DNA from: Amoeboaphelidium occidentale
Lineage: Eukaryota > Aphelidiomycota > Aphelidea
Reading direction: 5' to 3'
Length of the DNA stretch: 64,000 bases
NCBI GenBank assembly: GCA_023515795.1
Contig: JALGPX010000013.1
Location: forward strand, 53,453 to 117,452
Shown one piece after another: positions 1 to 64,000 of the stretch; the stretch's first letter is position 1, and each line of letters opens with the position of its first letter. Under the pieces are notes generated by a model. The model saw only the letters and a program-made list of their open reading frames with translations, was not told where the DNA came from and searched no databases. The position numbers and the translations under genes were made by a program.

Positions 1-1544
1 AAATCAAGAAAACAATCTATGGCCTCCGCGATTTCTTGAGGCGCCTTTGAATGGTCCATGTTAGACAAAAGGATCGAAGATACATCATTAACTTTGGCAG
101 GAGGTAAGCCTGATACTAAACCTATTGCTCCAATAATCATTACCATATCAGTTCTTAGAGAAACAGCAAGATTATTCTGGTCTGCAGAAACCATTATTAT
201 TCGGTTACATTTGTCAAATACATCATTCCATTCTTTTTCCGCGGAGAGAGTCCCAAGCAGCTCACGATAATTGGATAACAATAATGAAGATGTGCATTCC
301 AAGCCCGCTAATACATGGACAGGCGAATTTCCCGATAGAACATTATCAGCAAACAAGAAGAACACCCTTAAGGCTTCAGGGAACTCGCCTTGTTGAGGAC
401 TCTGTCTAGTCTCTGATAGCAAGAGACAGAGTCTGCCATAGATGAATGATCTTAGAACGTTCAATTCGCCATTAATTATTGAAGCTGCTTGTTTGAATGT
501 AATCTGGATGAGGTTATCATACAATCCTCGGAAATCCAATTTGGCACTTGCGTTTCTTGCATCAGCCTCGGCAACAATCATAGACATTTCTTCGATTCCT
601 TCCATCATACCTTCTTGTGCGCTTGTATCTTCTATTTCGTCTTCCTCCATTGGTTCAACTTCTGTTGTATCCTCCTCTTTGCCTTCAACTTCGTCTGGCT
701 GCATAGATGCAATTAAAAGACCGATCTCAACAACTAAATCTAACGCCTCATAGAAAAATGGATATTCCTCTTCGGTCAACCCATTGATTTTCTCAGCGAT
801 ACCCGTAAGTATGCTCAATAACTTACCAAAGTGCTCCGTTTCTGTGACTTCTTCTTTTTCCAAATAGACGCCACATAATTTAAGACACAACAACCTGTGG
901 AGAATATCAGAATCGTTATCAGTGGATTTCTGGACTAATGCATTGATTTGTTCTTCGTACAAATAAAACCAAGAAATGTTGTCGCATGCGTCGACCAAAT
1001 AAACCAATAATCTGAGCGATCCTTCAAACAACTTGTCGTTAAAAATCGCATCTGTGACCAAACGCGGCAATTGATACTTCATCACTTCTTCGTCGAGATT
1101 AGAGCAACAATCCAACAATGAGCACAAGAAGTGAAAACCTGCACCAGACTTAGACTTCAACTTAGACGCGCACGAGATGGCAACCCTGAGGTAGTCTTTC
1201 TTCAATAGGAACTTTCCGAATCCATAATCTTGAACAACGTAGGCAGTCGCGCAATTACATGCTTCTATGGACACGTTATCATCTGCATTATCTGCAAAAC
1301 ACGGCAACATAACATCTGCGAAATTGGCCTTCATAAGATCCTTAAACAAATCTGCATTATCAGCCAATTTTTGCAATGCACAAAGCGCGATCAACTTCTC
1401 ATCATTGGAACCATTTACCAGAATATCAATGCATTTCGTGGCAGAATAGTCAACAGACTTAAGAGCGTCATCGTGAGCCTTTGGCGTTCTCTTTAGAAGA
1501 TTCTGTCTGTTTTTCTTATAGAACGATTTCTTTGCAGCTTTCAT
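1..1544 (-). CDS. Symportin Syo1/HEATR3-like ARM-HEAT protein (partial, runs off left edge)
   Basis: One uninterrupted minus-strand reading frame runs from an ATG at 1544 past the left edge, about 514 residues. The product begins with a Lys/Arg-rich tail (KAAKKSFYKKNRQNLLKR) followed by a Leu/Ala/Cys-rich helical-repeat protein. An acidic insert (EVEGKEEDTTEVEPMEED) lies near residues 290-315. This matches the build of Syo1 (HEATR3 in animals), the importin-linked chaperone that carries 5S RNP proteins Rpl5 and Rpl11 into the nucleus: basic N-terminus, ARM/HEAT repeats, acidic loop. The C-terminal repeats lie outside the window. The start is only 29 bp from the divergent histidinol phosphatase ATG, so the two must share a promoter. 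Family assignment is by architecture and partial similarity, not by an aligned motif; another ARM-repeat transport factor is possible. Confidence 0.6.
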   Translation of the reverse strand, partial: MKAAKKSFYKKNRQNLLKRTPKAHDDALKSVDYSATKCIDILVNGSNDEKLIALCALQKLADNADLFKDLMKANFADVMLPCFADNADDNVSIEACNCATAYVVQDYGFGKFLLKKDYLRVAISCASKLKSKSGAGFHFLCSLLDCCSNLDEEVMKYQLPRLVTDAIFNDKLFEGSLRLLVYLVDACDNISWFYLYEEQINALVQKSTDNDSDILHRLLCLKLCGVYLEKEEVTETEHFGKLLSILTGIAEKINGLTEEEYPFFYEALDLVVEIGLLIASMQPDEVEGKEEDTTEVEPMEEDEIEDTSAQEGMMEGIEEMSMIVAEADARNASAKLDFRGLYDNLIQITFKQAASIINGELNVLRSFIYGRLCLLLSETRQSPQQGEFPEALRVFFLFADNVLSGNSPVHVLAGLECTSSLLLSNYRELLGTLSAEKEWNDVFDKCNRIIMVSADQNNLAVSLRTDMVMIIGAIGLVSGLPPAKVNDVSSILLSNMDHSKAPQEIAEAIDCFLD

Positions 1545-1573
1545 CTCAAAAAAATCAGAAGCACTGTATCGAA

Positions 1574-2487
1574 ATGATTAAAGCATCTTATCATTCTCAC
1601 TCTGGACAATTCTGCCACCACGCGAAAGGAAGTTTAGAGGATGTTATCAAGAGTGCGATTGCTAAAGGCTTCAAAGTTTACGGTCTATCTGAGCACATGC
1701 CTCGCTTTGATCCGAAACACTTGTATCCCGAGGAGCATGGTATAGAGCCTCAGGATCTTGTCAGAATGTTCCATGCTTACGTGCTAGAAGCGCGCCGACT
1801 AAGAGAAGAGTATAAAGATGACATTGAAGTACTTATCGGTCTTGAGACAGAGTTTATCGATCAAAGTTACATTAATGAAATTATTAATTTAAGAACTATT
1901 TACGGTCTTGACTATATAGTCGGCTCTGCACATCACGTGAATGGAATACCTATCGACTTCAATGAAGAAATGTTCGAAAAAGCACTGAGCTCATGCGATG
2001 GAAACGTCGAAATGCTTTTTAAAAGATACTTTGATGATCAGTACAGCCTACTCCAAAGTATTAAGCCAGGTATCTTTTAAATGCATTTTATAACTGAGAC
2101 CTTTTAGAAATTGTTGGCCATTTTGATCTTATTAGGCTTTTCAGACCTTCTGCAACGTTGAGCTCAGAAGTGTATCAAGTAATTAAACGTAACATTGACT
2201 TTATCGTTTCATATGGCGGAATATTCGAAATTAATACGCGAGGCTGGAAGAAGATACACACGTGCTATCCATTCCCTGATGTTGTTGACTTGATTAAGAA
2301 GGCAGGTGGCAGGTTCACCTTGTCGGATGATTCACATGGACCAGAAGATGTTGGTATGCATTACGAAAAAGCTTTTGAGTTTCTTAAACGTCACGGCATA
2401 ACTGAAATATTTTTGTTAAGGCGTAAAGAGCACGTTGAGACGGACTCTGTTTCATCTCTTCAAACCGTTTCTTTTCCAGTAAAATAA
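1574..2487 (+). CDS. HIS2: Histidinol-phosphatase, PHP family
   Basis: Two exons, 1574-2069 and 2108-2487, joined by a 38-nt GT-AG intron (2070-2107), give 291 residues. The first residues carry the PHP metal-binding motif HSHSG. Further family signatures are [30 protein letters not shown] (created across the splice), EINTRG and [12 protein letters not shown]. The PHP enzyme of yeast His2 type removes phosphate from L-histidinol phosphate, the penultimate step of histidine synthesis. The length is slightly short of the yeast enzyme (about 335) but all His/Asp-rich blocks are there. The ATG at 1574 is preferred because it begins directly before the HSHSG block. The gene ends 5 bp before the APS kinase ATG on the same strand. 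Confidence 0.9.
2070..2107 (+). other. 38-nt spliceosomal intron in HIS2
   Basis: GT-AG intron with donor GTATCT, acceptor TTTTAG and a TAACT branch-point-like element about 17 nt before the 3' end. Removing it restores the conserved [10 protein letters not shown] segment; reading through hits TAA after 9 bases. It is typical of the mini-introns in this window. Confidence 0.9.
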
Positions 2488-2492
2488 ATCGA

Positions 2493-3101
2493 ATGGCTAC
2501 AAACGTTCATTGGCATCATGGCTCTGTTTCAAGAGAAGAACGAACTGAAATATTTGGCCATTCCGGCAGCACAATTTGGATGACTGGTTTGAGCGGCAGT
2601 GGAAAGTCTACCATTGCAGTGGCTTTGGAAGCAGAATTACTGCGTCAGAAGAAAGTCATTTCTTACAGGCTCGATGGTGACAATTTGCGATTTGGCCTCA
2701 ATAAGGACTTGGGATTTACTGCGAAGGATCGTGAAGAAAATATAAGAAGAGTGGGAGAGGTTGCAAAACTGTTTGCTGATTCCGGAACGATCACAATCTC
2801 ATCTTTTATATCTCCATACAAGGCAGACAGAGACAATGTTCGTAAGTTACACGAAGCAGCTGGTCTGAAGTTTATTGAAACTTTTATTGACGTTCCCCTT
2901 TCTGTCGCTGAGCAAAGAGACCCAAAGGGACTTTACAAGAAGGCCAGGGCAGGAGAAATTAAGAATTTCACAGGCATAGATGATCCCTACGAGTCGCCAT
3001 TATCTCCTGAGATCCACATTAAAAGTCATGAAACGTCAGTGGATGATGCAGTGAAGCAAATTCTGGACTATTTGACCTCTCATGGAATTCTAGGGCAATA
3101 A
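2493..3101 (+). CDS. MET14: Adenylyl-sulfate (APS) kinase
   Basis: Intronless, 202 residues, the usual length for a stand-alone APS kinase. It phosphorylates adenosine 5'-phosphosulfate to PAPS for sulfate reduction or sulfation. The P-loop GLSGSGKS lies at about residues 33-40. The substrate-binding block [16 protein letters not shown] follows, then [31 protein letters not shown], the lid [18 protein letters not shown] and the C-terminal PLSPEIHI. All family blocks are intact, so activity is expected. The ATG at 2493 lies 5 bp after the HIS2 stop, leaving almost no room for a separate promoter; the transcripts must overlap or the promoter lies in HIS2. Confidence 0.95.
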
Positions 3102-3244
3102 ACTGGTGAATTGCTGAATACTTAGTCCTCGCCTTATGGTGTAAGTATCCAAAAATGCGTTGGTTTTCTGTGTATATCGTTTAGTGGACCGTAAGATGTG
3201 AAACAAGAACGATCTATTGTGCTTTTCCTCCCAACAAACTCAAA

Positions 3245-4081
3245 ATGTCACTAAGAATTCTTGTCGGATGCAAAAGAGCAATCGATTACGCTGTGAAGAT
3301 TAGAGTAACTATTCTTTTGGCTTTGATAATATTTAGGTTCGCCCTGATGGTAAAGGAGTAGAGACTGCCAATGTGAAGCACTCAATGAATCCATTTGACG
3401 AAATAGCTGTGGAACAAGCAGTAAGATTAAAGGAAGCTAAACAGGCTTCAGAGGTCCTGTTATGTTCTATTGGAGGCCAAAAGAGCCAGGAAACTTTGAG
3501 AACAGGACTTGCCATGGGAGCAGATAAGGCGATCCACGTTGTTGTCGATGAGAACGTCACTCCGGAGCCTCTTGATATTGCAAAGATACTCAAGAACGTC
3601 GCACAGAAGGAAAAGGCAGACTTAATTATTCTGGGAAAGCAAGCTATTGATGACGATTGTGCTCAGACAGGACCTATGCTCGCTGCATTATTGAATTGCC
3701 CACAGGTAATAACATTACTGTATGGTCTAATACATTTTGTAATAGGCTACGTTTGCGTCTAAAGTTGAAGTCCAGGATGGTAAGAAGATTCAAGTTACTC
3801 GCGAGATTGATGGTGGTTTGGAGACGATTGTTGCATCCCTTCCTGCTGTTCTGACAACAGATTTACGATTGAATGAGCCTCGTTATGCTACACTGCCAAA
3901 TATCATGAAAGCAAAGAAGAAACCAATTGAAACAACGTCCCCTAAAGATCTTGGCGTAGATTTGAAAAAGCGCATTGAAGTTGTGAAGGTCGCTGACCCT
4001 CCAAAGAGGCAAGCTGGAAAGAAGGTTGAGTCTGTGGATGATTTGGTCAATAAGCTCAAGAACGAAGCTAAAGTTTTATAA
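3245..4081 (+). CDS. ETFB: Electron transfer flavoprotein beta subunit
   Basis: Three exons (3245-3304, 3337-3705, 3746-4081) with introns of 32 and 40 nt give 254 residues, the standard ETF-beta length. The protein is a mitochondrial matrix subunit that, with ETF alpha, takes electrons from acyl-CoA dehydrogenases and passes them to ETF-ubiquinone oxidoreductase. Signatures are [21 protein letters not shown], the AMP-binding [20 protein letters not shown], and the dehydrogenase recognition loop [15 protein letters not shown] containing the Leu finger. The first intron falls between KIR and VRPDG, the second inside [13 protein letters not shown]; both restore family sequence exactly. Glutaryl-CoA dehydrogenase at 19021 in this window is one of its electron donors. 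Confidence 0.96.
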
Positions 4082-4119
4082 AAATCGAAATACCACACAA
4101 TTGTTTCATTAACTTGTTT

Positions 4120-4702
4120 CTACACATTTGAAGAACCAGCCCATTTCTTTACAGGAACGACATCAGCGCGATCTTCCCTTCTAAAACCAGCACCGACTAA
4201 ATCATCAGTAACATCGCATGAATCAAAACTGCTTACGGTAAAATGCAGTCGTAAAGGTCAACAGCAAAGCAACAACAATCAAACTGGTTGTTCCCATTAA
4301 AGTGGAAAGCCACATGAGCGTAGAGAAGACTAAGTATATGCCAACACGAACCCAATGATTTTCCGTAGCTGAGACAAACTTATTGCTAAAGCATTATAAA
4401 TTAATCTTCCGTATTAAAACCTACAAATTGTCTGAAGTTGGGCAACATTTAATACAGAACGGAACTTCAATGAAGATGATCAGAATTCCAATTACGATGG
4501 AAATAATGGCAAATGGAAGAATCGCAAGGAACGTAACAAAGCCCAATATAAAAGCGACTAAAGAAATTACGAAATCATTCCCCAAACGTCTTTACGAAGG
4601 CAGGATAAGAAGGCACACCTAAAACATTAAATTCTTTCAAAATGCATTCTAAGCGTACACTTGAGCATAAAAGTTGAATTTGCCCCATTCGATAGTAACC
4701 AT
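4120..4702 (-). CDS. TVP18: Golgi membrane protein Tvp18-like, five exons
   Basis: Exons on the minus strand at 4659-4702, 4596-4618, 4425-4557, 4237-4385 and 4120-4196, separated by introns of 40, 38, 39 and 40 nt, encode 141 residues. No single open frame shows this gene. The product has four hydrophobic segments and the family hallmark block FIEVPFCIKCCPTSDNF, matching fungal Tvp18 (VEVPFLLKICP.SDNF). The N-terminus GKFNFYAQ corresponds to the family NFSLYGQW region. Tvp18 is a small tetra-spanning Tlg2-vesicle/late Golgi protein of unknown mechanism. Exon 2 is only 23 nt. All four introns are GT-AG and have TAAC/TAAT-type branch elements. The start at 4702 is the only ATG in frame before the first block. 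Exon phases were checked to close (426 nt in total). Confidence 0.85.
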
Positions 4703-4782
4703 TTTGAGATCAGTCGTCAGAAAATGCAGGCATTGCTGTCCAAGCACGACATGTTTCAAGCGACGCAACTCAACGAGAAATG

Positions 4783-5332
4783 TTTATCGCGCAGAGCTCC
4801 AGCTCAAGCGTCTACATGCTGCGAGCTGGAGTGCGAATGCGCTTTCTTAAAGGGGGTTGTCATAGTCCATTATGTATACATGAGTTGAAACAGACAAAGT
4901 TTTGGGCGGTTAAAATCTGCAATTCAGATAGCTTAACTGTTTGGAACAGGGACATTAACGCTGCACGAAATATCAGACACGTTTTCTTGGATTTGAATGC
5001 AAATGAAGGTAAAAGACCGCTTGCGTTCTCCAGGAAGANATTTATCGCGCAGAGCTCCAGCTCAAGCGTCTACATGCTGCGAGCTGGAGTGCGAATGCGC
5101 TTTCTTAAAGGGGGTATATCTAGCTCTCTCTGAGCCCAGCGAGTCATGTTCATCCTGCTTACATGAGTTGAAACAGACAAAGTTTTGGGCGGTTAAAATC
5201 TGCAATTCAGATAGCTTAACTGTTTGGAACAGGGACATTAACGCTGCACGAAATATCAGACACGTTTTCTTGGATTTGAATGCAAATGAAGGTAAAAGAC
5301 CGCTTGCGTTCTCCAGGAAGAATCGTGCATGA
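4783..5332 (+). pseudogene. Decayed C-terminus of a Fanzor/TnpB-like RNA-guided nuclease, present twice around an N
   Basis: Two copies of one sequence (4783-5038 and 5041-5321) surround an undetermined base at 5039. In the right-hand copy a frame to the TGA at 5330-5332 reads a first Cys pair (ESCSSC), then VKICNSDSLTVWNRD and RDINAARNIRHVFLDL. WNRDxNAARNI is the C-terminal zinc-ribbon/RuvC-III block of OrfB/TnpB proteins and their eukaryotic relatives, the Fanzors; the tail KRPLAFSRK also fits. The second Cys pair of the ribbon is missing and no upstream RuvC domain exists, so this is a relic. The left copy differs in about 20-45 nt between the Gly/Lys stretch and the HELKQTKFW block, which removes its first Cys pair. 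No terminal repeats could be identified. The Fanzor assignment rests on this one block. Confidence 0.6.
4797..4831. repeat. 9-bp perfect inverted repeat (CTCCAGCTC / GAGCTGGAG), also at 5055-5089
   Basis: Arms at 4797-4805 and 4823-4831 with a 17-nt loop. The identical structure recurs in the second copy at 5055-5063 and 5081-5089. It lies just upstream of the Fanzor-like coding relic. It may be a palindrome of the transposon or merely part of the decayed reading frame. Confidence 0.5.
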
Positions 5333-5507
5333 TGTTTCGTCAGCTAACTGCAAAAGTTAATTGGTGGTTAAAGACAGGTGATTATGCTTGCATATTTACT
5401 TGTACAGTCTCCACCAGCGTAGCCGAGAAATTGGAGATTCGTGTAACGCTCTTCTCAGTAAGATTTAGATTTTATTTGAAGTAATCCTGTAGCGAAGGGC
5501 CACTTAT

Positions 5508-6040
5508 TCATGCTTGAGTAAAGTACCAGTAAATCAGCAAGGCAACCATTCCAAGAAAGATGTAAAGTTGCTGGTTTACATTAGGATCTGATGATAACGA
5601 AGGAAAGCCAGTGCTTGACGTTCCATGATTAGGGCCAACTTTCTTGCCACTGCCCAATACGTAACCACTTGAAGAAGATGAAACAGAGCCTCCTTTGAAC
5701 TGTCTGATTTTTGACTCGACTGCTGAGATATCTGCGCCCACAACTTCCGAAAGCATCTTTCCATTCTGGTAAAGTTGGAATGTAGGCATTGCTCTAACGC
5801 CTGCCCGAGTTGACACGGACTGTAATTGGTCCACATCGACTTTCAAAAAGTTGGCCTCTTTGTACTTGTCAGATAGCGATTCAAAGGCAGGGGCTATTGC
5901 TTTGCAAGGTCCACACCAAACAGCGTGAAAGTCCACAACTGACTACGAAACATTATTTCTGTCGCTGTAATGGTTACCAGCTTAGATGATCCCGTTAATT
6001 TATTAAATTCTCCTTCACTTGTAACTACTTTTACTGGCAT
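5508..6040 (-). CDS. Tail-anchored thioredoxin
   Basis: Two exons (5978-6040 and 5508-5942) flank a 35-nt intron (5943-5977) and give 165 residues. The intron restores the beta-strand SVVDFHAVWCGPC, including the redox motif WCGPC. The thioredoxin fold is complete to about residue 105, with the cis-Pro segment RAMPTFQLYQNG. It is followed by a Ser/Gly-rich linker and a C-terminal transmembrane segment (about residues 143-163, LYIFLGMVALLIYWYF) with only a short TQA tail. This layout suggests a disulfide reductase facing the cytosol from an ER, outer mitochondrial or other membrane (inference). The ATG at 6040 is used because the upstream frame has only a TTG. The gene is divergent from the telobox gene at 6118, with 77 bp between the two ATGs. 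Confidence 0.88.
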
Positions 6041-6117
6041 GCTTCCTGATGTGCTTTTGGCAACAAGTTTTTCTGCAATCGTTTCCAAAGAAAAATTCTT
6101 AACATTTTCAATAAGGC

Positions 6118-7351
6118 ATGAGAGGTTCGATTAAACAGCAAGTTGCCAGTATGTGCGGCGATATAATGGAGAAGCTATTCGCACTGGCCTGTGCTAGTCC
6201 AGAAGAGTACAATGCAGGCAAGAGTCTTTTGAGAAGTGATGCCTCTTCTCTGATTAAGATGGCAAAAGGTTTGTTTAATAAGACGTAACATGAACTTATC
6301 TGAAGGATTTATTGATGATGGCTCGGATGAAGACAGCCTGGATTTACAGCGCAGTGTCTGTTTACTTCAGTTTTACGAGTTGATACTCTTCGAAACAGCG
6401 TTCAAAAACGCACACATCAATGAATTGATGAAGGCTGTTAAGAGACCCACCAGAATCGGTAAAAAGGGCTCTTCCAAGAATGCAGCTACATTGAATGAGT
6501 TGGAACAACTTCCTCTCACTGAAGCTTACTTCATATTGAAGGGCGATCTTTATAAATACTTGAATGTCGAGAACCTTGACGACGTTATTATCGAACTTGC
6601 GACTCGTGCTGCATTGGAAGCTTACTTAAATTTTTACCAGAAGCTTTCTTTGCAAGACATATTGGGCTTCTACTTTTCTACATCCAAGAAGCACGAACTT
6701 CAAAGACGTAAAGAGTTGGAGCAAGATTTAACCTCAAGAGATTTAGATAATGTTGTTTCAAATATGTATCCTTACGATGAGTTCCTTCAAAGTATCACTG
6801 AGGCGATATCTTCAATGTTCGTTCCTGAAGATTTCGTTAGAGAAGAACCTGAGGAAGAAGCCATCTCGGCAGAAGATGAAATTGAATATCTTTCTCCGTT
6901 GTCGCCAGAAGGACTTATTGAGAGTTTGTCTGCAGAAGATTTTGTCAAGTATGTAGGGCCTGATATGCTTGGGAAGGTATTAGACAAGAGCGGCGGTAAC
7001 CAAGAAGCTGTAGCTGGCGCGGAAGAACAAAACCAGCCCCCACAAAATGAAAATCAAGCAGTCCTTAATGTTCCTGTCATTACAGATGAACCAAAAGAAA
7101 TGAATGGCCAATCTGAACCACAGGCCAGAAGAAAGAAAACGCCTTGGACGGAATATGAGCTTCAGTTACTAGAGAAAGGCATTATGGAGTTTGGCCGCTC
7201 TAGTTGGCAGAAGATACTTGATAAATACGGCAAGGGCGCAGAAGGGTTTCTTCAAAGCAGAACCGGTGTTGATCTCAAAGATAAAGCAAGAGTAGAGAAA
7301 AGAAGACGCGTAAAGATGAATATGGATTTAGGTGTTTACGCGAACATATGA
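6118..7351 (+). CDS. Telobox Myb protein 1 (TRF/Taz-like telomere repeat binding)
   Basis: Exons 6118-6268 and 6306-7351 with a 37-nt intron (6269-6305) give 398 residues. The C-terminal Myb/SANT domain (about residues 328-385) begins KKTPWTEYELQLLEKGIMEF and carries the telobox VDLKDKARV in helix 3, where TRF1, TRF2, Taz1 and Tbf1 have VDLKDKWRN. The family then has a short (L)G-F/Y-A tail, here LGVYANI. The preceding region is helical and may be the TRF-homology dimerisation domain; that is inference. An acidic linker (about 230-320) separates the two. The next gene on the strand has the same plan, so they are probable tandem paralogues. Such proteins bind double-stranded telomeric repeats or telobox promoters. 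The first-exon start could alternatively be the internal ATG at 6151. Confidence 0.72.
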
Positions 7352-8108
7352 ACGATAGTTTAGTACCGTGATGATTCTTTTTCGAATATATTTGTTATGA
7401 TACTTGTTGATTTGTATCGCGAGCATGAAGCTGGCAAGCCGATAAGTACGCAACCCCCAGTGATTAATCGCAAGTCATTCTACGCGTTTATTTGAGCGAC
7501 TGTGCCATGAATAGAGCAGAGCCACGTACAGTTCACGCGATTCAAATGCAAAAAAAAATTCCAATCGAATGTTCTTCAAAAGGTTTTCAGCAGCATTCCA
7601 ACGACGCCACTGAACTCAATTCAGAATGAATATCAACAAAGCTGTGAAAATCCGTCTTACTAATATCTAGACCAGTGCGAGGAAATACTGCAACAGGGTT
7701 GGAATAATGTACTTGGCATGAATTCTAACGAAGTCGATCAAGGATGAAGCAGAATGTTGTTCAAGAATTTTTGATGGATTGTTTGACGGTTGTTATTCGG
7801 ATCGGCTCGAGATTGCATTCATGTGGCAGCGATTCGTCAAAATAGATGATTACCTCTTCATAGGTCCAGCCGTTTTGTTCCATAATTATCCTTGAAAGGA
7901 GCTCTTGATGTGTATGTGGTATGAAACTTCCTGGAAACAGCAAAGGTCTTGTCTGAACCAACAAACTGATAACAACCGATAAGCTCAATAGCCTTTCGAT
8001 AACTCAGCTAAACCTGGTCATTGCTGTTACATTTTCTACAGCCTGCTTTCCCCCTTTCCTGTTCATCTTTCTTTTTTGTTGCAGTGTTTGGAGTGCTGTT
8101 TCACAAGA
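7352..8108. other. 757-bp interval between telobox genes with weak minus-strand coding signal
   Basis: No RNA gene or plus-strand gene could be supported. The left half (7352-7660) shows nothing recognisable. The right half contains a possible frameshifted minus-strand frame (see 7667-7988). A minus-strand ATG at about 8072 opens a short Lys/Gly-rich frame that could be its first exon. The pyrimidine-rich stretch directly before 8075 resembles an intron 3' end, so an upstream non-coding exon of the next gene is also possible. Confidence 0.5.
7667..7988 (-). pseudogene. Possible broken gene: two minus-strand frames joined at an A5 run
   Basis: Reading 7985 to 7761 on the minus strand gives a non-random peptide containing PLLFPGSFIPHTHQELL and YEEVIIYFDESLPHE, ending RITTVKQSIKNS then stop. 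In the +1 frame from the same point the sequence continues KILEQHSASSLIDFVRIHAKY and IPTLLQYFLALV then stop at 7667. The shift falls exactly at an AAAAA run (about 7767-7771). I do not recognise the family. Options are a frameshifted pseudogene, a homopolymer sequencing error, or chance. No ATG opens the first part, so a spliced first exon would also be required. Confidence 0.28.
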
Positions 8109-9432
8109 ATGGAAAGAGATTTATTGATTTACATCCATTATTTTGCTTCAATACTCTGTGAGAGGCATCTTTTATGGAAGCAGTATGATGAGGCTTCTGA
8201 TATTGATGAAAAGACTGAATTGCTCCATGGCTGGAAAGAATTGTCTAAAGAAATTGCAAGTCTCTATGTAAAATTTGAAGAATTTGTGAAGATGGCCAAA
8301 TGGAGTGAGGGAATGAAGCAGAAACTGCAAGTTTTAAAGGCTTTTCTTGATATTGCGTTTCGGTTTATAAAGGCTGATTCAGGCACAATTTGTAGAAGGC
8401 ATCTCACGCTTGATTGCACCTTTTGCGCAGAATTCTCGTCTGATGAACGTATTGAGATCGATGATAATACTCTACTGCAGAGAAACCACGTTTCAGGGCT
8501 TCACGAAGCTTTTGCTGCGTTTATGAGAGTAATTGCTGATTTTTGTTCTTCACAGAAGATAACTGAGATTCAGGATTCTTTGCTTGGGAATATTTACTCT
8601 TTCAAGAACTTTGCTGTGCTTGAAACACCATGTGATATTTCCTACTTCTTGAATGCAGTTCAGCCATTGAAACTATTTATGAAAGAAAAACAGTTCTCCA
8701 AGTTTATCGCAGTCTTGTCAGAAGATATGCCTGAAAGCAATGGCGTTTCTCTACTCAGCGACTTAAGAGTACTTGAGGAGGCGATTCTGTACTTTTTGAC
8801 AGAAATTCTTCGTGAAGATGAACACAATTCAGAAGTAAGTATCATTGTTTAGAAGCTTATTGTAGAAAATTCCATTTGATATCGAAGATCAAAATGCAAT
8901 GAAGCAGTACATATACCAAGGAATTGGAACCGATCGAGATTGCCAGATTCGGAAAATATCACATGTGCGCGCATTAGACAACTTTGAAACGGGCGTAACT
9001 TATGAAGTTGATGGGACTTCTTTCCAGACTTTTGATGAAGCAAGAGCATTCCTGTTGCAAAGAAAAGAAAAGCCAACAGTTGAAGTTGAAGAACCAGTGT
9101 TCTTCACACAAGCTGTTTCAAACACCGAAAACGTGACGCACAATGTCATAAAGAGGGAAACTTTCTCCTCATCAACTGGTAGAAGACAGAAAGTTCCTTG
9201 GACCGCAGAAGAAGTACAACATCTTGAAAATGGGCTGAAGATCTACGGACCTGGTCGTTGGGCTGATATTCTAAAAGATAACAGGTTCAGCTTCCATGAG
9301 AAAAGATCAGGTGTGGATTTGAAGGATAAGGCGAGAAATGTGAGAATTTCTAGAGAAACAAGAAATGAACCACTTGGCGCTTTTGCTTGCATACCTTCGA
9401 AAAATGCCAAAAGAAGCAATTCAATAAATTAA
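8109..9432 (+). CDS. Telobox Myb protein 2 (TRF/Taz-like), tandem paralogue
   Basis: Exons 8109-8834 and 8866-9432 with a 31-nt intron (8835-8865) give 430 residues. Residues 1-240 are helical (FASILCERHLLWKQYDEA, WSEGMKQKLQVLKAFLDIAF) and resemble in style the TRFH dimerisation region. After a variable linker the C-terminal Myb domain (about 350-405) reads RRQKVPWTAEEVQHLENGL, GRWADILKDN and telobox VDLKDKARN, followed by the LGAFACI tail seen in the neighbouring paralogue. Both paralogues have Ala where the canonical telobox has Trp. The 18-nt alternative splice (acceptor at 8852) leads to an immediate stop, so the 31-nt form is chosen. The ATG at 8109 is the first in frame; the upstream codon at 8076 is TTG. 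Confidence 0.75.
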
Positions 9433-9537
9433 GTCGTTGTGAATCGTTAAGATCCCGTATTTTAAGATTAAAATTGTGTAAAGTTTGCAATCTGCCTGAA
9501 GGTGTTTCATTACGCTCTTTGTTCCTCCTGTTTGATC

Positions 9538-12285
9538 ATGGAAAGCTCAGCACTCAGTTTGGAATCAGATCCAAACCAAAGTGGGAGTACGAAAGGCTTT
9601 GTTAGCTCCAAGACATCTGAATACATTCCAGCAGCAGAAGATGCACAACGAAACTTTGTGCCAACAGCAAGATTGAATGATTATAATACAGATGAAACTA
9701 AAAGACAAGCTGTGCTTGATGATCTTCGAACAGGTTACGATCAAAGACTTAAAAAAGGTATTCATTCGGCTACAGAAATTAATTGCCTAGTGTTTCATGA
9801 TGGGTATCAAAGCATCCTAAAAGAGATTGCAACATTTTTGAGGCTTAAAGTTAAGATCAGAATAGTTCCGGAGGTTCAAGATAGAGAAAAGGGTCTTGCA
9901 CATGAGCTAAGTCTAGTTATTGACAGACATCAGACAATTGAGCGACTAGCAGCGCAGATAGAAGCAGAGTTTGCGTTTATGAACATAACTGATGATACAG
10001 AAAACCAAGATCTTATAACAAGCCTAAGAGTAATTATGCTTACAGATGTTGGATCAGTTCCTTTGAAGTATCACAACTCTATAGAAAATGTCGTCAACAA
10101 TGGCGACGTTATCATAGCTATAGGAGTTCTGATCGAAGGATCAAAAGATCAGTATCTCAAACAGTTGACTGAAACTCGATTCTCTAACCTAACACATTTC
10201 TGGCACAAAAAAGATAATCGACCAAGCACTATGAACGATGGTTCTAACGAAATGAAACTGTTTGGAGTTTTGCACCACGCAAAATCAGGTATATTTCTGT
10301 TCCAAGAATATTGCATGGAAGACTTTGAGATAGAAAACCTGCTGTTTTGGTTAGAAGTTGAAGTATTTCGTGGTATAGCCGAATCCGCTGTTGAATCTGA
10401 AGGCAGTCGTGAACTAATTCTCTCACCGAGAAACAAATATTATCCAGACTTACTCCTTCATGCTAGATATATCTATTACACCTTCCTGGCACCAAAAGCT
10501 ACACTTAGGTTGAATCTAAGATTTGATTTGATCAGCAGGCTTAAATGGCCATTGCCTCAAGTCGATCCAGTGTCTGGTATGCATCATGGATTAGAACTTG
10601 ACGCTTTCGATGAGTTACAAGAACACGTCTTTCTGAATCTAGCTTACTTGATATATCCGAAATTCGAAAAATCAAGATTTTATACGCAATGGATGGAACA
10701 ATTTTCTGCGGATAAAAGTGCTTGGATTTTTCCAGGAACGCATTTCCAGAAGTTTCCACAAGATAAAATAGGAATGGAACGTGCAATACTTGAAGCTCTT
10801 CATTTTGACGAATTTCACCACCTTGAGGCCGGAATTAAACATGAACAATATCCGGTTCATCACCAAGACGCCAGGCGTTTCACTAAAGAATTGCTTTCAC
10901 CTTATGAATCCATTCGACAAATGCCGCCTGGGAACGAGCAGCTCAAGTTTTTTGGTGACGGTCTCAAGCTTACTGTTGCGCAAAAACAAAGGAGAGTGTT
11001 GCGAGAAAAAAGGCTAAAGAGATTCTTTGGAGATAAACCGACAATTGAAGACCCATATGAGGAGGCAAAGCATTGGCAATTTGGTGTAACTACAAAACGC
11101 GATTCAACAGTGGATGATAGTGGCGTTGACTCTAAAGGATCGGCTGCTAGATCAGTGCCACAATATCTCAGTCCTCCTACTACTGAAGAGAACTTGCATT
11201 ACAGAAAGAAAAAGGTCGAAAAATTGGAAGACTTTTTCGGAGTAGCAAAAATACCAGTTGAACAGATGTTTGAACAGAAACTTATTGGTGAAATCACCCT
11301 GGCTTCAGGCGCTGATTCTGACAACTTCGTCGTTCCAGCAACTACCAATAATTTGTCTCCGTCCAGCAAGAAAAAGTTGATGCATAAAGGCAAAAAATTA
11401 AGGGAAATGTTTGGAGAACCTCTGCAAGGTGTACTAGCTGAAAAAGTTTTGTCTACTACACTACACTTTAATGAAGAAGGCGAAGACGATTCGAAAAAAT
11501 CTTCTGAACAAATTAATTCTCATAGGCGCCCTGCCAGGTCTAGCTCAGTTGACTCAAGGACGTCTTTAGTGACAATCTCTGATAAGGCAAGGAGAATGTT
11601 GAGCGATAAAGACAGGAAAAGAAAGAAGTTAGAAAAAATTCAAGATTTTCTAGGAGAACGCATAACTTCGCAACTATTAGATGAAGCCGCTCGAAACTCA
11701 AGTGATGTAGAGCGTGATGTATCATTGGTGAATATATCAGGCAAGGAGAGGATAGTTTTACAAAGGCGTTTCAACAAATTGCAGAACCTCTTTGGCGAAG
11801 TTCCGCCTAATGATGCCGTATTGCCTCACAAAGATTCAACTATTGCTACAACGGAGAAAAGCGAGTCTGATAACGCTTTGGCCGTCCTTACAGATATTGT
11901 TGGCGGCGAGCGCGTTTTAGAGTTTCTCTTGAGTAGTGAGAAAACTATGACAGACTTAATTCTGATCCTTGATGAATTTGATGATGAGTACGGGGCTCCT
12001 ATTGAGGCTTTAGAAGATATTTTTCTGTCTGCATCTAACGATCAACTCAATGGAGATCAAGAAGCAATTAAAGGCAGAAAAGAGATCATCGCAAACCATG
12101 TTGTAAATGCTAGGCAAAGGCGCAGATTAGGGAAACTAACCAAATTTTTCGGTTCACCAGCAGGAGCCTTTTCCCCTGAGTTGACGAATGAAGATAAAAT
12201 TGTCCAGGAACTATCAAAACATCTAAAAGGAATCGTGATGAACGATGCTGCCGGTACTATTGCGGAGCAGGAAGAGACAAATTAA
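9538..12285 (+). CDS. RGS-domain protein with six K-L-x-x-F-F-G repeats
   Basis: Intronless, 915 residues from the ATG at 9538 (the upstream frame has only TTG). Residues about 90-210 look like a ubiquitin-like/RBD fold (VKIRIVPEVQDREKG; VLIEGSKDQYLKQL). Residues about 240-405 form an RGS domain with typical core LFQEYCMEDFEIENLLFWLE and HVFLNLAYLIYPKFEKS; RGS domains accelerate GTP hydrolysis by G-alpha. The C-terminal half contains six spaced copies of a basic motif ending in FFG or FLG: RLKRFFG (492), KLEDFFG (561), KLREMFG (620), KIQDFLG (699), KLQNLFG (747) and KLTKFFG (866). The stop lies 8 bp from the convergent zuotin stop. The role of the repeats is unknown; they could be short interaction motifs. 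Confidence 0.8.
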   Translation: MESSALSLESDPNQSGSTKGFVSSKTSEYIPAAEDAQRNFVPTARLNDYNTDETKRQAVLDDLRTGYDQRLKKGIHSATEINCLVFHDGYQSILKEIATFLRLKVKIRIVPEVQDREKGLAHELSLVIDRHQTIERLAAQIEAEFAFMNITDDTENQDLITSLRVIMLTDVGSVPLKYHNSIENVVNNGDVIIAIGVLIEGSKDQYLKQLTETRFSNLTHFWHKKDNRPSTMNDGSNEMKLFGVLHHAKSGIFLFQEYCMEDFEIENLLFWLEVEVFRGIAESAVESEGSRELILSPRNKYYPDLLLHARYIYYTFLAPKATLRLNLRFDLISRLKWPLPQVDPVSGMHHGLELDAFDELQEHVFLNLAYLIYPKFEKSRFYTQWMEQFSADKSAWIFPGTHFQKFPQDKIGMERAILEALHFDEFHHLEAGIKHEQYPVHHQDARRFTKELLSPYESIRQMPPGNEQLKFFGDGLKLTVAQKQRRVLREKRLKRFFGDKPTIEDPYEEAKHWQFGVTTKRDSTVDDSGVDSKGSAARSVPQYLSPPTTEENLHYRKKKVEKLEDFFGVAKIPVEQMFEQKLIGEITLASGADSDNFVVPATTNNLSPSSKKKLMHKGKKLREMFGEPLQGVLAEKVLSTTLHFNEEGEDDSKKSSEQINSHRRPARSSSVDSRTSLVTISDKARRMLSDKDRKRKKLEKIQDFLGERITSQLLDEAARNSSDVERDVSLVNISGKERIVLQRRFNKLQNLFGEVPPNDAVLPHKDSTIATTEKSESDNALAVLTDIVGGERVLEFLLSSEKTMTDLILILDEFDDEYGAPIEALEDIFLSASNDQLNGDQEAIKGRKEIIANHVVNARQRRRLGKLTKFFGSPAGAFSPELTNEDKIVQELSKHLKGIVMNDAAGTIAEQEETN

Positions 12286-12293
12286 AATTTTAT

Positions 12294-14207
12294 CTATTTC
12301 TGTTTTGCTTTCAATGCTTGAACAATTTCTTTAACCCTCTGCATGATTTCTTTTTTGCTTCTTCCACCTACTCTAGTCGCTACTTTATCCCATCGTTCCG
12401 AGCCTTTGTACTTTGAAGCAGGAAATTCCTTCATTGCCTTTTCCAATTGTGCCTGTTCCTCCGCTGTCCATGGCTTACTCTGCGCTGCTGGCTCGGGTTG
12501 TTCCTTCAAAGTCGCTTCTCCTACTGGCTCAGACTGAACCTTTTCTGATTCCTGTAATGAATTTGCTTTAAACTTGAGGAAATCAGCTCCTCTAACTTCG
12601 TTGCTCTTTCTTGTCAATTCTTTGTTACTCCTTTTGACGCCAGTGTGTTGCTCAAGGAAATCAGCAATCTTTTCCCACCGACTCAAAGTTCCGCCTGGAA
12701 ACATATTGACAGCCTTAATCAAAAGCTTCAATTCTTCCACAGACCACGGCTTTTCTTCCGATGCTTCTTTCGCTACATTTGAACTTTCAGCTCGATTTTC
12801 CACTTGAACTTTCGGAGTGTCTTTTGGAATGGATTCACTTGCTTCACTCAATAAAGATAGCGAGTCTGCTGATGAATTGGCGCGTTCAATAAACCCCTTC
12901 AACTGCTCCAAATTATCTTCAAAATTAAAAATTACAGCGTCAAGTTTCTTGGAATCCTCAGAGTTCAAATTCTTAAACAACCCTCTCAATTCCCTTCTGC
13001 ACTTCTTTAATTCTGCCTTTAACTCAATCTTCTCGTTCTTTTCTTTTTCTAATCTTTTCTTTTCATCCTCAATCTCTTTCAAGCGTAACTCTTCTTTCTT
13101 ATGAGCCTCTGCCTTCATTCTTGCTGCAACTTCTTCTTTTTCCTTCTTTTTCTGCTCCTTCAGAATGCGGTCCTCTTCTTTAAATTTTTGCACACGAGGG
13201 TCCGAAGAAATCGCGGCGTCAACTAATTTGTGAATTCTTGCATTTTCTTCTCTCTTGAGTTTCTCGCGTTGAGCTTTGTTTTGTCGTTCATACCATCTTC
13301 GTTCATCTCTGCTCATTGAATCGTCTACAGGCTCTTCATCCATAAGCTCGAAACTACGCCATGACTGGAAATTAGTCCAAAAATTATAAAACGCTTCGAC
13401 TTGAGCACGAGGAGTTTCTTCATCACCAAGGTCTGGAATATTCTTCTTCACTGAAAATCGAGCATTTCTCTCAAACACTGGACCAAATACATCGAAAAAT
13501 AAGCTCTTATCATCCAACTTTGAAGGTATAGAATCATCGAAGAACTTATCCACCGAGTCAAATTGTCTGCGCTTAACAGGATCAGAAAGAACCTCAAAAG
13601 CTACAACAAAGGCTTAGAACAAACGATCAAAAGATAAACCTTTCTGAACACATTTAAAGAAATTATCGTGACCTTTCTTTGTCTTTTCTTCGGCAGCTTT
13701 CTTGTCTGGATGATGCTTTAGGACTTTCTTGCGATCTAGACACAATTACTATGAATGAACAGAATTACATGCTTTCTTTATATCATCCTGCGATGCTTCT
13801 GCGCGTAAATTAGAGAGTCCCAACATCGCGTAATGGTCCTGTTCTTTCCACTCGAGAGGATCTGACTTCAATAGCTCTTTGCTTTCTTTATCTTCATAGT
13901 AATCTTCAAAGCATTTAACTTTCTTCTTGCGCAGCTTCACTGATTTATCTCCACTGGCCGCGTCATCTTCGTTTGCAACCGCTTCCTGTGAATTATCAAC
14001 CAAATTGCCGTAAAATTCCTGTTCAGCAAATACAGATTGCGCACCAAAAGGCAGAACATTTATTGCGTGTCTGCATGTCAGCAATTCGATAGATGCGCCC
14101 TGCTTTTCATCCTCGACGATTCTTCGGACTCTGATATTTGGGCCACACTCCTCCCAGTCAGCTGAGCTACAGGAAAGCGTTTGCGAAGGAAGAACAACTT
14201 TGATCAT
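12294..14207 (-). CDS. ZUO1: Zuotin/MPP11 (DNAJC2), ribosome-associated J-domain cochaperone
   Basis: Three exons (13769-14207, 13640-13735, 12294-13600) with introns of 33 and 39 nt. The J-domain is assembled across both introns: KEQDHYAMLGLSN, then YRKKVLKHHPDKKA with the catalytic HPD, then QKAFEVLSDPVKRRQFDSVD. The zuotin-homology region with FFDDSIP and DVFGPVFERNARFS follows. A long charged helical stretch rich in Lys/Glu comes next, then two C-terminal SANT domains (KPWSVEELKLLIKAV and KPWTAEEQAQLEKAM), as in animal MPP11 rather than baker's yeast Zuo1. The protein sits at the ribosome exit tunnel with Ssz1 and stimulates Hsp70 on nascent chains. The start at 14207 (MIKVVLPS) avoids overlap with the upstream RING gene, whose stop is at 14225. 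Confidence 0.95.
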
Positions 14208-14224
14208 GCAGAAAAAGGACCAAC

Positions 14225-14827
14225 TTATATTGCGTTCGAGTTGACAAAAATCCGGTGAAACTGCTTTGCTGCTATTTTCTTTCGGCACGTTGGACAGACT
14301 TTGTGAGACTTGTTCCATTGCTTAATGCAAGAGTAGCAAAACAAGTGACCACAAATAGTCGAGGCGGGCTCTTCCATGGAATCTAAGCAAATTGGACAAT
14401 TTCCAAAAGGAGAATTCACTTCCTCAGTAGATTTTGCGACAGCGTTTTGGATAGCTTTTTGTTTCACGGAAGATGATGTGCCCTCTGTGATGGCAACTTG
14501 TTGAACTCGCTTAGGAGTCATGCTGGTCCCTTTATCTGCAGTTTCTAGTATTTGCACTTCATTATAAATTAAAGACTTCTTCTGTTTTACAGGTATTCTT
14601 GGATTATCAACGGTAAGATCGATTATGTCGTCATTTGCCTCTTGGTCCTTTGGGGCTAGAGATCCATTAAGAGCACTAGCTGATGTAGAACCAGCAGACA
14701 AAGACGCATGAAAGTTTCCGCTTGTGAGATCAATAACAGCTGGTGCTGAAGAGGTGCTGGCTTTGTCCATTACCACAATATCATCCCTTTCTTTCCGCTT
14801 TTTCCCAACTAGTTTTGTAGATTCCAT
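14225..14827 (-). CDS. RNF4/Slx8-type SUMO-targeted ubiquitin ligase (RING)
   Basis: Intronless, 200 residues. The C-terminus is a C3HC4 RING (about 145-190): NCPICLDSMEEPASTICGHLFC, then CIKQW and CPTCRKK. The N-terminal half contains two strong SUMO-interaction motifs, VIDLTSG (about 31-37) and DIIDLTVDNP (about 67-76), and a basic stretch KLVGKKRKERDD that could be nuclear localisation. RING plus multiple SIMs in a ~200-residue protein is the architecture of RNF4/Slx8/Rfp, which ubiquitinate SUMOylated nuclear proteins in DNA repair and telomere maintenance. It lies 17 bp upstream of zuotin on the same strand. Confidence 0.82.
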   Translation of the reverse strand: MESTKLVGKKRKERDDIVVMDKASTSSAPAVIDLTSGNFHASLSAGSTSASALNGSLAPKDQEANDDIIDLTVDNPRIPVKQKKSLIYNEVQILETADKGTSMTPKRVQQVAITEGTSSSVKQKAIQNAVAKSTEEVNSPFGNCPICLDSMEEPASTICGHLFCYSCIKQWNKSHKVCPTCRKKIAAKQFHRIFVNSNAI

Positions 14828-15136
14828 GATATGCCCTCAATGTGAATAATAAAAGCCGGCAAGAAGGTCAAAGTGCTTTTTTGTTTGAGAAATTGAATGG
14901 GGCCCCTGCAGCGCAAACTTCACTAGAAAACTTGTCCGGTGCTCTTCTGCAGATTTCAGCAAATAAATTTTCAGGACTCCCGCAGCACTCATCGTCGCCG
15001 CCGCTGCCAACCGCTCTGAAATTCCTGTACAGCTGAACCGTTCTGCGATAACTAATTAATTTATTCAAATGTATATCGTCATGACTTTTACTGAAACTTT
15101 AATTGTTAGTGTTTCTTGATAAGATCAAATATCAAA
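14828..15136. other. 309-bp divergent intergenic region, no gene supported
   Basis: This region separates the STUbL gene (minus) from the unknown gene at 15137 (plus). It is locally GC-rich (14940-15030) and has open but ATG-less frames on both strands, one of which contains an LYR-like tripeptide. Neither frame has an acceptable start or splice context. It is most likely the shared promoter; no TATA-type element stands out. Confidence 0.5.
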
Positions 15137-16663
15137 ATGAACATTATTGGCCAATTCAATAACGATATTATGGAAAACTGCTTCTTCGCGGACAGAGAAG
15201 GCCAAGAGCCACACCAGCAAAAGCCCTTTCTTTGTGTTAATCCGGCAATGTTGGGCGGTGAGGGAGTTGAAACAAGGCTTGAACCCGCTTTGAACTCTCC
15301 TATGCGAAATATTCTAAATGTTCGCAACGAGGATAATTATTATAGAGGCTTCCAAGAAGATCTCGATAACGCAGAAAGTATTAATTCAGTTTTGAATGAA
15401 TTTACTACAGGGATCGTTGACGCAGATCCAGATGCATTTGTTGGAAAATCTGCTGTTATCAGCCCAGATAATGGAACAGTCCAAAACTTCTCAATTCCCT
15501 CACTGAGCAATATGATCAATGATGCTGCTGGCACTGATGAGAAGCAAATGGATGAAAATAGCGCAGAAGCTTCAAAAGGCGATAAATCAAGGAGAGTCCT
15601 CGACAGGAAGAAATTTGCGGATGTTTCCAAAGTTGCACTGCAGAGACTTGATGATGTAATGTGTTGTGTTTCAAGCTGACATGCTTTAGGCCAAAAAAAT
15701 ATTCCTGGGTTGCTTGGCTCATTTGCAGTTTCCTCCTCAATGCAATCACTACACTGCTGAGATTATAAGGTTTCATCTGGTTCCCAAATGCAGGAGAGAT
15801 TTTAATGCGTAAGACTCAATTTGAGCTTCTTAATAACTGTTAGTTATGTGAAGCAATTTGACTGCATGGCAACTTTCAGGCAAATATCGGAAGATGAGAA
15901 GAAACGGTTCTCTAAATCTAGGAAAAGCTCCATGTGGTTCGGAAGTGTCACGTTTAAACGAGAAGCCCAAGATGCTTTACTGAAAAAGTGTTCCGACGAG
16001 AATTTAGATATTCCAGAAAAGCCGGAGAATATTAACGATCTTTTGATTCCTCCTCCTTCTAGAGATAGAGCGTCTAAAAAACAATCGATTCCTGTTGATG
16101 CGAATTTGGTACATTTGGCTCTGAAAAATCAAATTGCGCAAGTTGCAGGACAAAGCCGAAGTTGCACCCCAAACATTGTTATGCCTCCAGTGCAATTACC
16201 ACTGCGTAATACAACGATGTTTCAGCCACTTGCATTTGGTAATTATTCGGCTAGATCCTTTCCGCCTATTCCGCCAAACATTTATCTGTCTGAGATAGAG
16301 AGACAGAATCGTGTTCAAATGCCTGTACAATCATTTTTAAACACAAATTCTCATAATTTTGTCAGACAGCCAAGTTTTAATCATAATGGCAGAATGAATC
16401 AAAATGAGTTGTTCTTGAAGTCTCATGAAGGTTCTGATATTGTTCCAACAGCTGGTTCTACTAATCGAAACAGCGTATATACAATGATAAATTCCAATGC
16501 TCCTTCGGGGCATTCAGCTTCTTATTATGATGATAAGAGAGATATGACCATATTTAATGGGGGCTTAGATGATAATCTGCTTGTTGACATTCCCCAACAA
16601 AACCTTTTCGCATATGCGCCTTTTGATTTCTCTATACATCCTGATAAGCTTCATCAACATTAA
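15137..16663 (+). CDS. Unrecognised three-exon protein, possible transcription regulator
   Basis: Exons 15137-15655, 15690-15808 and 15844-16663 with introns of 34 and 35 nt encode 485 residues. The central part, created by splicing (about residues 155-250), is the only compact region: VALQRLDDAKKIFLGCLAHL, IIRFHLVPKCRRDFNAYVK, and RKSSMWFGSVTFKREAQDAL, with several Lys/Arg and aromatic residues. The flanks are Asn/Ser/Pro-rich and disordered, which is common in transcription factors. The LxRLxxAKxFL opening and a WFxSVxxxxxxxDAL pattern are faintly reminiscent of the Ste12 DNA-binding domain. The long conserved middle of Ste12 is missing, so I make no assignment. The start at 15137 is the first ATG; upstream in-frame codons start with TTG. 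Confidence 0.65.
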
Positions 16664-16772
16664 GCGTTTTAACGAAGGTTTCGAATAAATTGACTAAGTA
16701 CTTTACCCTCGTTTCAAGATTGTTTGCACCTTGCCAAACACAGCTTCATGGTCACAATTTGTCTTGATAGCG

Positions 16773-19003
16773 ATGTTGTTCATTTTTGTTCTTGCTTTTT
16801 ATGTCTCAGTTTTGGTTTCGACAGTCTTGATGATACCAGGTTGATTATCATCTTAATTTCAATATTAACATGATAGACTGGATCGTAAGAAATCCTACTG
16901 ATGGAACTTTGAGAAGAGGATCAGTTAATGGTGCAAAGTACACATCTTTTGGAGCATCTGTGTACCCTTTATCAAAAGGAACAGTTTATAACTATCCGTA
17001 CAGAGTGATGTTACAGGGTAAGATCTACTGGACTTCATGATAATTTAATTCCAGGACTATCGGCCGGCCTTACATCCTTCCGAATTGTACTATTATTTGA
17101 ACAATTCAACAGGAACCCGGATTACAATAATTTATGGTCAGACGATGTATGGTTGCCAATTGATGGAATGATAGCGGCGGCTCGTGATCTTGACGTTCAT
17201 GTCACACTGGAATTGTCTGGTTTGGCTAATTGGTACCTTTCAAACAATATGGACCCGTATGATGCTAGTACGTATGATACATGGGATAAACTGGTTGACT
17301 TTGTCACATCAAGAGTTAACTCTGTCAACGGAGTCACCTACAAGGATGATCCGACAATATTTCAATACTCTGTGCTAGGAGAAGTAAATCCAGCCAGACA
17401 GTCGCAACCATTTATATATGCACTTCTGAAACGTGTTTCTGACAGGCTGAAGTTAAAAGATCCTTCACATTTAGTTGGTTCTGGTGGTTTGCTTCACATG
17501 TCTCGATTCTCAGGATACTTCGATCCGCGCAAATATTACGAAGAACTTTATGCATACTCCAGCATTGATATTTGCATGATACACGTTTACCAGGATCCTG
17601 TGACTTCGGTACCATCATCACCAACTTCAACGCCTCCGGCAAGTGAATGGACTCAGCTTTCCACATATTCAAAGTTTTGCATGGACAGAAAAAAGCCATT
17701 CATTATTGACGAAATGGGTCTCAATTTAAATGGTTTCTCTAGATCTGTTGCCGTAAAGTATTTTGATTTTGCGTTCAGTTTCTCCCTTGGTGTGGTTCCT
17801 ACAATACCTGTTATTCAATTTTGGAATTTGAGGCCTGGAGAAACATTTGACTTGTTCCCGCCAGATGATTTATTGATTTTCGAGGTAGTCAAAAAGTACT
17901 CAGCTGAACTATCGTTTGATATTGATAATCTCGGGACTGTATCTTCTAACACTGTCAAAGATAGTCTTCTTGGCACGATGCTTCTCAGTTTTGAGTCCTC
18001 TGCTGATTTAAATGGTATTTCTGGTGATAATTCTATTTCAATGAGTCAAATATCGTTTTCTGGTTCACAATCATTAAAGATGCCCTTTAGGTTCTCAAGT
18101 TTGGTTTACGGCACAGATGACATTGTGATCGCCAGAACTTCGTCAAGCACATGGACATCTGACTGGTCACAGTACGCGGCATCCAATGGGAAGCTAACAT
18201 GTAATGCTCTGCTTCGGCCAGGCGGAACAAGTATTGCTGAAGGATTGTTCATCAGATTTTACGTCACAGGGAAATCTGGTCGAGTTTATGCACAGAGTGC
18301 CCAAGGCTTTTCAACTAATTTTGTAATGTCCAGAAGTTGGAGCCGAGTTCAGTTTAGACTCGATGAATCTACTCTTCAAGAAGAGCTGACACCTCCAAGC
18401 TATAATATTATTGCGAATGGGATAAGTTGGGCTACAGAATTATCTCAAGTTCGAGGATTTAGAATATCTCTTGTTCATGAATCTAACCTTCGCTGGTCTT
18501 ATGGAGACTTTCTGGTAGATGATTGTATGCTCGAATATGCCTCATCTGTTCAAGACGAGTCCATTGACACCAGCTTAAAAATTGTTTGCGATCCTCCGGA
18601 AACTTTTACGGTCACAAATAAGCCGCTCACAATCACAAGAATCGCGAGCAACAGATTACCAATGACTAATGCATCTTCCTTGCTTGACTACGTTCAAGAA
18701 GATTCAAACAGTAATTCTAACACTACTAATTCATTTGATACAAAAACATCAACCTCAAGTCAACCTTACATTTTTGATATTTCAAAAATCAATCGAAGTG
18801 ATTATGGCCCTACGCGTTACAAGACTTCTTTGGACCTTATGTTCATGCTTGGCATAGCTTTTGGCTCCGCGGGTATCATTCTGATCTTCATAGCTTTTGC
18901 GTTGCAAAGGGCTAAAAATATCAGAACAAGAAGCACTGCAAAAACTTCTGACGATTCGAAACGGAGTGACGTAAACTTGTGCTCAAAAGACACTCTCCTC
19001 TGA
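16773..19003 (+). CDS. GH5-like (mannanase/cellulase-type) membrane-anchored glycoside hydrolase
   Basis: Three exons (16773-16839, 16877-17017, 17055-19003) with two 37-nt introns encode 718 residues. Exon 1 encodes a signal peptide (MLFIFVLAFYVSVLV). The catalytic (beta/alpha)8 region spans about residues 25-310: YPYRVMLQG, FRIVLLFEQFNR, VHVTLELSG, the acid/base segment SVLGEVNP (Glu near 178), CMIHVYQD, and the nucleophile strand KPFIIDEMGL (Glu near 289). GH5 usually has Asn before the acid/base Glu (NEP); here it is Gly-Glu, so activity is uncertain. A beta-rich module follows (about 330-560). Near the C-terminus is a transmembrane helix (about 670-695, MLGIAFGSAGIILIFIAFAL) and a basic cytosolic tail. 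It is probably a cell-surface enzyme or sugar-binding receptor acting on beta-mannan or glucan. Confidence 0.75.
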
Positions 19004-19020
19004 AACGTCTATTTTTAATC

Positions 19021-20481
19021 ATGTTTCGAACAATCGCTAGCAGAGCAAAAGCACAACTTGCAACTCATTCAATAAACAGATACTACGCAACTAAAGATAA
19101 AGGCAATAAATGTACATAGATCGACTAACTTGTAGCGTATTCTTATGTGAAGTTTGACTGGACAGACGCTTTGAACCTGAACAGTCGCTTGACCGATGAG
19201 GAGAAATCTATCCAGTATCGTCCTTACTTTACATCATTCTTATGGTCATAGGGAGAGTGCAAGAGAGTACAGCCAAGATAAACTGATGAGTAGAATCGTT
19301 GAAGCCAACAGGCATGAAAGTAAGAAGCTTTAGTCTTGCAAGGCTGAAACGTTAGAATTCGACAGGAACATCTTGAAAGAGATGGGATCTTTGGGTATCC
19401 TTGGACCGACCCTTCACGGATACGGTTGCGCTGGTGTATCATCGGTCGCTTACGGTTTAATTACAAAAGAAATCGAAAGGTGCTTTCTGGTCGATGAAAC
19501 GCTGATCATATTTTGTAGTGTCGATAGCGGATATCGTTCAGCAATGAGTGTACAATCTTCTTTGGTCATGTTTCCTATTTATAAGTATGGAAGTGAGGAG
19601 CAGCGAAAGAAATATTTGCCCGAATTAGGTATGCATGATTGTCTCTTTCGTGATCTTATTTTATATTAGCAAAGGGAAATCTTGTTGGTTGTTTTGGCTT
19701 AACTGAGCCTAATCATGGGAGTGATCCTGCTGGTATGGAGACTTCTGCTAAGAAAAAGGGTAACAGTTGGATCATAAGCGGCTCAAAGACTTGGATCACT
19801 AACTCTCCGATTGCTGATGTGTTTGTCGTATGGGCAAAATGTGAAGATGGAAAGATTAGAGGATTTATCTTGGAAAAGGGCATGAAAGGTCTGAGCGCTC
19901 CGGTTATCAAGGGAAAGTTCTCGTTACGTGCATCCATCACAGGGATGATTATGATGGATGAGGTTGAAGTTCCAGATTCTAATCGTCTTCCTAATGTTGA
20001 GGGATTGAAAGGTCCTTTTGGCTGCTTGAACAATGCAAGATACGGTATTGCATGGGGCACTTTAGGCGCTGCAGAGGCTTGTCTAAAAGTTGCTAGAGAG
20101 TACACACTCAACAGAAAGCAATTTGGTGTTCCATTAGCCAGCTTTCAATTGATCCAAAAGAAAATGACAGACGCCTTGACTGAGATAAGCCTTGGTCTTC
20201 AAGGATGTGTGCAGGTTGGAAGATTAAAAGATGAAGGTTTAGCAGCTCCTGAAATGATTTCTTTAATCAAGAGAAACTCTTGCGGAAAGGCTTTGGAAAT
20301 CGCACGCGCATGCAGGGATATGCTAGGCGGAAATGGAATAAGTGACGAATACCATGTGATTCGCCATGTTATGAATTTGGAAGCTGTCAACACATATGAA
20401 GGTACTCATGATGTTCACGCTCTTATTCTTGGTCGTGGAATCACTGGCATCTCAGCTTTTGAAACTGCACCTCAAAAATAG
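19021..20481 (+). CDS. GCDH: Glutaryl-CoA dehydrogenase, mitochondrial, six exons
   Basis: Exons 19021-19111, 19136-19214, 19252-19319, 19356-19479, 19519-19628 and 19670-20481, with introns of 24, 37, 36, 39 and 41 nt, give 427 residues. The first exon is a mitochondrial presequence ([17 protein letters not shown]). The mature enzyme matches GCDH throughout: [81 protein letters not shown] and the catalytic-Glu region [19 protein letters not shown]. It oxidatively decarboxylates glutaryl-CoA to crotonyl-CoA in lysine/tryptophan breakdown, giving electrons to ETF (beta subunit at 3245). Each splice junction falls inside conserved sequence, so the intron set is well constrained. The 24-nt first intron (19112-19135) is the shortest in the window. 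Confidence 0.96.
19112..19135 (+). other. 24-nt ultrashort intron in GCDH
   Basis: Starts GTACAT, ends TTGTAG and contains a CTAAC branch-like element 10 nt before the acceptor. Reading through gives TAG after the donor codon, and the next possible acceptor (giving 41 nt) leads into a stop. Only the 24-nt excision joins the presequence to the conserved FDW start of the mature enzyme. Confidence 0.8.
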
Positions 20482-20605
20482 ATCTTTGCTCTCTTGATAC
20501 CCTATGGTGAAGTATCAGCTGAACTTCTAATGACAAGAATATTTAATCAATTGAATTCTATTGGTATTCATTAGTAAACTTAAATTATTGATATTCTATG
20601 AGTAT

Positions 20606-21406
20606 CTAGTCAAAGTCATCGCATAACTCAGTTTGTATAGGTTCTTGAAAGCTGCTCAAACTTTTAAAATAACCCAAACGCTTGAGAGTAACATCGAATT
20701 GTTGGAACACGCTATGTGGGAGATAATGCAGGGGAAAACTTGATAAAACTATTACGTCTTGGAAAATGCGTCTGTTTGTGCGGATTTCTCTGAGAATCAT
20801 GACAAATGTTCCACGGAAAGCGTGATCAAGAACATAGAATTTTTCCGTCCAATAGCTTCGACCATGGCGGTATTTGCTAAACCATTGCTTGTCAGAAAGC
20901 AGATTGAATGTGCTGTGGAATTCGAATGCGGAGGCAGGTCTTGTTGATGCCCACACGACATCTAATTTCTCACCTTGTTGAGCTCGCTGGAAGGAGAAAT
21001 ATTGACATGAAATCTGACCCAATGGACTTGATGAGAGTATAACTCGCTTTCTGTGATCATTCTCTATGAAATCTTGAATTGGGAAGATTTGATCATTCAT
21101 CACTATTGCAGTCTGATCGCGTTGAACAATATTCTGCGTTGTGAAAAGAATAGGAAGACAGCCATGATGCTCAGCACACTTGATAATGCCAGCGTTCGAA
21201 GATTCCTTGGATAAGTAACAGCCATAGTGGCAAACGAGATCATCGCTCGCGCATTCCGCCCTGCATGATAAAGCATTCTTCAATGAGGGCTCGAACTTCA
21301 AACCAGCAAGATCTGTTTGGCATCGGTTCTTCATGCACTCTTTGAACGACATGTTGCATTCTGCGAGCGCAAGTAGTAGGCCAAGAATTGAAATCCTCAG
21401 CAGCAT
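20606..21406 (-). CDS. Secreted Cys-rich plus lipocalin-like protein, possible violaxanthin de-epoxidase-type fold
   Basis: Intronless, 266 residues from the ATG at 21406, chosen because it opens a clear signal peptide (MLLRISILGLLLALAEC). The mature N-terminus is Cys-rich (CMKNRCQTDL, SCRAECASDDLVCHYGCYL, CAEHHGC), with ten or more cysteines in ~75 residues. The rest is beta-rich with aromatic residues: GQISCQYFSFQRA, SYWTEKFYVLDHAF, FVMILREI, VIVLSSFPLHYLP. A Cys-rich domain followed by a single lipocalin-like barrel and a closing helix is the order in violaxanthin de-epoxidase and its non-photosynthetic homologues. Segment-level similarity (Trp/Tyr-strand, LP-helix) is suggestive only. The substrate, if any, is unknown. 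Alternative: a lineage-specific secreted Cys-rich protein. Confidence 0.55.
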   Translation of the reverse strand: MLLRISILGLLLALAECNMSFKECMKNRCQTDLAGLKFEPSLKNALSCRAECASDDLVCHYGCYLSKESSNAGIIKCAEHHGCLPILFTTQNIVQRDQTAIVMNDQIFPIQDFIENDHRKRVILSSSPLGQISCQYFSFQRAQQGEKLDVVWASTRPASAFEFHSTFNLLSDKQWFSKYRHGRSYWTEKFYVLDHAFRGTFVMILREIRTNRRIFQDVIVLSSFPLHYLPHSVFQQFDVTLKRLGYFKSLSSFQEPIQTELCDDFD

Positions 21407-21578
21407 TCTCGTAATTTTGGGATCGTGAAAATCGCTCGACTGAAATCGGTGAAAATCCCGCATCAATTCAGGGGTTCGATTCGAGAGTTTATCCGGGTTT
21501 AGTGACACGTTCAAATGAGTTCCACCTGTGCTCGATATCGGGATTATGCTGATTATTTATTCCGCTTTATTTGCGGTC

Positions 21579-24500
21579 TTACCAACCATGATCAAAATTA
21601 CTAGCTGCTTGACGTTCTTCTTTGAACCGTGCCCTTTGATCAAAGTTAAATTCTCTTTTCCTCTCGTAAGAGACATGATCGCGACGAATGTCCTTGTTCA
21701 TGTCAAAGTATGTATGATGCTGATAAGAATCGGCTCCAGCAGCGAACTGTGACAAAAATTCCGGAATTTTCTGTCCGCTGTTTTTCAAGATCCCAAGTAA
21801 ACCAGATGCCACAGGCGCATCGTCGGATGTGAAGAATACAATAGCCTTACCATCATGGCCTGCTCTAGCAGTTCTTCCAATTTTATGAATATACTCATCT
21901 GTGTTCTGAGGCATATCAAAAACCACAATCAAATTAACGCTAGGAATATCCAGACCTAAACTATTAGTCGTAATGATCACTTACTAAGTTACCTCTTGCA
22001 GCGACTGATGTTGCAACAAGAATAGGCCTTTTGCCGTTTCTAAATGCCATTAAAGACGCTTCACGCTGCAATTGACTTCTATCACCATGAATCGAGGTAG
22101 AAGGATATCCTTGATTTAGTAAAAAGTCATCAAGAGACATTGCGTCTCTTTTAGTTTGAACGAAAATCAATACTCTCTGTCGATTGAGTCCTTTCAGGAT
22201 GCTCAACAACTTGTCACGCTTCTCGAAGGAAGCCAGTTGAATAATTTCTTGCTCAATATTCTGGCAAGCAACGTTATCACCACCGACAACTAAATGTAAA
22301 TAACCCTGTCTCAAATACTCAGTTGCCAACTCTTGAATTCTTCTAGGGAATGTAGCACTGTACATAATAGTTTGCCTAGCACTAGACATATCTGTTCCTT
22401 TTATCAACTTTCTAATGGATTCCTCAAATCCCAACTCCAACATCCTGTCGGCTTCATCAAGAATCAGTATTTTTACTCTACTTAGGCTCATTCTTCCTCT
22501 TTGAACAAAATCAATAAGACGTCCCGGGGTACAAACAAGCAAGTGGCAGCCTTCCATCATATCGTCCTAAACTATTAATAGTCAAAAAGAATAATTACTA
22601 ATTGTGGGTAAACAGGAGCACCTCCGTAAGCAACACAAGGCCTGATTCCAGTTCTGTAAGTGAATTTTCTGGCCTCATCAAAAATCTGACAAGATAGCTC
22701 TCTTGTTGGGGCAACAATAAGAATGATAGGCGATACTCTACGGGAAGAATCAACACAATTTGCTTGATGCCATTTGTTCTTTAGAGCAATAGAGATAGCT
22801 GGAACTAAAAACGATGCAGTTTTACCACTACCAGTAATTGCGCATGCAATAAGATCTCTTCTGTTCAAAACAATAGGAATCCCAATCTTCTGAATAGGAG
22901 TTGGAGTTTTGTATTGACACATTCTAATATTTTCCAAAACATGAGGATGAATTTTGTGCTCTCCGATAGTGTCAGAAAAAGAGGACATTTGTCTCGGCGG
23001 ATTAGGCCCAGCGACATGAACAGGATTTTGTTCATATTCATTGAAATGGCTTCCCGTTGTGGAAGGGGCCGCAAAAAGAACCTTTTCCAAATCAAAATCT
23101 CTTTCTTCAGTGTATGCTTTAGAGCGAACAGCTTTCGCTTTGTTTTCAACTGTCACAATATGAATGTCCTCTTGATTTGAATGCCATTCTGATACGAGAT
23201 TATCGGCCAAATCTCTCCCGTCAATTTTTTCAAAACTCATTCCTTTTGCATCATAGTTGTTGAAAGGCCTTGTCTGGAAGCCATGATCTGACCTGCAGTT
23301 CTCGTTTGATCTTCTTCTTCCACTGGTATCAAAAACAGTCTTGCTCCTAGTATCGTTTCTGTCTTCAAATCTCTTTCTATCGTAAGATCTGTTAACAGTT
23401 TCTCTTTGACGATTTTCGGAATTTCTTCGGTACTCGTTAAACTCAGAGTCCCTTGCATAGTCATCGTTATCACGTCTTCCCTTATTCCTGTCGGAATCGT
23501 AACCATTAGAGTAATTACGTCTTCCGTAGTTGTAATCGTTACTCGAATAGTCTCCACGATCCTTCTCGTTGGTACGCCTAGATGATTCCTGCTGGAAGTT
23601 TAACCTTCTTGAGGGATGAACTTCTGCAAACTGTTCTGAGTAGCTTGTTTGTTGCACGTCTGTTTCTCTCTCATTATTGTAGTCTTGACGCTCTGTAATC
23701 CAGCCAGAGTCGTAGCCTGAAACATTATTTTGAACAAACTCCGATGAGAAATCATCAACATCCAATTTCTCGCCCTTCGACGGAGTATCTTCTGGAGAAT
23801 CTCCCCAGCCGTGATCATTAAGTTTGTCCACACTTTCGCTAGGAGGAGTTGCAGGTGAATGATTGTAACTAGTATCTTGATCTTCAAAGCGATCTTGAAG
23901 AGGAGCAAATTCTTTGTTGAATTCTTCCCTTTTGTTGCTTTCATAGCGCACTCTTATCTCACCATCTTCAAATTCGTTCAAGTTGTTTACATGTTGTTCC
24001 GAATCATTTGACAACTTCTCTGCAGAAATGTCACTAGGAGATTGCGGGCTTCCTGAATGATAATCGCATAAGTCATCATGCAATTCGTCATCTGCCAGAC
24101 GTTTCTTCTCGGTTTGCTTTTGCGAGAAACTTGGTTCCGCGACAAACTCTGAAGTGGGCATGCTGCCGTGCTGCGCGACTTTCAAACGATTAAAATCATC
24201 AGTAACAGCTTTAAAAGTAGCCCCTAAATTATCACCAAGGCCTGGCGGAGGCGCCAATGGGGTAGCTTTTTCATTCAAGCCGGTTTCGGCGTATTTTGAG
24301 CTCTTGTCATGTGAATCAATTGAGGTTTGACTTTCCTTAACAGTTTCGAATGTCCCATACTCTATCTTGGAGTCAGCATGAAAACCAACATTTGTTGTCT
24401 TATTTCTAAAGCGCAATTTACGTGTCTGACTCAATTGAAGGCACATTCTCTTGTAAACTTCCTTCTTGTTAAGAACATCAGACCAGCCCAGCTCTGCGTC

Positions 24501-24753
24501 TTCATACTCCAAAACCACCTTATCAGCCCAATGAGCATTAGGATGACCGAATTTGCACAAGAAGTGGTTCTTTAAAGTCGGCAGTGACTTGAAAGTCTGT
24601 TTCCTTGCGGAATCTAACGCGAAAAAGTGAATACAAAGCCTAACATGATTTACCCGACAAAGTCTCGGCTAATTTGAAGTTAATTCCCGTCTTAGGGTCT
24701 GTGAATTCGAAGGATAAGTCGTAATCCTTTTCTTCCGGTACTATAGAAGACAT
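21579..24753 (-). CDS. DEAD-box RNA helicase (Ded1/DDX3-Vasa group) with long N-terminal extension
   Basis: Four exons (24654-24753, 22599-24613, 21993-22566, 21579-21955), introns of 40, 32 and 37 nt, 1021 residues. The helicase core occupies the last ~430 residues: Q-motif YKTPTPIQKIGIP, motif I AITGSGKT, Ia PTRELS, GG, Ib TPGRLIDFV, II DEAD, III SATF, IV FVQTK, V ARGLDIPSV (restored across intron 3) and VI HKIGRTARAGHDG. The first ~590 residues are unusual for Ded1/DDX3. They comprise a folded-looking start (EEKDYDLSFEFTDPKTG, KFGHPNAHWADKVVLEYED), then a long disordered region dense in Arg, Asn, Asp, Ser and Tyr (RRNYSNGYDSDRNKGRRDN) of the type found in granule-forming helicases. It probably acts in mRNA translation control or RNP granules. 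Confidence 0.88.
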
Positions 24754-24832
24754 ATTTTCGAAAAGGAATTTCGTTGCGGCGCAGCACTAGTTGTTTCACC
24801 TGAGAATTTCGGCTTGAACTATTAATGCTCTA

Positions 24833-27800
24833 TTAACCCTGGTAAAAATTTCCTCCCTGTTGGAAATATTGCTGTTGTTGTTGCTGCTGCTGTTGCATTA
24901 AGTATTGCTGTCTTGCAGCATCTGCTGCAGTGTAACTCGAAGGATGTTCAACCACTGACTGAGATGTTGGTGGAAGATTAGAACTGTATCCAGTCGGAAC
25001 CGCAACCATACTCGATGCGCTACCCATAGGTCTCTGCTGACCTTGTGCCAACTCATACTGTGAAGCCGAAGATGAAAACTTTCTTCCCGTGGGATTTCCT
25101 GTATCCGCTTGCTGCATTATCCCTGTTCTGGGATTATATGCAACGCTCCTAGATGCATGCATATCTGGGATGTTTGAAATAAGCCCTAAATTTGCTTGTT
25201 GTTGCTGTTGTTGCTGCTGTTGCAGTCTCAGTTGCTGTTGCTGGAAAGCAAGAGGAACAACTCCGACTACTGTTCCAGCGTAACCAGGATACACCGAACG
25301 GTGGTCTCCAATTGCTGAGGCCGATTCAGATGGAGTTGGAGAAGGAAGTCTTCCGTCAGTGCTATATTGAAGGTGCATTTGGGGTTGCTGAGGCAAAATT
25401 CCGGGGTTCATCATCTGCTGGCTGAATTGAGGTTGTCCGAAGGGTTGAGCCAAAGGTTGCATTCCGCCCATAAATGAAACTCCTGAGATACCGCCATATT
25501 GTGGTTGAATAAGCAAAGGATTAGGTTGGGTCAACATAGGCTGAGACATTAGCGATTGCTGCAAGAGAAGTTGCTGCTGCTGTTGCTGAATTTGTTGTTG
25601 CTGCAATTGCTGTTGTTGAATTTGCTGTTGCCTTAATAAAGCTTGCTGAAGTTGAATCTGTTGTGTCAAAGCAGCTGTAGTTGGATCAACTAGCGGCATT
25701 CCTAGATTAGGGACCATAGCAGATCCCCCAAAAACACTGGGTGCGTAAACAACTGAAGGAGCTTGCATGGCACCTAACATTGAAGGAGAATAATCAAGCA
25801 TTGATCCTGTGCCCACTTGGCTTCCATTTGCCTTTAACATCTCAACTTGTTGTTTTAATTTCAAGTATTCTAGCTCTAAATTATTCATTTTCTCATTTGT
25901 TCCATCCCTGTTATCTTCTGCGTCATTGAATCTTGAAATAGAAGACTTTGATGGTTTCCGACTTGTGGTAGGTCTAGTGCTGTCGGTTTCATCGTATCTA
26001 TCTTGATCTGTTGAGCTCATAGATTTTCTTGGTAGCGGTCGTTTTGGCTCTCGTTGTGACAACGATCTTGATAGTGTGAAGTCGTTAGAATCAGTATGGG
26101 TCCCCGTAGTGTATGACGATTCTCCAGTTCGAGACGACAATGAAGTCGAGCTACCGACAGATCTAAGACCAACACTTGCTGGGCTTTCTTGAACAGCTGA
26201 TACTTTTGTTGAACTCATTGCAGCAGAAAGCTCCTGGGTTATTGAAATCGAAGGTCGTGGTACAGTTGGATCAACCGAAGCAAGGCTGTAATTAGATACG
26301 CTCCTTCCAAGTACCCCTTTTAGCAATTTCCCGTCAGGGCCATTTGAAACCATATCAGAGTTCGAGTTAACATTCAACATCGTCAGTGAACGCTTGATTG
26401 ATGATACTTCCTCAACAGCTTTATCAATAAAAAAATCATCTCGCTTGAGTAAGCCGGTACCCTTTACAGCACGCTCCTTCTTGGCTGCAATATTCCAAAA
26501 CTTTGCTCTATACTCGTCAATCTTGCGAGATCTCATATCCAGATTATTGACATCTTCAAGAGTGATGAACAAAGGGTCTTTAGGATCTAAAGAAATGTTT
26601 TCAAGAATGGTCGCCGCCAAGCAATTGAATGGCATCTCAGCGGGCATTATTGCCACTTTTTCTGGATCTTGCATTCTAGACGCAGACTGAAAATCTGAAG
26701 GACCTTTGCCGTTCAATCCGAAAACACTCCACGAACCAAAAAGCCAGCGAGCCATTTCAGCTTGAGTTTTTGCCATACATAAGATGAAATTTGGCGCGAT
26801 AGTTGAGCTTGTTTGCTTTTTAGAATGCTGATCAATATTCTGGCCAAAATCAAACTTGCCTGCTTCAATATTCATGAACGACTTTGGAGCTTTACTACCC
26901 AAAATCAAATTCCCACCTTCAATTTTAAAAATAGTGCTCATGTTGACGAGTTCAGCTTTCTCAGGGAAAACTGCGAAAGATGCAGCGACGTTAGCCAATT
27001 CAAATATGGCGTACTTCAACGGATTTACCGGTTTTGTAGAGAACCTGGACTTTTTCATTGCCTTTTCATATTCTTTTTGATTTTCAAAAAACATCATGTG
27101 GCCTTTTCCCACAGTCAAAGTTTTCCCGTCAGCGTTCAAAGAAACAGGCAGGTTTTTGCCCTGCAAATTTCGCCTCTCAACTACACAGTAGTATTGTTTC
27201 CATTCAGTCATTCCTGCTACTCTGACTTGCAAGTACCCTTCTACTTTGGTTTCAGCGATTTTTTGAAGGTCGTAATCACCAACAATGTACGCAGGATTTG
27301 TACCACTGCGATCGTCGAATTTGAACATATTGCTTTCAATCGCCGATAAGTCACGCCTGCAGTGAACGAGCACATCTGTGTAGAGCTGACTCAACAAACT
27401 TTCTTCGAATGCTGCAATCTTTATAGCAGCTACCCAGTGATGGAGGAAAATAACAGCCTAGAACATTAATAACGCGTGAGAGTTAAGCTTACGGGATCCT
27501 GGTTTGCCCAAATAAAGTTATCATCGGTTGCGTCGAATTCCCCTTGATTTATCATGTTGTCGACTCGATCGTATACTGTCTTCAACTTTGCATTTGTCGT
27601 TGGAATAGGTTGCAAAAAGAACCTATTTGCACCAGAAGTATTCAAGGAAAATATACCAGCCTTGTGAGTTTTCCCTTGCTTTAGTTTCTGAAAGACCCCG
27701 ATCCAATCTACAGTAGCATCATTGACATTGATGAAATTAGGTTCCAAACCATTTGTTAACTTTTGAACTACTTCAGCAGCATTCTCAATTTCTAGAAGCC

Positions 27801-28389
27801 CTCCGGTCTCTGAGGAGGTTTGTGCAGATAAATGAATCCCATCGGGAGCTCTCCAGAACGTCATCAAAGAACCCTTATGTGAAACATAATAGAGCATCCA
27901 GTCGCGACTTTGAAACTTCTTGCCGTCTGGCAAAATATCATTCTTCTTGTAAAGCCAACCACGCATATACTCCTTCGCTTTGAACAGATCGTAGATCTTG
28001 AGTATCTTTTGCATTGAAGCAACATACCCTAACTCTGTAGACTCCTTGATGAAACGAAGACTGAGAGCTTTCGAATCATCGGTGTAATCATTGCCAGGAG
28101 TTGTGGGACTATTTAGATTCTCAAGTGAATAAGCTGAAGCCCTCTTGTTCGGGGCTGATGGTGTGCTAATTTGCAGTTTAAGCCCAGTGCCTTGACTTCT
28201 GACTTCCTGTTCCTGTTCTTCATCATCGTGATCTAGGTCAGACAGATTCGAGCTAGATTTGGTCAACTTTAAGGATCCTTCGACCTGTTGAGCTATGATC
28301 TCGTCAATACCTTTACTACCCATTAACACAGGACTTGCTGGCTTCTGCTGCCGGCGTAAATCTTCGTTGCCTACGAGTGAAACGCTCAT
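24833..28389 (-). CDS. Caf120/Skg3-like PH-domain protein (CCR4-NOT associated) with poly-Gln C-terminus
   Basis: Exons 27493-28389 and 24833-27457, intron 35 nt, 1173 residues. After a disordered start, exon 1 carries a PH domain (about 140-235: EYMRGWLYKKNDILPDGKKF, WMLYYVSHKGSLMTFWRAPDG). The helical block AVIFLHHWVAAIKIAAFEES sits at the splice. A second PH-like module follows (EGYLQVRVAGMTEWKQYYCV; KYAIFELANVAASFAVFPE; NFILCMAKTQAEMARWLFG). This split-PH layout is that of fungal Caf120 and Skg3, which associate with the CCR4-NOT deadenylase and bud-neck respectively. The last ~350 residues are Gln-rich with long poly-Q tracts, typical of P-body components. The start is 43 bp from the divergent pseudokinase gene. 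Confidence 0.8.
25190..25245. repeat. CAG/CAA trinucleotide tract (poly-Gln coding); others at 24868-24897 and 25570-25640
   Basis: Interrupted tgc/tgt repeats on the plus strand encode poly-Gln runs in the Caf120-like protein on the minus strand. The mix of CAG and CAA codons makes them less prone to slippage than pure tracts. Confidence 0.85.
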
Positions 28390-28432
28390 CTGCTAAAAAA
28401 AGCTTTCAATCTATTTTTATCTTATTAGACTT

Positions 28433-31084
28433 ATGCAAAAAAATCCAACCATCCTGCTGCTCGGTTTGGGATTACTGTGTTGGATCAAAATATATCAGTG
28501 TCTGATCACACCTGATATTACAATTACGAAGGACAAAACGATAGACGTTTCTGCAATAGTTGAAACGTTCTTCATTGACTCGTATCAGGTGGATTCGACA
28601 ACATACGTTAGAGCAACTGATCAAAATAACCGAACTAGTGTTTTTGAATTAGCTGCGGCTAATGTAGAAATTTCCTCCTTAGTCGGTCACGCCCCTGGCA
28701 AGTTATTTTACGCTGGAATCGATGGAGGAAGTGGATCATTGTATACAGGCCTTCTTTTCCTCAGACAAGATGGGCTTATTGATGATACTTCTAGATATGT
28801 GGAGGATCTTTTTCCTCAAGATGTGTTAGCCTGTCTATTTATACCCTCCGAACAAAGAACGCTTCTTCTGTTGGACATTCGTGGTGAGACATATATGCTC
28901 ACTATAAACGCTCAGTTACAATTAGCTACAGAACCTGAGATCTTGTTTAGCTCAAACGAAAATGTACTGATCAACGATGCTGCTCTGGATGCTTCGGGTA
29001 CCGTCATCATTATTGCAGGTTGTAAAGATAATAGTGCATTTATCACACGTTACTCTCTAGATTCAAAAAGCTTTTTGAATCAGTATCGCTTCGAATTAAG
29101 CGGGAAAAGCTGCTTTTCATCAATTACGTTTGACAAAGACACTGGAATGCTCTATGCTGCGGGATATATTAAGGAGTCTTCAGGGAATAATTCGCCGTTT
29201 GGCGAGACAGGACAAAATCACGGAATTACCGCAGCATTTAATTCTGCAACTCTCATAAATACTTGGATAGATGTTCGTTCCTCAGATCTTTGCGAGTCTA
29301 CTGCTTTTAAAGTGGGAGTATTTGATGGCTTGATTGTAACTTTGTTTCAATTTAGAAATGTTTCTGGATATTGTTTCTTGGGCTCTATCAACCTGACTAA
29401 ACCCATGATTGTAGGAGCTGCAACAAATCGGGACGGGAAAATTGCTGATACATTTGTGGTGACAGAGCTTCATGAAACAAAAATGTTGTCGTCGGTTTCA
29501 ATGTTAGACGGCAAAATTATTATCATACTGAATGATCAGGCCAGTTCTTCTGAACGTATTATTATAACTCTTCCTTTGCCATTGGTTCAATTGGCTCCCA
29601 ATAATGATGATCCAAAACAACAACGAGATGGAACTGTATTGGGTGATTCCATGTTGATTATTGCAATCGCTGTCGGAAGCGTCTCAGTTTCAGTATTTAT
29701 AATTTGCTGCTTTTGGGCTTGGAGGACTTTTTCTGCGCAAGAAACGAGAAACTCAAATGGTCAACGTGGAAGAACGGCTACTTCAGAGGTTCCTCTTCAA
29801 ACCTCCAGAAGGCCATCTGAGTTCTCTGATCAGAAAGGTTTATCCTCCGTAACAATTCAAAAGCAATTTTCATCCCCAAAAGTTACTAAAATAGCCTCAG
29901 AAACTTCAGTAGTAAGAACTGGTACAGCTAGTAGCGCTATGAAGGAGCCTCACTCTGGGCTAGCAAAACCGCCGTCTTCAAACAGGGTTTCAATGATTAT
30001 CACTTCAGAAAGAAGGGATTCCGAGAAGAATTTACAAGAAAATCAAAGGAAAGAGAGAGTGAAATCTATTATAAGTGAAAAATCTTCAAATTCGATAGCC
30101 GTTCTTGCAAATAATTCTACTGTGCAAGTTCAATCAAACGTCCTAAATCCAAACGGTCCTCCAAGTGCAACTAAACTGATCACGAGAAAGTCTAAAGACG
30201 ATGAAAGAACACAAGTGAGAGTCCCGCAGGCGGCTACAAATGACCGATTAGCTGGACTGAACAATGAACAGAAAATTCGGAGTTCATTGCCTATGAAAGC
30301 CAACGAGACCAAGATGGACTCCACTCTGCTTTCTCCTGATAATGCAGAATCAAATTTTATGTATGTTCCAGGGTTTCTAGAATTTGCGCCAGAAGACTAC
30401 AGGCAACTCAATCAACTATCGCGGTCAACGAATGTCTCAGTGTGGGAAGGCGACTTACTAAATCCGAAGGAAAATTATTCTGGAAGAATCATCATTATTG
30501 ATTATGGAAGTAGCAAAGGTGATACTGATAGTCATATCATGGAGCAATTTAGATTAGAGTTGTCTATTGCATACAGATTCAACAGAAACAAGTGTTTTGG
30601 TACTTTGGTCGGTTACTGTGAAGATCGCCGCTCTGCGCTTTACGTGAAAACATCAGACGGAATATTGAGTAGTTTCTTAGCTCGTGCTGATATTTTTCTT
30701 ACCAAAAGAGCAGCTGTTTCAATTCTACGTGACGTTGCCGAGGCACTTTCTATGTTACATAATCTTAATATTTCTCATGGTCACGTCTCTTCGGATTCTG
30801 TATACATTTATAAGGAAGAGTCGAAAAACAAAGTCTTTTTGCGTGGGCAGCTTGGTAACTTCTCTCTCGCAACGACTGAATCGCTGCTTGCTGATCCTTA
30901 TCTTGGTCTTAGAAGACTTGATTATGATGCAGTATCTGTAAAATACGCAGCTCCAGAAGCCCTGTTACGTTCTCAACAAAGAAGACGAGCGAGATCTATC
31001 GATGATACAGTTTTAGAAGACATTTACGGATTCGGTATACTTGCTGCTGAAATACTTACTAAAAAGATCCGCTTCAAGAAATAA
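28433..31084 (+). CDS. Receptor-like pseudokinase (beta-propeller-like ectodomain, one TM, inactive truncated kinase)
   Basis: Intronless, 883 residues. A signal peptide (about 1-24) is followed by a ~375-residue beta-rich ectodomain with repeated strands such as LLLLDIRGETYMLTINAQ, GTVIIIAGCKDNSAF and GMLYAAGYI, suggesting a propeller. A transmembrane helix (about 404-425, MLIIAIAVGSVSVSVFIICC) and a ~210-residue basic juxtamembrane region come next. The kinase-like domain starts near 645. Catalytic residues are lost: the HRD loop reads HGHVSSDSVYI, DFG reads GNF, and no VAIK lysine is evident. The APE-region survives as YAAPEAL and the alpha-F helix as DIYGFGILAAEIL. The chain then stops at KKIRFKK, so subdomains X-XI are absent. 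It probably acts as a scaffold or co-receptor. Confidence 0.8.
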   Translation: MQKNPTILLLGLGLLCWIKIYQCLITPDITITKDKTIDVSAIVETFFIDSYQVDSTTYVRATDQNNRTSVFELAAANVEISSLVGHAPGKLFYAGIDGGSGSLYTGLLFLRQDGLIDDTSRYVEDLFPQDVLACLFIPSEQRTLLLLDIRGETYMLTINAQLQLATEPEILFSSNENVLINDAALDASGTVIIIAGCKDNSAFITRYSLDSKSFLNQYRFELSGKSCFSSITFDKDTGMLYAAGYIKESSGNNSPFGETGQNHGITAAFNSATLINTWIDVRSSDLCESTAFKVGVFDGLIVTLFQFRNVSGYCFLGSINLTKPMIVGAATNRDGKIADTFVVTELHETKMLSSVSMLDGKIIIILNDQASSSERIIITLPLPLVQLAPNNDDPKQQRDGTVLGDSMLIIAIAVGSVSVSVFIICCFWAWRTFSAQETRNSNGQRGRTATSEVPLQTSRRPSEFSDQKGLSSVTIQKQFSSPKVTKIASETSVVRTGTASSAMKEPHSGLAKPPSSNRVSMIITSERRDSEKNLQENQRKERVKSIISEKSSNSIAVLANNSTVQVQSNVLNPNGPPSATKLITRKSKDDERTQVRVPQAATNDRLAGLNNEQKIRSSLPMKANETKMDSTLLSPDNAESNFMYVPGFLEFAPEDYRQLNQLSRSTNVSVWEGDLLNPKENYSGRIIIIDYGSSKGDTDSHIMEQFRLELSIAYRFNRNKCFGTLVGYCEDRRSALYVKTSDGILSSFLARADIFLTKRAAVSILRDVAEALSMLHNLNISHGHVSSDSVYIYKEESKNKVFLRGQLGNFSLATTESLLADPYLGLRRLDYDAVSVKYAAPEALLRSQQRRRARSIDDTVLEDIYGFGILAAEILTKKIRFKK

Positions 31085-31095
31085 AAACTAAATTG

Positions 31096-31626
31096 TTAAT
31101 GAATTAATTGTCGGCAACGTTTCAAACGACTGTGAATGTCGTCTGCAGAGGACAAAAGGTCCTGGACCAACTGAAGAGGAACTTGAGACGATTCAGAATT
31201 TCGGGAGGATTGCTTCTTCTGGTCTTCTAATTCTCCCTCAACAAATGAAACCCTTTCGATAAGAGCCGCATTCTCTTCTTCAATTTGCTTCATTTCTTCT
31301 GCCTTTCGCCTTAGGGATGCTTCCAATTCCTCAATCTTCTGTTCCATATCGACATTCTCCTTTCTAAACTTTTCCAATTGGTCCTGGGATACGTGCAGCT
31401 GCTGGGCCAATGATTCCGTTTCCTTTGCATGATCTTTCCTTGCGTCCATAAGGGTTTCATTCATCTCCTGAACTTTCCGGCTTAGAACATCTTTTTCCTG
31501 TTCCAAAGTAGCAATGGAATTTTCTAATTCCGTTTCATATTCTTTCGAAGATGCCGTAAATTCATTTAACTCTTCTTCCTTTTCCTTTAATTTCGCAAGG
31601 AGTTCCTGTTCAGTTTGTGTTGCCAT
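31096..31626 (-). CDS. NudE/Ndel1-like coiled-coil protein
   Basis: Intronless, 176 residues from the ATG at 31626 (MATQTEQ); the frame upstream lacks an ATG. Almost the whole protein is a heptad coiled coil. The first block, KLKEKEEELNEFTASSKEYETELE, follows the NudE/NDEL1 pattern ELREFQEGSREYEAELE. A later block, EEENAALIERVSFVEGELEDQK, matches the NDEL1 ERNAFLESELDEKE segment. NudE proteins bridge LIS1 and dynein in nuclear positioning and spindle function. It is shorter than animal NDEL1 (about 345), having the LIS1-binding coil but little C-terminal region, similar to short fungal forms. It sits between two convergently arranged receptor kinases, 11 bp and 68 bp from their stops. Confidence 0.72.
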   Translation of the reverse strand: MATQTEQELLAKLKEKEEELNEFTASSKEYETELENSIATLEQEKDVLSRKVQEMNETLMDARKDHAKETESLAQQLHVSQDQLEKFRKENVDMEQKIEELEASLRRKAEEMKQIEEENAALIERVSFVEGELEDQKKQSSRNSESSQVPLQLVQDLLSSADDIHSRLKRCRQLIH

Positions 31627-31694
31627 GGTATGATTGTTGAGATCAAGATTTCGGAAAGCAAAAACAAGACAAAAGCGTTCTATTGTTACGAGCG

Positions 31695-34407
31695 TCAGTT
31701 CCACGGATAAATTTTGTTGAACAGCTCAAAAAGTATCATTGAATAAGAATAGATATCACCGGCTTTAACTACTTCTGCTGCGTCTTCTACTCTGTGCCTA
31801 AATCTCATAAAAGCCTCCGGTGAAGCGTAACGTACAGAAAGACCTCTTAAATTTGCTAGTCTAAACGAATTTGTCGCTAGAATTCTAGTTGATACAACCT
31901 GGGCTATTCCAAAGTCGGTCAAATACGCTCTCAGCATTCCATTCTGTGTTTCGATCAGGACATTTGGCGGTTTCAGATCACAGTGTGCAATATCTCGTTT
32001 GTGAAGGTGGTAAACTCCGAAAGCAATATCAAAAGCCAAGTAGAATTTTTCGTTCCTTACGAGATTTTTATGGTGGATCCATTTGACAAGAGATCCATCC
32101 TTGTAGTATTTCATCACAATCACGCAAGGAAGATCGGAGTAACCAATGATTTTGGCGATGTTTGGGCTATCTTTTAGTGTCATCATAGTAGCCACCTCTT
32201 GATCAAAAGCTAGCCTCTGCAATTCGCCAAGAGAATCGTACTTCTCTGCTATGAATTTTATGATAACTTTTTGGCCGAAAACACCGACTCGCTCAGATGC
32301 AGCATCGCCCAAGTAAACTTGGCCGCCGCCGCCTTTAGTAATTAGTTTGCGCATTATGTATTCATTGCTTTCCAGCTCCGCATAACCTATATTGTTTAGT
32401 CATCAGTTTGTGACAATTACCTGGCTTTGCTAATCCAAGATTAGCTGTAAACAGTGTCGGGTCATTAAACTTGGTGTGCGTTGTATGTGATGAATCTTTC
32501 TGGTAATCAGACAATCCCAAATTCTCATCAGATTTACTTGTTGTTGTTCCTCTGAACATAAGTTCCATGGATTTGCTCCGATGTGCCGTGAATCCGGCGT
32601 GAAGAGAACGTATTCGCCTTCGATTATAAATAACACATCCCAAAACAACAAAAAATCCGAATACAACAATGAGAATGAAGTAAGGGGTCATATTAATTTG
32701 GGTGGGCTCCAAATCTCCTACTTTTACTTGAGTAACTGGTGTTCTGTTAATCCCCAAAGTTAATGACCCTGTATTCAATTCTAGGGCTGTTGAAGTCGTC
32801 GTCGTCGTATCAAATACGAATATCCTTTCAGGCATTTTGAAGGACCATACTTGATTCTCCGTATACGAGATTTCCTGAATATAGTAGGCCCCACCAAATA
32901 CGAAAAACGAATTTTTCGACTTTGAGAAGAACCCACAAGATTCGGATCGCGATCCAGGCTGATTTAAATTACTTGGAACTCCGTAAGGTCCGAAATATGA
33001 TGGCTGATCTAACTCTTTAGATCCACTTAACCAAATCCATAAGTCCATGTTACTGTCATAAACCCACAAATCGTTCAAATAGGTGCCTGAACCTGATATT
33101 CCATCCGGGGAGGTTCCACCAAAAATGAAAAACAGGCCCCTATCCTCGTCAAATGCAGATGCAGCAAATCCCCTTGCAGATGGATATTGATCGATTAGCA
33201 GAAATCTTAGTCTTTCGTAAATGCCAACAGAATTTGGTTCCATTTGTTTGTAAAGAATCTTCCACGATTTTGTTTTAGTATTGTAGCTCCATATTTCATT
33301 CGTCGCATTTTTCAAGTCTTAAATTAATAATAAACGCGCCTTGCGACTTACTTATGCTATTCAACCATCCTCCAAAAATATAGATGTGCTTCCGCTGCGT
33401 AGAATACTCAGTACTAGCAAAGGATACTCCACGTCTCATGCTGTCATTAAATTGGCGATGCTCTTCGGTCCATGTTTCGTTTATAGGATTGAAGGTCCAC
33501 ATTTCCTTGACGACATCTGAATATTAATATGTGAAACAAATCAACTTACTTGTAGAATCGTCACCATAACCGTCAATTATGTACCACAAATTTTCTTCTT
33601 CGACATTAGCGGCCGCGTAACCTATTTTTCTATATGGCTCGACTTCAACTTCATCTGTGCCTGGAATCGCACCTCGGATCCATCTCCACATACGAGTTTT
33701 TAAATTGAACTTATACCATTTAATGTAAAGAGAATGAATAATATACCTGCCATAAATCATTACATCCAAAATCTACGTTTAAGATACATTAGAGATGCTA
33801 ATTTACCTTTAGAGGTATCCGAGTAGTACTCAGGGAAATATGCTATCCCGCCGTAAAGATAAACTGAATCGTTCTTCAGGGCGCATAACAGCTTTGCAGA
33901 GTTTCTTGATCTTGGTATTGATTCGAAACTAAACCGGTCTTTATCAACATAAAATCCTTCATCGTTCACAGTTGTGCCTCCACCGTAATATGTGAACTGA
34001 TTAGTTTTAAGATCATATGTCCAAACATCATTCATCATTCCAATGTAATCCACATCTATAAACCCGAATCCTCCAAAAATCAAAAGAATCTCCTCATTAG
34101 GGTCGTAGCAATAAGTCATGGGAGATCTGGCGCCAGGCATCGCTTCGGCTGAAGGTACANNNNNNNNNNNNNNNNNNNNTATAAACCCGAATCCTCCAAA
34201 AATCACAAGAATCTCCTCATTAGGGTCGTAGCAATAAGTCATGGGAGATCTGGCGCCAGGCATCGCTTCGGCTGAAGGTACACCAGGCTGACCAAAGACT
34301 ACATATCTGTTTTGCAGCTTGTCGCCCTTCAGCCATGTCCATTGATAAGGAGCACTCCAGCATGCATGAAGCAAAGTAAGTATCAGGGCCGGCCAGAGGT
34401 GAGCCAT
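31695..34407 (-). CDS. Kelch-ectodomain receptor kinase, six exons
   Basis: Exons 33807-34407, 33747-33772, 33550-33709, 33352-33516, 32421-33317 and 31695-32386 are joined over introns of 34, 37, 33, 34 and 34 nt to 846 residues as assembled. A signal peptide (AHLWPALILTLLHACWS) precedes a Kelch propeller with blades ending IFGGFGFI, YLYGGIAYF, YIFGGWLNS, FIFGGTSPDG and FVFGGAYY. A transmembrane helix (YFILIVVFGFFVVLGCVIY) follows, then a ~100-residue juxtamembrane segment, then an apparently active kinase: GGGGQVYLG, VIIKF, HCDLKPPNVLIE, TDFGIAQV, YASPEAF, GDIYSYSMILFELF. It stops at KIYPWN, before subdomains X-XI. Exon 1 includes a 20-N gap flanked by a 103-bp duplication; removing 123 bp keeps the frame and would leave 805 residues. 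Exon 2 is only 26 nt. Confidence 0.85.
34057..34282. repeat. 103-bp near-identical duplication around a 20-N gap
   Basis: 34057-34159 and 34180-34282 are identical except one substitution (AAATCAAAAG versus AAATCACAAG). They are separated by Ns at 34160-34179. This is the pattern expected when overlapping contig ends are scaffolded without being merged. The duplicated codons repeat the first Kelch blade of the receptor kinase. Confidence 0.9.
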
Positions 34408-34729
34408 GATCGTTGAAACAAGATATAAATAGCACAAGCGGCGAGATTCTTTGTTGGTTCCCAAAACTTCCAAAGAATTGGAATTCATTTGTAGCATGGC
34501 TATTGGTATCTAACCATTATGCTTCAGTTCTTACTATGTCGCTTCTTGATACGATTACGCCAAAGAAACATTACAACATTTCATTCCCAAAGCAAATCCA
34601 GGAATCCAACTCAATACAACCACGATTATTTAACAAACCCTGTTTTTAAGGCGAAACCCCTAACTAGAAATCTGTCCATAAAGTGTCGCTGCGGACTAAA
34701 AGCTGATCTATTTTTACTTAGTATGCGCT
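34408..34729. other. 322-bp upstream region of the Kelch receptor kinase, no gene supported
   Basis: It contains an in-frame upstream ATG (34497) that would add 30 residues before the signal peptide. The internal ATG at 34407 is preferred because it opens the hydrophobic signal directly. The remainder is AT-rich with no coding signal on either strand; it should hold the promoter of the receptor kinase and the 3' end of the next minus-strand gene. Confidence 0.5.
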
Positions 34730-34999
34730 CTACGCATATCGTAGTTGTTCCCGCACAGTTGCCATTTGCTTATACAGATCCTTGTACTTTAGCTCCAATT
34801 CTGATATTAACGTGAGTTTCTTTACGTCTTTGAGCGCCCTAATCTCCTGGCGTAAAGCAGCGTTCTCTTCCTTCAGGTGCAGTACCTGCCTTTGAGAAGA
34901 TTCCAATACAGATGAAGTCTTATCAAGTTCATCTACGAGACTTTGAATGATTTCCTGCATGTCGCTCAAGTTATCCACATGAGAATCTTCTTGGTCCAT
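34730..34999 (-). CDS. Small coiled-coil protein, 89 residues
   Basis: Open from the ATG at 34999 (MDQEDSHVDNLSDM) to the stop at 34730. The region 14-75 is a strong heptad coiled coil with leucines and charged residues in register (IIQSLVDELDKTSSVLESSQ, LHLKEENAALRQEI, LELKYKDLYKQMATV). I do not recognise the family; it is in the size range of SCOC and of small kinetochore, cytoskeleton or Golgi coiled-coil proteins. Spacing (31 bp after the IPK1 start) and codon use look genuine, and a shadow frame would not give a regular heptad pattern. Confidence 0.65.
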   Translation of the reverse strand: MDQEDSHVDNLSDMQEIIQSLVDELDKTSSVLESSQRQVLHLKEENAALRQEIRALKDVKKLTLISELELKYKDLYKQMATVREQLRYA

Positions 35000-35031
35000 G
35001 GATTCTTTCAATTGTGAGAAAAATGTTGCAT

Positions 35032-36216
35032 TCAGTCAAAACAGGCCATACTTATTCCTAATTCTTCTTTAATCTTCTCATAATGCGCTATGATCCTTTT
35101 ATCTAAATCTTGGTAATGCGGAATCTTATCCGGAGATTTGATATCTAAATCCAAGACTTTGACCGAGTAGCGGAATACTTTATCCCTGACTTTAATATTA
35201 GGCACATCTCCATTCGCTTTGAGTGCCTCATTACTGATGATCGCAAGAGAAATCATTACAGACAAGTCTTTCAAGCCAACTAGAAGTAGAAATTCAACGA
35301 GCAGAGTAATATCATCTTTCTCGCTAGAATCATTCGGAATAATTCCCATGTATGAGTGAACGACTTTAATCCAATGATCATAAGATGATACAGCTTCATG
35401 GAGCTTACTAAGCATTCCACGCTCTTCTAGAAGACAATATCTTTTGTAACAATCATCAATCTCTAGAGCATTTAGACGCTTTTGATGTCTCTTCAGAGTC
35501 TCGAGGATATTGACCTTCTTAAAAACAGCTACCAAAGCATCAATAAAAATATCTAACGCGTCTCCGTCAGCTGGCATTGCGTCTCGTATAGCATCAGCAA
35601 TATTCTCATAGGAAATCTGTGACCCATTTGCAAACAGTTTCAGGTTATTCTGTGGACAGTTAATTAATTTCTCGAGGGCCCTCTTCATTCTTTCTTCATC
35701 CATAGAGTAAAGATCTAGAGGACAAAATTCGCTAACTTTTTCGATTTTGCCATTCATTCGCTTGAAATGTTGGTGCATGCAATATCGACATCGTTGTTGA
35801 AACTGAGCATCATCTCGTGCAGATTTAGACATATGCGCCCACTTAGGTTTGATCTCAACTGTAAGAGCCTTCGACTCGTTCTCGAAAAGTCTGGTTAAAT
35901 CGGGCATTATAACGGCGTGAGTCTGTTTTAGGTCCAAGACTATGTCGGAGAGCTTTGATTGAAATATTAATAGCAAATCCTGAGAGATTTCCACTAGAGA
36001 GACTTCAGGGTTATGCTCCTCGCCAAATAAAACGGAAATAAGTTCGTATGAGAGCCAGTAACGCTCCTGGTCATTTTCCACGGTGTTCTTAATTTGTGCT
36101 AGTTTCCGTAGCTTTAAAACCTTTCCATTTAATTCCGCAGACACGCCATTGTACTGAAATACTACGTGCATGTTCCCTTGCTGAAAAGCCGTCCATTCTT
36201 CTGGAATCAGTTGCAT
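35032..36216 (-). CDS. IPK1: Inositol-pentakisphosphate 2-kinase
   Basis: Intronless, 394 residues. Family signatures are the EIKPKWA block (about 120) with the phosphate-binding Lys, CRYCMHQHFKRMNGKIEKVS with zinc-binding Cys/His residues, and FCPLDLYS. The C-terminal lobe contains DDITLLVEFLLLVGLKDLSVMI, which fits the adenine/IP-binding DxK region. The enzyme makes IP6 from IP5 in the nucleus, supporting mRNA export and related processes. The start ATG at 36216 lies 37 bp from the stop of the giant GH18 gene on the same strand. Confidence 0.9.
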   Translation of the reverse strand: MQLIPEEWTAFQQGNMHVVFQYNGVSAELNGKVLKLRKLAQIKNTVENDQERYWLSYELISVLFGEEHNPEVSLVEISQDLLLIFQSKLSDIVLDLKQTHAVIMPDLTRLFENESKALTVEIKPKWAHMSKSARDDAQFQQRCRYCMHQHFKRMNGKIEKVSEFCPLDLYSMDEERMKRALEKLINCPQNNLKLFANGSQISYENIADAIRDAMPADGDALDIFIDALVAVFKKVNILETLKRHQKRLNALEIDDCYKRYCLLEERGMLSKLHEAVSSYDHWIKVVHSYMGIIPNDSSEKDDITLLVEFLLLVGLKDLSVMISLAIISNEALKANGDVPNIKVRDKVFRYSVKVLDLDIKSPDKIPHYQDLDKRIIAHYEKIKEELGISMACFD

Positions 36217-36253
36217 TTATTTATATTTACAGGTGAAGCAACTAGAATGGTTA

Positions 36254-39200
36254 TTATGCGGTTGAAAAATGACTTGCGACTGCGCCCGTAATGGTGCCCT
36301 CAGAGTCGTCAGCACTCAAATCCCATAAGGCTGAACCAAACAAATTCAAGGACTTAATTAGATCACATTTCGCAGTAACAGATCTTGTGTCCTCATGAGT
36401 TATGAAGTAACCAAAGTTCGGCATTGATGTTGATGGACCGAAACAATAGGAGGCACCAGCCTTGTCATCGAAGAATGTCTTAAAGTTTCTTGTGGTGATC
36501 ATATTCTTGATAGTCGTTTGCGTGACTACATTTGTGCCATATCCAGGGTCACCATCAGGAAGAACAGAATAAACAAGATACAAACCGTTTTGCCAAGCAA
36601 CAGGAACTCCATCAAAGGCTCTTCCAAACAATGGAATACCAATAACCATCTTATTTGCAGGAACTCCTTGATCTGAATATGCCTTGTATGTCACGGCAAT
36701 CGAAGCAAATCTCAATGGATCTGATGACATGTTAATTTCGATGTTACTGTTGTGACCAGTCATACGGTAAGTAGAGGAGGGAGATCCAGGTGCAACAAAA
36801 TCATAAGACTGAACTGAAACAAAATCAACATTATCAGATATTTCTTTGGCATTCATGAACACCGAAGGAGTTGGCATGGTTGAAAATGCAGAGACCCAAG
36901 GAATGTGACAACCAAGGACAGGAGCAGGACTTAGTGAAGACATTGCTGTTCTTAACTCTCTGCATAATGTTGTCAAGTTCTGGCCCTCAGTAGCATTCGT
37001 AGGCCATCTATATTCGACTAATAATCCTTGAAGACCATTCGTTTGAACAAATTCTTTTGCTGAAACTGCCAAAGTTCTCATACTAGCAGCATTCGCAGTC
37101 CTCATGAAATTAACAAAATTGTTGTCACCCAGAGCAACAACAACGGCCAAACTGCGGTTCTTAGTCTTCAACTGTGTGTTCACGATGTTCATATTCGCTG
37201 CATCTCTTGACACATTTGCCCACGCAACTCTTCCATTAGACACAGTTACTGGACCATAAACTAGGTGCGAAATCTTGTCGGCTGGAACTTTGTCAATAGT
37301 GTAGTTAATTGGAGCTTGACCAGTGAGAGCGTTGTAGTAGCCCATGATTGGTTTTGAGAACTTGCTGTCGCCAGGAGGGTCTGGTGTAGGTGTAGGAGTT
37401 GGAGGAGGTGAAGAAGAACCGCCTCCGCAACCTTCATAATCACAAGATCCACTAATCAAACTAGCATTCAAACCATAAATCAAATCAAGATCTTTAGAAT
37501 CTCCACTGATCTCCCATGCAAAAATACCACCCAAATCCTGAGTTGTTACATACGAAGCTTTAGCGTCCAATGAGCAGCGACTGTCAAAAGTGATGAAATG
37601 TCCATCGGTTGAACAAAATGCCCATTCAGCAACAGCTGTCTTGTCGAAATTTTTGCCCAATTTCTTCTGATTCAACAATTTCTTGATGTGATGATAAGGA
37701 TATAGTCCTAATTCTTGCAAGTGCCCACCAGGTACATCGGCTGCTGGCGGCAGATTTTGCTCCGTCACAGTCTGTCCTAAGCCCTTATTATCACCTTTAG
37801 GAACGTTGATCCATGATCTTCCATAGAAAGGAACACCAATGACAACCTTCTTCTTTGGTATTTCTCTACCAACATAGGTATCAATTGTTTCTTTCACACT
37901 TCCCTCAGAAAAGTTGGATGGGTACATTGGAGCAAGATATCCCGTCTTTGTTGATGCACCTGAAACATAATCGAAAGTCTTGACATTAACAAAATTAGCT
38001 GGTTTGACGATTGAGGAATAGTTCAGTGCATCCACTAAAGCTTTCTTGGAAGGTGCAGAAACAGAAATAAGCAAGCCAGAATTTCTTTCGTTGAAGGCTT
38101 TTCTAAGAGCATTAACAGCCTCAGCATACAATCTCATGTCATTAGCAATGTTTCCACTAGTAGATCCTTGCAACCCTGGCCATTCCCAGCAAATATCCAC
38201 TCCATCAAAACCATACCTATCAATGAAATCCAAACAACTTGCAGTAAAATTTGACACGTTTCTGAAAGCAGATGGGAAATGCTGTGATCCTGAGTAGCCC
38301 CCAATGGACAATAAGATTTTTAAATCAGGATAATTTGGCTTCAAAACTTTGTTCAAGTACAAATAAGCCCCAGTTGTTCCATCATATGGTCGAACAAGAT
38401 CAGTAAAATCATCGCCAGCAGAAAGCGAACCATCAGCGTTAATTCTGGCGTAAGCATAGAACAGATGAGTAAGCTGAGACATAGGAATATCTGCAGGAGA
38501 GTAACCATTTGAAGCACTCCAGTAAGTGTAATAAGCTGAAAGCATAATTCCGGTTGGTGGTGGCTGAACGATAATATCAGTCGGATCTTCAGGATCTGTT
38601 GGCAGATTGAGTTTGGGTCTTGATTCTGGTGAAATTTCACCAGAATCAAGTACTCCTGAAATGGTAGATAACAGCTCATTGTTCCTATCACCCGACAATT
38701 CCCAGAACATGACTCCTCCCAATTTGTTGGCATTAACGAACCATGATTTTTCGGTTATACTTCTAACATTATCATAACTGATGAAGATTTCTGTTCTTTC
38801 AGAATATCTCCATGGTGCCTTAGCGTTGTCGTCCCAATGATCGGTGTAGCCACTTCTTGTAATCAAATCTTTGTAGTCAAAAACTCCATTTTCCCATGTC
38901 CCTTGAGGAATCGATGTGAAAGTCTGGAACAAACCATTGTTTGTGGTAGGAACTCCTTGGAATCCTCTGCCGTAGAATGCAGCACCCAAACAAATTTTCT
39001 GATGAGGGAAACCATTGTCAATATACTTTTGGACTGCACTGAATGTTGAGCCAAATCCGTCATCGAATGGGTCTCCTACAACTGGGTACAAAGGAGTGTG
39101 ATGTCCAGTTCCCCTGCTCCATGCACCTCTGTAGTCATAAGTCATAACATTCATGAAATCCAAAGCGAAACCAACAGGCCCTGCTTCTAAGCGATCAATT

Positions 39201-42200
39201 ACTCTTGGATTCGCTCCTGAAGCAATAGTTAACAAATAATTTTTCCTTGTTCTAGCTGTCAAAGCATTCAAACTGTTTCTGATCTCCTGCAGAAGAAGTG
39301 TGTAGTTCCTGCCATCACTGGGATCGGTAACATTACCAGGTAAACCGTCTCCTCCAGGAAATTCCCAGTCAATATCAACACCGTCAAATCCGTACTTGTC
39401 AATGAATTCAGCGCAGGAGTCAGCGAAAACCTTTCTTGAATTCATGTCCCTAGCTACGACAGAAAACTGACCAGACCAACTCCATCCTCCAACAGAAATC
39501 AGCGTCTTCAAGTGTGGATACTTCTGCTTCAAATCACGGTTTATATATCCAAAGTTTCCGTTAGGATAAGTTGCGGGTGTTTGACCAGGGTACATCGGAT
39601 TATCAACATCAGCCCAAGGATCACCCAAAGCAATTTTTCCACCAGAAATGTTTGCGAAAGCTTAAAGTTAGATGCCATAAGTAGACCTTACCATAATTCA
39701 GATGAGTCAAGTCAGCAGCAGGAATCATCGATGCCATATACTTTCTGTCGTACACTCCCCATGAAATGAAGTAACCAACGCTCATTTTCCCTGATTTGAT
39801 GTTGCCTTGCACAGGTGGCTCCTCCGTTGGAGGCTCTTCAGTAGGTGGCTCTTCTGTTGGTGGCTCCTCGGTCGGAGGTTCTTCTGTCGGCGGCTCCTCA
39901 GTTGGCGGCGAGTTTCCAATTCTTAACATTGGTCTTGGAGAATCAGCCACTTGTCCTGAGCCTAATACATTGACCATGGGATCCAACAAAGTAGTTCCTC
40001 TGTCTCCTGAAAGTTCCCAGAACATGGCACCGCCAAGCTTGTTTGCATTAACAAACCAGCACTTCTCAGTAATACTTCGAGGAGAATCATAACTAATCAT
40101 CAGACCAGCAGGGCTGTAACCCCAGTGTGCTTTCACTTCATCATCCCAATATTCAGTAAGACCACGATTGATTAAATCCTTGTAATCAAAAACACCAGTT
40201 GCTCCTTCATTACCAAAAGCGTCCCATGTACCAAGAGGTATAGACGAATAAGGCTGAAACAAACCGTTTGTGCCGCCTTCAGGAACTCCTTGAAATCCAC
40301 GTCCATAGAAGGCTACACCAATGCAAATCTTTTCTGGAGGAAATCCTGTGTCAATGTAATCCTGAATTGCTACAAACGAACAGCCCAAACCATCGTCAAA
40401 TCTGTCTCTGGTAGATGGATACAAAGGAGTTTGATGACCTGTACCTCTAGACCAACCTCCTCTGTAATCGTAGGTCATTATATTCATGAAATCAAGAACC
40501 TGGCCAAGTTTGTCATTCTCCGTTCGGCGAATGATTTCAGGGTTCGCTCCGGAAGCAATAGTTACCAAATATTTCTTTCCCGTTCTAATACTCAACGTGT
40601 TCAAGCTATCTCTACAGGCTTGACAAAGCAGAGTGTAATTAGGACCATCGTTAGGGTCGGTAGCATTTCCGGGTAAACCATTTCCTCCAGGATACTCCCA
40701 GTCCAAATCAACACCATCAAAGCCATACTTATCAACGAATTCAGCACATGAGTCTGCAAATATTTTTCTGGATGTGGCATCTCTTGCAACAATGGAGAAC
40801 TGTCCAGACCATGTCCATCCACCAACAGAAATTAAAGTCTTCAAATGAGGGTACTGTCTTTTGATGGCACCATTAATATAGCCAATATTTCCATTAGGCG
40901 AAGTACTCCAACTCTGTCCAGGATACATAGGTCTTTCAATATCAGCCCAAGAATCACCAATGGCAATTTTGCCGCCAATAATATTAGCAAAGGCGTAATT
41001 AAGATGAGTAAGCTTTTCAAACGGAACACTTGTAGCTGTGAAGTTTCTTGCGTAAATGCCCCAACTAATGAAATAGCCGACAATCAATTTTGGATAGTTT
41101 CCTTGAGAAGGCAATCTGGTGTTTTGAGTGTTCCTAGACTGGATTGACAAGGAGTTCATATTAGGCATGGTATTTCTAGTGGAAATTTGCTGTCCTAAAC
41201 CAGAATATTGTGGTATGGTAACACCTGCTGGAAGAGAAGTGTCTCCTTTTTCCAAAGCATTGCAAGCAGCCTTCAACAAGCTGTGGTCGCCATACTTTTT
41301 TCCATCACAATCTGCAGCTACATCATAGCAAGCAATTCCAGCAAGTCCCCAAGCATTTACAAGCTTAGACTTTTCATAAACTGACTGCCCATCATCATAA
41401 ACAATCAATAGGTTTGTCTTTGTCGGCTTATTATCCAAATGAACGTCATCGTAATGAATTTCACCAAACAAATACGGGACTTTTGCAACATCATCCCAGT
41501 ACTTTTCCAAATGATACTTGCTATCCTTCTGCAAAAAGCGGTCGACTATGTCCCAGTAGTCAAAAATTCCAGTTGCATGCTGTGAAACATATGTAGATTC
41601 AAAAGTACCGCTTGGGATTTGAGTGAAATCCTTGTTCATCACATTGTTATCAGCTTTAATTCCACCAAAACCTCTTCCATACATTGAAACAGCGGGAACA
41701 ATTTTTGAGGGTTGTAAACCATTTTGAATGTACGCAGCAATCGAACCAGAGACAGAATCCTCCTGTTTCAATTGAGGATTAGGGTACAGGGCACTGTGAT
41801 GCCCAGTTTCATCAGACCACGAAGCACCTTTGTAATCAAAGCTCATCACAACAGCAAAATCGACGAGATCTCTAATTGCAGCACAGTCAATGTTCGCAAC
41901 AAAATCCAAAGCAGCAGGAATACAAACAGACAACACATGGTTACTTTTCAAAGAATCTAGCGCCATCTTGAGCTTATTCAACAACATTGCAAAGTTTGAA
42001 CGATCCGAAGGAGATTTGGAGTTATCTTCGTTACCACCTTCGACGGGATATTCCCAGCATATCATCAATCCGTCAAAGCCATGCTTTTGCATAACATCAA
42101 TTGCGCTTTTCACAAAAGTTTCAACTTTTTTCGGGTCAGCGGCAACTTCAGAGAAGTGTTTTGAGTAGGCCCAACCGCCGATCGCATACAAAGTCTTCAA

Positions 42201-42755
42201 TGAAGCGTTTTTAGATTTCACCGACTTATTCAACTGAGCAATACAACCCTGATAAGCATTCCCTTTATCATCAGTGAAAACCTTTTCCAAATCAGCCCAC
42301 TTATCACTTTCAACCACATTACCATCAGCCAAGACATCAGCAAAAGAGTAAACCACATGAGTACACTTGCTGCTATCAATCATTTCAGGAACATAGCCAC
42401 GTTGGTAAACAGACCAGTTAGTGTAGAACGCGACAACTTTCTTGTCAACATTTTCCGGAGCTGAAACAACATCTGGAATCTCAGGAAGGAATTTAGCACT
42501 TTCTTTCAAAGAGAGCTGAGCAACTTTTCTGTCTTGCAACTTCAAAGAATTTCTTGCGCGTGTTCTTCTGAGTGTGTCACTGCGCTCAGGCCCTTTCGGA
42601 ATGGAGTGCGACGACGCATAATCTTGCAAAGGCGTGTGAGGAACTTCTTTTGATTTACTTCTAAAAAATCCGAATACCATCTCACGAATTAAGTACACAA
42701 TCTTGGGAATAAAGTTGAGAGATGTTATAAAGATATTTATGTGGCGTATTTCCAT
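36254..42755 (-). CDS. Giant penta-domain GH18 (chitinase-family) protein with mixed active and inactive units
   Basis: Exons 39692-42755 and 36254-39660 flank a 31-nt intron; 2156 residues. Five GH18 barrels lie in series, beginning near residues 103, 553, 987, 1391 and 1789. The catalytic motif DxxDxDxE is intact in units 2 (FDGVDLDWEYPGG) and 3 (FDGVDIDWEFPGG). Unit 1 reads DGLMICWE (two Asp lost), unit 4 DGVDICWE (third Asp to Cys), and unit 5 GLQGLLVEYRWP (catalytic set lost). Units 2 and 3 share long near-identical stretches, pointing to recent duplication. Linkers are PPTEE repeats before unit 3 and SSPPPTPTPTPDPP before unit 5. The N-terminus MEIRHINIFITSLNFIPKIV may be a signal anchor; a later ATG at 42680 is an alternative start. 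It probably binds and cuts chitin at the surface or in secretion. Confidence 0.9.
39817..39908. repeat. 15-bp tandem repeat encoding PPTEE linker, about six copies
   Basis: Consecutive 15-bp units on the minus strand encode (PPTEE)n between GH18 units 2 and 3. Individual copies differ at third positions, so it is an old or selected repeat rather than a fresh slippage product. Confidence 0.9.
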
Positions 42756-42822
42756 GACTTCATTGTGGCTGGGATCCTCGGCAACCTTAGATGTGGCGCA
42801 CAAACATAAACAAACGTATCGG

Positions 42823-43911
42823 TTACTGATCTCCAGCAGATACGTTAGATTCCCATGGAAGTTTTTTAACAAAAGAAGAAGATTTTGCTCTTAGCCGACT
42901 GCATGCGAGAAGTAAACTCTCCATTTCAGGACATGTTTTCACATAACCATAAAGCCCAAACCATCGATGAAAAGGATCCCGTGAAACTCTCTTCTGGTAC
43001 AGATCTTGTTTACAACCATACAAATCGTTTTGAAACTGTTCAAACGTTTGTTTTTCCTTCTTACGAATAACTTCTTCAGGATTATCTGTTGACGCAACGT
43101 AGTAAAATCGTTCTGGTGGAAACCTAAGAGCTACGCGATGCAGTTCTTGAAACCTCTGACGTTTCAACTCAAACCCAACCACTGTGATACTTCTTGGATA
43201 TTTCCCAGTAATTTCCTTAAATCTAAAAAGCATTTAATATTTTAATTCGCCCTGTTTCTTACCGACATACGCTAAATAGAACATTTTCCAATGAATCTCT
43301 GGCGTATTCTTCTGTGACTGCGTTTGCGAGTAGGTTTGTGTCAGGATATAATGCCCTAGCAACACGGTAATATGACTGAGCCTCACTCTGGGCCCCTACA
43401 TCTGCTCTTGTTTGACCTCTTCATAATCAGAATAGTAACGGACTTAAATTTACCCTGAGAAAACTAAAAGCCTTCCAGCCTTCGCACTCATTTCCTGTAC
43501 GCCCTTCTCAATATGCTCTAGAATATGTTTCAACTGATTATATTCCTTTTGGTATTGATGCAGAGCCCAGTTAGATTCTAGTGTAACTGTCTCAGGAGAA
43601 TACTCGTTTCCGGTGTAAATCGAATGTCCCGGAACAATAACCAAATCTTCCAGTAAATCATGTCTGTGTATTTTGTTGTCTAAAAGCTCCTCATCTAATA
43701 GCTCAGGCCCCTTAAGAGCGTCTTCTTTTTCGGTTGCTGTCTCAAAAGGTGTTAGGTAGATTAAGTAGATTGTGATGATTATCAGAGTAATCACAGTCAA
43801 AGTAACCACGGGCCTCTTCTGATGATTTGATAAATTGTTTCTAATAAACCTGAAACTGCTGCTGCTGTTACTGTTTCGATAACTGTGAGGCATTTCCAAG
43901 GAATAGGTCAT
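42823..43911 (-). CDS. DUF218 membrane protein
   Basis: Exons 43454-43911, 43263-43418 and 42823-43222 with introns of 35 and 40 nt encode 337 residues. A type II transmembrane segment near residues 34-55 (VVTLTVITLIIITIYLIYL) precedes the DUF218 domain: VIVPGHSIYTGNE, ESNWALHQYQ, RLLVFSGGQTRADVGAQSEA (rebuilt across intron 1), DSLENVLFSVCRFKE (across intron 2), ITVVGFELKRQRF, HRVALRFPP. In fungi this is a single-pass DUF218 protein of unknown activity; bacterial DUF218 relatives act in envelope metabolism. The start at 43911 lies 34 bp from the divergent Rad26/CSB start. Confidence 0.88.
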
Positions 43912-43945
43912 GCCAAAAAAAATCCGGAATCGTCTTGTTTGACTG

Positions 43946-46900
43946 ATGAGCACTTCCGCTGGTGATATTTCCAACAAGAAAGAATCTGTTCAGTTCCACA
44001 GCAAAATACACGCAGTAGATGATACCGGCGAGACAGAATTGAAGGAGCTGAAGGAGGATCTGCTTTTGGGAGTCGCTAACCAGGATGAATTGGAGAGTGA
44101 TCTCATAAGGCAAGTTGACCAAGTTCTCGATGACCAAGAGAAGCAACGCGATGAAAAGCTACTGGAAGGTTTAGACAAGAAAATTACGAAGCTACTGAAG
44201 AAAATTGACAAGGCTTTTGATGAGGATGTTGACGATGGTGCTGGTTTGAGAGAGTTACAGGCTGAACTGAAGGAACTACGAAGTCAGAGGTCTGAAATCG
44301 AAAAGCGTTTGAATGATACAGAGAAAGGGCAGGCTACTGAAGGTGAAAGAGAACGGCTTATACGGGAAGGAAAGATAACACCGTTTGCTAATGGTCTGGG
44401 CGATGCTGCTTTGCCTGATAATCGCCCTGTTAAGACTTTCTTCAAAGTGGACGCTGTTTCAATGGCTGATACTATCAAAAGTAGAAAGAGGAAGCGGTTG
44501 GTTAGGGCTGACTTTGTGTCGCATGATGATCATGAGGATGAAGAAGATGTGAAGGATGATCGCGTAAATGCTGAAGAACACTCAGACGGCTATAGTTCCG
44601 ATGAATACCAAAAATATTCCACTATGTCAGAAGTATCCAACCAGTCTGAAAAAGAGGAAGAATATGATGTTGACGATGATGAGAAGGATCAGTCCTCAGA
44701 GTATTTTGATGATGGTGATGAATCTGTTTATCAGGATCGGCTTGTTGAATGGTTTTCAAAGCGGAAAGCTGAGCGTAACGAGACACTCCCTTCTGATATA
44801 ACTCATAGTATGGTTGTCGAAGAAATGTATAAACCTTCTCCAGGTGAGCCCGATGCGGAGTTTGCTAATGGATACAAGTTGCCAGGTGAGATATATGCCA
44901 GACTATTTGACTATCAGCGTGTTTGCGTCAAATGGCTATGGGAACTACATCAACAGGGAACTGGGGGTATCGTTGGCGATGAAATGGGCACTGGAAAAAC
45001 TATTCAAATGATATCGTTTTTGGCTGGCTTATTTTACTCTAATATTTGGCCAGGATCATGTGTCATTGTTTGTCCCGCAACAGTCATGAAACAGTGGGTA
45101 CAAGAGCTACATTCTTGGTTTCCATGTCTTCGGGTAGCTGTTTTACATTCTACAGGTTCTTATTTCAACGGCAGATCGAGCAATACTCGGCGAACGCCAG
45201 AAGCTCTAATCAGAAAAGTCTTTAAGGAGGGCCATATCATAATAACCACATACGAGGGTGTCAGACAGTATAGGGATTGTTTATTAAAGAAAAAATGGGG
45301 CTATGTAATACTTGATGAAGGGCACAAAATAAGAAATCCTAACGCGGACACTACAATCGCATGCAAACAATTCGCCACTGTTCATAGAATCATCCTTTCT
45401 GGAACAGTAATTCAAAACAATTTGACAGAACTTTGGTCTTTATTTGATTTTGTTTTCCCCGGTAGACTCGGAACTCTTCCAGTTTTTGAATCTCAGTTTT
45501 CTGTTCCAATTAAGATGGGTGGCTATGCAAATGCTTCAGCGATTCAGGTCCAAGCAGCTTATAAATGTGCATGCATATTAAGAGACTTAATTAATCCGTA
45601 TTTGCTCAGAAGAATGAAAGTTGATGTTGCAAAATCAATGCCCAAAAAGAGCGAGCAGGTACTATTCTGCAAACTTACAAAGGTTCAACGAGGCATTTAT
45701 GAAGATTTTATTGCTTCTGATGAAATACAATCTATCTACGAAGGGAAGCGACATGTTTTATTCGGAATCGATATTCTTAGAAAGGTTTGTAATCATCCTG
45801 ATTTGCTACTGTTGGGTAAATCTGGCGGGCCCTCCATTAAGAATTACGGAGATTACAAGAGGAGTGGGAAAATGACTGTTCTCAAGAGTCTCTTAGAATT
45901 ATGGCACTCTCAAAAGCATAGAGTTTTGTTATTTTCTCAGACAAAACAAATGCAAGATATATTGGAGTTGTTTGTGAAATCGATGGGTTATCGCTACTTA
46001 ATAATGTCTGGAGGAACTGCTGTGAAGGATAGAATGCCGCTCATTGATTCATTCAACTCTAACCAGGAAATATTCATCTTCTTACTCACGACAAAAGTTG
46101 GAGGCCTTGGTGTTAACTTGACTGGTGCAGATCGAGTGATCATCTTTGACCCAGACTGGAATCCTTCCACAGACATGCAGGCAAGAGAGAGAGCTTGGAG
46201 GCTTGGTCAAAAGAAAGAGGTTGTTATTTACAGGCTGATGACATCTGGTACTATTGAAGAGAAGATTTATCACAGACAAATATTTAAACAATTTCTTACA
46301 AACAAAATCTTAAAAGATCCTAAACAAAAACGATTCTTTAAAAGTCACGATCTTTATGATCTATTCTCTCTAGCACCTGAAACTCAAGCATACAATGAAA
46401 CAAAGGACCTGATCGATCAGGGAACTTCATCCAGAAAGATGCCTGAAGGACATGTAGCGGGAGTTGCAAAAGCAGAAGATAATAGGGAAAATATCGGCGC
46501 GGCAGATGAAGTAGATCCAGACAAGCGTATTTTGAACGACTTAATTGGGGTGTCTGGCGGACTACATGTTGTTATCGAACATGACAAAATCCTTGACGAT
46601 TCAAAGCCTGAAAGTATTCTGGTTAGAAATGAAGTAGAAAAGATTGCTGATCAAGCATTGAAGTTCCTTAAAGAATCAAGAGCAGCTAGAAGCAAGATCG
46701 ACGTTTCAGTTCCTACGTGGACAGGAAAATCGGGTTCAGCCGGAAAGTTTGGCAGCGGAAAAACTGCTGGATTCTCTGGGAATGACGCGCCTTCTTCTTC
46801 AAGCATCTTACAAAAGCTTAAGCAAAGAAAAGAAGGCATCGAATCTCAGTCATCTAATGCGGGTGCAAAATCATCAGAGGTCTTGATAACTAAACTTGTT

Positions 46901-47077
46901 GACTTTCTGAAAGGTCAAAGAATGTTCTCAGCTTCCAGTGGGGCAGTTGTTAACGCGTTCAAGGGTCAGACTTCAGGGCTCAATACTGTTTTATTCAGGA
47001 AACTTTTAAAATCAGTGGCTGACTTTGAGAGGAAAGGGAAAGAAGGTGTGTGGATCTTGAAACAAGAATTCAGGTGA
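43946..47077 (+). CDS. RAD26: CSB/ERCC6/Rad26-type SNF2 ATPase
   Basis: Intronless, 1043 residues. A coiled N-terminus and an acidic region ([21 protein letters not shown]) precede the SNF2 core from about residue 315: [20 protein letters not shown], motif [13 protein letters not shown], Ia [36 protein letters not shown], then [23 protein letters not shown]. The C-terminal lobe includes [30 protein letters not shown] and [17 protein letters not shown]. The sequence matches the CSB/Rad26 branch, which recognises stalled RNA polymerase II in transcription-coupled repair. Motif I has GTGKT where CSB usually has GLGKT. A predicted winged-helix C-terminus ([20 protein letters not shown]) also fits CSB. 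Confidence 0.93.
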
Positions 47078-47096
47078 AATTCTGCGCTTTAGTAAA

Positions 47097-49064
47097 TTAG
47101 AACTGTGCCTCCGAGTCGTCTTTCTTCAGACCCATGTTTCTTGTATTCATGATTTCATTTGCTTTGGTGAACCCAACAAGTTTCACAAGTAAACACAATC
47201 TCTCATCCTTCGCTAATAACACATTCACGCTTGTTCTTGCTCTCCACGCTGTAACATAAGTCACACACTTAAAATTATCCTCCTCAGCAGGAGCGTATCT
47301 AAATACGACACCGCCCATACTCATTGCACGCAAGCGCTTCTCAACTGGTTCACTAAAAGTATGAAATTGGGGAAACTCGGTGTCAAGGCAATGAATTAAT
47401 TCATCCTTGGTAATATCAATAACGGATTTCTCACCTAAATAAGGAGTAATGAGAGGAATTATTTCTTGATGCAATCTTATATTGCAAAAGTCAGGCTCTT
47501 CTCCGGCATGTTTGTAATAGTTTCTAGTGCAAGCTTTAACTCCAGAATACACATACTTCACAGCCTTATTTCTGGAACACTGAAGTATACTCTTCACAGC
47601 AGGAGAAACAAAAAACATGCTTTTGTGCTCGTTGTTGTCTTGACGCACCAAAAATTGATCTCGTGGAAAACCAGTAGCTAAACCGTAGTAATCAAATAAC
47701 TTTTCCACATCAGGTGATTCTGAAGGAACGAAGATAAACGGAGACTCCTTGTTTGTCTTGGTAGGCATAAGACCTTCTACGCTTTTGATCTTCTCGTCAT
47801 CATCTCCACATTTCTGCAAAACTGCAATGAAGAATCCACCAGTATTTTGAAAATGATGATACACACGGACACATCTCTCCAGATTCATCCATTCAGCTTC
47901 TTCTCCTGTTGGAGGGAACATGGTCTCTTTGATATTTTTTACATCTTCTGGAACAGATTCCATGTTCTCATAAACAGTTTTTCCATTCTTGCTTGTCACA
48001 ATCCAATCCTTCAGTCCACCCGTTCTCTTTAAAGTAGGTAGCTCCTTTGAGACATCAACCAGCTTTACCTTTCCTTTATATTTACGAAGGATACTAGCAA
48101 CAACAGCTTCGTTTTCCATAGGATTCATTGAACAAGTCGAGTAAACAATTCTGCCATCCGCTTTCGTCATATCAAAAGCTCTTTCTAATATTCTACACTG
48201 TAGAGGATGCAAACCCAACCCTGCACCTGGAGTCCAAATGCGCCAAATATCGTAATTCTTTCTTGAAGTACCATCACCTGAACAAGGCACATCAGCCAAA
48301 ACACGATCAAATTTAAGCTGAACATGTTTATCACCTTCTTGAGTATACAGAGTCGGATAATAAGATGCATCATGGTTTGTAACTAATAGAGCTGGAGAGT
48401 TCTGAGGTTTAGTTCTTCTGACCAACAAATACGCTCTCTTGTTGTTTTCATCATTAGCAACCACAACGCCAGGAGGCAGTGTTTGCCCTTGTGATAACAG
48501 ATCCTTATGAACAGCTTCTAATATCTGCAAAGTTTTGGAACCAGGAGCAGCACACATATCAAGAACATTATGATGACCCTTGATGTCCATGAAGAGAGGC
48601 GGAATCATAGAGACAGCTTCTTGTCTTGCAATGTTACCACACTCAGTTTCCGTGACTAAATATTGGTGCAACTGCTGGAAAGCATCACACTTTCTGATCT
48701 GTCTTCGAGTAGCTGCGTATTGGTAGCCCATTTGGTCTGGAAGGAAATCAATAGGCTTTGGCGCTTCGATTCGTTCTCCCTCTACTTCAACGCCCTCCAA
48801 ATCCTTAAAGTATTCCTTCTCTAATTTGTTCTTCATTTCCTCAGCCAAAGTACCAACAGCAGCAATACGGAATGATGAAGGCAAATCAGATTTCATAGCT
48901 TCCACGAACGCGTCCCATTCTGCTTCCGGAACAATGTTAAGCTGCTTGTAATAATCCAAAAACATCGCATTCTCCCTTACAAGACTTGAATATCCATCGC
49001 GGTAATCCGTCTTGGGTTTCTTTTCTTCAGAAGCTGCGTTTCTTGAATTTCTTCTCTTGCCCAT
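47097..49064 (-). CDS. TRM4: tRNA (cytosine-5-)-methyltransferase Trm4/NSUN2
   Basis: Intronless, 655 residues. SAM-binding motif I DMCAAPGSKTLQILE, motif IV DVPCSGDGTSRKNYDIW, motif VI STCSMNPMENEAVV with the catalytic Cys, and the C-terminal PUA-like region VVFRYAPAEEDNF are present. The N-terminus has the usual basic tail and YYKQLNIVPEAEWDAFVEAMK block. The enzyme forms m5C at several positions in tRNA. The convergent Rad26 stop is 19 bp away. The ATG at 49064 is the only one before the family block. Confidence 0.96.
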   Translation of the reverse strand: MGKRRNSRNAASEEKKPKTDYRDGYSSLVRENAMFLDYYKQLNIVPEAEWDAFVEAMKSDLPSSFRIAAVGTLAEEMKNKLEKEYFKDLEGVEVEGERIEAPKPIDFLPDQMGYQYAATRRQIRKCDAFQQLHQYLVTETECGNIARQEAVSMIPPLFMDIKGHHNVLDMCAAPGSKTLQILEAVHKDLLSQGQTLPPGVVVANDENNKRAYLLVRRTKPQNSPALLVTNHDASYYPTLYTQEGDKHVQLKFDRVLADVPCSGDGTSRKNYDIWRIWTPGAGLGLHPLQCRILERAFDMTKADGRIVYSTCSMNPMENEAVVASILRKYKGKVKLVDVSKELPTLKRTGGLKDWIVTSKNGKTVYENMESVPEDVKNIKETMFPPTGEEAEWMNLERCVRVYHHFQNTGGFFIAVLQKCGDDDEKIKSVEGLMPTKTNKESPFIFVPSESPDVEKLFDYYGLATGFPRDQFLVRQDNNEHKSMFFVSPAVKSILQCSRNKAVKYVYSGVKACTRNYYKHAGEEPDFCNIRLHQEIIPLITPYLGEKSVIDITKDELIHCLDTEFPQFHTFSEPVEKRLRAMSMGGVVFRYAPAEEDNFKCVTYVTAWRARTSVNVLLAKDERLCLLVKLVGFTKANEIMNTRNMGLKKDDSEAQF

Positions 49065-49320
49065 TAGCCTTGATGTTTGATCTGAACGAAAAAGATATTC
49101 TTGTCGAAATGGAGGGGAAAGCGATTAGATTCAGGAGCATAGAATAAAGTTATAGGAAAACGAAACCATTTACTGAAGTTGCTACAGCATTCTTCGACTT
49201 GGTGTTTTTGTGTGCACTTTGATGAGATGTTTCTTTCCAGTCTTGGCCAATGAAAGGCACCCAATCACATCATGCTACTGTTACTATAACGAATAGTATT
49301 AAACCAGGCAACGCTACATC

Positions 49321-49968
49321 ATGATTATTCTTTACAAAATGAAAGCTCAACTATTATTCACGCTTATCACATTCGTATCAACCATCGCTGCACAAATCAA
49401 GCTCAATGATCAAACACTTGATACATTGCTAGGTTCTGATGTTAAGACGCAAACTGGTGAAGATCCAACAAAGAATGTACAAGATCCTCTTGATAATGGT
49501 GGTACAACAATCGGTCACTATGTTTTCAAGACGCCAGATGAAAGATCAAAGAAGCCATACTTGGTTAAAGTTGGTGAAACTTTCCGTTTGGAATGGAAGG
49601 TGTTGGAGAATGATGTCAAGAAGCCAGCATTGATCTCGCTCAGATGGAGACAAGGTAGATGGCCTAACGTTTCTGGTTGGTTCGATGTTGCAAAGGATAT
49701 TCCTAACGAACTTTACTATGACTGGGATGTTCCAAAGAATCAGGCGCCTGGTTACTACGTGTTCCAGATAAGATCAAACAAAACCGCTGATTTGCAGGTA
49801 GTTGATGCAACTTCTATTGGTATCAATGTTTACACAGGTACACCAATCGTTAATGGTCAGATCATTTACCCTGACAACAGCGGTAACAGTCTATTGGATC
49901 AAGTGGTCCTACATAGCGTAGTAATCTTTTATGTGACCTACGTACTTTTCCAAGTCATGAACTTTTAA
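49321..49968 (+). CDS. GPI-anchor-type secreted protein with Ig-like domain (fungal DUF7137-like)
   Basis: 215 residues. The signal peptide is contained in MKAQLLFTLITFVSTIAAQ; the ATG at 49339 is as plausible as that at 49321. The core is a beta-sandwich-like segment: YLVKVGETFRLEWKVLEND, LISLRWRQGRW, YYDWDVPKNQAPGYYVFQI. A GNS omega-site candidate is followed by a hydrophobic tail (QVVLHSVVIFYVTYVLFQV) with no basic residues after it, as expected of a GPI signal. The sequence order resembles a family of fungal cell-wall/membrane proteins of unknown function (DUF7137). No catalytic motif is visible. Confidence 0.7.
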   Translation: MIILYKMKAQLLFTLITFVSTIAAQIKLNDQTLDTLLGSDVKTQTGEDPTKNVQDPLDNGGTTIGHYVFKTPDERSKKPYLVKVGETFRLEWKVLENDVKKPALISLRWRQGRWPNVSGWFDVAKDIPNELYYDWDVPKNQAPGYYVFQIRSNKTADLQVVDATSIGINVYTGTPIVNGQIIYPDNSGNSLLDQVVLHSVVIFYVTYVLFQVMNF

Positions 49969-50020
49969 ACGAATCCTCAATAAAAGTATCATACGCATAA
50001 ATATCAATCTTCTTGCGGAA

Positions 50021-53000
50021 ATGTCAAGTGGGCGCATAATCGAAGAGTTACTTTTGTCGACATTCAACATTTCAGAACGCTCTTTAGTTTCTTATGTGCA
50101 GAACTTATTTGATAATTCCCGGAGTAGAGCGGATTTTACAAAGGCCTTGCGTAGAGCTGAATTGGACCAAAGCTTGATAGCGACATTTGCCGATAAAGTC
50201 TGGAATCGTTTGGGCTCTTCTGCGGAAGATTCGAATGCAGATTACGGAATGTCTAAGAATGGACGGAAGCGTATATTTGGCTTAGAGGACGAGCATTTAG
50301 AGCCAACAGATGTCGAGTTCCACAAATTGCCTCCAACTAAACGTCAGTTGAAAGCTAAAGAAGATGATATTTGGGAACCTACGGAAGAAGAATACATCGA
50401 AAGAGAGAAAGTATTACAGGAAAGGGAGGCCCAGTATTTATCTCAGCAGCGCATTAGGGAAAGCGATGATCGAATCTCACAAGAATTAGACGAGGCACGA
50501 GACATACGAGAGCGTGACGAATTAGCAGAGAAGCTGCGCCAAAAGGATTCAGAACGTACAAAGAAAGTTGTTACAGATAAAAGCTCCAAAGAAGCTGAGA
50601 GGGAGTTACTGTCACGACAGAATCTGTTGAATAATCCAGAACTTCGTAAACAAGTTATGCCAGATATCAGAACTGGTTCAAGATATAAATATTTGGAAAA
50701 GAGGGAAGTCGAAAAGTTGGAGGAAACAAGGCTAGAAATTCTGGAAGAAGAAAGGCTAATGCAAGAAATGCCAGTTACAGAACAGGAACGTCGAGCTTTG
50801 GAAAGGAAGAAACTGATACTGAGAGCAGCTGAAGATCGAAGGAACGTTAAAGAAGAAGTAGATGGTTATGTTATGCCTGAGAATTATATTGATGAAAAAG
50901 GTCGTTTAAACAAGAAGAAACAAGAAGATCTTCTGTATCGACGAGATTATAATCAAAGGCCCAGAGAAAAAGAAGTTTACAAGTCGGAACATCAGATTAT
51001 GGAAGAAAGCGCTATTGCTTCTGCTACAGCACGTTTTGGACAGCAGGTCAAGAAAAAGCCAGAAGATGAGTATGATTTTGTGTTTGACGAAAGCCAACAC
51101 GTTGCTTTTGTGTTAGATGAGAGAGGAAAGGAAGACTTTACTGTAGATCCAGAGCTAGAGAAATATCGGAAACAACTAGAAGAAATACGCAAAAAGAGGC
51201 AAACCATGAAGGAAGTTAGAGAATCACTTCCAATATTTCAACACAGGCAACCACTTCTAGAAGCTATTGAACAGTACAAAGTCATTATTGTTATTGGGGA
51301 AACTGGGTCTGGAAAAACAACACAGCTCCCTCAGTATTTGGTAGAAAGTGGTTACTGTAAAGATGGAAAGAAGATTGGATGTACACAGCCCAGAAGAGTA
51401 GCGGCAATGTCTGTTGCCGCTAGAGTAGCGGAAGAAATGAATGTTCGTTTAGGCCATGAAGTTGGATATTCTATAAGATTCGAAGACTGTACTTCAGACA
51501 AAACGCAATTGAAATACATGACTGATGGTATGCTTCTTCGTGAGTTTCTGACAGATCCTGATTTGAGTTCTTACAGCGTGATGATTATCGACGAAGCGCA
51601 TGAACGTACTCTACACACCGATATTCTATTTCCTCTAGTAAAAGATTTAGTAAGAGAAAGAGATGACTTTAGATTGATTATTTCAAGTGCTACTATGGAT
51701 GCTGAAAAGTTTTCAGCGTATTTTGATAATGCTCCTACTTACAAAGTTCCTGGTCGAAAATTTCCGGTTGATGTTTTCTATACAAAAGCACCAGAAGCAG
51801 ATTATCTGGCTGCGGCTATAACAACTGTTTTGCAGATTCACATTACCCAACCATTAGGAGACATTTTGGTTTTCTTGACTGGTCAAGATGAGATCGAGTT
51901 TGCTCAAGAACGCTTAAAAGCTGCTGCAAAGTCTTTGAGAGGTCGAATAGGAGAATTGATAGTCGCTCCTATTTATTCTTCTTTACAATCTGAGGAGCAA
52001 GCAAAGATATTCCTTCCAACACCAGAAGGAGCCCGAAAAGTTGTTCTAGCAACTAATATCGCCGAAACATCCATCACAATTGACGGTATAGTTTACGTTA
52101 TCGACACGGGATTTGTAAAACAGAAATCTTATAATCCAAAAACTGGCATGGAATCATTGCAAGTAGTCCCATGTTCAAAAGCTGCAGCTAACCAAAGAAT
52201 GGGACGAGCAGGACGAGTTTCTCCAGGAAAATGTTTTCGACTTTACACAGCATGGGCTTATCACAAAGAGCTTGAAGATAATCCAGTGCCAGAGATTCAG
52301 AGAACAAATCTCGGAAATGTTGTTCTAATGTTGAAATCGTTGGGTCTTGATAATTTGCTTCAATTTGATTTCATGGATCCTCCTTCGCCTGAAGGCTTGA
52401 GCAAAGCTTTGGAACTGTTATATTCTTTAGGAGCGTTGAATAGCAAAGGCCAATTGACAAAACTTGGAAGAAAGATGGCAGAATTCCCGTTGGACCCGAT
52501 GCTATCTAAATGTATCTTGGTTGCGGAAAAGTACAAATGCACCGATGAAGTTGTGTCCATTATATCTCTGCTTACTATCCAGAACATGCTTTTTATAACA
52601 CCTGCAAAAGAAAACGCAGTCCAAGCAGAAAACGCCCATAAAGCTCTATACCAGCCTTCTGGAGATCACATGACTCTGCTGCACATCTGGAATCAATGGG
52701 TAGAATACAATTTTAGCAAGCAGTACTGCATTGAGAACTTTTTGCAGTACAAATCGTTACAGAAGGCAAGACTAACAAGAGATCAGCTTGTAAACTTAAT
52801 GGACAGAGTAGAATGTCCTTTGGTTTCAACACCAGATCCTTCAGATTCTAACCCTATTCTAAAATCCTTAACAGCAGGATTCTTTCCAAATATTGCTCGG
52901 CTTGAAAAAGGAGGAGACTACAAAACTATAAAGAACCATCAGTCTGTTCATATTCATCCTAGTTCGAGTATTCATAAGGGTGATGCAAGAGTTGTTCTTT

Positions 53001-53161
53001 ATTATGAATTGGTTCTGACTAGCAAGGAATTCGTAAGAGTTTGTAGTGAAATCAAGGCTGAATGGTTACTCGAAGTTGCACCACATTTTTACAAAGAGAA
53101 GGACGTTTCAGACGATCAAGGGAAAGTAGCCGGAAGAAAAATGCCAAAGGCAATTAAATAA
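50021..53161 (+). CDS. PRP2: DEAH-box spliceosomal helicase Prp2/DHX16
   Basis: Intronless, 1046 residues. The charged N-terminal ~370 residues (DHX16-like: RDLEEKR-type helices, YDFVFDESQHVAFVL) precede the DEAH core: GETGSGKTTQLPQYL, TQPRRVAAMSVAARVAEEM, YMTDGMLLREFL, DEAHERTLHTD, SSATMDAEKFS, FLTGQDEIE, ATNIAETSITIDGIVYVIDTG and QRMGRAGRVSPGKCFRLY. The winged-helix, ratchet and OB domains follow. Within DEAH splicing helicases the N-terminus lacks the S1 domain of Prp22, and the EFVRVCSEIKAEWLLEVAPHFY tail fits Prp2/DHX16. The helicase activates the catalytic spliceosome. Its presence agrees with the intron-rich mini-intron genome. Confidence 0.93.
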   Translation: MSSGRIIEELLLSTFNISERSLVSYVQNLFDNSRSRADFTKALRRAELDQSLIATFADKVWNRLGSSAEDSNADYGMSKNGRKRIFGLEDEHLEPTDVEFHKLPPTKRQLKAKEDDIWEPTEEEYIEREKVLQEREAQYLSQQRIRESDDRISQELDEARDIRERDELAEKLRQKDSERTKKVVTDKSSKEAERELLSRQNLLNNPELRKQVMPDIRTGSRYKYLEKREVEKLEETRLEILEEERLMQEMPVTEQERRALERKKLILRAAEDRRNVKEEVDGYVMPENYIDEKGRLNKKKQEDLLYRRDYNQRPREKEVYKSEHQIMEESAIASATARFGQQVKKKPEDEYDFVFDESQHVAFVLDERGKEDFTVDPELEKYRKQLEEIRKKRQTMKEVRESLPIFQHRQPLLEAIEQYKVIIVIGETGSGKTTQLPQYLVESGYCKDGKKIGCTQPRRVAAMSVAARVAEEMNVRLGHEVGYSIRFEDCTSDKTQLKYMTDGMLLREFLTDPDLSSYSVMIIDEAHERTLHTDILFPLVKDLVRERDDFRLIISSATMDAEKFSAYFDNAPTYKVPGRKFPVDVFYTKAPEADYLAAAITTVLQIHITQPLGDILVFLTGQDEIEFAQERLKAAAKSLRGRIGELIVAPIYSSLQSEEQAKIFLPTPEGARKVVLATNIAETSITIDGIVYVIDTGFVKQKSYNPKTGMESLQVVPCSKAAANQRMGRAGRVSPGKCFRLYTAWAYHKELEDNPVPEIQRTNLGNVVLMLKSLGLDNLLQFDFMDPPSPEGLSKALELLYSLGALNSKGQLTKLGRKMAEFPLDPMLSKCILVAEKYKCTDEVVSIISLLTIQNMLFITPAKENAVQAENAHKALYQPSGDHMTLLHIWNQWVEYNFSKQYCIENFLQYKSLQKARLTRDQLVNLMDRVECPLVSTPDPSDSNPILKSLTAGFFPNIARLEKGGDYKTIKNHQSVHIHPSSSIHKGDARVVLYYELVLTSKEFVRVCSEIKAEWLLEVAPHFYKEKDVSDDQGKVAGRKMPKAIK

Positions 53162-53172
53162 AGAAGTTTTAA

Positions 53173-54240
53173 TCAAAAATGTTTGATTGTTACTCCGCCA
53201 CGCACACTTTCCAGCATAGTCTTTTGCTCTGGTACTCTTGGAGTAGCCATTAAGTTAGAATCATTCTCTCCATTCTCATCGTTATTGACTCCGTCTAATA
53301 TACTCTTTTCTCCGTAAAACGAAATAACTCCGTGATCCAAGGTAAATTGCGTGGAATACTTTTGTTTGTACTCAACAATCTCGTTGATCTTACTGAGTCT
53401 GGTCCTGATTTTCTTCAACTTCCTGTCAATAATTTCAATTTCATACTTCAAACTATTGCACAGTAAATTTGCCCATTCAGGTACATCTTCTCCATCAAGT
53501 GTATCTTCTCCCGACAGCGAAGGAATTAAAGCAGGAGGAATCTTGAATTTTGACACATGTTTAGAACAGTCCTCTTCCCAGCACAAAAAAGGATACGTTG
53601 CCTTTGCACTGTCAATAGAAACGGCCTCTTGCTTTAATGTTTCATGATCAAATTCAAACCTCTGCTCTTCTCCTGGGGCATTTAAATTAGTCAAATTATA
53701 ATTAAAACAGCATAAAGATGGGCTAGTGAGGGCAGAGCGTATTGTGACTGCCAACTGAACTGAAGAGTGAATATTTCGTTTGCGCTGTAACAACATTTCC
53801 CTTTTAGACTGAAGACTTTGCTCCTTCGATACCAGAGCCGAATCTCCGTGTACATCAGCGGAAACTTCTTCCGGAATAGGATCAGCGATATGAACACCTT
53901 CCAGCTTCTTGTTTAGGATCGCAGAAAGCAAAACTCTTCCATTAGCAACTCCGCAAGCATCGCTGCAGTATTTCGAGAAGTCCCTCTTTAATGCCTTTGC
54001 GCAGGTTAAACATTTCGTTTTGAATGAGCTTTTCCTGGTATCTGTTTCGCATTCCTTACAAATGTATTGCTCAATAGATTCCGATTGTTCTTCGTTTAAC
54101 TGAATACAACGGCCATGAAACCAATTTTCGCAGTGGTCGCATTGTATCATAAACTCCACAGGGTCGTATTCCTCGCAGGGCATTTTGCAGACGCAGTAAG
54201 TTGTCCTTTCCTTAAATTCCTCAGAGTCGCTTTCCGTCAT
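53173..54240 (-). CDS. Spp1/CFP1-like PHD protein of COMPASS
   Basis: Intronless, 355 residues from the ATG at 54240 (MTESDSEE); the upstream frame opens only with TTG. A PHD finger at about 15-65 reads TTYCVCKMPC, MIQCDHCENWFHGRC and YICKEC. A second Cys-rich block (CLTCAKALKRDFSKYCSDACG) and the C-terminal coiled region YEIEIIDRKLKKIRTRLSKI match Spp1/CXXC1, the H3K4me3-reading subunit of the Set1/COMPASS methyltransferase. The DNA-binding CXXC finger of animal CFP1 is absent, as in fungi. Confidence 0.88.
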   Translation of the reverse strand: MTESDSEEFKERTTYCVCKMPCEEYDPVEFMIQCDHCENWFHGRCIQLNEEQSESIEQYICKECETDTRKSSFKTKCLTCAKALKRDFSKYCSDACGVANGRVLLSAILNKKLEGVHIADPIPEEVSADVHGDSALVSKEQSLQSKREMLLQRKRNIHSSVQLAVTIRSALTSPSLCCFNYNLTNLNAPGEEQRFEFDHETLKQEAVSIDSAKATYPFLCWEEDCSKHVSKFKIPPALIPSLSGEDTLDGEDVPEWANLLCNSLKYEIEIIDRKLKKIRTRLSKINEIVEYKQKYSTQFTLDHGVISFYGEKSILDGVNNDENGENDSNLMATPRVPEQKTMLESVRGGVTIKHF

Positions 54241-54311
54241 AATGGTTGTCGGGAGTTGTTTACGGTGCTGTTGTTGATTTAACAACAAAAGTTATCAGCA
54301 AAGTTTCTATT

Positions 54312-55163
54312 TTACAACGCAACATCTTCAGAACTTTGGCTTTTATCGTCAATAATTGCCTCATTATCACCAAGTCGTGCTTTAGCTCTGAAGATCATGT
54401 AACAAACCAACTGTGAGATTGCGACGATAGCACCAACCACATTCGGTAACCATATCACGACCTCATTAATGGCAGAACCATAAACGAACCATAACACAGT
54501 ATTGAGAAGTGTAGCTATCACGCTAGGCATGTGAATGAATCTGTTGCTTCTCTTTAGTGCGCATTCCCGTATTGCAAGTAATGGTGATGAATAGAATAGA
54601 AATAAGATTGTGTTAGCGACAATGCCCATTATGCTCGGTTTCAGTGCTCCTAACAGAATATAAAGTGTTCCAGCGACTAAAGTGTATTTCGGAATCAAGA
54701 TCTTTCTGGTGACATTAATCGCACCTGATACTGATGATCCTGATGATGTTGGTACAGTAGATGAGTCCCCAGAAGGTGATAGAGGTGATATCTGTGTACC
54801 TTGTAAGGATACTTCTAATCCTAATGCATGTGATACTACCCAAATTCCGTACACACCTACCGCAACGCCACAAATGTTTCCAAAGAACACATAGAGATTA
54901 TTGTTGAAGTAAGAGTAAAGCACCCAAGCCAAAGAATTGAGGAACATCAGCACAGGCCATATAGGATTATATTCTAAGATGTAACGCTGTTGATCTGATG
55001 ATATTGGAAGTAGTTGCCAATATTCTGACACTTTAACATCAATGTTCCTTACAACTTGCAGAGGTGCAATATAGAGTAGAGTAGATGTAACAGCCCCCAC
55101 CGATGGAAACACAGTTGTGAATATTATTGTACAAATCGATGAAGTGCAAAGTTTATCTGCCAT
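54312..55163 (-). CDS. SWEET sugar transporter
   Basis: Intronless, 283 residues with seven hydrophobic segments arranged as two MtN3/saliva triple-helix repeats joined by a linker helix: FPSVGAVTSTLLYIAPLQVV, NPIWPVLMFLNSLAWVLYSY and NICGVAVGVYGIWVV, then LVAGTLYILLGALKP, IANTILFLFYSSPLLAI, MPSVIATLLNTVLWFVYG and WLPNVVGAIVAISQLVCYM. Conserved Pro in the first helix of each repeat, the LNS/LNT-W pocket residues and the PN of the last helix are present. SWEETs are facilitative mono/disaccharide carriers. They are common in plants and animals but among fungi are largely confined to early-diverging zoosporic groups. The loop between repeats is long and Ser/Thr-rich. 76 bp separate its start from the divergent GPATCH11 gene. 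Confidence 0.9.
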   Translation of the reverse strand: MADKLCTSSICTIIFTTVFPSVGAVTSTLLYIAPLQVVRNIDVKVSEYWQLLPISSDQQRYILEYNPIWPVLMFLNSLAWVLYSYFNNNLYVFFGNICGVAVGVYGIWVVSHALGLEVSLQGTQISPLSPSGDSSTVPTSSGSSVSGAINVTRKILIPKYTLVAGTLYILLGALKPSIMGIVANTILFLFYSSPLLAIRECALKRSNRFIHMPSVIATLLNTVLWFVYGSAINEVVIWLPNVVGAIVAISQLVCYMIFRAKARLGDNEAIIDDKSQSSEDVAL

Positions 55164-55239
55164 GAAACGTTAATGATGAGAATGTTCAGAGGTTTCCAAA
55201 TTTGTTCTTGTTGCTTGACAACGTTCCAGAGGCAAATCA

Positions 55240-55992
55240 ATGAACAACACTCGCCAACAAGAACATTCACACGAACAAGAAAAGGACGAAGAAGAAGATG
55301 ATGATTATATGAACATTAAATTTGAAGATACAAAGAGCGTGTCCGTTGAACCGAAGGATTTGCCTCCAAGCAAGACTAAAAGCTTGAAGAATTTAGAAAA
55401 GGAACGAAGAGACGAAGCACTAGAAACTTCTCTTCTAGCAGACGAGAACAATATTGGTTTGCAGCTGTTAAGGCAAATGGGATTTACGGCTACTGCTGAC
55501 GAGCCTGCAGCATTGGGTAAAGGAACCATGGAAGGGTTAGTGGAACCGATAAAACCGGTTGATTTGGGTAAGAAGCGTTCCGGTCTTGGCGTGTCAGTTA
55601 GAGAAGATGATACTCAACGAAAACGTAAACATTCTGAAGTCGAACAAGACACAGAGGAACAGGAAAAGGCTCATGCTGAAATGCTCAAAAGATTTCAACA
55701 GCGACAAAAGTCACAATTTAAAGCCTCTTTAGTACAGAAAGATATCCGCGATGCCAGAATAGCCTGTGAGCAATTAGACAAGCAATGTGGCTATCCTGAA
55801 TCGGAGTTCTGGTTTGAAACATCAGAGACAACGGAAGACACTGAAACTGAAGAAAACCCTGAAGATTTGCTATTCCAAATGATGGTATATCTCAGAACAA
55901 AGCATTTTTATTGCATTTACTGTGGTGCAAAATATGATTCTTATGATGAACTGGAAGAAGAATGTCCCGGCATCTTTAGAGAGGATCACTAG
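55240..55992 (+). CDS. GPATCH11-like G-patch and DUF4187 protein
   Basis: 250 residues. After an acidic start (DEEEDDDYMNIKF) comes a G-patch-type segment (IGLQLLRQMGF, ALGKGTMEGLVEPIKPVDLG, RSGLGVSV). A charged helix follows, then the DUF4187 C-terminus with a CxxC zinc half-site (FYCIYCGAKYDSYDELEEEC-type block). This is the layout of GPATCH11/CENP-Y. G-patch proteins usually activate DEAH helicases; a Prp2/Prp43-type partner is plausible (Prp2 lies in this window) but unproven. The last 17 coding bases overlap the end of the convergent secreted-protein gene. Confidence 0.9.
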   Translation: MNNTRQQEHSHEQEKDEEEDDDYMNIKFEDTKSVSVEPKDLPPSKTKSLKNLEKERRDEALETSLLADENNIGLQLLRQMGFTATADEPAALGKGTMEGLVEPIKPVDLGKKRSGLGVSVREDDTQRKRKHSEVEQDTEEQEKAHAEMLKRFQQRQKSQFKASLVQKDIRDARIACEQLDKQCGYPESEFWFETSETTEDTETEENPEDLLFQMMVYLRTKHFYCIYCGAKYDSYDELEEECPGIFREDH

Positions 55993-56254
55993 ATGTGGTA
56001 TTGTTCGCAGGCGGCTCTTCCTTCTTTCCCTTTACTTTGTTTCCTATTTCTTTGGCGCCAAAGAATATTCCGCCGGCTACAAGACCGATTCCACCGACTA
56101 TAGCCAAGCCTATACCTGTTTTCTTTGCGAGATTCTTTGAAACTTCAATCGCTTTTTTCTTGTTGTCTTTATTGACGCCGCTGATAATTGGAATGTTCAC
56201 AGCCTGCAGCTGAGTTACTAGCAACATCAATGCCACCAAGATATACGCTTTCAT
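55976..56254 (-). CDS. Small secreted/membrane protein A with glycine-zipper segment
   Basis: 92 residues from the ATG at 56254. Signal peptide MKAYILVALMLLVTQLQA, a short polar region, then a Gly-rich hydrophobic stretch (GIGLAIVGGIGLVAGGIFFG, about 49-68) with GxxxG spacing, then a Lys-rich tail KVKGKKEEPP ending in Asn/Thr/Ser. No family recognised. The same order of parts occurs in the next gene on the strand, suggesting paralogy or shared function. Candidate roles are membrane insertion or a surface/secreted factor. Confidence 0.72.
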   Translation of the reverse strand: MKAYILVALMLLVTQLQAVNIPIISGVNKDNKKKAIEVSKNLAKKTGIGLAIVGGIGLVAGGIFFGAKEIGNKVKGKKEEPPANNTTSSDPL

Positions 56255-56330
56255 GACTGTATGGAAAAAATATAGAAAAGAGTTCACGTGCTTTGACTCC
56301 TGAATTATTGAATCATGTTTATTTTGTTGT

Positions 56331-57047
56331 TTAGAAAAAGACGTCTCCGAAAGACACATTCTCTGGCAGAGCTTGTGGCAATGCTTGTGGTAGAGGTTGT
56401 GTAGAAGGTGGAGCTGGTGCTGCTGCTGGTTGTTCTGTGGTTTGATTATTTGCTGTCTGGAGAATGACTGTTTGATTAGCAGGTGCTGCTTCAGTTTGTG
56501 TTTGAGCTACTGCTGGAACTGCTGTAGCATTAGCGGCTGTGTTCTTTGTGGCTTGGATCTCTTGTATTCTCTTTTGATGATATTCAATCCATTTTGGCGC
56601 GTTCTCTGTATCAGAGCTCTTCTTGCAATCTTCAATGAACTTTTGGGCCTCTTCTACTGTGGTGTATGTCTCAGTATCACACTGATTGTTCATATCAGCT
56701 TCTGCCTGCCTTGCAGCTTCAGCTTCAGCTTCTTTTCTTGCCTGTTTGATCTTGTTTGAAGCCATCACACCACCAATTACTGCACCAGTTGTCAAACCAC
56801 CAGCTACAGCAATACCACCCCACTTCATCAACTGCCCAGCAGTCCATCCTTGAGGCTGTATTGGACCTCCTGGAAGAGTTCCAGCCCTAGATGCAGATAA
56901 GGATTTGCCAGAACCTCCTTTGCCGCCGAGATTGGCAGGAGCACTTCTTGCACGCGAGGTTGGACCAACAGCAACAGAAGGTGCTATAATGGAACCGATA
57001 TCGCAAGATAGTAATGTGAAGATTAGCAGAGAAGCTTTCAATTTCAT
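56331..57047 (-). CDS. Secreted/membrane protein B with glycine-zipper segment and Ala/Pro/Gln-rich tail
   Basis: 238 residues from the ATG at 57047 (MKLKASLLIFTLLSC, a clear signal peptide; the upstream ATG-less extension is ignored). Features in order: Ser/Gly-rich segment with SRARSAPANLGGKGGSGKS; hydrophobic glycine zipper KWGGIAVAGGLTTGAVIGG (about 85-105); charged helix NKIKQARKEAEAEAARQAE; a domain with two Cys (QCDTETYTTVEEAQKF, CKK); and a low-complexity Ala/Pro/Gln/Thr tail with NxT/NxS sites. No family recognised. It lies 76 bp upstream of gene A, same strand. Confidence 0.75.
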   Translation of the reverse strand: MKLKASLLIFTLLSCDIGSIIAPSVAVGPTSRARSAPANLGGKGGSGKSLSASRAGTLPGGPIQPQGWTAGQLMKWGGIAVAGGLTTGAVIGGVMASNKIKQARKEAEAEAARQAEADMNNQCDTETYTTVEEAQKFIEDCKKSSDTENAPKWIEYHQKRIQEIQATKNTAANATAVPAVAQTQTEAAPANQTVILQTANNQTTEQPAAAPAPPSTQPLPQALPQALPENVSFGDVFF

Positions 57048-57371
57048 TTCGTTAATAAAAATCGCTAGAATAGATTTTCTGCTGAAACATACTGGTGCAT
57101 GCAACCTCGTGGAGTAATTTGATTCATCCAATAATGATCAACCATGCACATGGTACTTTGACTTCTATACTTTACGCAGAAGCTGGATGGTATTTCACGG
57201 AACAATGTTTTTAAATTAACGGATCAACGCGGGGCAACTGCAGATCATCTTGGTAGAGATTGAAAGGAACTTCAATACCACACGTTTCGACAATCGATAC
57301 CACGCGAACCGACCCCACAATGAAGAGCCAAAATATGCAATTGTTTCTTCTATACCTTTTATCGCAGCACG
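57048..57371. other. 324-bp divergent intergenic region between secreted-protein genes
   Basis: No coding or RNA gene supported. It lies between protein B (minus) and protein C (plus), so it should carry both promoters. No distinctive motif seen. Confidence 0.5.
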
Positions 57372-57644
57372 ATGAAGATCTTATTACTCTTAATCAGCAT
57401 CCTTCTACTCGTTCATTCTTATCCAACTTCAGTATCAAAACCTTGCATCAGATACTACTCTGAGAAATTATGCAGAAAACTATCAGAAAAACTAGCACAC
57501 AAGCAATCTATTAAATTATCAAAATCCCTCCAAAAAGAATTAAGTCATAATTACAATCTGGACCAGGAAAACAGCTACTTGACTTCATACATTAATGAAC
57601 CAATTTACAGCAGCTACTACTTTAAAGATAAAAAACAACAATAA
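57372..57644 (+). CDS. Small secreted protein C, Lys-rich
   Basis: 90 residues. Signal peptide MKILLLLISILLLVHSYP, then a mature ~72-residue chain with two Cys (CIRYYSEKLC) and a basic amphipathic stretch (KLAHKQSIKLSKSLQKEL), ending in a Tyr/Asp/Lys-rich tail. No family recognised. The third small secreted protein in a row. Its size, signal and Lys content are those expected of a secreted effector or peptide precursor, but this is inference only. Confidence 0.65.
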   Translation: MKILLLLISILLLVHSYPTSVSKPCIRYYSEKLCRKLSEKLAHKQSIKLSKSLQKELSHNYNLDQENSYLTSYINEPIYSSYYFKDKKQQ

Positions 57645-57685
57645 CGAATGCATCTATTAAATACAGAATGAATTAATAAAAACTA

Positions 57686-59623
57686 CTACTGCAAGAACAT
57701 TGACGTTTCTGGATCAGTTACATTCCATCCTTGATTCAACATTATTCCCATCATTCCATTCCATCCATATCTTTCAATCAATCTTGCTGGAATCAATGCA
57801 ACATCCTGAACCCAAATATCTCTTAAAGTCAATACAAACCCACCCAAATCAACTTTTATCCTGTGAACTCTGACATTAGCCCTGAACTCACGTTGCTGAA
57901 ACAGAGTTGAATGAACTTGTCGCAATCCTCCAATAATACTAGAAGTAATCAAATCTTCTACATTAACTCTAAACCTCAGCTGTGGACTGATGGAATTGTC
58001 CAAGTATGAAATTTCAGATTTAGCACCAACTTCACTGATAGAAGAAGAAGAAGAAGAAACAACAGCAGCAGCAGCAGCAGCAGCAGCAGGAACTACTGAT
58101 CCTATTGATGTACCATTCATGTGAGGCACTAGAAACAATTCCAAATCCAAATCCAATAGTTTCATTACACAAGCAAATGGATTCCTTAATCCAACCCTTA
58201 CACCAAGAAATCCTATGCGGCCACCACCACCACCAACACCACCTTTTAGTAAACCTTGTATATCAAATAAAGACAATTTCAATCCTCTGAAAACATCACC
58301 CAATCCACCTTGACCAACAAATGGAACTGCTTCAAAGAACCTTCTTAATCCACCTCTACCAATCTCTCTGTAACTCTCACCAATCCTCACTACTCTATTA
58401 CAAAGCACTCTCTGCACAGCCATGACGAGACTACTGTTATTCCTAGTTACATCTTGAGGACAATAACCACTCAGAGTAATAGGCAAAGTATCACTACTAC
58501 CTTCTTTCTTATTCCCATAAATAGAATCCATTACCATACGCAATACAGTCTCTGGTATTACAGATTCCATATAATACCTCTCTTCTTGATTAGTAGTTCC
58601 CAACATCAGTTTCCCAGTAACATTCATTATACTCCGTCCTCCATTAACTGTAACTGAATTCATGTACAAATTATGAACTTTTACTTGTACCATTTGAACA
58701 ATAGAAGAATAATTCATTTGAACTTGATACGATCCCAATCCTGTAAATTGTATTCTATAAGGATTCCTAAACTCCAGCAACAATTCAAACTCCATCACTG
58801 AATTAGAAGTTGAAGTAGTTGGTAAGATGTCAAAGTGTACAATAGACAAATAATCATTCATTGCTTCCAATACGTAAGAGTAACCATTAGTAACAGATTT
58901 AAAGTAGAAAAACAAATCATTAACAACATAAAGATTTAAATCAGTATCATCATCATCAGGAGAATTTACTTTTAAAGAATGATCAAATAACAAAACTTTC
59001 TTGTCTACTATTAATTCTGAGATGGTTAATGCATTCTTAATCCCTAACAAATGAACTTTAACATCCAAACAAGTACAAACAACTCTTAATCTGATTGGTG
59101 AAGTAGTAGTAGAATTAGAAAGTAAATCTTCAACCAACTCATAGAATCCTTCATTAGTAGTAGTAGTAGTAGTAGTAGCAGCAGAAGTAGTCATCCTTAC
59201 TCTTAGTGTAATGACGTCATTTCCATTAATAGAAGAATACAAATCCAAATCTTCCAATAAATCTGCTACTCCAACTTCTTTACTTTTATAATAAACTTTT
59301 ACTTTCATATTAGAAAGAGTAACATCTGATGGTAATGCAGTAGGCTGATTGGCTCTAATCAACAATTCAACATGATTCTCTTCTAATGGACCAATCTCTA
59401 ATTCTTCATAGAAAAAAGAATATCCTTCTAATTCCAGAGGATATAAATAATCAACAGCAAATTGAGCCAAAGGTTGTAATCCCACAGTCAGACAGACAGT
59501 CGTAGGAATTATTACAACCAAAAGGAATATTATTAAACAGATGATGTAACAACGATTATTATTATTATTATTATTCTTCTTCTTCTTCTTCTTCTTCTGA
59601 ATCATCGATGGAGTAGTGGACAT
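57686..59623 (-). CDS. DUF3712/Tag1-like vacuolar-type membrane protein
   Basis: Intronless, 645 residues. The N-terminus has coded homopolymers (Lys8, Asn7), then a transmembrane segment (YIICLIIFLLVVIIPTTVCL, about 26-45), then a long beta-rich lumenal part with LEA2/DUF3712-type strands (ELEIGPLEENHVELLIRANQ; LRVRMTTSAATT; IKNALTISELIV; VHFDILPTTSTSN; FRNPYRIQFTGLGSYQVQM; RVHRIKVDLGGFVLTLRDI). Fungal DUF3712 proteins include yeast Tag1 of the vacuole. Several trinucleotide tracts are translated (Thr7, Ala9, Ser6). The gene differs from the rest of the window in its density of simple repeats. Confidence 0.72.
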   Translation of the reverse strand: MSTTPSMIQKKKKKKKNNNNNNNRCYIICLIIFLLVVIIPTTVCLTVGLQPLAQFAVDYLYPLELEGYSFFYEELEIGPLEENHVELLIRANQPTALPSDVTLSNMKVKVYYKSKEVGVADLLEDLDLYSSINGNDVITLRVRMTTSAATTTTTTTNEGFYELVEDLLSNSTTTSPIRLRVVCTCLDVKVHLLGIKNALTISELIVDKKVLLFDHSLKVNSPDDDDTDLNLYVVNDLFFYFKSVTNGYSYVLEAMNDYLSIVHFDILPTTSTSNSVMEFELLLEFRNPYRIQFTGLGSYQVQMNYSSIVQMVQVKVHNLYMNSVTVNGGRSIMNVTGKLMLGTTNQEERYYMESVIPETVLRMVMDSIYGNKKEGSSDTLPITLSGYCPQDVTRNNSSLVMAVQRVLCNRVVRIGESYREIGRGGLRRFFEAVPFVGQGGLGDVFRGLKLSLFDIQGLLKGGVGGGGGRIGFLGVRVGLRNPFACVMKLLDLDLELFLVPHMNGTSIGSVVPAAAAAAAAVVSSSSSSISEVGAKSEISYLDNSISPQLRFRVNVEDLITSSIIGGLRQVHSTLFQQREFRANVRVHRIKVDLGGFVLTLRDIWVQDVALIPARLIERYGWNGMMGIMLNQGWNVTDPETSMFLQ

Positions 59624-60004
59624 TATGAGATGATAAAGAATACTTTAATTCCTTCAACATCATTATTTGCCATTCTTTTAATTTCTACAAATGAGGCTTT
59701 TCCTCCTTCTGTTTCTGTCTAATCATTTGATTCACACAATCAAAACAGGAAACAGGAAAGAGTGATTGGAAACAATTGTGGCTTATTCAGTTGTATTAGA
59801 TTACTGAAGAAGTAAAAGAATATTCTGTTGTTTAGAGTAGAGGAAGATACTACTACTACTACTACTACTACTACAAATGGAACAAATACTTTTATTGATT
59901 GTATTAAACAAATCATATACATTTAAGTAGGTTGTAGTTCCTTTAATTTAAACATAATACTTTCACTTTCAATTTTATTTGTATTTGTAGTTGTAACCCT
60001 AACC

Positions 60005-60035
<31 letters not shown>

Positions 60036-60156
60036 CTCAATTACAACAACAATCTTTTCCATTCCCAATCATGTGAAATCAAAACAAGAATCTTTTCCAT
60101 TTCTTTTTTGTTTCATAAACAACAACTCAAACTCAAACTCAAACAACAACAGAGAA
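59624..60156. other. 533-bp divergent intergenic region with microsatellites, telobox-like motif and duplicated blocks
   Basis: Between the DUF3712 gene (minus) and RPA1 (plus). It contains block A (59697-59789) repeated at 60836-60928, a TAC trinucleotide tract (59848-59873), block B (from about 59979) repeated at 63899-64000, a single AACCCTAACC (59995-60004) and a TTC tract (60006-60037). No gene is evident. Confidence 0.7.
59995..60004 (+). promoter_or_regulatory. AACCCTAACC telobox-like motif upstream of RPA1
   Basis: One and a half telomere-type (TTAGGG) units, 153 bp upstream of the RPA1 ATG. It is repeated at 63914-63923 in the second copy of the region. Telobox promoters are bound by Tbf1/Teb1-type Myb proteins in other fungi, and two telobox Myb genes lie in this window. 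The regulatory role is inference; a single copy could be chance. Confidence 0.4.
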
Positions 60157-60835
60157 ATGACTGAACAGTATAGCAATTTAATCAAAAAAGGTTCAATAGT
60201 CAACCTCATCAACTCAACAACAACTGAAGAAGAAGATTTACCTCCTTTGGTGTTACAATTACTTAATTACAAGAAATTACCTCAGGGTGACAGATTACGT
60301 TTAATTCTGAGTGATGGAGAGTATTTCATACAGGGAATGTGTTCTGCTTCTGTTAGTAAAGAATTTGATGAGAATTTGTTCAAGAAATTTTCTATTATTC
60401 AATTGACTAATTATGCTTGTAATGATTTATCAGGAAAGAGGATTCTGATTGTATTGGGAATGGAGTGTTTACAATCTATTGGTGTGAATAAGATTGGGAA
60501 TCCCTTAAATGTACAAGATCATTTACAAGATGTGATGAAACAAGGGAAGAGTGTTGTTCCTTCTGTTACAACTACTACTACTACTACTTCTGTTGTTAAG
60601 TCTGCTGTTGTTAGAAATCCTTCTACTACTACTGCTACTACTACTACTACTGCTGCTACTACTGCTACTGCTACTTCAATCCCTGCTGATGATTTGAAGT
60701 TTATTAATGGTGCCCTGTTTCCTATTCAGTCTTTGAATCCTTATCAGAATAAGTGGACTATTAAGGCATTCTGTTTGAAGAAGAGTGATATGAGACAGTG
60801 GAGTAATGCTAAGGGAGAAGGGAAATTGTTTTCTN
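60157..60835 (+). CDS. RPA1: Replication protein A large subunit, 5' part only
   Basis: The ATG at 60157 opens a frame cut at the unknown base 60835 after about 226 residues. The RPA70N/DBD-F domain is present (LIKKGSIVNLIN, PPLVLQLLNYKKLPQ, RLRLILSDGEYFIQGM, FSIIQLTNYACNDLSGKRIL, IVLGMECLQSIG). A Thr/Ala-rich low-complexity linker follows and then the first strands of DBD-A (PIQSLNPYQNKWTIKAF). DBD-A to DBD-C are missing because the assembly jumps to a copy of upstream sequence. Block B restarts at the window end, so the intact gene may lie just beyond 64000. RPA1 binds single-stranded DNA in replication and repair. Confidence 0.85.
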
Positions 60836-60928
60836 CTTTTCCTCCTTCTGTTTCTGTCTAATCATTTGATTCACACAATCAAAACAGGAAACAGGAAAGA
60901 GTGATTGGAAACAATTGTGGCTTATTCA
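60836..60928. repeat. 93-bp copy of 59697-59789 directly after the N (block A')
   Basis: Identical over 93 bp to the segment upstream of RPA1, then diverges exactly after GCTTATTCA. Together with block B' (63899-64000 matching 59979-60080) it shows that 60836-64000 parallels the RPA1 upstream region but carries an insertion. Confidence 0.92.
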
Positions 60929-61245
60929 ACTGTAATACTGTAAGAAGTGTGTTGGTTTTTTTATAATGGTTCTGAAGTTTGGCCTGCTGATCTTTAAGTT
61001 GTTTTGAAGTATAGCAGTGTTTAAACAGAACGCTGCTATACTTCTTCATTCTGATAATTATTGGTTTCAAGATTATCCTCTGATAATGGGATTATCCCCT
61101 TTTCCCAGTGCTTTATACAATAATATGTTTGTGTTGAAAAATATGTATGAGAAGCAGTTTTATGTGATGCTTTTAGGAGGTTGATTGTTTTAAAATCTAT
61201 TTATATAATGCAGTGGTATTATTCGCTCCTCAGGGCACTCGAGTG
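60862..61245. other. 384-bp upstream region of the HTH-EEP gene with a perfect 12-bp hairpin
   Basis: After block A' the sequence is unique. A perfect inverted repeat GAAGTATAGCAG / CTGCTATACTTC has arms at 61006-61017 and 61033-61044 with a 15-nt loop. A TATATAA element at 61203-61209 lies about 40 bp before the chosen start. No other gene seen. Confidence 0.6.
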
Positions 61246-63898
61246 ATGTTTCAAGTGAGAGTTATAAATAGTTTTCTTTTGGTGTACTGTATAGATATGA
61301 GAAGTAATGCTTATGGTAATGCTGCTGGGAGATCATCCTACGCTGTGCAACAGGAAGTGCAAGAACGGCAATCACTTCGCAGACAAGTGATACATGATAC
61401 TTTCATGGCAAACATAACACTGCAGTTGAATGATTATCTGAATGCTGCAACGCCTGGTCATGCTATGCCTTTTCTTACTGAAGCCAATACGTTGCGTGAA
61501 GTGAGGTACAATCAGGAGTATGCAGCGGCCGTTTATGACTTTTTCCGAGTACGCAATCGTACTGGCATCTTTACACAAGTTGCTATCGCAAATGCAATGA
61601 CTTATACAGGTGATTCTAATCTCAAGATTTCTCAAAGTTCAATCTCAAGATGGCTTAATAAGTATCCAGCAGCCGAATTCATGTCTGAGAGAATGATGAG
61701 GTTTCTGTGGTATGTTCATAACAGAAATCAACACTGTGAGCCAGCACCAGAGCACAGGGAAGTCGATGATGATCTTGGTGTGACTAATGCTGCGAATAAA
61801 ACTGGTGCACAAAATGATGCATCAAGTGTAAATGATCATGGCAATAAGGACGGCGGACAAGGTTCTAGCAAGAATGGTAACATCAAGAGTAATAGTGATG
61901 CAGCTGGAGAATCGTCTACTTCTGCTAAGGGAACGGAAACTTCGGTGAAGAAGTCAAAGGATGATAAAAGTATTAAGGTTCTGTCATGGACAATTCATGT
62001 TGAGATGGAGGTCGAAAAGACGTACCTTGAACAGGTCCTTAGAGCTATTTTTAGAGTGATCCAGAGCTCTAATGCAGACGTGATGCTCCTTAGAAGCGGT
62101 ATATTTCATTGTGTTTTTTGGAGCACGAGGCTTCTGGAGAAACTTGGACTGCCTGGTTATGAAGCAGTGAGACCCAATAATACTTTAGAAGAATTTTATG
62201 ATGGGCATGGCGATCTAGTGATAATTTACAGTAAGGCAAGGTTCTCATTTATTGAAACACAGCCTAGTCAGGACTATGGAGAATTAATCGCAAAAAATTC
62301 GGTACTTGCCTTGCTGAGAGACAATCACACTCAAGAATCGATCTTATTTGGGAATCTGTTTTTGAATGGCGCATTTTCTACCCACGATGATGAAACGCAG
62401 AGCTCTTTGCGGGATTGGAGCAGAAGGGGCAAAGAATCTACTGTCAGCAAAGTTGTTATTTCTAGTGCTGTTGGGTTTAAGTCTAACAGCTCATTGTACT
62501 TGTCTGGGCTAAACTTGAATCATGGAATTCGCGTGGAACTGTACAGGAGAGGAGAAAGACGTTTGGCTTTTTACAGAACTCCAACGTTACTGAATCTCAG
62601 TTCCGGAGGCGATTCACATGAAAAGCCATTCAGTCCGATAGAAAACGTTATTTTTTGGCCTCTGCCATCACCCAAAAGACACGAAAGTTATGATGACATT
62701 TTTGATCGGAAGTTCGATCTGAACAGGCAGTTTAGATTACAAAACTTTAATTTGGGTTGTGGTGAAAAGCCACCACATCCTCACAATGATAGTAAAGGCT
62801 TCACTGCAGCGTCTAGAGCCTTATTTAGAAGCACGATCAATACTCATCCTCATGAGGTTATTTTCCTGCAAGAGCTTTTGGCGATGGGAAAAGACCATGA
62901 ACTAGTTGATCTGAGAGAAACTTACATCAATCACCCGCATAATCACGCCGGGATATTTGTTAATCAAAGAGGTCGCATGGGTAATTTATTATCATCACAG
63001 GCAGGGCCGAACACGATAGGAGCTTTTTTACCGGCAGATTCGCCCTATCACCTCCGGTTAGAAAATTATTTTTCACAAGGAGCGGGCCTAGAGTATTTGT
63101 CTGTTGCTCCGGCCTTTGTTTTGCAGAGAACAGCATCGAGTATTTTATACTTGAATGGTATCAAGATCATTTTAGTCTCATTTCACGGCGCAGCGAAAAA
63201 ATCTTATGATGGCAGAATATCTGATTTACAGGGTCTACTCAGTCTACTTCAGGATGTATCAGAACTAGAAAAGGCTCCCATTGTGCTCGGGGGAGACTTT
63301 AACCTTCAACTTGGAAATAATGAAAATAGCAGCATGAGGACGTTTTGGGACGCTTTACCCGCAGCCTGGAAAATAGTGTGGTCTGATGTTGGCGATTTTC
63401 CAGAGTCTCATCGCAAGAGAGTACATCCAATTGATTTCTTTATGGTTTACAACCCGCAGTCTAGCGATCATTTCGCCGTCTTCTACAGCGCAAAACGTCT
63501 CGAGGTTCTAGACATGTATGCTTCCGATGGATTCGGTGATGCACTTTTACCAGAAGATCGCCAAAGAGTTCTCAATACAGGAATCAATGACCAGCTCATT
63601 AACCGAGTCGCATACGTTTGGGATCATTGCCCACTTGATGTTGTAGTACAAATTCGAGATCGTCCAAAACGAAAGATTCCTCATGTGACTAAGATTGGGA
63701 GGAACGCCGGAGCATTAGACAGCACAGCATCCTCGGCACAGGGCAAATCATCCAACTAACAATGTAGTACCTATTGGCATACCTTTCCCATAACGGGTTT
63801 TAATGGTGTCGTATAGTAAAAAATAAAACTTTTTCGGTAACCTGCATGTAAGATGAATAACTGTATTAAGGTTAATATAAATGACCATCTATTCTATT
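60929..63898 (+). mobile_element. Putative ~3 kb insertion relative to the parallel copy
   Basis: Blocks A (59697-59789) and B (59979-60080) are 189 bp apart in the first copy. In the second copy A' and B' are separated by 2970 bp holding the HTH-EEP gene. The TTC tract differs by two units (33 versus 27 nt between shared flanks), as expected of alleles. I see no terminal inverted repeats or clear target-site duplication, so the mechanism is open. If the scaffold order is real rather than a haplotype join, this is a local duplication instead. Confidence 0.5.
61246..63759 (+). CDS. Helix-turn-helix plus double EEP (endonuclease/exonuclease/phosphatase-fold) protein on an insertion
   Basis: About 837 residues from the ATG at 61246 (61297 is an alternative). 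The N-terminal region contains a helix-turn-helix-like segment (IANAMTYTGDSNLKISQSSI followed by SRWLNKYP). A Ser/Lys/Asp-rich linker follows. A first, degenerate EEP-like unit then begins IKVLSWTIHVEMEVEK, with the metal-binding Gln-Glu replaced (SNADVMLLRSG). A second unit near 500-810 has the full EEP set: FNLGCGE, VIFLQELL (metal Glu), ILVSFHGA, IVLGGDFNLQLG and PQSSDHFAVF. DNase I-like EEP enzymes cut phosphodiesters; non-LTR retroelements use one as endonuclease, but no reverse transcriptase is present. The gene occupies an insertion relative to the paired haplotype, so it may be a mobile or accessory gene. Confidence 0.68.
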   Translation: MFQVRVINSFLLVYCIDMRSNAYGNAAGRSSYAVQQEVQERQSLRRQVIHDTFMANITLQLNDYLNAATPGHAMPFLTEANTLREVRYNQEYAAAVYDFFRVRNRTGIFTQVAIANAMTYTGDSNLKISQSSISRWLNKYPAAEFMSERMMRFLWYVHNRNQHCEPAPEHREVDDDLGVTNAANKTGAQNDASSVNDHGNKDGGQGSSKNGNIKSNSDAAGESSTSAKGTETSVKKSKDDKSIKVLSWTIHVEMEVEKTYLEQVLRAIFRVIQSSNADVMLLRSGIFHCVFWSTRLLEKLGLPGYEAVRPNNTLEEFYDGHGDLVIIYSKARFSFIETQPSQDYGELIAKNSVLALLRDNHTQESILFGNLFLNGAFSTHDDETQSSLRDWSRRGKESTVSKVVISSAVGFKSNSSLYLSGLNLNHGIRVELYRRGERRLAFYRTPTLLNLSSGGDSHEKPFSPIENVIFWPLPSPKRHESYDDIFDRKFDLNRQFRLQNFNLGCGEKPPHPHNDSKGFTAASRALFRSTINTHPHEVIFLQELLAMGKDHELVDLRETYINHPHNHAGIFVNQRGRMGNLLSSQAGPNTIGAFLPADSPYHLRLENYFSQGAGLEYLSVAPAFVLQRTASSILYLNGIKIILVSFHGAAKKSYDGRISDLQGLLSLLQDVSELEKAPIVLGGDFNLQLGNNENSSMRTFWDALPAAWKIVWSDVGDFPESHRKRVHPIDFFMVYNPQSSDHFAVFYSAKRLEVLDMYASDGFGDALLPEDRQRVLNTGINDQLINRVAYVWDHCPLDVVVQIRDRPKRKIPHVTKIGRNAGALDSTASSAQGKSSN

Positions 63899-64000
63899 TG
63901 TATTTGTAGTAGTAACCCTAACCACTTCTTCTTCTTCTTCTTCTTCTTCTCAATTACAACAACAATCTTTTCCATTCCCAATCATGTGAAATCAAAACAA
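63760..64000. other. 3' flank of HTH-EEP gene and start of block B' (RPA1 5' region again)
   Basis: 63760-63898 has no gene. From 63899 the sequence matches the RPA1 5' region (AACCCTAACC, TTC tract, AACAACAATC stretch) and runs off the window 76 bases before where the second RPA1 ATG would fall. Confidence 0.8.

Follow-up and report, generated by a model that had tools for sequence, protein, structure and literature searches.

In the draft genome of Amoeboaphelidium occidentale, an aphelid that parasitises algae, the region upstream of the gene for replication protein RPA1 is present twice, and the two copies hold very different amounts of DNA between the same flanking blocks. The locus raises the question whether the longer copy carries a new type of self-inserting element, as proposed in an initial annotation, or an ordinary gene on another version of the same interval. 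We analysed a window of 64,000 nucleotides, which corresponds to C101:53453-117452 of the assembly searched here (11.3 Mb, 204 contigs). The features of the locus are collected in Table 1.

Table 1. Features of the RPA1 upstream region and of the piece that follows it, in window coordinates.
Feature	Position	Strand	Evidence
Neighbouring ORF of 645 aa, to the left of the polymorphic interval	57686..59623	-	ORF list
Left shared block, main path, 93 bp	59697..59789	+	100% identity to 60836-60928
Segment of the main path only, 179 bp, replaced in the alternative piece	59790..59968	+	block comparison
Right shared block, main path, 119 bp, with a CTT run inside	59969..60087	+	92% to 63888-64000
RPA1 N-terminal part, cut off by the join	60157..60834	+	PF04057; P0002 match
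Single N, a scaffold join and not DNA	60835	.	sequence, block comparison
Left shared block, alternative piece	60836..60928	+	block comparison
Segment unique to the alternative piece, 2959 bp	60929..63887	+	block comparison, genome search
Perfect 12-bp inverted repeat with a 15-nt loop, upstream of the orphan ORF	61006..61044	.	
Orphan ORF, 837 aa	61246..63759	+	ORF list
C-terminal EEP-like (Exo_endo_phos) domain	62701..63759	+	PF03372 match, motif order
Right shared block, alternative piece	63888..64000	+	block comparison

Two copies of the blocks upstream of RPA1

The same two blocks occur in the same order in both copies. They are separated by 179 bp in the main path (59790-59968) and by 2959 bp in the alternative piece (60929-63887), which bears out the initial estimate of about 190 versus about 2970 bp. 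The right blocks (59969-60087 and 63888-64000) are 92% identical over 119 columns, with a 6-bp difference in the CTT run, and agree exactly over the last 76 bp. The alternative piece as a whole covers 60836-64000 (3165 bp). It stops a short way into the shared sequence, at a base that is also the last one of the contig. One gene had been said to fill the extra DNA, and a long ORF (61246-63759) does occupy the longer copy. No Pfam family scored above its cut-off in the 645-aa ORF on the left side of the interval.

The short segment has no significant similarity to the ends of the long one. When 177 of its 179 bp were compared with the two 300-bp ends of the long segment, the observed scores were reached by 68 and 301 of 500 shuffles, respectively, and therefore the difference between the two versions is a replacement. 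Since 2959 bp are gained and 179 bp are lost, neither a clean empty site nor a target duplication can be defined.

In a search of the own genome with the two blocks (116 matches; 40 of 46 candidates scored), the matches listed included no further one of comparable strength to either block. The right block had weaker partial matches of 75-76% over about 85-90 bp, three of them on contig C173, as well as short matches to the CTT run; all other matches were short or fell on microsatellite-like stretches. These results bear on the possibility that the piece stems from a paralogous locus, that is, from a second site in the genome that arose by segmental duplication of the RPA1 upstream region and carries the gene, and of which only a fragment was assembled and then mis-scaffolded. 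The divergence of the flank beside the right breakpoint would fit such an origin. So would the size of the assembly: a table in PMC10608142 gives 13.56 Mb in 951 scaffolds for the published assembly, and since this is larger than 11.3 Mb, the copy searched here is incomplete. However, the genome searched contains a single RPA1 N-terminal match and, as described above for the matches listed, the flank blocks match strongly nowhere else. We consider a paralogous origin rather unlikely.

The second copy lies behind a single-N join

The alternative piece is preceded by a single N at 60835 and ends at the last base of the contig, and therefore the tandem order of the two copies is a product of scaffolding. 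At 60836 the piece does not form a dovetail with its neighbour. Instead, it lies across an internal part of the upstream sequence, as expected of an alternative path.

We also looked at other short-N joins. After removal of duplicates, the window and the fetched loci held 24 distinct joins of 1 to 20 N, of which 21 had overlapping flanks (20 of 23 when the join at 60835 was left out), but since the sample is biased, consisting mostly of loci that match the ACT-rich microsatellite stretch of RPA1, the overlap rate elsewhere in the assembly may be lower. Thirteen of the 24 were end-to-end dovetails and eight were other overlaps; the three joins that showed none (two in L027 and one in L028) come from loci that a different search had retrieved. 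An exact overlap of 76 bp was found at the right end of the piece and at three other joins (34160 in the window, L007:80 and L035:8301), and this recurrence hints at the trace of a k-mer assembler. With an exact overlap of 93 bp on the left and 76 bp on the right, the piece does not prove to be a simple fixed-k bubble.

The other two joins of the window, at 5039 and at 34160-34179, are both dovetails whose unmerged overlaps (281 columns at 90% and 103 bp at 99%, respectively) make false short duplications. The join at 34160-34179 duplicates a stretch within the ORF 33760-34497.

Judged from the sequence, 60836-64000 fits best as an alternative path, of another haplotype or strain, through a single locus and not as a tandem copy, and we infer that the two paths are allelic. 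The presence/absence polymorphism proposed earlier fits the assembly evidence in that both flanks belong to one locus and stand in order, but it takes the form of a replacement and not of a clean insertion.

The gene model MP638_007159 is a false fusion

The N-terminus of RPA1 was recognised by PF04057 (E 3.6e-17 on 60073-60834), and this was the only such match in the assembly searched. The fragment at 60157-60834 matches residues 1-245 of P0002, a 632-aa RPA1 encoded on a 7785-bp metagenome contig, whose RPA1 domains continue past residue 245. The two sequences share 198 of 246 columns; by eye, they are near-identical outside low-complexity stretches. Public data seem to include the source of P0002, which would be a very closely related strain or species. 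The remainder of P0002 beyond residue 245 was not found in the 11.3-Mb assembly searched, nor was the RPA1 C-terminal family PF08646, and the continuation of RPA1 past the cut is not in the 3165-bp piece. A true tandem duplication was considered and rejected, since the N interrupts the RPA1 reading frame, which has another continuation in P0002.

The GenBank model MP638_007159 (P0001) follows RPA1 up to KKSDMRQW and picks up again within the 3165-bp piece. Since the protein resumes beyond the N, the model is a product of the join: a false fusion of the RPA1 N-terminus with the orphan gene, spliced across the N (60157-63759). As read by eye, it implies a 34-bp intron at 61180-61213.

The orphan gene is host-like in codon use and has no detected relatives

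The orphan ORF (61246-63759) is intact, with an internal ATG at 61297 that would give a protein of 820 aa, and an AATAAA was read by eye past its end, at 63822-63827. The 11.3-Mb assembly searched contains one copy of the segment and one of its protein. The codon use of the ORF is host-like: its GC3 (0.378) and its mean codon log-likelihood (0.056) fall within the ranges of 19 other ORFs of the window (0.327-0.425 and -0.002 to 0.140, respectively), which were hand-chosen from 31 of at least 200 aa, with nine left out. The 645-aa neighbour (GC3 0.252) and RPA1 (0.270), both scored apart, lie outside the GC3 range.

Base composition is one point for a chimeric contig, produced by the assembler or by contamination. 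Bins of 300 bp within the ORF have a GC content of 0.407-0.443, compared with 0.277-0.397 in the AT-rich flank 57401-60834, and the assembly has many faulty joins. On the other hand, the two ends of the piece correspond to one locus, in the correct order and orientation, the divergence by the right breakpoint looks natural, and the codon use is that of the host. We regard a chimera as very unlikely.

RPA1 lies within an AT-rich, microsatellite-dense fraction of the assembly with many single-N joins, to which 57401-60834 and the loci L007-L023 belong. The GC content was 0.275-0.372 in the 17 loci picked by microsatellite match (L007-L023), 0.406-0.418 in L024-L031 and 0.367 in L032. Elsewhere in the window, two adjacent long ORFs of 1113 and 1044 aa (36254-42755) have the look of multi-domain, chitinase-like proteins with repeated units.

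Neither the whole ORF nor its EEP part retrieved a homologue other than the organism's own GenBank protein, the hypothetical MP638_007159 of Amoeboaphelidium occidentale; since these searches require exact 5-residue words in common, and the whole-ORF search scored only the 7994 candidates with the most such words, a very distant relative would escape them. No significant match to the orphan protein came from viral contigs, phages, PHROGs, PADLOC or PDB, and NCBIfam gave three weak ones (ArgR, E 0.1; L23, E 0.038; EEP family protein, E 0.12). The gene appears to be lineage-specific.

One probable EEP domain in the orphan protein

The initial annotation described a helix-turn-helix (HTH) segment followed by a degenerate and an intact EEP unit. 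For the intact unit, the C-terminal third of the protein aligns to positions 3-204 of the 225 of the PF03372 profile, with an E-value of 2.9e-4 (21.1 bits) for the whole protein and 2e-4 (21.7 bits) for the domain alone. The catalytic motifs of EEP proteins are, in order, N, E, H, GDFN, D and DH. In the orphan protein we found QNFN, LQE, VSFH, GGDFN, PIDFF and WDHCPL, starting at residues 499 to 792, which we take to be this catalytic set, as matched by eye without a control run. The unit thus has a profile alignment and the motifs in the expected order, as in the EEP superfamily, but both scores stay below Pfam's curated cut-off of 24.5 bits. The protein further differs from the superfamily in its long N-terminal region without a known domain and in that no homologue was found. 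The seven PF03372 matches listed in the genome search, six of them over the cut-off, do not include the orphan ORF, and phmmer against ORFs from six other EEP loci of the genome gave nothing above noise, a result to which we attach no weight because these ORFs were roughly picked and are probably wrong in part. An AlphaFold model of the 820-aa ORF, made without an alignment, had a mean pLDDT of 32.6 and was unusable for recognising the four-layer alpha/beta fold. The E-value of 2e-4 nevertheless points to the superfamily PF03372 and to a protein that would work in the manner of EEP proteins, most likely as a phosphodiesterase or nuclease that requires metal and uses a single EEP domain.

For the remaining parts of the proposed architecture, the searches gave no significant match. 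When both proposed EEP units were run against profiles, only the second matched, below the cut-off as described; the first (about residues 240-490) had no Pfam match at E<=10, and its best NCBIfam match was ribosomal L23 (E 0.038), which we took as chance. The local score between the two units was reached by 145 of 1000 shuffles and the global score by 17 of 300. The HTH segment had no Pfam match. Its best NCBIfam match was ArgR, where a stretch that includes TQ...SQSSISRW aligns to positions 15-59 as in an ArgR-type winged helix, but at E 0.1 the match is not significant. A model of the 160-aa N-terminal part, also predicted by AlphaFold without an alignment, was unusable as well (mean pLDDT 41.7). 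Both 'double EEP' and 'HTH' come from resemblance by eye only, without statistical support, and the HTH may be regarded as a lead only.

No support for a self-inserting element or a defence gene

The proposed self-inserting element would combine a DNA-binding module with an EEP nuclease that nicks the target and inserts its own gene. In LINE elements the EEP domain nicks DNA, and the presence or absence of one gene-sized segment, here with an EEP-like domain and a perfect palindrome near its start, would be in line with such an activity. The inverted repeat at 61006-61044 occurs nowhere else in the 11.3-Mb assembly searched. When the segment was shuffled by mononucleotides, 5 of 300 shuffles had arms of at least 11 bp, and a scan for 12-bp inverted repeats found two other places in the window.

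Most of the evidence speaks against this idea. The search for other genomic copies, empty sites and target duplications yielded a single copy in the assembly searched and a replacement of 179 bp. The two ends of the piece showed no significant terminal inverted repeat, as their strongest match on opposite strands was 9-12 bp (E 0.81). No reverse transcriptase was found in the segment, in line with the initial annotation: EEP is the sole Pfam match in the orphan ORF, and the only two RVT_1 matches in the genome searched both lie outside the contig of the window. The viral contigs and phages searched held no relative. In the ORF2 of LINE non-LTR retrotransposons, the EEP endonuclease is located at the N-terminus. 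The orphan ORF shares an EEP-like domain with it, here in a possibly polymorphic segment, but carries it at the C-terminus, has no reverse transcriptase match and is single copy in the assembly searched. Our literature search found no paper combining an EEP domain, a helix-turn-helix and a transposon. We consider a self-inserting element highly improbable. We give still less credence to an orphan DNA-binding EEP nuclease on a haplotype-specific segment that would cut the empty allele and in this way insert its own gene or bias inheritance towards itself, with neither a reverse transcriptase nor a transposase involved. The suggestion of a defence gene found no backing either, as no PADLOC family matched at E<=10. 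The gene is most likely an ordinary accessory gene.

A probable alternative path next to RPA1

We put the probability of the following reading at about 0.65. The stretch 60836-64000 would belong to a second haplotype, or to a close strain sequenced along with the first, and cover the interval between the 645-aa ORF and RPA1. This alternative path would carry a single-copy protein-coding gene, apparently lineage-specific and probably gained there rather than lost from the main path. The scaffolder would have placed the piece after the end of RPA1 with one N, creating both the false tandem and the false fusion MP638_007159. The orphan protein itself would be a metal-dependent phosphodiesterase or nuclease through its single C-terminal EEP domain.

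For users of this draft, the short-N joins are a warning, since they are able to create false tandem duplications. The public gene model MP638_007159, in which the replication protein RPA1 is fused to an unrelated nuclease-like gene, is corrected here. Aphelids are described as sister to Fungi in the abstract of PMC10608142. If the allelism of the two paths is proven, the presence/absence of a gene next to RPA1 would be documented in an aphelid.
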